Positions 1-64,000 of a stretch of 64,000 bases of DNA are shown piece by piece (position 1 is the first letter of the stretch; each line of letters begins with the position of its first letter). The notes under the pieces are model-generated. The model searched no databases. It was not told the DNA's origin and saw nothing but the letters and a program-made list of their open reading frames with translations. The stretch covers positions 434,001-498,000 of the forward strand of contig NW_026251723.1 of NCBI RefSeq assembly GCF_025024155.1. Direction: 5' to 3'. Source of the stretch: Gamsiella multidivaricata. Lineage: Eukaryota > Mortierellomycota > Mortierellomycetes > Mortierellales > Mortierellaceae. Both the position numbers and the translations under genes were made by a program.

Positions 1-2103
1 AAAGATATTAGGATCCAATTGCTGGTATTGCTGGTGTTGTTGATGCTGTTGAAGGTGAGCTGCAGCATCAAGCTGGAACGAGTCAATATCTTCTCCTGAA
101 GTGATAATTCCTCGGCCATCCGCTGCCGCCTGTTCCGCGAGTCCCTGAAGTGTCTTCTCGTCCTGCTCAGACAACACCAGCGAAAAGGGAGAATTCATCA
201 GTCCTGCAGTCGCCTCGGAAGGAGTGCCGAGCGCGGACGATGGTGATGTTAGCGTGCTGGATCGTGAACGCGATTTTGTTCCTGGGACCTTGGTTCTTGA
301 AATGCGCTTCGCCTTGCCGCCGCTGCTCGGCGGTGCTGTAGCTCCTGCAGTACTGGTGGCTCCGGCGGTGCTTGGAGTTCCTGGCACTACAATAAGTCCA
401 GTTTCGTAGGTGGGCGTTGGCGGAGGCCCCTGCTCTGAATCTGCGGACGCACCACCATGTTTGAAAGACGGGATTGGCGACAGAGGAACCAATGATGGAG
501 ATCTAGAATTGGCAACTCCAGAGGGTGTCGATCCAGTATTTGATATCGCAGGCGAGTAAGGCGCACCTGCGTTCCTAACAGAGACAATCGATCCTGCAGA
601 TGCCGGTCTTGAGCGCGATTTTGATCCAGCGCGTGACCGTGACTTTGGCGTCGTTGGCGTCGACCCGACTGAGGGTTCTGTTGAAGTCAAGGGAGGGCTT
701 GTGGGCATATAGTGATGGTGATGCATTGGTGGAGGAGGATTATCCAAAAATGAGAATCCGTGAGTCGATGCTGGGAGGGACATTGACAACAGAGTTGCAG
801 TCTCGGCCAGTGTCGTCGCCATATCCGCTCCTGCCCCTAGACCTCCTCCTGATGGCGACTCCTGCATCATTTCTGAAAGACTGGCCAACGACGGGATGGG
901 TGCACTGTAGGATCCGCTGGGCAGGCTGACGTGACGCGCGGTCCTCATGCTACCAAGGTCGCCCGATAAAAACTCGCTTGGGAAGTGAACAGAATGCTGG
1001 CGACGGCGGAGGGTTTGCTGTTGCTGGTGCTGCTGGTGCTGCTGGTGCTGCTGTTGAAGGAGCTGCTGCTTTTGTTGCTCCTGCTGCAAGTTCCTGAGTC
1101 CTGGTTGCGACTGCGAGTGAAATAGTCTATGATGCCGATGCGGGGTCATGGGTGGCGTAGTGGCCGTATATGGGGACTGAACGCCATTGATACCTCCGAC
1201 AGCGTTCAGTGGAGGAGAGTGGAGCTGATCTTGTTGTTGGTAAATCTGCCGTGCTTGATCGGAAAGATCGTTCATCTGAAGCTGTTCCTGCTGTTGCTGT
1301 TGCATCAGCGCGTCGACCGAGGGCGTAGGGTTGGTCAAAGAGTACGAACCCCAGCCGCCCATTCCTGAGCCCGCCATAAACATGCTAACACCATCCTGCG
1401 CCATCTGTGCATCGTCTCCAGCATGAGATGGTGACTGCAGACTGCCTCCAGGCGGAATGGTGATGTTATTCGAGAAATAATGATTGTTATGGCTGGATTG
1501 TGGGTGCTGTTGATGCGTGAAATAGTTCGGCACGTTCGACATGGTTGGCGAGAAAGCGCCGGAGGATGAGATCGCAGGCGGTGATGAGAAGAGGGGGTTG
1601 GCAGAGGATGCAAATGATGGATAAGCATAAGTCGACGATCCATCCATGGAAGACGTGGCTGACATGGTCGATGCCCCTGCACCGGACATGTCATACACGT
1701 TCTGAGATTGAGAAGCCAGAAGCGGAGTGGAAAGGGTCAACGATGAGGCCGATGAGTAGTCATATTGGGAACCCATTGTGGAGGGCGTCATCATTGGCGT
1801 CAACTGTCCAGAATGTTGCTGCTGCGATGGCGACACCGCGAAGGACGCCTGCGGAAGCTGTGGCGACTGCAGCTGCAATTGTGAAAAGTATTCCCCAGAT
1901 TCCATCCCGGCCATGATGCTCTCCATCGCGGTTTCCTCCCGGATCTGTGCTAGATTCTGTTGCTGTCCCATTGGCGATGATATATGCGAGTGGACGTTGG
2001 CCTGTTGTGGTGCTTGCTGGTTAGTATACAATGACTGTGGATGTTGCTGCTGATGTTGGTTTTGCTGTTGCTGGTGCGAAGGCGCGGCCGAAGATGACTG
2101 CAT
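1..2103 (-). CDS. Gln/Ser-rich protein, 3' end missing (putative transcriptional regulator)
   Basis: One reading frame stays open on the minus strand from an ATG at 2103 to the window edge (about 700 codons). The product begins MQSSSAAPSHQQQQ and is dominated by Gln and Ser/Pro/Thr: polyQ blocks near 2040-2095, 1255-1300, 1020-1090 and 20-60, and short basic Ser-Arg motifs (for example SKSRSRPASAG near 600-640 and KAKRISRTKVPG near 275-320). No zinc finger, bZIP or other fold is visible in the part present; the defining domain may lie beyond position 1. Composition resembles fungal transcription factors and Mediator-type proteins, but that is inference. The frame remains open about 75 nt upstream of the ATG to a stop, with CTAAC and AAAAG signals near 2170-2190, so an upstream exon or a 5'-UTR intron is possible. 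The true start is therefore uncertain. Confidence 0.7.
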   Translation of the reverse strand, partial: MQSSSAAPSHQQQQNQHQQQHPQSLYTNQQAPQQANVHSHISSPMGQQQNLAQIREETAMESIMAGMESGEYFSQLQLQSPQLPQASFAVSPSQQQHSGQLTPMMTPSTMGSQYDYSSASSLTLSTPLLASQSQNVYDMSGAGASTMSATSSMDGSSTYAYPSFASSANPLFSSPPAISSSGAFSPTMSNVPNYFTHQQHPQSSHNNHYFSNNITIPPGGSLQSPSHAGDDAQMAQDGVSMFMAGSGMGGWGSYSLTNPTPSVDALMQQQQQEQLQMNDLSDQARQIYQQQDQLHSPPLNAVGGINGVQSPYTATTPPMTPHRHHRLFHSQSQPGLRNLQQEQQKQQLLQQQHQQHQQHQQQQTLRRRQHSVHFPSEFLSGDLGSMRTARHVSLPSGSYSAPIPSLASLSEMMQESPSGGGLGAGADMATTLAETATLLSMSLPASTHGFSFLDNPPPPMHHHHYMPTSPPLTSTEPSVGSTPTTPKSRSRAGSKSRSRPASAGSIVSVRNAGAPYSPAISNTGSTPSGVANSRSPSLVPLSPIPSFKHGGASADSEQGPPPTPTYETGLIVVPGTPSTAGATSTAGATAPPSSGGKAKRISRTKVPGTKSRSRSSTLTSPSSALGTPSEATAGLMNSPFSLVLSEQDEKTLQGLAEQAAADGRGIITSGEDIDSFQLDAAAHLQQHQQHQQYQQLDPNIF

Positions 2104-5100
2104 AGTTCCCCAATCCTCTTGCAAGTACTTGATATCAGTGGAGTGCAATGGTCCGGAGAGGATGGCCGCCTTTTGACAGACACGTTAGTTCCTTGACGCA
2201 AATACTGTCAAAGTTCCAAAGAGAGTATATTCGAACGAAGTGGACCGCGGCCGATGTGTAAGCTGTACAGCAGGATATCGGTCTCGTGGCGAGCGTGATA
2301 GCTTCCTCCGCAGGGCTTGATACTATGACTTTTTGGATGCGGGAAATTTCAATGCATTACGGTTAGCGAGCGGGACGGGTGTATTTGTTAATGCAAGGAA
2401 CGGGGAAAGGAAAAAAGAAATAAAGAGGGCGGTAGGAAAAGGAAAAAAGGGAATATTTTAATTAGTTTCAAGCTGCAATAACACCACCCCAGAAAATAAG
2501 AGCAATCGGATGGCTCTTGATCGGGAGAGCAGGGGGAGGGGGAGTGGGATGTCAAGAAAAAAGGACTGAGCGATCAAGGGATCCTCATCCCTTGGGCAAA
2601 TGGAAAAATGACAAACAAAGGCGCGCACGTTTCGAAAGCACACATCTGATAAACAAAGCGGCAGTTCAAAATGAGATAGAGTATAGACTGACCGGTGTAT
2701 GCCCCCCCATCTCACACGGCCAATCCAAGCATGCCATGAAGGCAACAAGCCAGCATCAATGCTTGCTCGTTTGCAAGTAACTTCCACAAAACAAATAATT
2801 ATCCTCCCTTCCATCGATCGCGTCATGCAGCACCGCTGCAAAATAATAAAAAACAAGAAATAAACAAGGACAAGCGGAGGAGAAGAACATCCCAAGGCAA
2901 ACAGAGCATAACATGCATACGATATATGCACAGTGGAAGCGATCCGACCAGCTAAAAAATATCGTGCATGCATGTGGTTCCCTAGGGAACTGGTACGACT
3001 GAACGGAATTATAAAGTAGCGAACAAAAGTGATAAGAATAGACCTTTGACAGACGCACAAAACTCGCACATGGCCCGCACAATTGTAAAAAAAAAAAAAA
3101 GAGAACTGCAGAAATCGTTTCCTAACAGAGTAACGATACATACACCCTGTCGATAAATCCACGGGGACGAGAATCCTAGCCATTTCCCCAATCAAGCTTT
3201 GTGCAGTGCTTCTACCACAGAGTGGGTGGGACATGCAGAACATTCCAGGTTGATGAAACTAGCCACCCCCACCTGGTCGAAAGGTATTAAAACTGAAATG
3301 CCATGCGTATGCCATAATCCCGCCCATTGCCCCTGCCTGGATCGCTCATTCGCGCCGTCACTCTCAATTGACGCCGATTGCTCAATAGAGGAAGCAACCA
3401 AAGGAAAACAAAACGCACAGGCACCGCATCGGTGGGGTCAATCAACTCTCTTTTTAAGACCGCAAGTCTTCTTAACAAATACTTCAGTTTCCCGCCCTTA
3501 CCAAATTATGGCGATCACTATTTCTGTCTGCAAAGTCAACCCCTGTCATTTATGGGCTGTACGAGCAAACACTCCATACCAAATGCACACCTGTTTGTGA
3601 TCACTGTATCCCAGATTCTGGGTATCAATAAATGGCATGTCCAAATGAAACTCTCCCACTTTTTTTTAACTCCATTTTTACACATTCAAGTATACATACA
3701 GACATGAAGCCATTGGACTGGGCAGCTGCACCGCTGAAAGCAATAATTCAATAAACAAGAGGAGAGGAGAAATTCAACGTGAATGCGCTATTTCGTATGA
3801 AACGAATCGGGGGAACTGAAATAGACATGTCCTACGCACTCCTGCCCACAACTTTGTCACAAACACGGGCGCCGCAAAGGAAAATGAAGATGGGAGAAAT
3901 GTGCACCCTCGTGGCATTAATTCCCTAGTTTTGGTGCGTGCGAATAACAACAAATAGAGAAAGCACAAACCGCAACCCAAAGGTGTGTAAGTTGGCGGCA
4001 AAAAAAAAAAAAAAAAAATGCACGGCGCACATGGCGGTAAAACAATCATCTTTCCAGCCGCACCTTATCCATTACACCCCTTTGCCCCACCGTCCAACGC
4101 TGCGATGGTAGACTAACCGCTACCTTACGCGTCTCCCCTCTGTGCATCTGCATAATGTATGTGTTAATGTGTATGCATGTATACACAGTTCAGGGCTAGG
4201 CTGCGAAATAGCCGGAACCATAATCTGAGAACTGCTTCCATTTTGTAACATGGAAAAAGGATGTATGGAGAAAGTGGACTTGATTATCCAGAATTGTATG
4301 TGGATCGAAACCTGACTTTACCTTTTGTTTGTTGCTTCCGAAAACAAGATAGCTTAGGTTGACTTGAGGCACAACACAAGAAAAAGGCACCAGTTGTTAA
4401 AACAGATGATCCTTACAACGCCCAATCACTAAGGCGAGACCAAGAGAAGGAGGAAAGGCGTGAGCACAGATGCAGCTGGAACAAAAAAGGAGAGAGTGAA
4501 GAGCAAGAGGGGTGTGTGTGGAGAGAGGCAGTTGTGTGGTCTACTGATTCCAGGAACAACTTTGTGCGATGCTTCCAGAGAGCTACGAAGGTGTGTGTCC
4601 TGTTTTGGATCCTGTAGGCTCAGCGTTCTAAGATGGTTCTAGCGCCATTCATAAGTGCTTGCTGTAGATCATCTCGGAGCGAGATCCCGCATGTACCAAA
4701 GAACATAGGCATGGATATGCATCCAATTCACGATCAATGATTGCAAATCAATGGATCATTCAGGGGTATATGTGACAGGACGAGTAGTAGTTGGCGTCGT
4801 GCCGATCCAGGTCGTGTTCTCGCCTATTGTTATACTGAGTTTGCTCGCAGCGTAGTATGCTGCTCGTTTGTCCTATTGGTACTTACTTGAACGAAGGCAC
4901 TGGAGAGAGAATAGAAGGGCACCTGTCGTTTATGCCTGTGTGGAAAACTACAAGAGTCGAAGCTTGGATGGAATGGTCTGCCTTTCTTTTCTTTTTTCTT
5001 TTTTTGTGTTGCCGTGTCCAGGTCCGGTGCGATGTGATACGATGCAGTCAACGACAAGATCGACAAGAAGCACGTAGAGGGAAACTGTAGAATAGGAGTT

Positions 5101-8100
5101 GGCGAGAGAGCAAGGTGGTGTGGTAGATGAGGATAAGGTACAGAATAAGGATTGAAAAAGCGAAGAGAAAAATTCTGGACCAGGGAAGAGAGGATGTCTG
5201 GTGGTAGTAATACGAGTGTTTGAGGAAGTCGTGCAGGTCAGAGCAGGGAAGGAAGAGAAGGAATGAGGAGGATGGACGAGGCAAACTGTCGACTGTAGAT
5301 GTAAGGTGCGAGATATGGGTGTGGGGATGCCAAACAGTCAATTACAAGAACAAAAGAAAAGAAAGGCGAAGGTGGCAAAAAGACCTAAAAAAAATGGGAA
5401 AGACCCAGCACTCGTTTATATAATTGTTCAGTATTCTCGAGTCTCCTGGGTTGTATTCATTTAGGTCACAGTTATGAGCGAGTGAGTGACTAGTGAATGA
5501 ATGAAATGAATGAATATCAATCCGAGCAGTTGTTCAATTAAATAATGAATGAATACCCCGCGATCAATTGAGTTCCACCCCTTCCTCTTGCTCCATTTGG
5601 TTTGCAAACACTGCAGCTGGCTGCTCACTCAGCTCGTCAGTACATACATGAACTTTGTATGCTTTTCTCAGGACTGAGTTAACTGAATGGAATAGGACTC
5701 AGATGGAGTACTGTAGTCAAATAAAACCACGCAAAAAAGAAAACAAGAGGAGTCACAGGCCGCCTGGGAAGCGAGAAAGAGAAGGAGAAGAAAGAGCGAA
5801 TTGAGCTGAAAGTAGGCTACATGCCAAAGATCAATAGTTTTCATTTTTTTAGGGTTGATCTATTCCATGCTGCGGCCTACAATGAGCAGACAGGAACGAG
5901 GGAAAAGAATGAGCGAGGTCGAACATGTGGATGGGATGACACCCAAGGGAACCATCATGGTATAGTTCCTAAAAAGCAACCGACGTCCTCCTCTATTACG
6001 CCAGGTGCCGGAACGCTGCCGTCCTGACCACACAGGCAGCCGTTCGAACATCAAAAACAGAGGGAGGAAGGACACTACTACAGCACCGGGCAATTTCTTT
6101 TTCTAAATATGTTATTCATAGTTCCTTCGGAAGGAGGGAGGATGAGGAAAGAGAGGATTGCATTACTCATTTGAATATCTTCCGGGCACCCGCTAGATCC
6201 CACCATCGGTGCCACCGGTACCACCAGTTCCTTCCTTTGTCATTTCTGACTGGCACTGTGTAGGTCGTACTGACCTATGAGAAAGGAGCTTGGTTCTAAA
6301 CTCATTTTCATCATCACCGTCATCGTTTCCCATGCCTTTAATTTTACTCAGCACCTTGCCAGATGTACATATCATACCGACAGCCTTCAGTTACTCATCC
6401 GATCATATATTTCATCAACAAACTCGTAATATGCCATGCTTGACAAGATGCACTCCAGCGGACAAAACTTGGAAGGCTGGAATAAAAGGGCTTGATGGCC
6501 TTTGGATCGCGATGAGGTAGGCCATATCTTTTACTGAGTAGTCTCATACACAGCGTTCGTCAAGAGAATAAGGTAATCAAGGCGATCTTCGACCCCCAAT
6601 TGGTATCCCACAAGGTGCTGCGCTTTTTTTTTTTTTTTTTTTTTTTTCCTTAGTTTGCGTACTTGTAAACGCTTGCACAAACCTCGCCTATGCACTAGCT
6701 GTCACTTATATCCACAGATAGCAACTTTGCAAATGCCACTCAGTCCCTGTCATGGTCATACGACACTGGATTCTCCTTGATCCTATTCATAGGCGTTGAT
6801 GTGAACCAGATGGAGCAATAGCAAGCCATGTGTGCTGGGCAAAAGAGAAAAACATGTGCCATTTCCACTACGTTTCTCCTCACTGCTGCTCTTGTTTTGA
6901 TATGAGTTATGGCCGGACAAGCAAGCATTACATTTTCGGGAAGCAATGTTCTCGCAACAAGTACATTTTTCTTTACACATTTTCTTTCCGGCGCCTGACT
7001 AATTTTTTTTCCACTCGATGACCATAACTCTTTCGTATATGTTCTTCTACAACCCTACGGCACTCATTTCTATTTGAACTAGAGCGCTTCAAGGGTCATT
7101 ATTCATGAATGATTGATGGCCAAGGCGTCCAAGCATCGAGAAAGAGTGGGAGACGAGGAACGATCGCTTTTCTTTTTTTTTATTCTCGGATGTATCATGC
7201 TAATAGCCGAGATATAAATAACCGAGTTGTGCTGGTGCCACCATGGGACGTATAGGTGCTCTCAAGTCTGTCGGCTGTCTCTCCTGACTTCTCTTTCTCG
7301 TGTTATTTTTGTCGACTTTTCTTGTACAACCACGGATTTGATGCGTGTGTAGCCTTCTATATCGCAATCCTCACAAATGGAGGAAGGACAGCGAGCATAA
7401 GTGCCCGGCATCGAACAAACGATGGATGTCTATCTAAAGTAAGGAGAGAGAATCCCCCGAGGGTGCAGCATATCGAAAAGTATTTATACAACGCGTATAT
7501 ACAGCAAACGCGAGGGTTCGAACATGGCGCCAAGGAACCCGTTCATATTGTAAACAAACGCATGCATCAAAGGCATTACACGAGAGAAGATTGGGTTTGC
7601 AGGCTACTGTGCATAGCTGATAGCTGAATTAGTGCAACGAAGTATGGTGCCCTTCATGTGTGATGCGTATTACGGGAATGAACAACATGCACGGCTCTCT
7701 TCCTCTCCAAACATGCAGCTTCAAAAGAAATATATATATAAAAGAAAACGAAAGAGAACCGAAAGCTACGACAAACAACAACAAACAACAGCATTAACCA
7801 TAACATAGACTGTAGTGCACTTTGACCAAGATAACTCGCATGTCTTCTAAGCGCGATCAATATCAAATCTATCGAGCAATGTAAGACGTTACAATTGAGC
7901 TGCGTATAGGCTTGCCTCAAATGCAATGCAGACCCATCTCTCACAATTTATATGGTATGATCTAATTGCCGACCTGGTGATTACAAACACAACGTTTGTT
8001 CACGCGGCTAGACTTTCTATCTTATGAACATGGCTGATGGCCAGTTTCACTACAGCCACGAGGTGAGGCAGGTGGCCTAAGGGACGGAAAACTCTACTAT

Positions 8101-11100
8101 GGTTCTGAACATATTCGAACCTGACCCGCGCGGTATTCTGCATGCTGTCAAGCAATCGCTCAGAATTTTCCGATCCTCGTTTAACGTTAGCTTGATCGTC
8201 AACTTGCGGCTATCAAGCATCTATGATTCATTCTTTCCGATGGAGACATTTTTATTTTTACCAGCAAGAAATTGGCACACTAGCGCTTAAGCTGTGATCG
8301 GATACTGTCCCGGTTCAACTAATGTAACTGTGAGAGTACAGGTCACTGGTTGGCCGTAAACGGAATGAGCCTCCATGCAGGTCTAACAGCCTTAACAGAT
8401 GACGCGCTGTCCTTTTGTAAAGCAGGTTGCTCCCTCTTCAGGTGTATTTTGGTCCACTTTGGAGACTCTCAGCCCTTTCTGCGCTTTAGTATAGGATGCA
8501 GCGCAGAATCATTGAATGGCAATGATCAAATTTGGATACAGTAATACATTGTCTATAGTTATTATGATTTCATTTGAATCCCAATTTTTGTGAGCTCTTT
8601 GTCCACGTTGGGTTCTCTGAGGATCTGCTCACTTTGTTTATTTAAATGCTACATGTGGTTTGTTTGTTTGATTATTTACGATTCAGCTTGTTTCCTCCAC
8701 GGTAGAAGAGTAAGGCGGAGAGAAGAAAGAGAAGGATGACAAATGATCATGCATCCGTTTCCGGCCTGTTGAGATTCGAATACATACATACTGCTCTCCA
8801 AGCGGCGCGGTATTGAGTGGTAACGCGTCCCTTATTCCTAGCGCAAGTCTGTCTTTATACCCGGTCATAGTTCACATAGCGTTGGTATTCTTTTTTTAAT
8901 GTGCCCATGTCTTGAACTCTATACAGAGAAGCCGGAACCATTTTGTTGACCACAGTATGGCGAATGATGGCCAGCAAAAAGCAAAAATGTCTCGAACCTT
9001 AGACAAAGTCGGGTCTGGGGAAAAAGACCAAAAAGGGAGAGCAAGACTCGTTCTTCGCAAGATGACGAAGGACGAGATACAGCCTCGGAACTCTATGGGG
9101 CTCGGTGCGTCAGAGCTGAGGGCTGTTTAATTTTACTACTGACTTAATTCCTCAGTCGATGGCCCGATTTACATGGATGTAGTACGAAATTGTATCAACT
9201 GAATGCCAGTTGAAAAAAGGGCTTTTCATTAATCTTTGCTTGCTATGTATCGAAGAGAGAGATTATATTCGTAGGTATCGTTGGAATGTCTAATGTGAAA
9301 ATGAGACACTCTTGGCGTTGATGTGATAAATTGAGTAAGCGTAGAATGTCAATCTGCTCCACACGACATTTCCTTCGTCAGTTATTTTTATGAACCCAAG
9401 AATAAATCAAGAAATGCCATTCGCTCGATCGGCCCGAACAACAATCTACTTCCCTGAAATACGAAAGAGGAATGCTGCTAATTGTTACATAGATAAGTAC
9501 AACGCGCTCGTGGATTCGCGCTTGGCGCTAGCAATCAGGGAGATGATCCTGCTGTGGTCAAGGAGGAAACTTAATGAAATGAACACAAGTATAAATTGCA
9601 ATAAGGATCGACTCCTATTAAAATAGTTGAAGCCGCAATTAGATAATACAGGATGTATCAACGTGGGTTTACCTGAACGCCACAAAATACGGGCACGGCA
9701 CACAAACACACGCGAATGCCCCCTTGAAATTGTTTATTTTGCTCTCAATCGCTCGCTCACACCATATGGGCGTCATAGATGATCCAAATCCAGCTGCACA
9801 ATTTTTCCATCCTTGACGCGATCAACTCTTGTCTCATACCGTCCTCTTTTGGTCCAGATGGATACAAATGGAAGGAAACGGAGAAGTGACAGGGGCATGG
9901 GATAAGAATGGTGTTTGCAACTGTCTTGTTAGCTCATTACGTTTGTAAAAGTCCTATATACTGGTTTCTGTTTCTGGCCATGACCACGAGAGCGGCATGC
10001 GTGCATGTCAACTTTGTTGATCTGATGCGAACATTAAAGCGCGGACATCATGGACGAATAGGCCTCATTTACAATCGCTACAGCCCCACTGTCATGTTGG
10101 TATTTCGTGTGGCATTAGATTGCACAAGGAGAAACGGTGATTATATCTGAGAATAACCTTTTGAGAGCGTGGAGAATAAGATAAATTTGTCGACATCGGG
10201 CGAGGGTCTTGTCATTTAAGGTCGGGCTGTAGGGGTACTTACTTCGCGAAGTGCTAAATTAGGGTCATGCCAATCACTTCTCATTCCCTCGACGTCGTTT
10301 GCCTGTCAATCATTCAAGGCGCAAACTCTAGTGATGATATACTCATTTGGGAACGGTAAATATCAAGGGAACAAATGGATCTACTTCAACGCCACATTGG
10401 GCTCATAGGCGTGTTCTCTCGTTCTCACCAGCTTCGCTATTAACTAGCATTTTAGAGCGGTCTGATACCTGTCGTTATACAAGTGAAAAGAGCGACGGGT
10501 TCTTTTAGGGTCTGGATCATACTCGCTCTAGTCATTATCTGAATGCTCTCTCGCACTATGCTTATAGATACGGCCTGAGGCCCTATTCCAGGGATGCAAC
10601 GATTGACAGGTTCATAGTGCTTTAGCAATGGCTCGTGTTCATTCTACTCAGAATCACTGGATAGAGTACGATGCACAGATATTTTTAGATATGATGATAA
10701 CAAAATACAGCACCATTCTGTCTTCCTTGTGGTAGTTTAGAAACGGGATGATCCAAAATTAAATGTAGACAATGAACGCCGGTGAGCACCGCTTTGATTG
10801 CAATTGTCGAACTTTGGACTATCGGAAAAAGTTCGCCAGCGTTGCAAGCATGGTGGGGCGGTGGCCAGATGAGGTCAATTTGATACAAAGGCTGCGGTAG
10901 GCGTTTATGGCATTTCGGCATTTGGGACCAATTGGGCTGTGGATGCGTTAGTATAACGAGCCCACATCGCTCTCGTGGACGCGTCCAAAATGAGACGTAA
11001 ACCCTGGTCTCTATCCTAAAAAAGCAGGTCGCTGTTGTCAATGAAACGCCTTCTGAGAGGACTGTCCGAAAGCAGACGATAATCATTAGCACTTTGTTTG

Positions 11101-13463
11101 AAAGGTCCCACCTGCTGCTGTTGGAGAACAACCATCGGAAACCTAACAAATGGGTTTAAAAATAGCGTTTGAAACTATAACGTAAGGAGTATAATCATGG
11201 TCGCTGTATTTGCAACCAGTGGCCAATATAAAACAAAGAGGATGAAAATATTGCCTCGCCTTTCATTTCGACCTACGCATACGTATTCTATGCAGGTGCA
11301 ACACTACCATAGAAGAAACACAGCAGTAATTTTGACCGCCATGCAGGTACCCTCTATTACCCATACTACACTGGCATTTTATATGGTGTGCCGTGTTTGA
11401 GCAAGATTTGCGAGATCCTCATACACAACACAAACAACTTCGTTAAAATCCTAAACCACGAGCCTGGTCATGGGAGCACAATGCCTAAACTAACGAGATA
11501 GGAGGCCGCAGCAGGATATTGAGCAAACAAAGGGCTGGCTGTAGAGTTTGCAGTCTGCATTTTTAGTCTATGCTATCAATTCATATCCGCTCGGCACGTA
11601 CGATGTGCAGTGGGCATTGTGCATCGTACTGCGAAGATCACAAGAGCAAGGAAGGACAACGCCCTCTCCAATACCGTTCAATTTTATGAGTAATGAATTA
11701 TCCGCCATTTAAAGCTGCGCGGCTAGTATGTGGTTCCGGTAATTCGGTAAGGTCATTTGAAGAAACGCTCCAATCACTCTCTCATCATTCTATACCTGGC
11801 AACACGTCTTTCATCTTTCTGCCTTAATCTCCCTCACTAGTCAGTGGTGACAGCTGCAATGTTTTCCTCTATCCTCCTTCCCATTGTCTGGATTGTGATT
11901 TTATTGTGCTTGTCACGCTGCTGTTGACCAAGGCCTTTTTTTTGGGGGGGGGGCAAAGGCATATTCAATGCCTATTCTTAAATGATGTAGTTCGACTGAC
12001 CAAGTTACTCAGCCTCTTAGAATAGAGAAGCAATGCTCGTTGTCTCATTATGGACAATTGAACGCCCCTGTCCCCTTGTCCCCTGTCATTGCCCTAGTTT
12101 CCCTCTTTCTTCTCTTCTTCGCTCTTTCTCTTTCTTCTGGTCTCGCCAACAATGCCTCTTATCCTATATCTTGAGCAAAAAGAAGTATCCATAGATCATG
12201 TAGCTGCGAAGAAGAATATTCTCAGAATGTCATTTAGCAAACAAATACCTCCGCCAGCGATTGTGCCTATTGCGGATGTAGTTTTAATATGCATTAGACC
12301 ATCCCAAGGAACTGCCCGAAACATAATGTCCATTTTTTGGTACGCGACAATGCTGTTCTCATCAAAAGGAGAACTCATAATTGACAGCTCGATTAAAGCT
12401 TAAGGGGCAGAGAGGGGTTGATGACGAGCTGTATTCCCCCCTGGTGTATGACAGTCTTTAACAACCAAACAACCACATCATCGCAATCATCCTCATCTCT
12501 ACTCTACGCACTCCATCCCTCTTGGACAAGTAATCGGTAATAATCATGCTCCTTTACTCGTCGATCTTCTCTTCCTTTGATTCCTTCCATCGCGCACCTG
12601 TACCGCAGCAACTATTGGTCCTTTTATTTGAGACGGGACCTGATCCGGGCTTGCCCTGAAAGGATCTAGCGTCGACGCGACAAGGCTGCCTCCTGCGACA
12701 GACCGTACGAAAGCCATGAAGACCCGCTTGGAGTCCTAGAGCTATCTATCATCGCCTTGGCAGGCTGTATTGGACTGAGCAGTCGAAGCACTACAAGATT
12801 TTGCTGTCCCAACCGCCTATGCCCTGGAGAGTTTAGTTGCTTAGTGGCGGCCTATGTTGCACGCGTAAAAGCGGCAACTCCCAGGAACCGGCCCCACAGC
12901 CTTCGTCCCATGGCTTTCCATGAAAACGGCCGTATTGCTTTGCAACAAAGGAATATTCCTGTGGCTAGAGTGGCTAGAGTGGCAATTAGTTCTGCGGGCA
13001 GCTGATCTGGTCTCCCATTGGCACGAGGGCTCGAGACAACCAGGAAGCAGTTACCAGGACATTCTCCTCCACCTCCTACATGCTCGGCCCTTGCCATATT
13101 TTTCTTTTCTTTTCTTCTCTACGCTCACTTTTCATCACTCTTGGTCGCTTGGTCTGTCAAGGCGGACCGACCGGCCGGCCGATCTATCTATCAAACTATC
13201 TATCCATCGCCGCTCAATTGACACTGACTTGCTGACCCCACTGCTTACGCCCAAACCCTTGCTTCCCCCTTCCCCTTCTCTCTTTGGCCGCATTGGCTCA
13301 ACAAAACCGATTCTAGCACTCCAAATCCGCTTCCTCAAGCACACATCTTCCATCTACCTACCATCCAGAGTCCTCGCCCCACCATCCTATCCGCGCGTCC
13401 TCCCTCTCGCCTGTCAACCGTTCTAACCTCACTTCCCAAAACGAAAACGTTTCACAAATAATC
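2104..13463. other. 11.4-kb stretch without a supportable gene
   Basis: I checked both strands for frames with domain-like sequence, coding-like composition or exon chains with splice signals and found none. Open frames here are short, overlap on opposite strands and are rich in Phe/Cys/Ser or Lys as expected by chance. The left part (about 2.1-6.5 kb) probably holds the upstream/5'-UTR region of the Gln-rich gene. A- and T-runs occur near 3090, 4000 and 6626-6648, GAAT-type microsatellites near 5478-5560, and an AT stretch near 7728-7742. The last 400 bp (about 13060-13463) are pyrimidine-rich and are likely promoter and leader for the KH-domain gene. Unrecognised degenerate transposons or non-coding RNAs cannot be excluded. 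Confidence 0.5.
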
Positions 13464-14890
13464 ATGTCTGATACTGAAAAAAACACTGTGGAGGATCGCG
13501 ACAAGAAGAGATCTCTGCCGACGGATGATTCAGATGATCACGACTCCGACTCGGAGGATCGTCGCCACAAGCGCGCCGCCGTGAACGACTCCAACTCTTC
13601 TTCTCCTCAGCGTCCCCAGCACCGTCGCCGCAACTCTGATGATGCTTGTATGTTCCACACGCACGTTGCACAACGCTGATTCTGAGCATTTTTGACTGTT
13701 TGTTAATATTTCGCCGGTGATTTTTCGCTGCTGGCTCATTATTGCAATTTCTCTTTTAATATCAAAGCCAGGAAGGATGGTGCAGAGGGTGACATCCCTC
13801 CTACCACCGCCTTGAGGTCCATTGTGTCGACCAAGGATGCAGGTGTAATCATTGGCAAGTCCGGCAAGAACGTGAGCGAGATTCGCGAGCAGTCTGGAGC
13901 TAAGGTTACCATCTCAGAGATGGTCCCTGGCGCCTATGAGCGTATCCTGACTGTCTCGGGTCCATTGGATACTGTCGCCAAGGCATGTACATTTTGCTTT
14001 GACAAAGAAATTCTTTGGCTATGCTCAACCTATTTGCATTTAAAAAAATACTCATTTCAATATATGTTCTTGCTTTTATTGTGGGCATATAGGCCTATTC
14101 ACTGGTGGCGCAAAAGATAATTGCGGAGCACATTGAGCCCGATGCCGCACCTGAGACTGAGTCGACCGCAATCCGTCTCTTGGTCGCCCATCACCGCATG
14201 GGTTCTGTCATTGGAAAGGGTGGCGCCAAGATCAAGGAAATCCAGGACGCCTCGGGGGCCCGTTTGGTCGCTTCGGAGGAAATTTTGCCAGCATCGACGG
14301 AGCGCACGATCACGATTACTGGAGTTCCCGATGCGATCCATATTGCGGTCTACCATGTTGGTGTTGTTCTCCAGGAGCATAGCGAGCGTGATCGCACAGT
14401 GAATGTCATTCCTTACAGACCCATGGGTCGCGGCGCATACCCTGGTCCACCCGCAGGAGGCATGGGTGGATACCCTCCACACCACGGCTCGTCTTCGCAC
14501 CATCATCACCAGCAACCTTACTATGGAGGATACCCCTCCCATGGCGGTATGGGTTACGGACAGGACTATATGCCCCCCTCGCGAGGCAGTGGCGGTCATG
14601 GCAGCTATGGTGGTCATGGAGGAAGCGGTTCTGCTAGTAGTGTCGGTGGACCTGGCTCGGTTGCTCAGCAGATCTTCATCCCTAATGATATGGTCGGCAG
14701 TGTCATCGGCAAAGGCGGTTCTAAGATTAATGAGATCCGTCAAATGTCAGGATCGCACATCAAGATTGCAGAGCCTCAGAACAATGGAAACAACGAGCGC
14801 TTGGTCACTATCACAGGAACACCGGAGTCGAACCAGATGGCGATCTACATGCTCTACCAGCGCTTGGAAAGTGAGAAGGCGAGGCAGTAG
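13464..14890 (+). CDS. Triple KH-domain RNA-binding protein (PCBP/hnRNP K-like)
   Basis: Three exons: 13464-13647, 13768-13982 and 14093-14890, giving 398 residues. After an acidic, Arg/Ser-rich head come three KH domains, each with the RNA-gripping GxxG loop: KH1 about 77-135 (GVIIGKSGKN), KH2 about 159-228 (GSVIGKGGAK) and KH3 about 323-392 (GSVIGKGGSK). Between KH2 and KH3 is a Gly/Tyr/His-rich linker of about 90 residues, probably disordered. This is the layout of poly(C)-binding proteins and yeast Pbp2/Hek2-type proteins, which bind pyrimidine-rich RNA and act in mRNA stability, localisation or translation. Intron 1 is GT-AG. Intron 2 (13983-14092) must be GC-AG to keep KH1 joined in frame to the next exon (VAK then AYSLVAQK). 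Identity as a multi-KH protein is secure; the exact orthologue is not. Confidence 0.95.
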
Positions 14891-15209
14891 GTACAGACCA
14901 AGAGCGATGTATTTTGAAGAGTTTTGTGATGAAGATCGGTCTTGTTCGGTAATGGACAGCGGGGAGAGTGGATGTTTGAATGTCAGATAGTGACAAAGAG
15001 ATTGCTTATGATGCCATCTTTATTTCTGTTGCCTGTGTTTTTGGGCTGCAATCGACGAGTTGTCAAATAATGATCATTATTAAACGGGCAAAGCAGCTCG
15101 CAGGAGTTGCCCCCAGCATATTTTATATTTTTCCTGATATGAGTTTTTGCATGATAACAACTTTACATGTTGTAAACATACAGTCTATTTGTTGTGTCAT
15201 AAATGAGAT
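14891..15209. other. Convergent intergenic spacer
   Basis: AT-rich sequence between the stop of the KH gene (+) and the stop of the DusA-like gene (-). It should hold both 3' UTRs. No further gene or repeat is seen. Confidence 0.6.
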
Positions 15210-17124
15210 TTAGGCACAGCCTGATTGTTGTGCCTCGGCTTCGTCGTCCGACTCAACCTCAGGCTCTGAGCCCAATTCGCTACCGAAATTCATCTCTTGC
15301 AGCATCTGCCTCATATCTCGAACGATGTCCGGCAAGGGCTTCGTACGTGGTAAGATGAGCGCCGCCAGTCGTCTCCTATATTCCTTTCCGCGTCGACCGC
15401 CGTAGAGCATTTTCAAGGGCGCCATGACGACCGAGTTAGAATGCGGGGTTCCGCGCTCATGTTCTGTCAGTACGTATTCCAGGAACTCATCAACAATCTC
15501 CTCTGTCGTCTTGATATGTTTAGGAGGGACGTTGTGATACGCTGATAACAACAGCAACGAAAAATGGGTAAGGGGGAGGGGGGGGGGTTAATGATTAGTC
15601 AGGGTGACGACTGATCACGAAGGACTACATAGGCATTTTTGTGGATCACTCACCAGCATCGACCTTCGCCAAGAACATTGGCCTGTCCATGACTAAACCA
15701 TAGAAAGAAATAAAAAGCGATTTCTAATGATCAGCTCCCATAATCTGCCTCTGATGCTTGTGTCCATTAATAGCTGGCTCGCATGGAGTAACTTACATTC
15801 ACGTCCGATCATAACTCCGTCAACCAAGTCCAACTGCTCCTTGATATGCTGAGTTGTGTTGAAGCCACCGTTGATGGTGATTGTTAAATGCGGGAAATCC
15901 TTTGCAAGCTATGGGATGCCATGCGGAGCAAAATATAGAAAATGTACGATAAGCATAAATTCGTCGAATAACGGCGAGTGAACCCTGCAGTCGCTGTTGG
16001 ATTGATGGTAATGGGCGAAGTACCTGATAGACGACCTCATATTTTAATGGTGGCACGGTTCGATTTTGTTTTGGTGATAATCCCTTGAGCCAACATTTTC
16101 GTGCGTGGACAATAAAGTGGTTCACTTGCGTAGTTGTTGAAACCAACTTGATCTACAAAGACATGCAAATAATTGTTTTAGCAACGTAATCAAACACAGT
16201 TGTTGACCCAATGCACAATGTACGCAGTAAGACTTACGAAATCATAAAGATATTCATACGAGTCAAGGTTGTCGACGCCGATCCTGCACTTGACTGTGAT
16301 GGGAATCGTTACTCCAACCTTGCGCATCTCCTGAATGATATCCACCACAACCGAAGGCGTCTTCATGAGCACAGCGCCAAAGGCCCCCTTCTGCACTCTA
16401 GGACTTGGGCATCCCACTATTATGGAACAAGTCCGGAATAAAAACTTGTTAGTTATCGGATCGAGCTCGAGCTTTTATGCTGTTCTGTCCTCACATACCG
16501 TTTAAGTTAAGTTCCTTGTATCCGTTATCCTGAACCAACTTTGCAGCCTTGGCCATCGCTTCCGGATCCGCACCTCCCAGTTGAACGACCTTGCCTTCCC
16601 ATGGTTCGCCGAAAAAGTTGTATAGGTCTTTGGGATTGTAAATGAGAGCATTGCAGTGGATCATTTCTGTGTAGAGTGTGAAGTTGGGGGATATAATCCT
16701 GCACAGTTGAAGAAAGTGCTATCATGATAAGGAATTCGGATTGCACGGTCAGCATAGCTTTATCCAGTTGAATCAATTCATGCTCATCAAGGCGATGGAA
16801 CTAAAGAATTGTCCAGGGGTAGGAACGTACTGATGTTGTCACATCAACCATGGGTGCGACAGCGATGGGCATTTTGATCCTTCTGGGTACGACAGGTCGA
16901 CCTGAAGCTGTCGAGAGCCCCCCTGCACATAGTATCTCATGTGTTAGTGCTGCATGGGCGGTTGGAGGCGAAGTGCTGACTGTTTGTTCCTGCTGCGGCG
17001 GGTGTGCCACGATGTCGGCAGGGCGCAGAGACTGACCAATTGTAGAGCTCATCATTCGGACAAGAGATGCGGACCAGTAAGGGAGCAGGTGCTTGCTCTG
17101 CTGTAGTCCAGGCAGTCGAAGCAT
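15210..17124 (-). CDS. DusA-type tRNA-dihydrouridine synthase, probably mitochondrial
   Basis: Seven exons on the minus strand: 17124-16831, 16718-16499, 16416-16238, 16152-16024, 15908-15797, 15692-15654 and 15541-15210, giving 434 residues with all phases consistent. It reduces uridine to dihydrouridine in tRNA using FMN and NADPH. Family landmarks: APMVDVT at the start of the TIM barrel, [30 protein letters not shown] with the catalytic Cys at about 174, [34 protein letters not shown] and DGVMIGRE. The GLSPK block and the C-terminal [18 protein letters not shown] segment match bacterial DusA rather than fungal Dus1-4. The first 30 residues are Leu/Arg/Ser-rich without acidic residues, like a mitochondrial presequence, so organellar tRNA is the likely substrate (inference). 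The acidic, Gln-containing tail is specific to this protein. It converges on the KH gene. Confidence 0.9.
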
Positions 17125-19026
17125 AGCCCTCGGCGACGGTTACAAAAAAAAAAAAGAGCGGGTCTGCAGTTGATGAGAATGCAAACAACAAAGAAAAAGA
17201 TCACTGACTGGCTGGGTGGAGTATTTTATTTTATTTTTTTATTTTATGTTTTGCTATCCACTGTCATGCTGCATTCTTTTTGGGCGCGCAAACAGTTTGA
17301 AACCGCACAGCACCCATGGTTTTTTCTCCACACGTTTCTGATTTCTTTGACCCACGACTACTCCGTCGCGTAGACGAGGGAGGCAAGGTCGGTACACACC
17401 CTGCGACGCGAAATTAATGTGAATTGGAATTGTTAACGTAGTCGTCCGCGATCTTTGGCCATGGTATTTTGCCTTGAATAAGGTCAACAGCGAGAGATTT
17501 CACGCCGGTCCAATCCAACAATTAGAACGTTGGCGATTGATTCCTGGTAAAACGAATCCGCCTCTTTTTAAAATTGGGTGCATTATGGGAGCCGCTCGAA
17601 ACCTGTTCTTGTTCTGATGGAGAATGTGAGGGATAGGTTTTCTGACGAGCGAGACGGAACCGCCCTTGGTGTGGTCGCTGTAATGGAGGCGTTGGTCTTG
17701 CATGAGCTTTTTATTACCGTCCCATGGCCTGCAAAGGCTGAGCAGTAGATCGAGTTGGGCCTTGATGTTGGCTTTCTCATGGAAAACTAGGGTGAGGTGG
17801 GTATAAAGTGCCGTGTTGATGCCTAGTCTAGGCTCGGCTCGATATAGACAAGTTTGGTAGCCCCGCTAGAGCCCTGATTTTACTCTTGTTTCTCGTGTCG
17901 CCATACATGGTATCTGATGATAATGGAGAGGCGAGGTGAGAGAGAACAGAAAAATGAAACTGTATCTTAATCAGTTAAATACATTCAACCGTGTTATTTT
18001 GTTCCGGCAATGAGAACGAGATGGATATGTGATCAGGACCAGATCTGGAATCGTGAAGTTTTTTGTTATGGAGAGCGTCAGCGATCTTCGAATGCAGTAT
18101 TTAATCTTCAATGAGATAGACGAAAAAGTCGTTCAAAACGTCTCCACGCCAAGGATTGAACCGCGTGCGAGTCTGGTTTTGAGGTGCGTGGAACTTTGTT
18201 GTGGGTTCATTGCTGTCGCCCCATGGTCTATGGCCCTAGAGCATGCGGTCAAGCTGAACTCTGACGTCGTTTCTGTGGTGAAAGACCAACTCTAGGTTGA
18301 CGTTGAAAGGCACGTGAACTCCTGTCTTTGGATTGGCATAGGGATTTCTGGTGACACCGTTGTTCATACTGTGGAAAAAATGACGGAAAGTAGAAGAGGG
18401 TTGATAGTGAAAAAACAAAGATGGTGGAATGTAATATATATACAGAAGGCCTCGGTTGCTGCACCATTGCCTACATTCATGCATGCAATGCAATCCTTCG
18501 CTAAGAAGAGTATCGCCGTGATTCCTACGTCGAAGCAATGCTTGGAATACTGCATTCGGTTATGACCTCCGCTGTCTCCTGTTCGGTAGCATGTGTAGAT
18601 AGAGCATATTAAAAAGTGAAAACTAAAGGTGGTTATTCTTTATTTATCTCTCCATGCGATGCAAATACCCTCTAACGGAGCCTAGATGAGATTCGTGAAT
18701 GAAAAATATGGCAGCTACGTTGCCGGACGACTGGATCAGGCTACTGAATGGGCGGTGCAACCGGGAGAACGATGCAAAGAAAAAAAAGAAAAAAAAAGCT
18801 GTGTTCCTGAATCGTACATAAAGCTGAAACCTTGCTTGCGAGCTCAACAGTCAAAACTTCTTTTAATTCCTCTCTCTCCTGGCATGTCCATCAGAAGTCA
18901 GTTTTATTACAATTGCTTGAAAGCGACAAGTCACACAATGGGTCGGTCATTGATGGCGCAAACCATCCACACTTTTTTAACATTAAAGTACGTTTGGTCC
19001 TGCTTGTTTATTATCCCGCATTGCCG
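17125..19026. other. Intergenic region
   Basis: About 1.9 kb between the 5' end of the DusA-like gene (-) and the 3' end of the F-box gene (-). It should contain the promoter of the former near 17125-17500 (A12 run at 17142, T-rich tract at 17222-17250) and the 3' UTR of the latter near 18600-19026. Only short, low-quality open frames occur; I see no gene, RNA gene or repeat. Confidence 0.5.
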
Positions 19027-21030
19027 CTAGTCATCGTTCTCCAGTTCAATGTCAGGTCGATGCTTCTTCAACCAAGCAACAGCCTCCTCGGCCTCATTCT
19101 CATACAACCCCTCAATTGACTTCAGATTGGGCCAGTTCTTGCACATCCACTCAATCTCACGAACGCCGATGGCATGGACACCTTGACTGACCGAAAGGAC
19201 TCGAAGTTCCTTGAGTGGTGCCAGTGTCGCCAATCCCGATCGTAACGAGAAATCGATCCAGATCTTATTGTTATCTTGATCATTCACCTCCAGATTAGCC
19301 ATGATAGTCTGTAACTTCTTCACGGATGCCTTAGAAGATGGGGCCCAGTCCTCGTCGTCGTGATCGTCCTCGAATGGTTCGGCCGCATCAGAGTCGCTGT
19401 TAGAGCCGTCGCTGTCAGTTTCAATATTTCCCCCGCTGCCTTGTCCATTTCCTGTGATTTCATCTTCTTCATCGCCTTCATCCTCTTCATCGCTTCCGTC
19501 ATCGTCGATTCCTAAAATTCCGCCGCCGATAGCCAAGTAGCGGAGGTTGGCCAACTGGGAGATTTGATCGTAAATAAATTGACGAGCCTTGGATGGTGGG
19601 TAGAGCAGGCGTTCTTGCTCTGTCAATTCATCTGCGGAATAGTCGATGCCGACTACCAATGACTCTAGTCCTCGGCAGGCCCATACCCCCTTATACTTCT
19701 CGCCTAACAATCGTCCCGCAGATGCTGTATGAGTCGTTGATTGTGTTTTGGTTCCAGAGACAGATCCCGTTCCTGCATGTTGAAAAGACACCTCATATGT
19801 TGTATCAACTCCTGTTTCTGTATCCGAGACTCTCGTTCCATAAGCCTCAGACATCATCTCAGGGACATTGAGCGAAAGTTTCCATGCATCCAGCTGTGTC
19901 AACCCCCGGGATCGTTCAAGCAGTTTTTGAATACCGCTGCTCTGCGCACCGTATGTTGAACTGATGTCCAAGACCGTCAGATCGCGACATCCCTCGACCA
20001 TTGCACACAGACTCATGTTTCCGAACCGTGTCTCTGCTGCGCGGAAGGTACGCAGTCCTGGGAACGCTCGGATCAATCGTGCGATGGACTCATCGTCCGT
20101 GTCCTCGATCAAGGACATATCGATGCTCCTGATCTGTGGACACAGTCGCGCGAATTTTTCGGCAAAGTCATCGTCAAAGTACAGTTCTGCCGCCCCTCGA
20201 AGGGAGAGGCGACTGAGCAAGGGGAATCGGCTGCCGAGATTGAGGAGTAGTTCTTGTTGACAGGCGACACCATGCAGGTGGAGGGACTGGATACCGAACG
20301 ATTCCTTTGGTTCCTTCACCTTGGCCCCGCCTTGATCAATTGCTGGTGCTGCAAAGTCTTCTCCTGACCCAAAGGGGTGCCTCAAAAATTGAGTGCCCTT
20401 GAAAGACAATTCCTGAAGAGATCGATTCCGTCGGCCGAGTATGGTCTCTAGTGTTTGTGACTTGATCTCATCGAGGGCGAGTCGGCGGAGGAATTGTAAA
20501 TCGCAGACCGCCTCGATCAATTCTGGATAGTGAGATGGCGGGTCATCATGAAGTGCAAGGGACAGGTCACGTAGTTGTGGGTTGAGTCGAAGTAGACGCA
20601 CATGGTCCGCTTGGTTGGCGAGTGTGGTCTTGGGGAGCACCAGAGTAATGAGATTCTTAGGACAAGTTGGTGTATTCTCAATGCCTGAGGTGGTCGTTGC
20701 TGCAGAGGAAGCGAACAGGAGACTGATATCGTCGTAGCGGGAACATTCAAGGATGCGAATGAGGTCGGCGTGTCGGTTGAGGGCGTTGAGGAAGGCGGGG
20801 TCGTGCCACTGCCGACCTGCGTCGATGGTATGCCAGAGGATGGGCAACCAGATGGAATACCATGTCTTGCTGACACGAGCGCATGCGACGATTGTCCTAG
20901 AGTCGAGGAAATGCGCGACGCGCTCTACTAGTTCGGGGATGGCGAATATCCTGTCGCGTACTCCGTGGCCTCTTGGTGATGATGATGCTGGTGTCGAGTT
21001 GATCGACGTTGACTGAGTTGGCGTGGCCAT
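19027..21030 (-). CDS. F-box/LRR-type protein
   Basis: A single uninterrupted exon of 667 residues. An F-box-like motif sits at about residues 25-75: IPELVERVAHFLDSRTIVAC followed by ARVSKTWYSIWLPILW. In this family it binds Skp1 and places the protein in SCF ubiquitin ligases. Downstream are irregular leucine-rich repeats (for example LTVLDISSTYG, LRELRVLSV-like segments) that would recognise a substrate. About residues 515-580 are a highly acidic Asp/Glu/Ser stretch interrupting the repeats. Such F-box/LRR proteins form large, poorly characterised families in Mortierella-type fungi. The N-terminus is Ser/Thr/Pro-rich. The start is the first ATG of the frame. The substrate cannot be predicted. 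Confidence 0.88.
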   Translation of the reverse strand: MATPTQSTSINSTPASSSPRGHGVRDRIFAIPELVERVAHFLDSRTIVACARVSKTWYSIWLPILWHTIDAGRQWHDPAFLNALNRHADLIRILECSRYDDISLLFASSAATTTSGIENTPTCPKNLITLVLPKTTLANQADHVRLLRLNPQLRDLSLALHDDPPSHYPELIEAVCDLQFLRRLALDEIKSQTLETILGRRNRSLQELSFKGTQFLRHPFGSGEDFAAPAIDQGGAKVKEPKESFGIQSLHLHGVACQQELLLNLGSRFPLLSRLSLRGAAELYFDDDFAEKFARLCPQIRSIDMSLIEDTDDESIARLIRAFPGLRTFRAAETRFGNMSLCAMVEGCRDLTVLDISSTYGAQSSGIQKLLERSRGLTQLDAWKLSLNVPEMMSEAYGTRVSDTETGVDTTYEVSFQHAGTGSVSGTKTQSTTHTASAGRLLGEKYKGVWACRGLESLVVGIDYSADELTEQERLLYPPSKARQFIYDQISQLANLRYLAIGGGILGIDDDGSDEEDEGDEEDEITGNGQGSGGNIETDSDGSNSDSDAAEPFEDDHDDEDWAPSSKASVKKLQTIMANLEVNDQDNNKIWIDFSLRSGLATLAPLKELRVLSVSQGVHAIGVREIEWMCKNWPNLKSIEGLYENEAEEAVAWLKKHRPDIELENDD

Positions 21031-21528
21031 GGTCGAAAGAGGCTAGGGGTAAAAAGGGGATGTGATTCGAAACCAATCCAATAAAAAAAAAAGGAAATTC
21101 TCATCCCTGCGCCTTCGCGTTCGCAACACACAGCCTGGCAACCATTGCGGCCGTGCAGGCCATAACTCTCGAATATGCCAGTGAGTGTCACTCATCAGGT
21201 CCCGCATTCCAATCAATGCGCCGCATGCACTCACCAACCCATCTCTGATCATAAACACTCCACCACGGCGAATGTGCTTCTTCCCATAGGCTTGACCAAG
21301 ACGACGTGGACGACAACCGCTATGAAAATCAGGAGGGACGGGCGGTTCAGGATGATCAAGTTGACGACGACGTCGACTTCGTTCCTTTTGGTCAGATCCA
21401 ACACTACGAGCCCGGGGACCCCGGTCCCTCTCGGTCTCGGCGTACGACGACTTGCTCCATCTGCTGTTCAGACAAACACACCGAACGCAACTGCACGTGA
21501 GTGTTCTCCTATCCCAAATGCAATCTGC

Positions 21529-21682
21529 TTCATCCTTCCTGCCTCATACCTTTAGGTAACTATCGGCCGGCTGACAGTCCAAGCCGAGGCTTGGACAATG
21601 CAGCCTGTGGCACGCCTGCACGCCTGGGGGATCTGGCGTCAATAAAAAAAAAAAAAAAAAAATTCATCCTTCCTGCCTCATA
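21529..21682 (+). mobile_element. Short non-LTR retroelement insertion with target-site duplication
   Basis: A 20-bp direct repeat (TTCATCCTTCCTGCCTCATA) occurs at 21529-21548 and again at 21663-21682. Between the copies are about 95 bp of unique sequence followed by an AATAAA-type end and a run of 19 A's (to 21662). Flanking duplication plus a 3' poly(A) is the signature of LINE-machinery integration. The body contains a 9-bp perfect hairpin (GTCCAAGCC, GA, GGCTTGGAC). No tRNA A/B boxes are seen, so it is either a SINE of other origin or the 5'-truncated 3' end of a LINE. It sits inside the broken Helitron. Confidence 0.8.
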
Positions 21683-21973
21683 GCCATATCACACCGGAGA
21701 AGGAAAGCCGATGTGGATCTTGCCGCGAAAGAGGCCATTCAAACCGCAAGCACCGTGATTGCAGTTTCAATCGAGAAAGGTATGACCGTCTGCCCAATGG
21801 AACAAACACTTCGCACATTCGTCCCACCCCGGACTCTAACCGCCGCCCTCCACTCTCTTATCTCAGATTGCGGCAAAGGGAACAAACCACTTGCGATCAC
21901 ATAACGACCACCTTCGCCACCACCATCCTGCTGTGCCGTCCGTCGATGCTCCTGCCGATGCTCCTGTTGGCAA

Positions 21974-22124
21974 TCCTGCTGACGGTCCTGCTGACGATTC
22001 TGCTGACGATCCTGCTGACGGTCCTGCTGACGATTCTGCTGACGATCCTGCTGACGGTCCTGCTGACGATCCTGCTGACGGTCCTGCTGACGATCCTGCT
22101 GACGGTCCTGCTGACGATCTTGCC
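21974..22124 (+). repeat. 12-bp minisatellite (about 12 copies)
   Basis: Tandem array of the unit CCTGCTGACGRT, with alternating GGT and GAT forms giving a higher-order 24-bp period. In the presumed coding frame it encodes an Asp/Pro/Ala repeat; in the other plus frame it gives a Leu/Thr repeat, and on the minus strand Arg/Gln or Ser repeats, which explains several misleading open frames here. Confidence 0.9.
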
Positions 22125-22320
22125 CCTCCGTATATCGTGTCTCTCGCTTGGAGACCATTCACCGAGGACATGATTAAGAGCAGGCACACCAGGAACGGTC
22201 GACACTACGCCGGGCCAATGGTGTCATGCCGCCACTGCAATGCGCACATATGGATCTCAAGGATCCCGTTCTCAGATCGAGCAAGCCTACCTTAAGCGCG
22301 CCGTCGACATCTAGCCTCAT

Positions 22321-23237
22321 GTGGGGACTCTCCGTCTAACTACCAACATGCGCGTCGCCGCCAATCTCGAGAACATGTGGTCCGTCGACCTCCTACTTCG
22401 GATCGGAGAGGGCACCGAGCCGGCTGTCGCATTTGGAGGCCAGCGCGATTACATTCACATACCTCCTCAAATTATCTTCATCCCTCTCCACCTGGCTGTC
22501 CGCGCTTCACCAGAGAAGCAACTCATCAAGGTGATCTACCCCACAATCGACACGGCTCCACTTAACCCCGACTTCCTCATGAACAGCGTCATCCTGACGC
22601 CCTGCAACAGGAACGTTGCGAGGATGAACAACATACGGACATGCTGCATCATGGAGAGGACAGGAGATACAAGGGCCAGGACTCGCTTACGGACGCTGAG
22701 ACTTCAGGTCGGTATGCCGTGGAATACTTGAACTCACTTAATCCATCTGGAGTAGCACCCTATAAATTGCGCTTGAAAGTAGGACAGCCTGCCGTCCTCA
22801 TACGTAACCTGAATGCGAAGCAAGGTCTCTGCAATGGTACGTGGCTCATTGTTAGACATCTTGGGAGAAAGGTCATACACACGGATATCCTCTTTGGCGC
22901 ACATAAAGGTAAGTGTGTCTTTCTCCCTCGCATCCCCTTAACCACTGTTGAGGACGGCTCATGCCCAGTCCAGTTCACCAGACGACAATTCCCAATTAAG
23001 CCTGCTTTCGTCATGACCATCAATAAAACTCAAGGTCAGACACTCAACTCTGTCGGCATCTATCTCCCAGAGCCCGTGTTCGGTCATGGTCAACTCTATG
23101 TCGCGCTTTCCCGGTGCACAAACCCGATCAATCTCAAGGCACTCTTCCAAACCGGGAAGGCAAATACACCCGCAATATCGTCTACAAATCCATATTGTGG
23201 AGACATAGACAGAAGGATACCGCTGTACACTAAATAA
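22321..23237 (+). pseudogene. C-terminal part of a Helitron Pif1-like helicase, frameshifted
   Basis: The first piece (22321-about 22640) reads LTTNMRV and RIGEGTEP, then helicase sequence to CNRNVARMNN. The second, in another frame (about 22641-23237), continues with YAVEYLNSLNPSG, LKVGQPAVLIRNL, KQGLCNGTWL, AFVMTINKTQGQTLNSVGIYL and GQLYVALSRCTNP. The last two are superfamily-1 motifs V and VI of Pif1/Helitron helicases. A frameshift of one nucleotide is needed near 22630-22650, and helicase motifs I-III are absent, so the copy is dead. In an intact Helitron this enzyme unwinds DNA during rolling-circle transposition. Confidence 0.85.
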
Positions 23238-23359
23238 AAAAGTTTATGCATTGGTCTCCAACTGTGACACAAACACCCAGGGCGTTGCCAAGGGTATCTC
23301 TCTAGTCTCCTAAAATACATTTACGCATCATCGATCCACGGGCCCGCTTCCTCGAACAC

Positions 23360-25574
23360 TTAGTGCCCCTTAAAAGAGACCAGCTCGAGAATGTCCTTCC
23401 CCTCTAGCGACTCTGGTAAAAGCCGGGTTGATATGAAAACATCGCCTGCCTTCCTGCTACTCTGCCTGTCCGCTATCGTGTCCTGGATTTCGTTGCGATC
23501 CATAGGAGCGCTCTGGGATATGCAATAGGAATGTGAAAACGATCGTTTCTGCAGCTTCTTCGCGGGTATAATCGTCACGACACTTCTGCTTCCGTAGTGA
23601 ATCGCCTGTTTTGTTTTGACGTTACTTCGGTAGAAAAAGTTGGTATCTTCGTTCAAGGACGAGAGCCTTGTGCTGGTCCGAGTATCCCTCTTTGTGTCTA
23701 TTGTTTTGGAAGCGGGTGCTTTTGGGGAGGGACTGGATATGCTGCTGGACACCTCCGCTTTTTCTAGAGTTGGCGATGATGACCAAAGTGACACTGCCGA
23801 TTCTCCGCCAGCTTGATACGCTGCCCGCACTGGAGTTTTCCTGCGCCACTTCGATGCCGGCGCCACTTTGGCGAGTTTTGCAGGGGACGTCTGCGAGGTC
23901 TTTTGAATACTATCGGGTGTTGCGGACCGATATGTGGTTGGTGCGCTGTCCTTCTTTTCCGTCGTCGAGCGTAACTGTGTCTCTACAATATCCATAGGTG
24001 AGGCGGGGCTATTTTCTCGTTCCTGTAACGTCCCGCGGACTGTGACAACCATCTTGCCCGCCGCACCGATGGTCATGAGAGGCACTACATAAGCCTGAGG
24101 TCGGCTAGTCTGCAACTGTTTAATTTTGTCCGCAATCTCGTAGGTGACAAAAGCGTCGTTGGCAGCGTAGGCCATTTGACTAGAGGACAAATTCTTACTC
24201 TCCCAATTTCCCATCCTGGTCAGTGCAACCTTTTCCACCGAATGACCAAGCTATGAGAAGCAAAGAAAGAAATATGGTTTGAGAAGATGCAGCATTGTAT
24301 TTTCTCCGCTGCATGTCAGTGAGGATGATGTGTTGACTTTACCAGTTCTCTTGCAAGGCTGTCCATGCTGCGAATCTTTCGCTGATTTGGAAGATCCTCC
24401 ATGGTCTGGACATAAAGTGCCCCCAGCTCTACTAGGCTTGTGCAGCCGACGTCCCAATCCTTCATGATCTTATTTCCGTCGTTTCTATCGTGATCAGATG
24501 ATATACATCCTTAATCAGTCCACTGCGAAAGGATAAAGAATTGGATTGTGGTCTAGGTGAGTAGACAATAAGCCTTACCCGACATTGATCCCGACTTTCA
24601 GAACCCTTTCGTCGCCTAGAATGCGAGCAAGCTCCTGCGGGAACTTCTTCATGTGGATCACATGAAATAAGTAGACGTGCTTGTTGTCCCCGAGCTGGAT
24701 TAGAGAAATCCGACCCTGCTTCTTGTAGCCCGCAAATGGTTTCCATTCTGCGTCCAGTGCCCACATTTTTGTCCTATTCCATTTAATAATTTTCATTCAT
24801 AACACAAAGAAAGGTGCATCGTTAGAAACTGGGCCACAGGAGGTGGTACAGCTGCGCACGGCGCGCCATTTAAAGTACTCACTTGCTGGATTTTAGCCAG
24901 AGATCGGCCTCTTCGTCGCTTTTTGTATAGAACACTTCTCTCGAGCCGTTGGTCCGAAAGTCAAGGAACGGGAGGGACTCTGATCCTCCGCAAGCTTGCG
25001 GAGAGATCCGAGGAAAAGAAACAGAATTAAATAACGATTCTGGATGCGGTGGTGACGGTGGCGCACGCATGTTGGATGAAAGCCCAGCCGAGACCAGAAC
25101 ATAGGCGGATTTGGATCCTTTCGGGCGGCTGCTAGTTTCAAGTGCTGCCCTTGAGACCTTTGATTTAAAACTGGTTGAACTAGCATTCAGTAGGGGTGTT
25201 ATCGTCCCAGGTGCGGCAGAGGAAGGGGACTCTGCTGCAACAGTAGACAGAGATAGGGTTCCGACTTGCCGAATAGGCATAGCCTGCTGCGATGTATGGG
25301 ATCGATTCGAGAGTGAGGTCCTTGCGGTGGAAGCGGCTGTAGCTGGAATTGCTTTGGTCACGACATTCTTGGTCGCCATTTGGGCGTAGTATCTTGTGTT
25401 TGATGGGAGATATCCCGGAAGGAGGCCGTTGTGGTTCACACAAAGGGGTACAGTTGGTCGCGAGGAAGAAGATACGACGCGAAGGATGGTCGAGCGTGTT
25501 CCAAAGTAGAGCTGGTTCCTGATCCCCAACATTGCTGGTCCGACGAATGGGTTTCTCATGAGCTTGGGATTCAA
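23360..25574 (-). CDS. WRN/RNase D-like 3'-5' exonuclease domain protein
   Basis: Four exons: 25574-24883, 24773-24579, 24484-24343 and 24250-23360, giving 639 residues. The DEDDy exonuclease fold is complete: Exo I MWALDAEWKPF (Asp/Glu about 238/240), Exo II VGNDGNKIMKDWD (Asp about 298 or 304) and Exo III MAYAANDAFVTYEI (Tyr 371, Asp 375). This is the arrangement of Werner-type exonucleases, which remove nucleotides from the 3' end of DNA or RNA using two metal ions. The N-terminal 220 residues are Ser/Thr/Ala-rich and begin with an Arg-rich, Leu/Phe-containing stretch that could target mitochondria; the C-terminal 240 residues are also low complexity. There is no RecQ helicase domain, so it is a stand-alone exonuclease like plant WEX or animal EXD2 proteins. 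Its stop lies about 120 bp from the Helitron fragment. Confidence 0.9.
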
Positions 25575-25998
25575 ATGAACGCTTTGGGAGTGTCTTGTGT
25601 ATTGCTGGTGTGAGATGCTGCTGAGTCTTAAAAGGATATAAGTCAGTAGAATAAAAGCTGGAGAGAGGTGTTTGAGGCTACGGTACAGGGGAGACCACCC
25701 TGCTTAAATAGACGATCGAATATAATTCGCCACTGGCGAAGCATAGGAGGAGAGGCTCAGGAACGAAAACATTTTGGATCTATCTCTTTGGCTGGGAGAC
25801 TACAATGTGATCTGCTGGGCGATGTCGATCGGGGAAAGTTAGCATCCTCGCCATATCCACGCCAAGTTCTTTCACTTTTATTTTTTGTTTTTGCTGTGGA
25901 AATGCACATGTAGTAGCTGTGCAGAATGACTGATAAATGAGAATCAGAGGCGATGGCGCAGCCAAAACCACCAACATGCTTGCACCATCCTTGTTTGT
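25575..25998. other. Intergenic spacer
   Basis: Sequence between the 5' end of the exonuclease gene and the stop of the small hypothetical gene, both on the minus strand. It should contain the exonuclease promoter. No gene is seen. Confidence 0.5.
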
Positions 25999-26478
25999 CT
26001 AGACTTCCATTCCACCTGCAACGAGGATGCTTGCATAAGACGGTAATGGACTGGCCGGCTCTTGTACCATGGCTCCAAGACCGATGGCCCTGTTTTCGCA
26101 ATTACCCAACATAGCCCGATCATCATCCTCGTCCATAGAGAAGCAGACGGACGAGGATGGCGATGAAGATGGCGAAGATGACCGTTCTTGCTTTGGGCCC
26201 TCAATATGTATCAATGGCGGGCAGCGGACGTATTTAGCAAATATAGACTGACTTGAGATAGGGACCCTTCCAGGCACACTAAGGCTCGACCGTGAGGTGG
26301 TTGGCAATGGAGACTTGAAATAGGGTGACCAGGTGGAACCTTCAGATGCACCCACATGTGGTATTGGTGTCCATTGGATGTGTGTTTCTCGTCTTAGACT
26401 TGCTTGTAGTGTCGATGACGAAGAGAATGATGGACGAGGGCTCACATAAATATAGGCGCTGGGATGGTCGTATATCAT
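25999..26478 (-). CDS. Small serine-rich hypothetical protein
   Basis: A single-exon frame of 159 residues. The product is Ser/Pro-rich (SSSPSSSPSSSV) with an acidic patch (MDEDDDRAML) and a hydrophobic end (LPSYASILVAGGMEV). I do not recognise a family. Support for coding is moderate: it is longer than the surrounding chance frames, its composition (Ser/Pro/Asp) resembles fungal disordered proteins, and a TATA-like element occurs about 190 bp upstream (near 26650-26670). No signal peptide or transmembrane segment is visible. It could be a lineage-specific gene or a fortuitous frame. Confidence 0.5.
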   Translation of the reverse strand: MIYDHPSAYIYVSPRPSFSSSSTLQASLRRETHIQWTPIPHVGASEGSTWSPYFKSPLPTTSRSSLSVPGRVPISSQSIFAKYVRCPPLIHIEGPKQERSSSPSSSPSSSVCFSMDEDDDRAMLGNCENRAIGLGAMVQEPASPLPSYASILVAGGMEV

Positions 26479-27888
26479 GATGGAAAAGCGGTTTCAAATG
26501 GTTGGTTTGTGCGAGAGGGGTTGAGGGTATGTGGAGCCTTAAGAAGGATGAAACAGATGGATATTGTGGGGGACCGAGGGTATTTGTACAAAGAAGGTGG
26601 AGGGTCTAGACAATGGTCAAGATCGTGAGATGATGGAAGAGGAAAAAGGATATAGGACCAAAGGTGAGCTAGGGACGTGCTCTTAGACATGTCGACGTTA
26701 CAAATGTACGAATGTTTGTTTGTATGGCTGCATGTACCACAGCTTCATTTCACTTGCATATCGCAAGCGTCCTATACTGCCCTATTCTGCCTGTATTCAT
26801 TTGGTCGTAGCGCATCTGTGATTAGGAGCGAAAAAGCAATTAAGTCTATGCCCCATGCTCAGGCGCGAGCTCTCGTCGAAATGCATTCTGCCTTTGTGAT
26901 GCTTACAAGGCAGATAAAGCAGGTATTAACCCTCGACCACACCATCTAGGCTACATAACCGGGTTACCCCATCCCAAAATGTCCCCTAATCCTGACCCTT
27001 GCCCCGGTCGACCAATCATGATCGTTGAAACAAACTCAAGGGCCTCTACCGAGGGGAGTAACAGCACTCCAGAGAGGGCTTTGTTCCATATGCTATTTGA
27101 CGCTCAGCCGCCTATCGCCCGAGCCCGGATATACACTGAACAGGATACGGTCGTCTCGTGCCCTCTCATACACCTCTCCTTACCGCGCTCCTCTCTCGTC
27201 CGCCTTTTAGACATCGCATGAGTAACAGCCAGACCAAGGGTACGTAATTCCATACGCTCCATTTCTGAAGCCAATAAACGACCAAAACACTACAAGGCTA
27301 ACACCAGATGGTCACCATGGATTTTGGAGGCGCCGTATTCATAGCGTAGAAATTACAGAATGGACATGGTCCTCACGGATCTATGTAAACAAATGAAGCG
27401 GGATAAAGCAGGTAACGGTGGCAGGTAAACAACGTGTAGCCAACGTGTCGACAGACACACGCGTATCTATTGATTGGTGCGACGCCTGGCAAGCACAGCC
27501 TCATTGATCACCAACAGGTACACGGTACTTACTACTACTACAGCAACAAAGGACATGTAATCATCTATGACTGAATCTAAGGAGGTGTTATGCGTCTCTG
27601 ACTGAACAAACTAATAAAGAGTACATTTAGTTGCTCTACCAAGGGAATAGTTCCATCGTAAGGTGCTGTTCCCATATTATCGGAAACACTAACAAAAGGG
27701 TGTTGCAAATAACTAATCACTAGAAATCTTCCCCCCTCCCTACCCTACTGCTCAATGCGAATTCCCGTATCCTAGGCGCTGATCCTACACGTGATAACAC
27801 TCTCCTCCGGCGCCACACTTCTCTCTCACCACAAGGCTGCAAGAATACCAAGGCACTGGTCACTCACTGCCATCATCGACATTTCGTA
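26479..27888. other. Divergent intergenic region
   Basis: About 1.4 kb between the start of the serine-rich hypothetical (-) and SFT2 (+). It should contain both promoters. Short open frames at 26677-26949 and 26979-27221 have no recognisable features. No RNA gene or repeat is seen. Confidence 0.5.
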
Positions 27889-28834
27889 ATGTCCATCGCA
27901 ACAGAAAACAATTTCAGGAATGCGTTCAGTTCGTTTGGCGCTCAGGGAGGGTTTGCCGCCACGGACAGCACTACAGGGTCTGGATCCACAGGAGGAGCGT
28001 TTGGCCATGCTTCGGATTGGTTCGGTGGCGTCAGAAGTCAGGTCGCTGGATATGTGCCCGCCTCTCTAGGAGGCAGCGGTGGGCAGCCCCAAGAGGAGGA
28101 CTGGCTGGGATTGACGTGGTTTCAGGTATGAGCACTTCCAAGTGTTGAAAGATACGGCAATTACAATTTCTTACGAACTCCTTGCTTGTGCGTTGACAAA
28201 ATGGATCGCTCTACTGCCGACCTTTGTTTTTTATATTAACTCTTTACATTTGTCTATGTGTAGCGCATGGCTGGATTCGCGCTATGTGTGGCAGGCGGTG
28301 TAGCGTGCTTCATGATTGCGTTCTTTGTTGGCTTGCCCATGCTTGTGCTCAGCCCAAGCAAGTTTGCAACGAGCTTTACGCTGGGTAGCATCCTCTTGAT
28401 GACAAGGTGAGAGATGCAGGATTGCACTAGACAGGGATATTTCGTAACCAAGTCCTAACTTGGCTCCACTTTTTTTACAATGTAGTTTCGCCCTTTTGAA
28501 AGGACCTATGGCACATCTCAAGGCGCTTACATCAAGAGAGCGACTACCATTCACAGGCGCATATGTTGGATCTATGGTCTTTACTCTCTACGCCAGCCTG
28601 ATAGTAAGATCAGAATTCGCCGTATTCAACCAAATGGTCGTATGCAACACTATGAGACTGACAGTAGCTCCATTATATGAAAATGATATCTAGGCAAAGA
28701 GCTTCTTCTTGACGGCCATTGGAACGATAATTGAGATTCAAGCATTAGCCTGGTACTTTAGGTCGTACTCACCATTCACAGGAAGATCCATTGGACTCGG
28801 ATCCAGTATGGCAGGAGGGTTACTTCCTATTTAG
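27889..28834 (+). CDS. SFT2: SFT2-family vesicle transport protein
   Basis: Four exons: 27889-28125, 28264-28406, 28486-28603 and 28694-28834, giving 212 residues. The product is a Sft2/Got1-family membrane protein: a soluble Gly/Ser-rich N-terminus, then four hydrophobic segments. These are MAGFALCVAGGVACFMIAFF; LPMLVLSPSKFATSFTLGSI; the YVGSMVFTLYASLIAKSFFL stretch (phrased FTGAYVGSM); and IIEIQALAWYFRSYSPFTGR. The YxGSMxxTLYxSL and LAWYxxSYxPFG motifs are diagnostic. Yeast Sft2 works with the syntaxin Sed5 in endosome-to-Golgi vesicle fusion; its usual length of about 215 residues matches. The third intron (28604-28693) interrupts the ASLI/AKSFF junction; read-through would end at an early stop. 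Confidence 0.93.
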
Positions 28835-29653
28835 TTTCACATCTAGAGCACCAGATCAACATGAAATGGGTGCAATATAGTAAGCAACGGGAACAATTAT
28901 CTGATGCGCCTGCTTCATTTTGTTGCTACAGCAGACTGTACTTCAGACGGTTAATTGCACTCTTTGCGAGATAGACAAGGAAAAGCCAGCTAGGATGGAT
29001 CATACTTTGCTCAGGCAGGGAGCCTCGGCATTCCTGCCATTTGATATCCTGATATTCTAATGTTCTGATATTTAGATATTCCATTTATTGTTTTGATGTT
29101 CTGATATTCTGATATTCTGATATTCTGAGATTCATTTTTTTTTTCTTTTTTTTTTTTGGTTGAAAGAAGAGGAGGCAGTGAAACTCTCAGAATGTGCGAC
29201 CGCCCTCATCATAGCCCTTAAAAAAAGAGCCAGACAAGATCATCAATAAGCAAACAGGAACGCCCCCAAGAGGAGGCAGACCCGTGCTTCGCTTCCCTTT
29301 ACGGGCAGCGCACTTCAACTCATCGTCGAGAGTAAACTGTGTGTCTAAGTTGGAAAACGAAGACTAGAGATGTACTAGACAGAAATCCTGTAAGTACAGT
29401 CGATAAAGAAAAAATTACTTCACGGTTGAGCCGTAGTTTTATACGGATTTGGACCAGTCACAAAAAGGGTTTACTCAATCGGGGCTCAATGGGACTTGAG
29501 CGGAGGCTAGACAATATTTTTTCAAGACGAGCGGAAGGTGACTGTACCAGACCACAGTAGACGAGCGTCTGTTTTTACTTCGAAAGTATGTTTATGAACA
29601 GAATACCATGCAGAAATGTCAACTGCGCCGTTATTCACTGTATTCGCTGTATT
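28835..29653. other. Convergent intergenic spacer
   Basis: Lies between the stops of SFT2 (+) and the MFS transporter (-). It contains a tandem repeat at 29045-29132 and a T-rich run at 29133-29158. No gene is seen. Confidence 0.6.
29045..29132. repeat. Imperfect (TGATATTC)n-type tandem repeat
   Basis: Eight or more imperfect copies of an 8-10-bp unit GATATTCT / GATGTTCT, ending in a T-rich run. It lies in the probable 3'-UTR/intergenic area and has no coding potential. Confidence 0.8.
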
Positions 29654-32041
29654 CTATTGTAGAAATTTCTTGTGCGTTGAGAGTAATAGGAATGCCGCAG
29701 TCCCCACAACGTAAAATATGCAGACCAGCGTCCAGATAATGCTCCAGGGATTTGTACCGTCATGACGGTCAAGAAGCACGCCAACAAGAAAGACACCTAA
29801 GAGGGCAGGGATTGACCCTGCGGTGTTGCCGAGCGAGAAGATGAACCCCGCGTGTTGCGGACAAAAATCGTGCTAACGGGATAAGGAAGAATTGCGAGAA
29901 AATCAGGGATGAGCATAGACTGGTAAGGCAATATGCAGACAAAACCTGTGGAAAAAAGAAAATGATACCTGGTACGCAGACGCGCCGATCATCGTGAAAC
30001 CATTCAAGGCCATGCCGACCATGATCAGGATCATCGCCAAGGGTGCCGTATGCGCAAAATTGACAGCTAGCAGTAAGAACAGACCTAAGCCGATGCTTCC
30101 AACTGTTTGACTGGCCCGCCGCACCGTTAATGTTGCCCATCCCCAGTCTTCAATGGCCTTGTCGCCCAAGTATCCTGCCAACAATCCCATGATACCTTGC
30201 ACAGCGGATGGTACAACTACAATAGAAAGTCAATAGAGAGATATTCAAAAAGTGAGTAGGTGAGCAGCAAGGCTTATTACCTTATTTATTTCCTCGTCTC
30301 TTAACTTACCTGCGTAGTAACCGATCTTGCCGACATCTACACCATAGAAATCCAGATAGAACGTCGGCACCCACGATTGCATCACAAAATACCCGAGAGA
30401 GTTGAACAGCTAGTCAGGGTGATCATTGTTGACGAGAAATGTATAAAGCGTTCGAGTCAATTCATGGCTATTCATCGCTCTGCAGACAATGCGCGCAAAT
30501 TCCGCAGCGTTACATACCTGTGAAAGAATAATAGCCCAGACCTCTCTTCGTGCCAGCAGCGCTCTCCACGGCACCGCTTCCTTTTTTTGTGCTCTCCGTA
30601 AACCGCCATCGCTACCGCCTGACCGAATCCGGTCTCGAAATGCCTGCCAGCGCGAGGACTGTGCTGACGCACCATCCATCCTATACACTAAATCATTTTC
30701 ATCCGAGTTGGGCTGCATGGACGAAGTAGACGCCTGGAGCGCAGTCTGGCTGTCTTCAGAGCCTCTCAACGAAATATTATGCTCTGAGTGATTGATGGCT
30801 GGCAAGGACTGATAGGTCACTGGAGAACCGCCATTGTCAACGGTTCGAATTTGTTCACGTGTATCGCGCAGATCCTCTGCACTGCGTCGGTGATGGTATG
30901 CATCATCCTGCTCGGTCTGGTCCAGCTGCTGCTGCTCAAGAATCCAGTATTTTTCATGCTCGGTAATCCATCGGCACGATAGAGGGTCGCTTGCTCCCCA
31001 GATCTAAACATGACCACAAAACAATTGTACAAGCAACTTATGTTATGGTTTGAGCTGAAAGATGCTAGCATGAGACAGTGCACAATCTAACGTGCCTGCC
31101 AGATAAGGCTCCATAGGAGCCCAAGGGTTCCAAAGAGCCAAAAAATGCTTCGCCATCCCCAAGAGGACACCACTAAGGCTGAAGAGGTCGGGAGTGCAAT
31201 CACAGATCCCATATATGCAAACGCTGTTACTGTCGCCACTGCTTTGGATCGTTCGCTGGGTGGTATCCAAGTTCCGATCATTGCGTGGATAGAGGGGTAT
31301 GCGACACCTTCAAAAGAAACAGTTTCTCGATTAGGCTAGGTAATGCCTCGTAAGAAACAAATAACGATAAACCAACTGCTTTTGCTTTCTCATACTGACC
31401 TTCGCCAAGTCCGAGCGCGATGCGGACAAGAACGATCCAAAAAAGTCCGGATCCAGATGCTACTGGCGTCAGCAACGTGAAGACTGACCATGCCAATGCG
31501 CCTACAGACCATACAATAAAGAGTAAAAGACCCTTTAGGATACTGTTTCAACAGTCTATATCCATAACGTCCAGTTATGTTTCCCGGCTCCAACTTACCT
31601 ATCGCGAGGACGGATTTGCCACCATATCGGTCCGCAAGGGCACCGCCCATGATCGGCGTCAGGATATAGCCGAAAAAGAACGAGGCGAGGATAAGTCCTT
31701 GCTGGGGTTTCGTATACCCGTATTCGCGCCCAATCGCCACAATACCCACAGCAACATTTGACCGGTCTACATGAATATGCAATACAAACAGCGCGGATTT
31801 GCCGTCGTTCAGTCAAAGCAGGTAATTGGCGTACAGACCATGACTAGGCTGCAGTTGTCTTTGACATACCTGCATAAGAGATCATCAGCCCAACGCCACT
31901 CATCAGCATGATCCAATAACGGCAAGGGATGATGCCTGGTAGTTTTATGACAGATGCATGGTCAATTTGCTGTCCAGACGTCGGATGCATGAAAAAGGTG
32001 ATGGTGATGTCGAAGGAGATGGCGGGTTTCTTCCACTGCAT
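29654..32041 (-). CDS. SLC17-like (anion:cation symporter family) MFS transporter
   Basis: Eight exons: 32041-31870, 31766-31599, 31501-31400, 31307-31096, 31003-30518, 30409-30310, 30216-29969 and 29872-29654, giving 568 residues with consistent phases. Family landmarks: ISYADRSNVAVGIVAI in helix 1, the A-motif-like GGALADRYGGKSVLAIG, ALGLGEGVAYPSIHAM, WIPPSERSKAVA and GWRSIFWLFG. Twelve membrane helices are predicted, with a long hydrophilic central loop (about 230-365) rich in Gln, Asp and Ser. Known members move phosphate, glutamate, sialic acid or other organic anions with H+ or Na+; the substrate here is unknown. Intron 4 (31004-31095) begins GC: only the CAG/GCACGT donor joins WSLIWQ to IWGASDP in frame. 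An internal Met in exon 1 (MHPTSGQQ) is an alternative start. Confidence 0.9.
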
Positions 32042-33908
32042 TCATACTCACATACACACAGAACTCTGCGCCTCGCTTCGTCCAATTTTTTTTTTTCGAG
32101 CCTGGCTATCGCATTCCTTCTAGATGCTATGCAACACGTTCCTCTACTCCCCCGGGATTAGCGACCTTTGATTCCCCGGACGTTCGCTCAACGCCATCCC
32201 TAGTTCGCGCCAAACCCCGGCGTCAGCGTGAAAAATGGGGCGAGGTGAAGGGTTATTCCGAGGTGCGCCTAGCGAAATAACGGGTAAACCTTTGAAAGAT
32301 GGAAATAGAGCGTGCGTAGCCTAACTAAATCCGGCCCAACCATCCACACCAGCACTCTTCCCAAGCAGCAATTGAACGGCGCACCCAATGCTCAGCTGCC
32401 TGCGATACAGGCTGTATAAGTTTTACCAGTGAGAGGCACGCAGAAAAAATGAGGTGCACAGACAGGGCTGGAGTCGCTAGAAAAGCGCCCGAATGGAAGA
32501 ACTTGATGAATATAGTCTATACTGGATGCTGGATGATGCACTTCTTTGGAGCAAATGTACGGCAATCCGTTTTCCAATGGATAACTTTGTCTATACTTGG
32601 CTGGGATCTTGCCAGCTTGCATCGAGCGGAATCATCCGTTCAATGGGTCCCCAGGTCTACGTATAGCATACGTTGAAGGAGTATATGAATAAAATGTAAT
32701 TTTGTCGCGCCACAAACATGATCGTCTGGGAATGATGACCAGAATTGTATTTTTGGACAAAGGGCGGAGGAGGTTCATGACCGCAGCCTTTTCTCTTGTT
32801 GTTAAAATAACACGACAGCCAACTGCGACATAGTACTAAAGTAAGGTAGAGAAAACGAGTATAGAAACCATGGCGGAGCAAACTACAACCTTTACCATGC
32901 CGTTTTTTATTATTACTTGCCCTCGTTGCTATGGATACCACCATCGTCCGTATCATGTTGTGACTATGTGCATGGCTGCTCCCACCGTTGTGGCCGCAGA
33001 GCACCGCAAACACACTCAAGAAAGTTGTCCATCTGGGTATTCTGATGCCTAATTTAGAGCTGGACGAGGATTTGTTTATTGCTGAGCGAATGATGTGGGC
33101 GTGGACAGAGAGAAAGAGGAAATATGTTAGGAGGATGGACGAATAACATCTGTTTTTGTGCTGCAGACCCGGGCTCACGTAACAATATTGGGTTTAGATT
33201 ACAATTACCTCACACTCCTCATTTGCGCCATAGAAAACGGCTGCCTTCGATGTGCTGACACCGCTGTCGATGGAGAAATGTGAAGCACGCTAACAGCGCC
33301 TGGTATCCTTGATGTCTCATTATGAAGCTGTCCCTGAAGAATCTCTGCCATCTGTTAAGCCGGACATCAGCACCTGGAGTACGCACAGCAACAACCAACG
33401 CTGCCGGTGAGCTGCAAATTGACTACATAAAAATATACTGGCGATGACAATTGAATTGAGACGAGGCGATTGATGAGGCGTTGCGCCGCTTTTTTTTTTG
33501 TTATCTCGGTCAAGTATACAGCAGGAATTAATTTCCTTCTCCGAGTATGTCCCCTCTGCCGATGCTTAGTTCCCAGGCATGACTCTACTGCTGGTCTTCA
33601 TCACTCTGCCTGCCTTCGCTATTAATAAACTCCAATGGCCGTTGGTGACAGTCCTCTGTCCAGCCGCACACTTTCACATCCGCAATTGCTTATAATCGTC
33701 CACCTGGCTTTTCCTCTTTTTCTTCTTCTTTACGACCCCTTCCTCGCTTTAATCCTCCCTTCAACCCAGTCCTCACCCCAGCCCACAGCAAAGCCCAGCT
33801 TTGTTGCCCTTCCACTCTTTCTTTTTTCTCGTTCGTTAACGACAATACCGCCCCCTTATACCATCCTACCGATTCTCTCACAAACGCCATCTTCATAATC
33901 TTCTCAAA
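32042..33908. other. Divergent intergenic region
   Basis: About 1.9 kb between the MFS transporter (-) and the chitin deacetylase (+). The last 250 bp before 33909 are strongly pyrimidine-rich on the plus strand (TTTTCCTCTTTTTC-like), a common feature of highly expressed fungal promoters and leaders. No additional gene is seen. Confidence 0.5.
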
Positions 33909-35177
33909 ATGGTCAGGTTCATTGCCGCCTCTTTCACCTTGGTGATCCTTACCTTCACTGCTGTCAAGGCCCAGAGTACCATCGTCATCTCGGAGTACCC
34001 TCCAATCAACGCTATTCCTCCTACTAACTCCCCTGAGGTCCAGGCATGGCTCAAGGAGATTGGTGACCTCTCTGGCGCACCCAACATCCCTCTTCCCAAC
34101 CCCACTGCCCAGCCCCCACCATGCGCCAAGAAACCTCTCCCCAATGAGTAAGTCATCTAGTACCACTGTGATATAAAAGGGTTTTTATAATTGAGCAATT
34201 GATGTGTTCTTTTTTTTTTAATACCACACGGCGATGTGTGCCATCTCCATCCTCTCCGTACCTGAAACGCAGCGATAATTAATTGAACCCAATCTCATTA
34301 TTCGTTCTCTTCCAGGTGCCACTGGACCTGTGATGGCTGCTCGTCTGACGATATCACCGCTTGCGCTGCCCCCAACACCTGGGGCTTGACCTTCGATGAT
34401 GGTCCTTCGACTGCCACACCCGCCCTTCTCGATTTCCTCAAGAAGGACAAACTCTCTGCTACCTTCTTCTTGATCGGCTCGAACGTCATTCAGTATCCCG
34501 CCACTGTCAAGCGCGAGCTTGCTGAGGGCCACCACTTGGCTTCTCACACCTGGTCTCACCACGCCTTGACTACTCTGACCAACGAGCAGATCGTTGCCGA
34601 GATGAAGTGGACCGAGAAGGCTGTCTTGGCCGCCACTGGCCTGAAGCTCAAGTACATGCGTCCCCCATACGGTGATATCAACAACCGTGTCCGTTATGTC
34701 CTTAAGAAGATGGGTTACATCCCTGTCGACTGGACTGGCGATGCTTTCGATACCACTGACTGGAAGATGCCCAGTCTCACCGCTGCTCAGGTCACCGCCA
34801 ACTTTGGAAAGTCCTTGGATGCCTATGTTGCCGGTAACAAGACCCAGGGTTTCTACTGCCTCGAGCACGACTTGAACAGTTTGACCGTCGGCGTTGCGCA
34901 GCAGTTGATTCCTCTGGGTCAGGCCCGTAAGATCAACATTGCATCCGTTGCTCAGTGCGAGAACGACGCCCAGCCTTATCAGCTCGGCGGTACTGCCGCC
35001 ATGCCCACGGTCTCCGGTGTGACCCCCTCGGCTGGTGCTACCCCCAGTGCCAACGCCACTGGTACCGCGCCCGCTTCTGGACCCACTGTTGCTGGCAAGA
35101 CGAGCGGAGCTGCTACCATGACGGCTGGTCTGTTGACGGTTGCTGCTGCTGCTGTTGTTGGTGCTGTCCTCGCATAG
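33909..35177 (+). CDS. Secreted, GPI-anchored chitin deacetylase (CE4 family)
   Basis: Two exons, 33909-34147 and 34316-35177, giving 366 residues. The enzyme removes acetyl groups from chitin to form chitosan in the cell wall. Residues 1-21 are a signal peptide (cleavage probably after TAVKA). After a Pro-rich linker and a Cys-rich patch (CHWTCDGC), the NodB polysaccharide-deacetylase domain contains motif 1 TFDDGPS (catalytic and metal Asp about 106/107), motif 2 SHTWSHH (metal His about 156/160), motif 3 RPPYGDINNRVR and motif 4 DWTGDAFD. The C-terminus is Thr/Ser/Ala/Gly-rich and ends in a hydrophobic tail (LLTVAAAAVVGAVLA), typical of a GPI signal. G/C-ending codons dominate, suggesting high expression. 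A 326-residue frame on the opposite strand is a shadow of this codon bias. Confidence 0.97.
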
Positions 35178-38100
35178 ATATAGAATTTGAAAAATCAAAG
35201 ATACATGATACGAATGAAAGTAATAAAAGTGCTGGTACGATGACCCTCAAAGCCATACAGCTTCGTTACATGTATCTTCACAAGTTTTGAAAGTCCAAAT
35301 AACCCTCTTTCCTCTTTACGCAAACATAAGACATGGTAAGATGTCCAAATTCGTTTTTTGGGGAATGGATCTTCGTTCGGCGTCACGTCGGGGGCGTGCG
35401 TGCGAAATTCATAATGGGATGTAGCAATCCCACTACCAAGTCAGGAGAGGGTCTTCCAAACTATGTCCCGACAAACTGCATAGTCTTAAAAAACGCATGG
35501 AGGTGCTTTGCTTCATTGGTATGAAAACTAGAGAGGTTTGAATTGGCAGGATCTTTTGTTATCGCCGTCGATTCGGTCGTATGGCTGAATATAAATGAAC
35601 GCATGAAATGCAGATGGCGATAGATGGATTTTATCTCATATTTAATAGAGCGTTGACATAACCATCGATCCTAAGGTGTGGGTCGTTGTGAAAGGCCCAG
35701 ATCTATAATGTGAAGACAATATCATTATATTACACGACTAATTCTCTGGATGCGTCTAATCGAATCATTTTAACTTTAGTACATCGCAAGGTACATCGCG
35801 AATGCAGACGATATACTTCTCTCGGCCCTCTCGATTTCCCTCGCTCAGCCTTTCTACTCTCGAAGCATAATGATAAAAAATCTGGGAGTGGGAAAAAGAT
35901 TGAGAACATTAGGATTGGTCTTACTGGAGCGATGGAAAGTACAATCCCTGCTGAGGTCTCCTTGCATAAACGTGGTAATGGACCCGACGGATCCTGCGGC
36001 CGATTTTTTTTTGTATACCCTTTACCAGAAACAATACTCCAGGCATTCAAGTCAACGTCGCACTGGATGGTCCATGCAGCAATGCATTCGGCAAGCAATA
36101 CGTGTCCCGTCACATAAAACAACTATGAGGAACGACTGAAGACCCATGCGAACCAATTCTTAGCTATTCAGGTGCTATGCCTGAGCCGTAAATGCAGGAT
36201 AATTCTGGCGTGTCCCCATATAGGACAACGCAAAAGGTCAAAGGCAAAGGACATATTGGAACTATCAGATTAGGCCTGACCTCCTTGAATTCTCTCGGAT
36301 ATCAAGGGCACAGGAGGTCCTCAAGGACATGCATACAACACTACTGAGAACGGTCTTATCTGGCATTTACTCTGCCTGCTCAGGACGTGTCCCCTTCGTG
36401 CAGGGAAACCAGAAAAAATAGACTACTACTCCGTGGTACCTCTTCCGGATGCACGAGCACTGAGTAAGAGGGCCTTTAAACTGGGATAGGGAGAGAAAAC
36501 GACGCGACAGCCGAAATGTAATGTCGCCACGATCAATCAGGCATGTCGAACACGCGTTATTTTTTATTTTATAGGGCAACTTTTACCTGATTCTCGGCTT
36601 CTGTGAGACGAAGAATGATGGTAACAAGCATGCTGTTCTATCCACCTTGACGGCTGGGCGTATTCTTCTTTCTCCTCTCTCGATGCGATGAGTCCATCGT
36701 ACTACTTCAGTGCTTTCTTTAGAACGACAAAAGGTGAGTCCCTTTGTAACTCCTTCTTCTCTCAAGCTTACGCTTCCTACTGTCCTACTGAGATACATTA
36801 TGTATATTTTCATGTATCGTATCCCTTGAATCACCCTCTTGGTAACGGAAGCAGGCTCGAGTGGAAGGGCCGGACGGCGGCGTTTATCCTCTCAACTGGT
36901 CCTTCTGCGACCGTTGATTGCTGCGTAGTATTCCAAATGAAAACGCGATCACCATCCGTTGGAAAAAGCAACAGGCGATGCCAGTCAACCTCGACCGTTG
37001 CAAGTTGGAAACAGAGCGGGTAATGGCAGGAGAAAGAGGGGGAGGACGACCTGCAAGGCTTCTTCGTTGTAAATTATAATGATATTTCTTCTCACCGACT
37101 GCTTGGGTCAACGGCAGGTCGTTGCTCCCATGGCTCCATATCCGATGCAGGAGACGCGCACCCCTTCACATCTGCGCCGCTTGCTTTGCCTTCTAACCCG
37201 TGCGGTCGTTTCCCCCTCCCATGTCGGTGCCTCAATGTGTCCCATGCGCCAGATTTAGCTTCCTTCCAATCAGGACGTCATGTTCCCATCCATCCAACGC
37301 ATCCATGAGTTCATACCTAGGGTGCACTGTGCGATGTCGACTAATTTAATTCAACTGACCAATCAACGGCGCCAGGGGTTCTAGCGCGTCTCATTAGTAT
37401 TGCAATGTTTTATGGGATCTGAAAGCGAGTTAAGGAGACAGAAGGATGGGTTAGTTTATTTATTATGCGACCGGTAGGGGTGCTATAGATCCAACCCAGG
37501 GCTTAGTAGCCCAGATAGTATGGACTCCACGCTCCCACCTGTGAGGGAAGCACGGTATGACTGCCCACAGATCTACTGCTTCGCCTTGATACATCACAGA
37601 ACCCCCTCTTCCATCTTCCTCTCACTCACTCCTTTCCCTTTCCCTTTCCCTTTCCCTTTCGCTTTCCCTTTCGCTTTCCCTTTCCCTTTCGCTTTCCCTC
37701 TCCCTTTCCCTCTCCCTCCCCCTCCCCCTCCTCTCCATCCTCCTCTCCATCCCCCTCTCCCTTCCTTCTGGAGTTCCCTTTTTTCTGTTTCTTCACTGCA
37801 GCCCTAGCGTCAAGTAGCAAGCACAGGCAGAAAACAAATAAATAAAACTAAATAAAAAAAACCTTCCCCTCCCCACTTAAACGCGCAAAGCAATTCCTCC
37901 TTGGTCCTTCCTTTTCTTCTTGTTTCTTCCCTCTTCTCGTTTCATTCCTTTATTGAGATATTGTTCCGCGTGTTGTATATATACGTAATGTATTGGTGTG
38001 AATGCGAGTGTGCTTCAAATGTCCTGTCAAGAAATCTGTTCTGAGCACCACCTCCAGACGCGACTCCTACGCGCTCCTTCTCCCCACTCTGCCGCCTCTC

Positions 38101-38913
38101 ATGCCATTGGTCCTTCTTCTCATTCAATCAATCCTCATTCAAGTCAACTCCACTCATCCCTTCCTTTTGTGCTGCTCCATCGTCTCGGTTACTGTCTCTC
38201 CAAACAACCAGTTTGCATACACATTTCACACATCCGCAGAATCACAAAAAAAGGGGGGAGGGGGAGAAGAGAAAGAAGGGATCAGAGGCTGTCCGAACCC
38301 TCCCCAGGACCGTCACCACCGACAAGCACCACCACCCCACTCGATTATTTTTAAATCCGCAGAAGGGTCAAAGGGACGCGTCCCGCTGTACGGATGCATA
38401 TCTGGCTGCCCTGGCCCTCCTTTTCCGCCGATGGTGTCTGTCGGCAGTAAAAGGTCCAGAATGTTTATGCCAACTGCGGAGAGGGTACCAGAGCACATTG
38501 AACCACAATCTCTCCAGTCGTGGTCGTGCTGGGGGACCGATGCCGCCCTGTGCACTTGAAACGACACATCCTGTGTTCCCACTGTCACATCGCTGTGCTT
38601 CTCTCCCTCGTTTTGTGTTCCCATTCGGTGGTCTTTTTTAAAGTTCCTTCCACAGATCGAACTTCTTGGCACCTTCTTCGCTCTCCTAATATCTTTCTCT
38701 CTCTCACTCGCTCCTACCATCCTATCCCACACTCAAATCATACATAGCCCATACCATTGACTCGCGCACGAACCATCGGCTGCTCCCCATTGCGGCGCCC
38801 GCCCCCAACCACCGCCGATCTTTACACCCCGAACACAATCCTCAGCAACCTCCTTAGCATCATCCTCGATCACCATCCGCATCCCATCGTCGCCAGCAGC
38901 GACCGCAGCAGCC
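35178..38913. other. 3.7-kb intergenic region
   Basis: Lies between the chitin deacetylase and the RasGEF gene, both on the plus strand. No supportable gene: open frames overlap on both strands and are low complexity. It contains the pyrimidine tract at 37628-37760 and C/T-rich sequence through about 38900 that probably forms the promoter and long 5' leader of the RasGEF gene. Confidence 0.5.
37628..37760. repeat. (CCCTTT)n pyrimidine microsatellite
   Basis: About 130 bp of nearly pure C/T on the plus strand: CCCTTT and CGCTTT hexamers, then CCCTCC-type units. It could form triplex (H-DNA) structure. It lies about 1.2 kb upstream of the RasGEF start codon. Confidence 0.9.
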
Positions 38914-41900
38914 ATGTTCACAGCCATCTCTTATCCTCCATCGCCATCACAGCCTTGCTATCCCACCCCAAATCAGTACGAAGCAAATCAGCACGAAGGC
39001 GTGGACGCTTGTAAGGAAAAAATAACCAGGGACATGTCACTTGAACACCAGCTCCTCAGCCTCAGTCTAGGAGATGATGATCCACAGGAGATTCATGACC
39101 AGCAGCAGCCCTTTACATTCGTTCATAGCCCCCATGATTCTCCCTACTACGCCGTCCACCCTCTCGACAAAGTGGACTTGCCCAAATATGAGCATCACCC
39201 CATCAAAGACAAGGATAAAGTAGTCAGTACAGGCCGCAAGAGCAACAAAAACGGCAAGACCAAGGGCAACGGCCCCTTGGCGGCACTGTCAAAGCGGTTC
39301 TCACCATCTCTTCCGCCCCGATCTCTATCGACTCCTGCGGCATCGACCTTGACTTCATTTGCAGCTGCAATGACAGCAGAGCCTGGCTTTAACGGTGCTA
39401 CTCTCCTTAGCGCCGACTCCAGACTTGGATCTGAATCAGTTGATGCAGTAGAGCCGTTGCCTGGCCCTTTTAGAGACCACATTCGGCACCACAGCGTCTC
39501 GGGGCTTCCCTCTCAGGATTCCAAAGGATCCCGGTCCTCATGCACCTCCTCGTGTTCAGCATCGTCAGCATCATCGTCGTTAACGTCGTCCACATCTTCT
39601 TCGCTTTCTTGTTCAGCAACGTCCTCTTCTTCTTCCTCATCTCCTTTCTTCTCTCCCTCTGAATTTTACAACTCTCTCTTTGGCAACAGCCACGGTAACA
39701 GCGACATTGGCAACAGCAACAGCAGCAACCACAACTACGACCATAGCATTGATCCTTTATCCTCAGCACCTTCACCATCGCTATCATCATCTCTATCCAC
39801 TTTGAACCCACCAATTATTGTAACGACCACCACTAAACCTACAACGATGGGAGGAGCAAGACAAATACGATCAGGTTCATGGACGTCTTCGTTCTCACTT
39901 TCGTCCCTGTCAATCCCAAAGAACTCTACCCGCGCTGCAACCCCAGACACTCTGTCGCCAATCGGCAGTCGATCACCAGAGTCATATCCCCTACCATCAG
40001 CAGGAACCCAGACACGTTCAAACCCACAGCCTTCGATTTCCCAATATTCAAACCCTGTATCCCCAACTGGAACGTTCCCTCCTTGCTCCTCATCCTCAAC
40101 CTCAACATCTCCGCCCTGTGCCTTCTCACCAATGTCGCTCCCACCCCTGCCCCTCTTTGTCTCATTATCACCTACAACGGGTTCAGCATTGCATTCGTCA
40201 AATTCCCTGCTATCGATAGTACAGGGCGACGATCATCCTTCTACCCCGCACTCCATTGTGACCATGGGCGCACCCCTGACGATTGCATTTCAATCAAATG
40301 ATCTGGGCGGCATGGTAACTGCAACAGAGGCCCGTGCAATGTCTGGCAATGCACACCCTCAAACATACGCGCAGCAACACCCCTGCGCCGTCCATACCCC
40401 GCCTCAGGACCATCATGGAGCCCAGTCATTTGAGGCTGGAGCGAATCGGTTGGAGATGTGCCTGCCAAGTCGATCGAACAGCTCGGCGCCGGTTGTTGGC
40501 GCCAGATCGCTAGCCCCTCCAACATCCTTCAAGAGCTCGTCATGCAACTCTGAACCAGGGTTCACCAGCGGATCTCGTCGTAGCTCCAAAGACTCTCTGT
40601 AAGTGGTTCTCTTTATTACAACTGTGGTCTCTGCATGCGCGCACAGGCAGAAAGCGAACAAAAAAAGAAAAAGAAAAAGGCGGATCATATGGGGTTTACC
40701 TAAACGAGTGTTATTTTTGTTTTCTACTGTCTGATCTGGTACGACCACACCTCTAATGCATCCAAAATGAATAATGCCGCTCATGGTAGTGATTCTGTCC
40801 CAGGGGTGACATTGGATGACCTGGTGGACCAACTCACCATTCCGGATTATGTCAACACGCTTGGTAAGTGCCCTGCAACATTCTCCTGGTCCAGACCCTG
40901 ACGCAATCATCGAGAGGGGTTATCCTTGGTCGCACACGGTCTGCACCGGTCATCATCATCAGTATGATACGATAACCTCCTGTGTGCCCTTGAAACATTC
41001 TTCATCTTTCAGTCCGGTTCAGCTGCTGGTGGGGTCAGCTGCAACTGCAGTGCAACCAGTTAGTGTACCAGAAGATGGAGGGAAAAAAGAAAAACCACAT
41101 CGACTTCTTCATGTACCGATCTCGGTGCTATCACCCCCACCCCTTCCCCTTCCTCCCCCTCTCTCCTTCCTCGCCTGTCTTCATTTCTTTTCATTTTCTG
41201 CACGACGAACCCCTTGCTCACCACTCCTACCTCCTGGTTTCCACCCCTTACCTTTTCATTTCTTGTCTTCGTTTCCCTCCAATAAACACAAACACAAATA
41301 TATAATTTTTAGAGCAAATCGCTAGGACCAAGGTCTTCCTACTCATATATCGAAAGTTCCTTCGACCCCGTGAACTCTTGGAGATGTTCATCAGTCGGTT
41401 CGAGGATCTGGGCGAGTTTATTGATGACGACGACGAAGAAGCCAGGAACACTAGACTCAGGTAAGGAATAAAATGGATGGGATGCGTACATAAGGATAGT
41501 CTAATAATGAGCACTCTGAGCAGCAGACATCGTCCTCCTAACGTGTAGCAATTGCTCTCGCGGCATCTTTAGGGTCTGTGCGTGCATTTATTATTGGCTG
41601 AAGCACCATCCCAATGACCTGATACATCGACAGACAAGGCAGCGCGTCGCGTCGTTCTTGCGAGAGCGCGTTGCTTTGTTCCCATGCCTGAACGAGATCT
41701 ATGTGAAGCTCCTGCCACTGTCCTCAATTCACTATTTCAACAGTTGGCGCTGGACCTACAGCAATAATAGTCCCAATTCCAGAAGCTCATCCATCTCTGG
41801 GTCGAGCTTTGGCTCTGGCTCGGTCATTATGGATGATGATTCCGATTCGGGATTCTGTGACACAGCGGCAGCTGCTGGTAGCAGAGGCGGCGCACTCTGT

Positions 41901-43590
41901 GGGCATGAGATGGATGAAGATTGTGAATGGGGTCTTTTTGACGAGGACGAGGCCCTGCCCGAGACGAAAAAGTCGATGAGTATGGACAGTATTGCCCCCT
42001 TTGCCCCCTTTCCGCCACCAACCCATGGATTCAGTCACAGCCGTACCCCGTCTCGGTTCTCGTTCTCTAGTCTACCTCGCGACCGACGCTCAAGCACTGG
42101 ATCCCTTATTCACTCATCACCCTGCGACATGGACTCGTTTGTAGCCAGCCGTCGTGGATCAGCCTCCTCGGCTTCCTCGGGCCCCTTGGGTCCCACAGGT
42201 CCAGGTCACAACGGCACTTTGAATCTGCCAGCTTGTGTGCATGCGCCGACGAGTTTTGCGGAGGGTGACATGACACCACTACAACTCCAGCCGATGGGTT
42301 CGATCCCGTTCATCAACAAGCGGATCAGTAGCCAGGCATACAGACAGAAGGTTACTTCATACGGAAATGCCAATACCGGTTCCAATACAGCATTAGTCTT
42401 CAGGGACAATGCTGAGGAAGTCTCTATGCATCCGTTGCAGAGGAGGTCAAGTCCGGTCCCTCCACCAATCGATTACTTGCCGATGAACACGCCGTTTATT
42501 GAAATCAAGGACGCGGCCATTGCTGCACAGCTGACTTGCGTTGAGTTTGGGCTGTTTAGGAAGCTAAAGGTAACCAAAAAAAAAAAAAAAAAAAAAAGAG
42601 TTGGGAGAATATCTATGAATGCTCGCATGCATGCGCGGGAGAACCAGAGATCGTAGATGGCCAGAAAGTATACTGACAAGTGTAAGAGATGCTTTCTGTT
42701 ATTTTTTTAATCCTCTAGCCTAGAGACATGCTGCGCCAAGTTTGGAAGACTAACAAGGGATCGGCCTCGTTCCAGGCTTGCATCGCTCATTTTAACTTTA
42801 TCTCATCGTGGGTCGGCACTATGATCCTGTCGCCCTCCAAAGTCAAGAACAGAGCCAAGATGATGGAGAAGTTCATCAATATTGCCAGGGTGAGTGGCTC
42901 GGCCTCATTCGGATAACATCAATATGTGACCAAGAAAGGGATGGTCGGTCGGTCATGATAGATCAATAGATTAACCCTGCTGTGTCTGATACATCTTAGA
43001 TCCTGCGCGGCATGGGCAACTTCAACACAACGATGGCGATCATCGGAGCGATGAATACGTCCTCGATCCATCGACTGGTTCAGACCAGAGAATTGTTGCA
43101 GGGAAAGGATGTTTGGACGACGTTCAAGGAACTGGAGCACCTTATGAGCTCTGAACGCAGCTTTTATGAATACCGTCAGGCTCTCAAGGCACAGAAGTTG
43201 CCGTGCATTCCATATCTGTAAGTTTGACTGAAAAGAGGTTCAAAATGTATCTTTCGTATTGGGCGAAGCAACAAACATTAAACTTTTTTTTTTCTTTCTA
43301 AAATTAGTGGCGTTCATTTGGGCGATCTGCTGTCGATCAGCGAGGGCAACCGCGACTTTCGCCAGGACGGAACCATTCACTGGCAAAAGTTTTGTCTGCT
43401 CACAGAGGTCATTTCGACCGTGATGCACTTCCACACGGAGTCGTATGGGATCCAGCCAGACCCGTTCATCTCCCGGGTGATCACAGACACACATGTTCTG
43501 GATGATGAGGAGCTGTACACGAAATCCGTCGGCACCGAGCCTGGGAAGCTGCACCACTCTCGTAGCCTCAGCAAATTCAACTTTTTTTGA
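38914..43590 (+). CDS. Ras guanine-nucleotide exchange factor (CDC25-like RasGEF)
   Basis: Seven exons: 38914-40598, 40790-40863, 41313-41460, 41573-42569, 42719-42889, 43000-43217 and 43308-43590, giving 1191 residues. It loads GTP onto Ras-type GTPases at membranes. The first 560 residues are Ser/Thr/Pro-rich and probably disordered. A RasGEF N-terminal (REM) domain spans about 575-690 (GVTLDDLVDQLTIPDYVNTL, then VFLLIYRKFLRPRELLEMFI and YYWLKHHP). After a second Ser-rich linker the catalytic domain covers about 935-1180 (DAAIAAQLTCVEFGLFRKLK, NFISSWVGTMIL, ILRGMGNFNTTMAIIGAMNT and PCIPYLGVHLGDLLSISEGN). The acceptor of exon 2 was set at 40789/40790 because the nearby CCCAG site would create a stop. 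No SH3 domain is seen. A 17-A run follows the exon 4 donor. Confidence 0.93.
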
Positions 43591-43903
43591 AAAAAAAAAA
43601 AAAAAAAAAAAAAAACCAGCTCGCATCTGTCTCCCATCATCCCTCATTCATTGTATATATTCATTTTTGCAAAACAAACAAGCAAACAAACAAAACCCCT
43701 CTTTATCGCCCAGCTAGCACCGTACTGCTACCACATTCGACACATCTTCATTGTACATTTTTATACTTTTTATTATCGCAACGCCGCGCCTTTGATCCTC
43801 CACACTACTGTTCTATTCACACGGGTAAGAACCATCTCTCGTAATAAACACTATCCCTTAGACCGTTTCAACTGGAAAGAGAGACAACCACCTAGGATAA
43901 AGT
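43591..43903. other. Spacer between RasGEF and Fanzor 3' ends
   Basis: Begins with a 26-A run right after the RasGEF stop, then AT-rich sequence. It should hold the RasGEF 3' UTR and, on the minus strand, the region downstream of the Fanzor stop where Fanzor guide (omega) RNAs are normally encoded. A 10-bp sequence AACCACCTAG at 43886-43895 recurs upstream of the XPG-like gene. Confidence 0.45.
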
Positions 43904-46496
43904 TTAACTGATACGGCCAGTACAGTTATTCTTGCTGGGTCGGCGAAGGGGCTCTAGGCGAGACAGGCTACTGATCCATTCGAGGCCAATATTAGCCAAA
44001 TTCTGAGCGCCCACGCAGTCCCTGTCTAGCCATCTCTGGCACCCATCCTCAAGACAGACGGACGCCCGATTCGCTGGCTTTGCCATTCTTCGGTCGTTGA
44101 TTTGTCGTACACAGCTTGGGCATTTCGATGACGTGAGATACTCATCCGAACAAACGACGGTGTACCCGAGGCTGTTTGCCTATGTAGTGCAATGGCATGC
44201 GGAAACATGGCATCAGTATCGACACTAGACTGAAAACAAGCAAATCGCAACGAATATCTTCAAAAAAATACCTTGTGGAAAACATACCCCTTGAAACTCT
44301 CGTGTAGCGATGCCAGCCTGGTATGAGTGTTGAAGTTTCCTGACCCGTATACAAACATCGCCGGTCTCGTTGGCCCAGTATGCATCCCGCCTTGTGGGTC
44401 CACAGTTCGCAATGTCCCATGCACGGCATGATCCTTCTCTGCCCGGCTTGCCTTTTTGAGCTCCCACAGCTTTTTTTTCATCGAACGGGATCCGTAAAAA
44501 TCGCGAAATGGTTGTAGGACATAGCTGAACTGTCGGAGGCCGTGCCGGCGTTCTTCCATGCTTACGAACGACGACGACGGCAGCGAGGCTTCCAATTCCG
44601 ATATGATAGGCGTCCCGCATGTGTACCCACTCAATTCTGCATCGTCTTTGATTGTGACAGTGGCCCGTTCGCGTTTTTTGGTCTCCAGCGCGGCTCTGAA
44701 TGACAAGTTGGGACTGTAGAGAGCGGAGCGTCTGATAGGCAGGTTCGTGACTTGGTTCGGTTTTCGGGGGTCCAGCGCACAAAATGATGCTGAAATTACT
44801 TCACCGGGGTCCACCCTCACCCCCACAACATTCTGGAGGCCTTGATCGAAAGCCTTTGCGAGAGATCCTTTGTTAGGAAATCGCGATGTAATCTCCGGGA
44901 TCCGCGCCTTAATTTGGATGACTGCCAACGTCGTCGTATGTCAAATGCCATTAGGTGGAGCTGAACTCCGTCTGTTCTCATCATATTGCTGATGGCATAG
45001 TGCTCCTTGACGCTGTCATTACTTGGGAGGTCGGGGGGCACGGGGGACTCCGTGCCTTCGGCAGCTGCTTGCTTCCTAGCCTTGTGATTTGCAAAGACCC
45101 TCTTCATGTACCCATCGAGTGCAGCTTGGCCGTATGTGTTTGGATGGTCCTTCAGCAATCGGTTCATGGTCGTTGTTTTCTTGCCATATGAAGTCTGGTT
45201 CTTGAGGGGATCCGCCTTGATCTCGACCTTGTCTCCGATAAACAGTAGTCGGAAAAGCTCCCCATATTTCTCTGATGCAAGTTCGTGGGCCGTCTCGGAA
45301 GAGCAGACTTGAGATTCCATGATATGCCGCGTAGGGTGCGTCTTTGAATTTGAATTGCCCCAAAGAAGTGAAAGAATGGCAGCCTCAGAGCACAAGATGA
45401 AAGAGTCTCCCAACTTCGACACTGAACAGAAAATAGGACGCAACTCCGACGGCATACGGAGAAAGTACCTCCACCAAGTTTGGATGTACCCCTTCTTAAA
45501 TGACATCTCGTCTTTCTGTTTATCGCCGTCGGAGCTCTCGTCATCCTCAACTGGAGGAATATCATCCGTGAATAAACGAGCACGCTTCAGCTAATAGAAA
45601 CAAGAAATAAACGTAAGTTCACAGTGGAAAAGCAAATCGACGCGAGATATGTCTTGTTCCGGACAGTGGAAATGTTACCTTATCCACGATGAACTTGGGC
45701 AGTCTCTGGAAATGTTCCCGAACCGCGGTCCGGACCTCCACCGCCAGTTCCGCCTGGATGACACTCAGGGGTATATCTTGGCAGTCCTTTGTCAGTGCGC
45801 AATATGAAAGAACGCTCTGGAAATCGTCATAAATCGAGCGCGCAATTGTTTTCGCCTGAATTGCCACTGAGTCTTTAGGTGGTCTCCCGCGGGGCGCTAC
45901 TGGACCATTCAGAATCAAAGAGATCAGATTTCTGGTGATAGTTTCTCCATATGCCTTGTGCAGAATGAGATCAAGTGGGTCCGCATTCTTGTCCTCCTTG
46001 TGCTGGACTTCCGGAACACTCGCTTGATTGACATCAATGTCCATATTATGTTCTGGTGCCGGGCGCGCTTGTTCTGGGTTGCATGCAGTGGCAGTGCGGA
46101 CTTCCTCCTGGATTCCTGATCCATTTGCTTCATCAATACCCAAGTTCTGGTCTGGTGTTGAGCGCGCTTGATCTGAATTGGATATGGTGGCGGCTCTGAC
46201 CTCCTTGTAGAGAAAAAGTTCAAGCGCTTTAAACACGAGAATACGAGTTTGGCTCATGATGTGGACCGCCTCATTGATGCGTTCCGCGACGATCTTGGTC
46301 TGGGCTACGCTCAGCTTCGTGGCGCGGTGCAGGCATCCTGTGATCGACCCTGCAGTCATTGTGGTAGTCTTGAAAGCCTCCCCGAACAAGTGCTTAGTCA
46401 AGTTAGCTCCGGCTCGCCTCTCCGCTTTTCATCATTTTCCTCGTCCTTCTTGGGGTTCGTCTTGATTTCACTCGTGGCCTTAGGATTATCATCCAT
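43904..46496 (-). pseudogene. Fanzor (TnpB-like RNA-guided nuclease), two apparent frameshifts
   Basis: Exons: 46496-45679, 45590-44272 and 44179-43904, about 804 codons if both shifts are ignored. Fanzors are eukaryotic TnpB relatives that cut DNA guided by an omega RNA. Landmarks: an N-terminal helical region with KTTTMTAGSITGCLHRATKL; RuvC-I NVVGVRVDPGEV (Asp); SELEASL and LKKA-type helices (MKKKLWELKKASRAEKDHAV); MFVYGSGNFN then SLHESFKGYVFHK; VVCSDEYLTSSKCPSC (late Glu and first zinc-ribbon pair); CLEDGCQRW (second pair) and RuvC-III LDRDCVGAQNLANIGL. Exon lengths are one nucleotide short in exons 1 and 2. Breaks fall near 46400 (between EPELT and KHLFGEAF) and near 44937 (between LHLMAFD and TTTLAVIQIKARIP). 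Either the gene is recently inactivated or the assembly has errors. Start ATG is a proposal. Confidence 0.88.
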
Positions 46497-46881
46497 GCTT
46501 CCGCCCTTCTTCTTCCGCGGGCGCGGTTCCTCGGGGTGGACATCTTTTTCAATGCGACCTTGTCAACCGGGCATGACTGGCTGACGTCCACGACAACACG
46601 AGGGGAATAACGAGCCGTTCCTGCTCTTGTACTAAGGGATAGTCCCAAAAATAAAATAAAATAAAATAAAATCAATAATATGATTGTATCAAAGCGACAA
46701 AGCTGTAAAAGGACGTAATGAATTTGAACTCGCAACAAAGTCATACGGCAATCATACCTGCTTCGTCTCCATTTTGCCTCCCGGGCTTTTTTACGTCTTG
46801 TTTTGCCTTTGGGGCGTCGCTTTCTCCGTTGCTGGGCGTTCCCTTTCTCGTGTCTGCGGCGACGGCGTCGGGTCTGAAGAA
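46497..46881. other. Junction between XPG-like and Fanzor genes
   Basis: After the XPG-like stop at 46882-46884 the same frame stays open for about 40 charged codons to a strong donor (GTATGA at 46757). Two acceptors fit. CTTAG at 46632 gives a short tail ending at a stop at 46549-46551, only about 50 bp before the proposed Fanzor ATG. AAAAG at 46544 would instead join this frame directly to the Fanzor N-terminal frame. A (TTTTA)n tract precedes the first acceptor. No separate Fanzor promoter is recognisable. Confidence 0.5.
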
Positions 46882-48499
46882 TCATCTGCTGTCCAGGCGT
46901 CTGCAGGCTGTGCTGGACAGGGAAGAAAACGCCAAGCCTGCAGAAGTGTCGCTGGTGAGTGTATCGGCTGGAGGATTTGTCCGCAAGGCTCGAGTCATAT
47001 TTCTCCTTTGCAGTTTGCACTTCTCGAGCTTCTGGAGTATGCCCGGTATTCTCTCGTGGGTCGTGCACGATGGCGTAGCGGAGTCAAGGTAGTCCTCACG
47101 CACTTGAACGAAAGCCGAAATGGCGTGGGTGTAGTCATCCACACCCTTTTTTTGTCCTCCTCTCACCCGTTGCAAATACTCTTGGATCAGCTCCTTGATA
47201 ATCTCAGCTTCAGTCGTCTTGGATCCTGGCGCGTCCATTGTTGATTCATCGCCTGCTCCGGTCTCGGTCCTCGTCTCTCGGATGATCTTGGTGTTTCTTT
47301 GGAAGCCGTGCCACGGGAGTGCCTTGGAGTAGTCGTCCTTAGTAACGATTGATGCCAGCAACAGCTCACGGTCGCAGGCGAGGTCCAGAGACTCGAGCAG
47401 GTCAGCCTTCTTGTACGTGGTAAGCTCTCGGTACTTTCCGACGGGTACAGTGATTTCTCTAACACCTTGATATACCATCATATCACTGTCGGCGGTAATG
47501 ATTGCGAGGTCGTCTTTGTTGTTATCAGCTTGATACAACTCGGCAATATACGTGTCTGCTTGGAAGGGACATTCGCAGGTGTGCCACTCCAAGATCTCCA
47601 GCCCATTTCTTATGTCTGCCAGCGCTGCCTTGGATGTCTTGTACGCGTTTCGATATTGCTTATACAGGGGGGCCAAAGAGTCGCTGTTTTCTCCTATGGC
47701 ATTGTCAACTCGCACCTCCAGAGTCTTGATCCGGTTGCTGAGGGATATGGCCCGATCTTGTCGCTCTTGAGACTTTTGTATCGAGGCCTTTCCGTCAAAG
47801 TGTAAAACTGTTGTCGATTTGCTAAAGTGCTTTGACATGATTTTGTTGAGATCATGCGCTATGTAATCGTAGTTCTGTGACTAGAGATGAGGCGGGAGCG
47901 AGGGACGAAGCAACAGAACATGTGTCAGCACTTGGTTGCTATGCTGCGTAAGCTGATACGAAACCATTGGCACATTTAATTACCTGCTCTGTTGTTCCAG
48001 GTCGGTCTGGTGTCAATCGTCCATTAGGGCCAATGAACAGTGCAGGATGTTGCACTCCGGCAGCCTGTACCTCGCTCGCATAGCTAGAGCAAGCCTTTCC
48101 TCGCTTGGATGGAGCCTCGGAGAAACTCAGGGCGCGCTTCTTGATGCCGCTTCTCCTGCTAGTGCTGGCGTCTGCAGCAGAAAGCGCGCCTTGCGCTGCT
48201 GAGGCTGTGGAGACTGCGAGGGCTGTGGGGGCTGCGGGGGCTGCGGGGGCTGTGGGAACTGCGAGAAAAGTCGCCGTTGCTGTTAGGATAGAAGCCGCTG
48301 ATGCGCTGGTAGTTGTCGTAGCCCTTGCCTCAGCTCTCGCTTCCTTGGCGACTCTGTTAAACGTCGCTTTGAAGGTCCTTGTTTGCAAGAATCCGAAGTA
48401 CAGACTTGAGACATCGACATGAACTTTCTTGTTCTGCAGATCATAAGCTAGCGTTCCTTTGGTGTCTTTTATAGCTTTGGGTAGCCCAGTGACTCCCAT
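46882..48499 (-). CDS. FEN1/XPG-like structure-specific nuclease (PIN-like fold)
   Basis: Two exons, 48499-47984 and 47880-46882, giving 504 residues. The start ATG gives MGVTGLPKAI, the classical FEN1/XPG N-terminus. XPG-N landmarks: KVHVDVSSLYFGFL and, after an Ala-rich insertion (about 55-110), VLHFDGKAS. The XPG-I region has ECPFQADTYIAELYQ, where the usual acidic EAEA pattern is reduced to QAD, then DDLAIITADSDMMVYQGV with both metal-binding Asp residues, and LLLASIVTKDDYSKALPWHGF for the H2TH region. Known members cut flaps, bubbles or 5' overhangs in DNA. The C-terminal third is charged and has no known domain. It lies immediately upstream of the Fanzor on the same strand. The final TGA may be a premature stop, because coding-like sequence continues in frame to a splice donor. 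Confidence 0.8.
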
Positions 48500-48960
48500 C
48501 TGGTACAATAAAGGCCAAGCCAAAGTAGACAGCTAATGAGGACCAAGTTTGGTGCATGTATCCATTCGCAGAAGCATTCAAGACTCACGTTGAGAATATG
48601 CGACAATGCTTGAGGGCTGATAAGGGAGTGGATGAGGAAAGGAGTGGGGTCAAGGATATGAGGAATGATGTTTCTTTTAAGACTCCAAAATCTACGTCCA
48701 AAATGTTTGTATGTTCATGCACTATGTTATGGAAATTGCAGTGTTCACACTGATCATCGATTATTTCATTCGTATCTAACAGTGATTGATCACTGTTCTC
48801 ATAAACCACCTAGACTAGGGCAGCGAAAAACTGCAGTTGCTGCAAGATAATGTATTTCGTGTCAGGAGAGGCGGATAGCAACAAGAATGAAGGCAATCAT
48901 TTATTCTAGACAACTGGGTTGTTAATTAACAACGTGAATTTCTCCAAAGGCCCCCTGTAT
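48500..48960. other. Upstream flank of the XPG-like gene with hairpin and palindrome
   Basis: AT-rich region. It holds a 9-bp perfect inverted repeat with a 2-nt loop (AACAGTGAT, TG, ATCACTGTT; 48778-48797), the 10-bp AACCACCTAG (48804-48813) that also occurs just beyond the Fanzor stop, and a 16-bp palindrome (GTTGTTAATTAACAAC; 48918-48933). It may contain the promoter of the XPG-like gene and one end of a mobile unit. Confidence 0.5.
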
Positions 48961-49877
48961 TCCTTTGCCAGTCACCCTTAAAATAATTCGATATGAAGGA
49001 TCGATTCATGGAAGTTATTTTGTGCTAGGTCCGCTAGGAGCTATGCGAGATTTTGGTCAATGTGCAGAATATGTCGCCCTCTTGAGTAGACCCCGACCTT
49101 ACTGGTCCTCTGCTCTTCGTTTATCGCTTTCCAGCTTGCCGAGGGACTCCACATGGTGTTCCGGAAAGATTTGCGCGAAGTTGTTGAACATTGTGTGGAC
49201 AGACCAGAGTACGGTCCAACTTGCACTTGAAAACGTCTGTCAGCAGTCAGAGGCCCACAAACAATAACTGGAGGATCAAGAGCCGAGGAAGGAAGAGTAA
49301 GAGGGCCATGGTGCTTTCGAAAGTACTGTTAGCCGGTGGCCCTTGTTCCTCCAACGTTTTCGTATTGCTGAGTTGGGCAAGGCGATAGAGGTCTTCTGAT
49401 CCAAGGCCATTCGCCGCCGCGTTGAAGTAGAATCCCCATTGTGGACACAGCACCTTAATCATGGAGCGAGCCTTCCCGCATTCTCAAACACCAAAAACAG
49501 GCAACGCTTGTGCTTCAGTCCTTCCTAGGACACGTTTGATCTGAGTCGCTGGGGGAGGGAGAGGAGGGGCGGAGCGTACTGTATCTGGAGGAGGCCCGCA
49601 AAAGAGCAGTCAGCGCCAATACGTCGCGGGGGTCGAATCAACCACTGAACGCCTCGGAATCCAGCGCGTCAAGTAGAGTGACATCGTGTTTGGCGGCAGT
49701 GAGGACAGGGATCGAAACGAGCCAGATAGTGAGCGCGGCCGTATCCACGTTGCTGAACCCGGCATCCTTCTTGGCCTTGATGCTCTTCTTGAGGCTGTAT
49801 ACTGTGTCCGTTGAGGAGATGACCCTTGACATGGATTGTCCCTCAGCGAGACAGAAGAGTGTCAGGATGTCAGTCTT
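48960..49877 (-). pseudogene. Degenerate Crinkler-like (CRN) gene
   Basis: On the minus strand, 49877-49638 encodes the ubiquitin-like CRN N-terminal module: TDILTLFCLAEGQ, DTVYSLKKSIKAKKDAGFSNV, AALTIWLVSIPV and LLDALDSEAFSG, then a stop. The expected initiator Met position reads Lys (AAG). Further down, in other frames, 49460-49247 carries CPQWGFYFNAAANGLGSEDL and FESTMALLLF-like sequence, typical of the P-loop/C-terminal region of fungal Crinkler-like proteins, followed by more fragments to about 48960 with stops and shifts. CRN proteins are host-cell-directed effectors in oomycetes and widespread proteins of uncertain function in Mortierella and Rhizophagus-type fungi. This copy has lost its start and has several breaks, so it is not functional. 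Confidence 0.7.
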
Positions 49878-50103
49878 CGAGTGGGGATTGCGAGAGAAGG
49901 GCGAGGGAGAGGGAAGAAAGAGATGGAGTGATGGAGTGATGGCGTATTGACATCCATGAAGAAAAGTCCTGCATTTGGACATAACAGTCCTTTGCCCTTT
50001 TTCAGTTGAGAACTTGAGACCCATTCGCTGCTCCCTTCTGTCCTCCTCACCTTTTCTGTTCTCTCTCTCTACAACCGTCTTACCACCTATATCCCTGTAC
50101 CTC

Positions 50104-53100
50104 ATGGTCGATCTTCCAGAACGTACCGACGGGTCTAATCCCCATTTCGGGGACGCTGCCCACATTAGCACTTATGCAAACGTCGCAGCCCATGGCACCA
50201 GCAACGACTCGTCTCACCACAACAGCGATACCTATGCAGGCGTCGTGGCCCATCGCACCAGCAGCGATACATCTCACCATGTCAGTGGCACCTACGCAGA
50301 TGTTGCGGCCCATGGCACCAGCAGTGAGCCGTCTCACCATTTCAGCGGCACCCACGCAGACGTCGCGGCCCATCACACCAGCGGCGATCCGCCTCACCAT
50401 GTCAGTGGCACCTACGCAGATGTCGCGGCCCATGGTACCAGCAGTGAGCCGTCTCACCATTTCAGCAACACCCACGCAGACGTTGCGGCCCATCGTATCA
50501 GCGACGATGCACCTTACCATGTCAGCGGCACCTACGCAGACGTCACGGCTCATCGTAGCAGCAGCAGCATCAGGGTTTCGAAAGGCGGTGCCTATGCACC
50601 CCACCACAAAGGCGACACCAATGGCGGCCATGAGACTTCCAATGGAGCCGTCAGCATGGGTACGAGTGATAGCATTGCTGGTGGTCTGCATCGTCCCGGG
50701 TCGAATGTGGCTCCGCCGATGTACAAGGCGATTCGATTCTTTTTCGAGATCTGTCTCCACTCGTTCTATGGCAATGTTGAAGTTGAAGGGACAGAGAATA
50801 TTGCACCGGATAACTACCCGGCTATCCTCGGTAAGCTATCTAGCTATCTATTGTCTTGTTTGGGTATGAGGCGGTGGTAGTGGTGGAAACGGATACGTCC
50901 GGAGAAACAAGGTGCAGGATGGTTGGTGATTCTACATTATGTCATTCAAAGTTAATGCAAGACCATGTAGTACTGACACGATTTCATGTGTAAATGTTCC
51001 TCTTCTCCCCCTCCCCCCCTCTCCCCCCCTCCCCTTCTTACGCTAGTGGCGAATCATAGCAACAGTTTGACGGATGCCATTGCAATTCTGTCGACAGTCC
51101 CGCCCAAGATCCGGAGTATGGTCCGCTTGACGGCCAAGGACACCTTCTGGCACAAGCCTGGAGTCTTCAAGTATGTGCTAATTTTGACTTCACGGCTGAC
51201 TGTTGATTTGCGCGAAAAGTACAAAGGGATCACAATTAAACGGCCATGTCTCTTTGCATTTGCTCCATTGTTCGCCCGGTTCATTGTCCGCCTCGTAGCT
51301 ATGTCATCAAGAGCGCTGGGACGATTCCGATTAAGCGGCGAAAGGACTATGAGAACCAGAAAGTTGACAACACGGAAACCATGGGCGCTTTGATCGATAG
51401 CCTGGGAACTGGAAGCTGTGTATGGTAAGTGCGACAGAAGCAACACGGGTTGCTCTTGGGAAGAGTTCATTGTTTCCGCAGTGCTTTTGCTGCTGTGAAA
51501 TCATAGCGATCGGCGCGTGTGTATTGCTATTTTTGCACGTGCATACAGAATACGTGAGAAGTTTATGCAGATGTGGGGGTCGTGCACGACTATTGGACAA
51601 AACAAAGACATGGTGGGGGGATTTCGCATGATGGTTCAAGCTAGGCTTGCGATTGAGCTGTTTATCTAACATGTACACGTTTATGATGTGGTTGACGTGG
51701 ATAGCATGTTCCCCGAAGGCATTTCCCGGTACCATCCTCAGCTGGCGCCTTTCAAGGCCGGCGTCGCCATGATCGCGAGTGATGTACGTGAACGTTGAAC
51801 GCTGTGTTGACATTTGTCGTTTGATGATCCGACCAAAATGATTTGTCATCCGAATTCGTAGTAGTTTTTAATCGTCCCTCATTTTCTATGTATCCTACGT
51901 GTGCTCCTTCATTCATAGACCCTTGCGAGGTACCAGGACATGCCTGACTTCTCTCTGACGTTGGTGACGACGTCGATCAACTACTTGCACCGTGAAAAGT
52001 TCCGTTCCGATGTCGTGGTGACGTTCCATGCACCGATTGTCTTGACACCTCAGCAAGACGCGAAACTTTTCTCAGCGGACAAGCAAGAGAAAACAGAGGC
52101 GATCCGCAAACTGACTGAGCTATTGGAGAGCACAGTGAGATCGACTTTGCTAGATGCTCAGGACTGGGAGACTGTCCGAATTGGACATACGGCGCGGAAG
52201 CTGTATGCAGGTGATTTGGGAACCAGGATCTCGCTGGGCCAGTATGTACGTCTGACCAGGAAATTCGTCTCGGCATTTAGTCAGCACAAGCAGGAGACGG
52301 CAACTGCAAAACTGGAGGATGGATCACCGATCGGGGATAAGAACGGGGATTCATTAGAGATGAAGCAGCCGGTCAAGATGGATGCGGAAACTGTCAAGAA
52401 GATTGATGAGCTGGCGAAGGATCTTGCAGTACGTTTTGCTTCTGCGCATTCTTTTTTTATTTTTTATAGAGTGTTGGGTATTCGATATCGTGTTATGTTA
52501 AAGATCAAATGTGTTGACTCCCTAAATCTTCTCGTGCAACTTAGGAATACCAAGATCAACTGGACTTTTATCATCTCAAGGACTACCGCATCAAGCAGGG
52601 CAAACCCTCAGTGAGGGTGCTTTTCGGAAAACTGTTTCAACGATCCTTGCTGGCTTGTCTATTGTCCACGATCTGTCTCCCTGGACTCTTCCTTTGGGCG
52701 CCCGTCTTCATCGCAATCAAGTATGTTCTTTAGAATGCAACTGCGTTTATGATGATTTTATCATCCTGTCTTTATCAAAGCCCTGACTGCCGTGCAATTG
52801 CTCGATATTATCGAAACATAGGTACCAAGAGAGAAAGATTCGCAAAAAGGGGCCGCTGGAGGATAACCTGGATGAGATTGCACAGTACAAATTGATGATC
52901 GCGTCCTTCTTCCTGCCAGTGATCTGGGGCTTCTGGGTCTTGGTGACCCTCCCGATTGCGCTGTTCAGCGGCCCCGGCATTGTCATCTTGATGTGGCTGT
53001 AAGCGAAGGATTTTATCGACAACATTATTATATTTATGTCTCCATCTATTAGTCAACTGTGGTGCTAACGCCTACTATTCTGTCTTCATGTAGTACGATC

Positions 53101-53412
53101 CGCTGGCTCGAAGACTTGATCCACAATGCAAAATCGATGCTATCGCTGCTGCGCCTGCTGTTTTTGACGCAGGACACAATTTACTCACTGCGGGACTGCC
53201 GACAGGAGTTGGCAGAGCGGGTGCACGACTATGCGGTGCAGTACCTGAAGCTGCCTGAGGATCCTGAGGATCTGGTGCGCGAGAACCGGACACGAAAGGC
53301 GAGCAGTGGTTGGTTCGGCAAGTTGTCCGGCAGCTACTTTTCGATCAAGAGGAGAAGAAGAAAGGACTGGAACGAGGTTATGAGACTGCATGATGTTACC
53401 AAGTATGACTAA
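50104..53412 (+). CDS. Glycerol-3-phosphate/DHAP acyltransferase, SCT1/GPT2-like
   Basis: Eight exons: 50104-50830, 51047-51170, 51299-51424, 51705-51783, 51919-52428, 52545-52720, 52822-52998 and 53094-53412, giving 745 residues, close to yeast Sct1/Gpt2. It carries out the first step of glycerolipid synthesis at the ER, acylating glycerol-3-phosphate or DHAP. PlsC motifs: block I NHSNSLTDA (H246, D251), block II near GTIPIKRR, block III MFPEGISRYH (E330, G331) and block IV near the TTSINYLHREKF segment. Membrane segments lie at about 200-225 and in the C-terminal third (SLLACLLSTICLPGLFLWAP; FFLPVIWGFWVLVTLPIALF). The N-terminus has a 7-copy 20-residue repeat not expected in the family. An upstream in-frame non-ATG start exists; the ATG at 50104 is preferred. 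Confidence 0.95.
50161..50580 (+). repeat. 60-bp in-frame minisatellite (7 copies)
   Basis: Seven contiguous 60-bp units with no indels encode variants of a 20-residue motif (consensus around TYADVAAHGTSSEPSHHFSG) in the N-terminus of the acyltransferase. Units alternate between two subtypes, suggesting duplication of a 120-bp dimer. The protein sequence is His/Ser/Thr-rich and probably disordered. Confidence 0.95.
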
Positions 53413-53663
53413 GCAGTGAGAGGACCATCAAGCGAGATGGACTATCAAGCGAGAAGGAGCTGTGGTTAAAGTGAAGCCTGAAATAAAGTTTTAGTAAAGC
53501 CATGAGCGCGCACGTCCACAGAAATATATGGTGTTCCTTGCAGGAGGGCATCGTGGCTTACCCGTTGAACACTAGGTTCTCATGGCACTTGAAGAGCAGA
53601 CACATCGCAGAGGCAAAGCGTGATGCCCATTCTTGTTCACATTCATATTTCCAACCAGCAACG

Positions 53664-54611
53664 ATGAGCAGCCTGCGACAGTTCAAGGCCACGGACCTCT
53701 TCAACTTCAACGCCATGTAAGACGCTTCGTCTCAATCGTTCCTTGGATCGTGCGTGTGTGTGGGAAATAGTCCACCATGGAAACTGACAGCTCCTTTTTT
53801 CATGGAAACCAATACTATATCGCCTGTTCATAAACAACAACAACAACAACAACAGCAATCTGGACTCGTTGACCGAGACGGTACGCGTTTTTGCTGTCTT
53901 CATTGCTACTCGACCTCACTGCATATGCTTAGGTCCAACATCCAGTGCTGACTAACACTCTCCTTCTCTTCCTTCTGTAACTGCTTTGTTATTTTTATTT
54001 TTATTTTTATTTTTGGCCATAGTACAACATCTCCTTCTACCTCTCGTATCTCGCGCGCTGGCCCGACCTGTTCTCGGTCCAATGCACCCCGTCCTCCACA
54101 CTGATGGCCTACGTGATGGGCAAGGCCGAAGGCACCGGCACAGACTGGCACGGACACGTTACTGCGATCACAGTAGCACCCGAGTACCGTCGTCTGGGGC
54201 TCGCACAGGGGATGATGGCACTACTGGAACGTGTGTCTGAATATCCTTATGATGGCTATTTCGTTGATCTCTTTGTGCGGCGGTCGAATAAAGTCGCGAT
54301 TGAGATGTATACCCAATTGGGGTATTCGATCTATCGGACCGTGAAGGGATATTATAATGGCGAGACTACCGAGGATGCCTTTGGTAAGTTGTGTTCGCGA
54401 GTTAGGAAGATAACAGACGGGAGAGGAGAAAAAAGATGTTGGTTGTGATGCAAAAGTTTTTAACCCAATTGTCCCTTTATTTTATTTTATTTTATTTTTT
54501 GCTTGTGGTATGGTAGATATGCGGAAACCGCTGAAGAGAGACGTCGATCGGAAGAGTGTCCGTGAGAACGGAGAGTCGTTTATAGTAGAACCGCACGAAG
54601 TACAATTCTAG
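53664..54611 (+). CDS. NAT3: N-terminal acetyltransferase NatB catalytic subunit
   Basis: Four exons: 53664-53716, 53856-53880 (25 nt), 54023-54383 and 54517-54611, giving 177 residues, the normal NAA20/Nat3 length. The enzyme acetylates nascent proteins starting Met-Asp, Met-Glu, Met-Asn or Met-Gln, on ribosomes, with the auxiliary subunit Mdm20. It starts MSSLRQFKATDLFNFNA, continues NLDSLTETYNISFYLSYLAR, and has the GNAT acetyl-CoA loop VAPEYRRLGLAQGMM and the VRRSNKVAIEMYTQLGY motif; the tail carries DMRKPLKRD. The tiny exon 2 is required to link NFNAI to NLDSL; it is preceded by a (CAA)n repeat that forms the 3' splice site. Its stop is 164 bp from the DUS2 stop (convergent genes). Confidence 0.96.
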
Positions 54612-54698
54612 CACAGAATACAGAGATCGGACCCCTCCTTGTCGTATGAGGAATGGAACCATTCATTATGAAACAGACGTCAGTCTTCAGCTCTGGGC

Positions 54699-54729
<31 letters not shown>

Positions 54730-54775
54730 TTAATATTAATGGGTGGGCATAGGAAAACGACAAAAATGGGAAAGG

Positions 54776-56753
54776 CTATGATGAGGAGACAGGAGCCGTG
54801 GCAGTAGGTTGCTCATGCTCTATGTCTGCACTCGGTAAGAGACTTTCCCCTTCATCCTTGTTCACCTTCTCCGTCGTCGCCGTCGTCTCTGCCACATCGG
54901 CATCTGACTGGGGCGTGCCCGCGGGTGTGGGCTGAGACGAAGACCCATCTCCAGCATGTTTTTTGCCCACAGGCTGGTCAGGTTCCTGCTCACCATTCTG
55001 CACCTCCGTAACAGTGCCGTTATTCTGTGATTCTTGCAACTTCCGCTTCCCACGAGACTGCTGCTGTTGTGCCTGTTTGTTATTCTCATCTGCACTTTTC
55101 CTGGGCGGGGTGTCCAGATCTGTGGGATAGCCCTTAGCCTGCTGTGACTGGATCCATGCGTCGAGCTCGGCTTCCATGTCAAAGACCTTGACCACCGCAC
55201 GGAAGCTCTTGGCCTCGCAAAGTGGGCGGTAATGAGGCGACTTTGTGTCCTCAACAAACATCTGCATCAGCACATATTTCGTGTTGGAATGGTGATTGCG
55301 CAATGTAATGCACTACCAAACCATGACCGGGCATAAAAAGATAACGAAAAACATCATTAGTAGCCCGTCTTTGCAACCGCCGAAAGTTTGATCCGCACAA
55401 AAAGAAAAAAGAAAAAAAGAAGCAATAACAGCATCTGCAGCAAAAGCGCTTTACTCACCTTGCGAAGATACTGTCGCACAATATCCATCAACGGCAACGG
55501 TCCCTCTTTCCGGAAGATCGACACATTCGCCTCCGCCTTCCTAGCATACATCACTGCAGTCACTCCCGCCAGTTCCTGCAACTTACCCAGCTGACTGTAC
55601 TCAACCACATCCCCATTCGCAATCACCGGGATTGAAACCGCCTCAACGATCTCCTGGAACCGATCCCAATGGCCAGGCTCGCGTGGCCGTTCGTCCCTGT
55701 ACCGGCAGTGGACCGCCAGGGCCTTGATCCCTGTGGCCTCGATCATTTTGACGAGCTTCAGGGTCTTTTCGCGGTCGGGGAAGATACGGATCTTGCAGGT
55801 GACTGGAAGGCCAGAATGTTGGACTAATTTGCGGAGGATCTATAAAGGTGTATGAGAATGGTTGATAAATCGATTTGCTGACACTATAAGTGCTGCTGTT
55901 CTTTTACTGGTTATAATGAAATATCGCCTGTTGCAGTAAAAGAGGAAAGGAGAGGACTTACGCCACAGAGCTTTTCGGGCTCCTCCATGAGTGCTGCGCC
56001 CATTCCACCATGGATCGAGAACCGTTTAGGACACCCGCAGTTCAGATCAATCGTCGAGACATCCTGCGCCCTGTAACAATATTAACGATTAAAAAAAAAA
56101 AAAAAAAAAAAAAAAAGAAGAAGCGAAGAACCCAAATTCAGTTGCCGTGTCCCCCTGTTCGTAGGTCATTTTCCTGTGCTCCACCAGCCATGTCTCGGAC
56201 ATACAATGCGGACAAAATAAAGAACATACACTGTGAGGGCAGCCTCGAGCGCCAGATCTGCATTCGCAGATCCAATCTGAAAAACAAGCTTAGATTTTTC
56301 GATCGGATGTGTCCTGAAAACTGAAACTCCCTTGACAAGATAGTCGATGGTCCCATTGTCCTCTATGTAAGCCAAGGATTGTGTCGGACCGGTTAGTCGA
56401 CGACCCTCTTCGGTGTCAATGCATCTCACTTCCCTCCAGCTATGAGACACAACAACACAACATAAAACAACTCTACTACTTACCATTAACAACTCTCTCG
56501 GCTCCAACGATGCCTTTGTCAACTACCTCGGGTGTATAGACCAAGTCAGCTCCATATTCGAGCGCCATGAGTCGTATCGGCAGTGTGCCAATCCGGACCT
56601 ATTTTTGTTCATGTGGCGGAAGCGTCAATGCATAATTCCCTGTTTGTCGATTCCCAGTCCTGTAAAGTTCATTCCTGAATAAGCAGTATGGTGGCAAGAT
56701 CTTCTACCATGGGTGCAAGGATGCGGGCATTGGTGTAGTCCAGGGCCTGCATG
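54776..56753 (-). CDS. DUS2: tRNA-dihydrouridine(20) synthase DUS2/SMM1
   Basis: Six exons: 56753-56709, 56598-56484, 56362-56230, 56070-55962, 55839-55459 and 55312-54776, giving 439 residues. FMN-dependent enzyme making dihydrouridine at position 20 of cytoplasmic tRNAs. Landmarks: ARILAPMVRIGTLPIRLMAL, EYGADLVYTPEVVDK, LVFQIGSANADLAL, STIDLNCGCPKRFS with catalytic Cys about 111, GGMGAALMEEP, PVTCKIRIFPD, GIKALAVHCRYRDERP and SIPVIANGDV. The C-terminal 130 residues (Gln/Glu/Ser/Pro/Thr-rich) are low complexity with no double-stranded-RNA domain as in animal DUS2. Exon 1 encodes only 15 residues. Intron 3 contains a run of about 27 T's on the coding strand. It converges on NAT3. Confidence 0.95.
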
Positions 56754-57218
56754 CTAAAACAGTGAGTGTTGTTGTCCTTTGTACTGCGGTTTGCTTTCCC
56801 TTTAATTCTGCCGGTGCCCTGCCAAGAGAAAGAGATTGGCTTATTTGCAATAGTTGTTTCCAGTGAATGAGGGAAAGGAGAGGAGGAGCTGAGCGATTTC
56901 TTTGTCAGTGACAAAGTGCAGAAGGAGAAGAAGGGGGAGTTAACCCAGCATGGCGGAGGCGGACACTTTTCTTTTTCCATTTGAGCCTCAGCAGTCAATG
57001 TTGTTGGACTACTGTGACGATATTTTGCAAAAAAAGATCCTAATTTACATTAAATCAGTGCGAATTGAATTGAATCCTAGTGCTTTACAATAGAGACCAC
57101 TATAAGGATTGGGAAACCAGGACCCAGATGTTGTTTACTGAACAAACGCGTCGCACTCAGGCACACTCAGACACTCCACCCACTCCATCCACCATCATTC
57201 TCGACAAAGTCTACAGCA
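56754..57218. other. Divergent spacer between DUS2 and Crypton recombinase
   Basis: About 465 bp that must contain the DUS2 promoter (-) and the 5' side of the Crypton (+). The Crypton's left edge should fall here, but Cryptons lack inverted repeats and I could not fix the boundary. Confidence 0.45.
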
Positions 57219-60200
57219 ATGGAGCACCCACACACCCCATATACCCACGGCCCCAGCAGCCGAGCTGGCTCTTCTTCCCAAAACCCAATTCCTAATGGTA
57301 AATGCACGCTCATCTTCAATGACAATCGACGCGACATTCGTCTAGACGGAGCACGTCCATGGCAGACTGGCGCTCAACGGTTCGCTCTCCTTTCGCCTAC
57401 ATGTCTGCATAGCAGCGTTGTCCGTCGGCGGTTCCGACAGAGGAGAGGAGCTGGAGGAGCTGGAAGAGGTGGAGCAAGAGATGGTACCCGAGACTCTTTT
57501 CGAAGGCCTCATTACTCCCTCCTGTGATGAGGTTGTCGACATGGGTCATGGCCCTTCCATGCAACCGCAATTCTCTCAACAACATGCAACCCAGCAACAC
57601 CTGTCACCAAGAGCTCTAGAGAAATCTGTTCACCGTGAGATGTATCCTCGGCCCTCGGCCTTGCTTTCCAGCGGTTCCAGCGAGGCGTCCTCCTCTACAT
57701 TGGTGACCAGCCTGTCGTCCCGCACGCGAAGCCGGCAAACAATATCCCAGGTCCAGGAGGGTCTGCGAGAACAACGTCGACGAGCTGTGGAGAACTCTCT
57801 GGCCGAGGCAGGAGTAGAAATGGAGCTTGCGGATGGACAGGTTTCAGGACAGAGATTAGGAATGATGATGAACACGCTGGCAGAACAAGAAATCGACCTT
57901 ATGATCCAGCAAGAACGCCAGGCACTTTTGACCAAATCGACCGTATCAATGTACGAACGATACCAGCGGCATTGGGTGGTAAGTGTGAGGTTCGCACTGC
58001 CTCTAATACCTTATACTCGCAACAAGCACGCGTAAAACCTAATGAACCTGACCTAATGCTTGACTTCTATCTCTCCAGGAGTGGTGCCGTCGAAAAGGAT
58101 ACCCAGATATCAACGTTTACTGCAAGAAGTTTCAGCGATATATGGCTGAGAATGTTGCTGAGGAGCCAGACCCTATGAAAGGTATCGAACCTTTACGCGC
58201 CAACCCAAAGGTCCGATCTCAGCAACGGCTGGCGTACGATCCAAACCTGCCCCTGCCTTCCTACGAAACGGTGGATGCGTATATCAAGGCCGCCATCGAT
58301 CTTTATGTCAGCCAGAAATCCGACTCCTCAAACAAGGCCATGCAAAACGAGCCCCACCCACGCTCCGCTCATGTCCGGACGCTCATGAAGAAGTATCAGC
58401 TAAGAGTGGCCGCGCTGAAGAAATCTATGGTCTCGACCGATCTGACCTTTGACGAGGGAAACGACTTGGAGGTGTTGAGGCAGACGATGAAGACAGCTTG
58501 GACCCACAAGTACCGGCATCTAGGCGGTGGAAGGAAGCACGATGTCGTTGGCCTCCGCACTCGGCTTAACGCTGTATGGTCCCACTATATGGTAATGCGC
58601 GGTGAAAACATGAGGATGGCTACATTGGCTGACCTCGCCACTCACACCGTCAATCAAGGAAACTCTGGAGGACAAAGTGTTGTTGGTATCTCTCTTTCGA
58701 TGCTACGAGGGAAAACGAACCGCGAGGGCAAGGAGAATAAAGGAGTTATAGTGCGAAGCAAGGATGTTGAGGTCTGCCCCGTCGGTGCCTTCGTACTCTA
58801 CCTCTATGAACTGTGGATGGTATGATCTCTCTCCTCTATTCCTCTATTTTTTTTAATTTTTTTCCTTAATTTTTTTTTTTAATTTTTTTTTTTAATTTTT
58901 TTTAATTTTTTTTTTTTTTTCGCGCTCATAACAATCGCCTTTTCATTTCTTCCTTTGTAGCATCCAAGAAGCCCTCCGGATTTCAACGAACACTCCTGGA
59001 GCGAGATCTTCATCCTATATGCAGGAGGGGATCCGTTGAAGCAGTTGTCACACAGTGCACAGTACAGGCATGCCGCCACAATGTGGAATAAATCGGCCAA
59101 CCCAACGAACAAGCCCACTCATGCGCATCGAGGTTCTGGAGCGCGCCATGCTCTCGCGGCCGGGGCGGACATCGCCTCAATTGCGCAAGCTGGACACTGG
59201 AGCGTTGATCGCGTGGCGACACATTATCTGGACCGACATTCTGCGCAGGTGGCTCTGAAAATGGCCGGGTGCACATTGCCAGGGGAGCGTCTATGGCTCG
59301 CGCGAAATACTCTCATCCCGCCTATTGACCTTCAGCGACAAGTCTTCCCATTTATCGAACACTACTTCACGGATTCCGAGGATTGGCTCGTATGGACTTC
59401 CAATATCATGATGGATCGCGATATATTCGAGGATCGGCCTTCCAACACCAGGATGAAAATTCTGAGCCAGGACATCCCCAAGCTGCGCATCCTTCTTCTA
59501 TTGACACATCTGCGCAAAGTCCTTCTTCAAGACGCTGCGGTTCTCATCAATCTTCGAACTTCCGAATTTCGTTACGGCGAGCACCACATCTTCAGAGATC
59601 GTTTATTTGGCAGCACTCTATTCTTGAGGTTCCAGGAACGCTTACTTCACAGCATAGAAACTACACGCTCCCCGGTATCGGACAGCCTTGCCGCAAACGC
59701 TCCAGCCATCAACCACGAATTCCGCTCGCTGCACATGCGAGATGAGCAGAATAACCGCGTACTCAACGAGCTCCTCAAGACCACATCTGCTGTAAGAAAC
59801 GAGCAGAGAGAAGACCTCATGGAGGCTACCTCCACCATTAAGGCTCGAATCGACGATCGATTCAGCGCTCTCGTCAGCTTTGCCTTCGACATATCATCTG
59901 GCCTCACTCAAGCGATAACCAATTTATCTCAGAGGGAGCAGCAGGGAGCAGATCAAGGGCGTCAACCACAGAGTCAACAGAACTTGAATGGCTTACGACA
60001 ACTTCAACAGGATCAAATGCAGGGGTTGCAGCTACTCCGAAATCTGGGACCCAGCCCGCAACTAGCGCAAGCGCAAGAGCTGTACATCCAGCTTATAGAG
60101 AAAACGCAACAGCTAATTCAGCCCCAAGGACATCAGCTATTGCATACGCTCCAGCCGCATGTTCGTGTTCAACGTTCTCAAGTAGAACGACAACTGCCGG

Positions 60201-60900
60201 GTGAAGAACAAGAAACAGCGGCGGAGCAGGAGCAAGCGGTGGTGGAACAAGAAGATGAGCAGGAACAGCAATCGGAAATCCATCAGGAAGCCACCTTGCA
60301 TCTACCGGACCAGGAACAGGCGCTTCAACCGCCAGAGCATCAACCACAGCCTGAAGAGCATGACATAGAGGACCAAATGGACCAAATGGAAGAAGCGCTG
60401 GCGTACCCTAGATATCAACCACCTTTTATTGCTGACCACATCATGCTTGGACGCGACGATCCTCTTCGAGACCAATGGAAGGAGTGGTTCTTTGGACTGA
60501 ATGGGCAACCATCACTTTGGCAACTCAACAAGCACTACAAGTCCAAGTGGCGGAAGGGGAGCGACCAGAAAGCTAACACGCGGTCAAAGCAATTCTACTA
60601 CAAGAGGCGTCTGATCCGCTCGGTGTTGAAAACCTCCTTGCGGATGCCTGGGTCCACATTGGAGTTGAGGGTTGAAGCAGCTCTACAATCAGTAGAAGAG
60701 CAGCTCCAAACGATGTCTATGAACCGGTACGTGAAAACACTTGACGTAGAGAGATAGAAAGTGAATAAAAAAAGCTTGCCATTATGACCATTAAGACGTG
60801 CAACATGCGACATGAGAATGGAGATGAGATGGTGCAGCCAGCCTTTTTTTTTTTTTTTTTTTTTTATTCTACAGACCTACAGACAGTAGAAAAAAGTGAG
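57000..60900 (+). mobile_element. Crypton DNA transposon (approximate extent)
   Basis: Extent inferred from the single recombinase gene plus short flanks; Cryptons have no terminal inverted repeats. A run of about 23 T's (60844-60866) lies just downstream. The exact ends need an empty-site comparison. Confidence 0.6.
57219..60757 (+). CDS. Crypton tyrosine recombinase with GCR1-type DNA-binding domain
   Basis: Four exons: 57219-57297, 57413-57978, 58079-58819 and 58961-60757, giving 1060 residues with no stop or shift. Crypton DNA transposons move through a single tyrosine recombinase. An SAM-like helical region (YERYQRHWVEWCRRKGYP, about 195-215) is followed by the catalytic domain: SLSMLRGKTNRE with the first Arg, HAHRG (HxxR, R519), GHW (H541) and the THYLD nucleophile Y551. 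After a long helical region comes a Gln/Glu-rich stretch (about 755-940), then a GCR1_C-type module at about 957-1025 (DPLRDQWKEWFFGLNGQPSL, WQLNKHYKSKWR). This order defines fungal CryptonF elements. Intron 3 contains T-rich homopolymers (58843-58920). An intact frame suggests a recent or active copy, or one under selection. Confidence 0.93.
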
Positions 60901-62263
60901 TGCATTGTATTGGGATCCTAATACTACACTAGGAGGAATCCAGAGTAATATCCCCCAAGTATTTCTTTCGAATTTGGGATACTGGCACAGTTCCCCCATC
61001 CAAAAAATTTTTAGGACCCCAATAGGAAATATACTGTACAGCAAAGTTATCCCACTCCTCCGGGATCAGTTTGTTTTCATCAACGCGGCTCCAGAAACAT
61101 GGCCCCGTTCCACCATGCCCGCCTCTATTGTTATTTTTGCACATGCTTCAAGGCTCCAGTCCAGCATATCGTATTTGTTATGCGTATTTGTGCTGACTGA
61201 ATGCTCTTTAGCGATACTGTCTGTTGCAGCGCTACAGCTTCTTTTCATTCTATGCTGACCACTGATATTTAGACAACAAAAGGACAGCAAAAATAAAAAT
61301 ATAAACAAAACAACGCACTACTAATACTAGTTGGCACAAAATACTTACGGAGCAAGACAGCACTGATAAATGCGCGTAGACGAGTAAAGTAATGTTGTCC
61401 CTGTCTTTCAACCGGAAGAGAATGGTACGAATGGGAATGAGTCTGGGGGAAGGAGCGCCTTGTTCGAAGAACCGCTGCAGACAAATTACGCGCATGAATT
61501 CGGAAATCGCTCTTCGCAACATATACTTTAATGGGTACCAAGATTGGTTGTAAAGTAAAACGGCGTTTTCTATTGTTCCACGAACCTGCTCTTGGACACA
61601 AACAATCCAACCCACGTCTTAACCCGCATTAGCCTTGCAGCCCGATGAGTCTGGCCCTCAACCCAGGCATTCATTCGTAATATCAACGTATGCGACGTTC
61701 AAATGAATTGTGAACACCATGCTTTTGACAGTGCTTAGGCAGAGTAGATGAATTACCAACTTGGGCCTCTATATGCATCAACGTATATTTGCATACATAA
61801 CCGAACGATCACAAGCTGCACTCTGTTTTTCCAAAATACGAACGAGCTGGCCACAACAAAAGGATGAATCTGAAGCGCAGATGTTGTTGTTTATCGGTGG
61901 ACAACGGTCCTTCCGGTTTTCATTGTATGCACAAACACTCTGTTTGTGCCAACAGAAGCCCTTCCTGTTTGTATATCCAACATTTACGCACCCAGAATAT
62001 TGCAGGTGAGCACCTCGCCCTCCTTATAAAAAGTCATTGTACTTCCCACATATTCATAGCTGCTTCGCTCCGTCGACTGAACCTCCTCCTTCGGTGTCCA
62101 TCTAGCCCTAGTCCGCCCCTTCTCCCATCCTATCCAAATCCACGTCCGGCTCCGCCCTCCTTCCAGACGTTCACCTTCCCCCTCACACCTCTCCTCCACG
62201 ACTTGACACGTTTCCTTCCGCCACCGCCTACCCTTGCACCACTAACGCCTCCCACCATAAGAA
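60758..62263. other. Intergenic region
   Basis: About 1.5 kb between the Crypton gene and the DUF3712 gene. A minus-strand frame at 60929-61144 (with PEEWDNFAVQYISYWG) and a neighbouring frame at 61066-61308 look weakly coding-like, as if one frameshifted relic, but I recognise no family. The last 200 bp are C/T-rich, likely the promoter and leader of the next gene. Confidence 0.4.
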
Positions 62264-64000
62264 ATGGCCTTCGACATCCGCGACGAAGACGAGCCTCATG
62301 ATGAGTTCGACGAGTATGAGGAAGTGAAGCAGCCGGAACGTCCAAAGTTCTATCGCCGCAAAAAGTTCTGGATGTTCTGCATCCCCAACGCGATCATTGC
62401 GCTCATCATTGCCGTGGTGCTGGCGCTCTATGTGATTATGCCCAAGATTGCACAGGGTCTCATGAACAAGGCCACCATCAACTTTTCGCAGCTTGTAAGT
62501 CCATTGCCTGCTCCTACTGTCTTTCTGTCTGTTTCTATCCAATTCAATATACTTTTCTGCGCCTCTCGGCACTTTTCTGCGCTTCCCACCATATACCCCC
62601 ACACATCTCTGCTTCATCTTTCACACCGCGAAAAAAACACACATGTAGTACATACGCTCCTGTGTGCACTGCTAGGTCGTACGCGGCTGTTGGCTGAAAC
62701 GTATCTGACGCATCCAACGCATCCAACGCATTTAACGCATCTAACGCATTTAATACATCTGTGCCTGCATGTACCGTGCATGCCATGAATCTGCTCTGTA
62801 ACTCTACAGGACATCACCGACCCCTCGCCCACATCCATGAACGTGGTGATGCAGGGCGAGATGCGCAACACCGGACCCTTCCATGCCGACATCAGCTTCC
62901 CTGGGACTGTCACTGTCTCCTGGAACGGCATTGTGCTCGGCACTACCGAGATCCCTGGCACCAGCACTGCTTCGTACGTATCTGTGCAATACCAGCTGTG
63001 TATCTGCTGAATGATTTGCGGGCCGATGATGCTCTCGGTCTGCTCGCTGTATCTCACCCTGTATTCTCTCTATCTCTCTATCCCTCGTTATCTCGCTATC
63101 TCGCTACCTTGCTGCTTTGCTATCTCGCTCCCGGCTTCTCCACTCGTCCCTCCCGACAGTGGCGGTCATGGCGACTTGAACCTGCAGAGCAGTGTCACCA
63201 TCACTAACTCGAGCGGCTTCGCAGAGTTCTCGAGCTACATGCTCAATGCCGAGTCCTTTGTCTGGCACCTCGAGGGTAAGCTGAACGTCAAGGCTCTCGG
63301 CCACACCGTCAAGGACCTCGACCTGAACAAGGACATCACTGTGAAAGGTAAGCACCCGTATGGACATGCATCCGAGCAGCTACTCGAGCATGCACTCAAG
63401 CATGCACTCGAGCATGCATCCGAGCTGCTATCTGTGCACTCTGTTATTGTCTCTTCACGCAGACGTGCATGTTCTTGACATCTGCCACGATGCCTAACCC
63501 TCAATTGTCTGCACCTCCTTTTGACCTCCCCAGCGTTCAACGGTCTGCCCGGTACAACTATCCAAAAGTTCTCCCTCCCCGGCGACGACCCCTCCGGCAA
63601 CGGCATCATCATCGAGATCGACACCCTCGTCACCAACCCCTCCGCCATCCAGATGTACATGGGCAGCTTGACCTTGGCCATCTCGTATAAGAACACGGTC
63701 ATGGGATATGTCACTGCCAACAACCTGACCATGGCCCGCGGCCCGCAGACGCTGAGCATGAAGGGCGTGCTGATCCCCCAGGCCACGGTCGAGGGTCTCG
63801 CAGACACCTCGGAGATGATGTCCCGCTACATCGGCAATGCCGTGACGGACACCATTGCCACTGGCTACGAGGTCAAGCCTGACGGCGTCAACTCGGTCGA
63901 CTGGCTGTCTGCGGCAATCAAGAACCTGAAGCTGACGGTCCCGCTCCAGAGCCCGACGCCACTGCAGCTGATCAAAGCCCTGAACCTCGGGGCCCTGGGT
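62264..64000 (+). CDS. DUF3712-type single-pass membrane protein, 3' end missing
   Basis: Exons seen: 62264-62494, 62810-62973, 63160-63347 and 63534 to the window edge (about 350 residues so far). The acidic cytoplasmic N-terminus (MAFDIRDEDEPHDEFDEYEE) precedes a basic stop-transfer patch (RRKKFW) and one membrane helix (about 43-65: IPNAIIALIIAVVLALYVIM). The rest is extracellular or lumenal: repeating beta-rich LEA/DUF3712-like units (MNVVMQGEMRNTGPFHADIS; VTANNLTMARGPQTLSMKGV) with N-glycosylation sites such as NSS and NLT. Function is unknown; such proteins are common in fungi and topology suggests a type II plasma-membrane or vacuolar protein. Intron repeats are noted separately. Frame and splice phases are consistent. 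Confidence 0.88.
62705..62760 (+). repeat. 10-bp tandem repeat in intron
   Basis: Five or six copies of a unit close to GCATCCAACG / GCATTTAACG inside intron 1 of the DUF3712 gene. Confidence 0.85.
63360..63430 (+). repeat. Imperfect tandem repeat in intron
   Basis: Three to four units around CTCGAGCATGCA / CCGAGCAGCTA in intron 3 of the DUF3712 gene, rich in XhoI-like CTCGAG and SphI-like GCATGC palindromes. Confidence 0.75.

Follow-up and report, generated by a model that had tools for sequence, protein, structure and literature searches.

A Fanzor1-type nuclease in a decayed DNA transposon of the fungus Gamsiella multidivaricata is linked, and probably fused, to an XPG/Rad2/FEN-type nuclease

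The closest described relatives of the locus reported here are the Fanzor1 proteins SpuFz1 of Spizellomyces punctatus and GtFz1 of Guillardia theta, which share with it the aspartate of RuvC-I, a glutamate repositioned to six residues ahead of the zinc ribbon, and the RD motif and which are likewise carried by eukaryotic transposons with inverted ends. According to the accessible text of PMC3627910, SpuFz1 is encoded by a single open reading frame of 633 amino acids in an element of 2.1 kb. The same text describes Fanzor1 elements in Mucor, Rhizopus, and Phycomyces that have MuDR-like terminal inverted repeats and 9-bp duplications (Bao and Jurka 2013, PMC3627910); like the family described below, they are fungal, occur in several copies, and hold Fanzor1 in DNA transposons without a transposase of their own. 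It also describes PGv-1, which resembles the present locus in combining a Fanzor with a second nuclease within one mobile element but differs from it in that the proteins are separate and the second nuclease is of the GIY-YIG rather than the XPG type. What a Fanzor does for its host transposon is presented as an open question in the accessible text of Saito et al. 2023.

We analyzed a 64,000-nucleotide stretch of the G. multidivaricata genome, here called the window, in which an earlier note had read a gene for a Fanzor RNA-guided nuclease. That reading stands as regards the TnpB/Fanzor superfamily, the Fanzor signatures, and the carriage by a transposon, but the copy in the window is frame-broken, and a linked XPG-type nuclease, a larger element, and a probable fusion had been overlooked. 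The window gene is not an ordinary lone Fanzor. It is probable, in our view, that the locus is a decayed DNA transposon of about 5.1 kb encoding a structure-specific nuclease of the XPG/Rad2/FEN type and, behind a basic linker, an RNA-guided nuclease of the Fanzor1 type, most likely as one fused protein; we regard this as the best explanation because of the Fanzor signatures, the XPG homology, the linkage of the two on the same strand, and the sharp ends in unrelated flanks. Between the window element and those of SpuFz1 and GtFz1, only the former has such a linked, probably fused XPG-type nuclease.

The element extends from a sharp end at position 43852 to about position 48954 and is read on the minus strand, well beyond the Fanzor exons. 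Its 3' end (43852 to 43903) has a sharp terminus that begins TATCCCTTA on the plus strand. The last Fanzor exon (43904 to 44179) follows, with DEYLTSSKC containing the repositioned glutamate, a zinc ribbon, and the RD of RuvC-III; ahead of this zinc-ribbon exon lies a putative intron with GT..AG ends (44180 to 44271), and other families are broken at the same place. The Fanzor core exon with the RuvC-I motif VDPGEV (44272 to 45590), a second putative intron with GT..AG ends (45591 to 45678), and a helical-looking N-terminal Fanzor exon (45679 to 46631) complete the Fanzor part. Upstream of it are a putative joining intron with GT..AG ends (46632 to 46757), the XPG/Rad2/FEN-type nuclease part (46758 to 48499) with its start codon at 48497 to 48499 (MGVTGLPKAIKD), and the 5' region of the element (48500 to 48954). 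The homology of the window copy to the C167, C147, C18, and C123 copies ends at 48953 to 48954, and the right end of the element, with the right terminal repeat, is absent from the window copy.

The motifs pointed out in the earlier note (VGVRVDPGEV, SLHESFKGYVFHK, DEYLTSSKCPSC, CLEDGC, and RDCVGAQN) were all found on the minus strand, in the frames at 44260 to 44940 and 43904 to 44179. Its division into three spliced exons was right to the extent that there are two intron-like GT..AG stretches (44180 to 44271 and 45591 to 45678) but not for the break in the core, where the window frames at 44260 to 44940 and 44817 to 45590 overlap rather than abut at splice sites. Since the C1 copy has one open frame of 519 amino acids there, this break, which lies between 44817 and 44940, reflects a disrupted frame in the window copy. 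Counted against open relatives, the window copy has at least four breaks: the core has one, the N-terminal part two (near 46430 to 46530), and the XPG frame one, at its end (near 46900). It is decayed, with several frame breaks in addition to the putative introns, and therefore holds no working nuclease gene in its present state. No end-to-end open copy was found among the copies read in the genome; the C1 copy loses the frame in its first XPG exon and the C93 copy inside its XPG part.

The element starts about 260 bp past the last codon of its left neighbor, a RasGEF-domain gene (43000 to 43590, plus strand; E=3.3e-19). On the other side, just upstream of the XPG part, the N-terminal domain of Crinkler effectors (PF20147, E=4.4e-10) is encoded by an open reading frame on the minus strand (49638 to 50168). 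Parts of this region recur at several further locations in the genome, and the C19 copy matches the window beyond 48954, as far as 49786, covering part of the Crinkler-type open reading frame.

The RuvC-I part by itself had no match in Pfam, NCBIfam, or the PDB, and the family assignment therefore comes from the last exon and from residue signatures. In a profile search, the last exon (43904 to 44179) passed the cut-off of the Pfam model PF07282 (Cas12f1-like_TNB), if barely, with 26.6 bits against 26.3 bits (E=6.7e-6). The homologous last exon of the C12 family scored 2.3e-11, and all five last-exon pieces searched, which come from different families, matched this model. When compared with the PDB, a profile built from the five pieces found the mimivirus TnpB-like L79 (E=2.1e-9); its scores for GtFz1 (0.0088) and SpuFz1 (0.01) are marginal and add little, because the unrelated zinc proteins eS27 and Pygopus score at a similar level (0.003 to 0.004). 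Fanzor marks given in the accessible text of Yoon et al. 2023 (PMC10711439) are DPG and a glutamate six residues ahead of the zinc finger. The window has VDPGEV at RuvC-I, where DLG, DIG, or DAG replaces DPG in some other Fanzor-like families of this genome, and the glutamate stands at the marked distance both in the window (E-YLTSSK-C) and in the C12 family (E-YYTSKK-C). The window also fits the motif D-x(125,275)-[TS][TS]xx-C4 zinc finger-x(5,50)-RD, given in the accessible text of Bao and Jurka 2013 (PMC3627910), with a second cysteine pair that is C-x4-C, not CxxC. Comparison with other copies in the same genome gave at least 94 matches to the core exon, so that the motifs are not a product of chance. 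A pattern search of viral contigs gave one match and no relative. By these signatures and its last exon, the predicted window protein belongs to the Fanzor family.

Directly upstream of the Fanzor part, at 46882 to 48499, lies a nuclease of the XPG/Rad2/FEN1 family. Nucleases of this family have an N-terminal MG-x-x-x-L and a full set of acidic residues, and XPG relatives cut bubbles and 5' flaps. The XPG part of the window begins MGVTGLP at 48499, and the likeness to XPG/Rad2/FEN1 nucleases lies in the MG-x-x-x-L start and the DG, E-A-D, D-x-D, and NDY acidic residues, which recur across diverged families of the genome. The window-type partner differs from the known enzymes in being multicopy, in being linked or fused to a Fanzor, and in having QAD for EAD, i.e., a glutamine in place of one catalytic glutamate; the C175-type partner has the MG-x-x-x-L start and the acidic residue set, including E-A-D. 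Single sequences matched weakly (rad2, 8.6e-5; fen_arch, 5.3e-5 with a C1 relative; Rad2 in the PDB, 1.3e-5), and their Pfam matches were all below the cut-off. A profile of 11 XPG sequences matched yeast Rad2 with E=1.1e-12, followed by an XPG/FEN1 chimera (1.2e-9), ERCC-5 (3.7e-8), FEN1 (3e-6), and EXO1 (4.7e-4). A single predicted structure of the window XPG frame had a pLDDT of 36.5 and was unusable as a model. Upstream of the XPG part in the C93 copy, the other strand has an open reading frame of 251 amino acids (L063, 2804 to 3556, plus strand); this frame looked by eye like a transposase and was dropped as such when no Pfam family matched it.

The pairing of the two nucleases recurs throughout the genome. 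Merging of genome matches into loci gave at least 123 Fanzor-like and at least 87 XPG-like loci in 37.5 Mb, and the idea that fungal Fanzors are few does not fit this one genome, even with many of the loci being fragments. Among the matches listed, 61 of the 123 Fanzor loci are preceded, on their own strand and no more than 6 kb away, by an XPG locus, at distances of 971 to 3335 bases, compared with 4 of 123 with XPG downstream on the same strand and 7 of 123 with XPG on the opposite strand; seen from the other side, 62 of the 87 XPG loci listed have a Fanzor downstream. Random placement of equal numbers of loci with a reach of 7 kb (2000 runs) gave a mean of 0.98 linked loci and a maximum of 5. 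Contig ends account for just a part of the loci that are unpaired among the matches listed (62 of 123 Fanzor and 25 of 87 XPG), and the unpaired Fanzor loci also include fragments. Where the XPG part of a paired locus is at least 55% similar to that of the window, the Fanzor part is also close (63 to 89%), and the remaining pairs are low in both; this parallel similarity fits joint inheritance of the two parts.

How the two frames meet bears on whether one protein or two are made. Splicing in the window family from a donor, AG|GTATGATTG, to an AG acceptor would carry the XPG frame into the Fanzor N-terminal frame, and such an in-frame join is possible in all five window-family copies that have a long XPG frame (C24, C108, C113, C1, and C19). 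These have 369 to 374 amino acids of XPG frame open upstream of the join; past it, the frame continues for 308 to 314 amino acids in C24, C108, and C1, for 129 in C19, and for 126 in C113, whose acceptor differs from the TAG used by the other four. The upstream frames are shorter (41 to 108 amino acids) in the window, C44, C46, and C18 copies, and no donor match was found in C134 or in the second C24 copy. Elsewhere, the C93 copy can be joined in frame through an intron of 95 nucleotides and the C175 and C135 copies through introns of 98 and 97 nucleotides; one join attempt with the C139 copy found none. Between 4 and 13 candidate introns fit each of the C93, C175, and C135 joins, and the fit by itself is therefore weak evidence. 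That candidate GT..AG introns able to join both frames occur in three diverged families suggests one fused protein. The stretch RRRRRRHEK..KGKARRKK between the XPG and Fanzor halves is basic and may act as a nuclear-localization linker. The joining intron ends (46632) in a copy of TATCCCTTAG that was considered as possibly meaningful; among the copies listed it is exact only in the window and C46, and it was put down to chance.

It is possible, though we doubt it, that the XPG-type nuclease and the Fanzor are instead two neighboring genes, carried together by one transposon and translated separately. In copies of the C175 and C93 types, the proposed donor overlaps with a TAA at which the XPG frame could end, leaving two proteins; the XPG frame of the window family reads through the donor with no such stop. 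An ATG close to where the N-terminal Fanzor exon begins (MSIEEPRPRKKK) would suit separate translation, and the accessible text of PMC3627910 offers a precedent in PGv-1, with its separate Mariner transposase, GIY-YIG endonuclease, and Fanzor1; the five joinable copies out of five with a long XPG frame weigh the other way. We conclude that in-frame joining of XPG and Fanzor by splicing is supported, not proved, by these comparisons.

The XPG-Fanzor unit is mobile, as is seen in its precise 3' ends within unrelated flanks and in a short derivative with both ends. All ten C12-family copies examined, a count from which three further partial copies are excluded, end at the identical base with unrelated flanks beyond. 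The window shares the terminus TATCCCTT with 10 of 12 further window-family loci in the alignment, also in unrelated flanks, and the terminal 18-mer had 14 genome matches with up to two mismatches, against 0 for the reversed control. The short derivative in C116 (L092, C116:173001-173900) keeps both ends (TATCCCTTCC.. and ..CTACGGGATA), and the C123 copy has the right end ..GGAGGAAGGGATA; from these, the family inverted repeat is TATCCCTT, with one mismatch within C116. The C126 copy has lost the first three bases of the terminus (TAT). Short derivatives in C116 (L092), C123 (L095), and C126 (L094) retain the last Fanzor exon or the 3' end and resemble the "ghost loci" described in the accessible text of Saito et al. 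2023. The terminal repeat TATCCCTT and the failure to find a 9-bp duplication set the window family apart from the Mucor, Rhizopus, and Phycomyces elements, in whose published description, as far as accessible, XPG is not mentioned.

A piggyBac-like element adjoins four of the ten window-family copies examined on the side of the right end (C113, C134, C108, and C19), and C1 keeps 17 bp of it; C1, C134, and C108 are not independent, because one junction is common to all three. The adjoining end reads TATCCCTTACTCTG, the piggyBac-like element and the Fanzor unit both start TATCCCTTA, and a transposase fragment matched PF13843 (DDE_Tnp_1_7) at 1e-17. In C113, the piggyBac-like element (L035/L082) has an open frame of 623 amino acids and the ends TATCCCTTACTCTGTAC and ..ACAGAGTAAGGGATA. 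piggyBac elements duplicate a TTAA target. The Fanzor unit differs from them in that TTAA was not seen at its ends, which read TAT|CCC..GGG|ATA, and in that it carries no transposase; none was found in the window copy either, and no target duplication could be established at the element ends. LINE-like retrotransposition was considered when C12-family copies seemed truncated at the 5' side and was rejected: 7 of 10 reach a contig end or break off no more than 4 bases short of one (C140, C111, C33, C88, C121, C62, and C12), the C98 and C131 copies stop inside a contig, the C93 copy continues, and no RVT_1 match was found closer than 9 kb to any of the ten. The seven contig-end copies are near-identical and all in the same orientation.

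It is unlikely that the elements are dead remnants whose family function is lost and whose linkage reflects shared ancestry only. The broken frames of the window copy, the stops in many matches, and the absence of an end-to-end open copy among those read would agree with such decay, but the ten C12-family copies are about 93 to 100% identical in their protein matches, which makes their spread recent, and dN/dS, as point estimates, was below 1 in all computable pairs. By the Nei-Gojobori method, these estimates were 0.24 to 0.53 for window-type XPG (15 pairs), 0.32 to 0.84 for C175-type XPG (6 pairs), and 0.45 to 0.56 for the Fanzor core exon (3 pairs), with 0.69 for a further Fanzor pair; three cross-family pairs were saturated. 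Also improbable is a role of the XPG part in transposition itself (e.g., in processing 5' flaps at the transposon ends) beside an independent Fanzor that serves maintenance. The flap activity of XPG relatives and a window-family unit without its own transposase would suit this idea; against it, the terminal inverted repeats and the piggyBac-like transposase next to 4 of 10 copies speak for an ordinary transposase acting in trans.

Between the Fanzor stop codon and the end of the element lie 52 nucleotides, a candidate for the end of a guide RNA. Two helices in this 3'-end region keep 96.4% of their pairs across 11 copies with 0 compensatory changes, which is not above shuffles; folds of single 3' ends were unremarkable (z from -1.62 to 0.17), and two Rfam matches to the region were both below threshold. 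Terminal repeats contribute to the guide-RNA scaffold of Fanzors according to the accessible text of Yoon et al. 2023 (PMC10711439), and by analogy a place for the terminal repeat of this element in the guide scaffold would fit.

If the XPG and Fanzor parts form one protein, as we prefer to think, the 3' end of the element could supply a guide RNA that directs the Fanzor to the matching empty site on the sister or homologous chromosome, where the Fanzor part would open an R-loop and then cut. The XPG part could trim the border of the R-loop or the 5' end, so that repair by copying the element back would be favored. Movement itself would probably occur in trans by means of a transposase, perhaps a piggyBac-like one with a similar terminus. 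Both nucleases may act jointly in this way, and we tentatively propose a natural RNA-guided fusion of two nucleases in which R-loop formation and cutting fall to the Fanzor, and the fused XPG/FEN part processes the border of the R-loop or the 5' ends toward copy-back repair.

Fanzor1 in fungal transposons has already been published; the XPG partner and the likely fusion are likely new. No XPG partner of a Fanzor was found in the main texts of the open-licence literature, and we claim only weakly that none has been published. The same literature yielded no Fanzor in Mortierella, and for TnpB, XPG, and transposon together, it yielded only work on Cas12a R-loops, as far as the accessible text goes. 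In their accessible main texts, Saito 2023 and Yoon 2023 (PMC10711439) do not mention XPG, exonuclease, or piggyBac, Xu 2024 does not mention XPG, FEN1, or exonuclease, and Bao and Jurka 2013 (PMC3627910) do not mention XPG or exonuclease.

A second nuclease that evolves under constraint and that splicing appears to place in one protein with the Fanzor hints at what happens after the cut, and the XPG-Fanzor pairing makes the scheme of cutting and then copying back testable. The several diverged families within one genome are a good natural panel for work on guide RNAs and target motifs, and the XPG-Fanzor may provide a ready-made RNA-guided enzyme with end processing built in. Engineered fusions of RNA-guided nucleases with flap nucleases or exonucleases exist. 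If true, the two-nuclease fusion would be a eukaryotic counterpart of these, present in many families in one genome.
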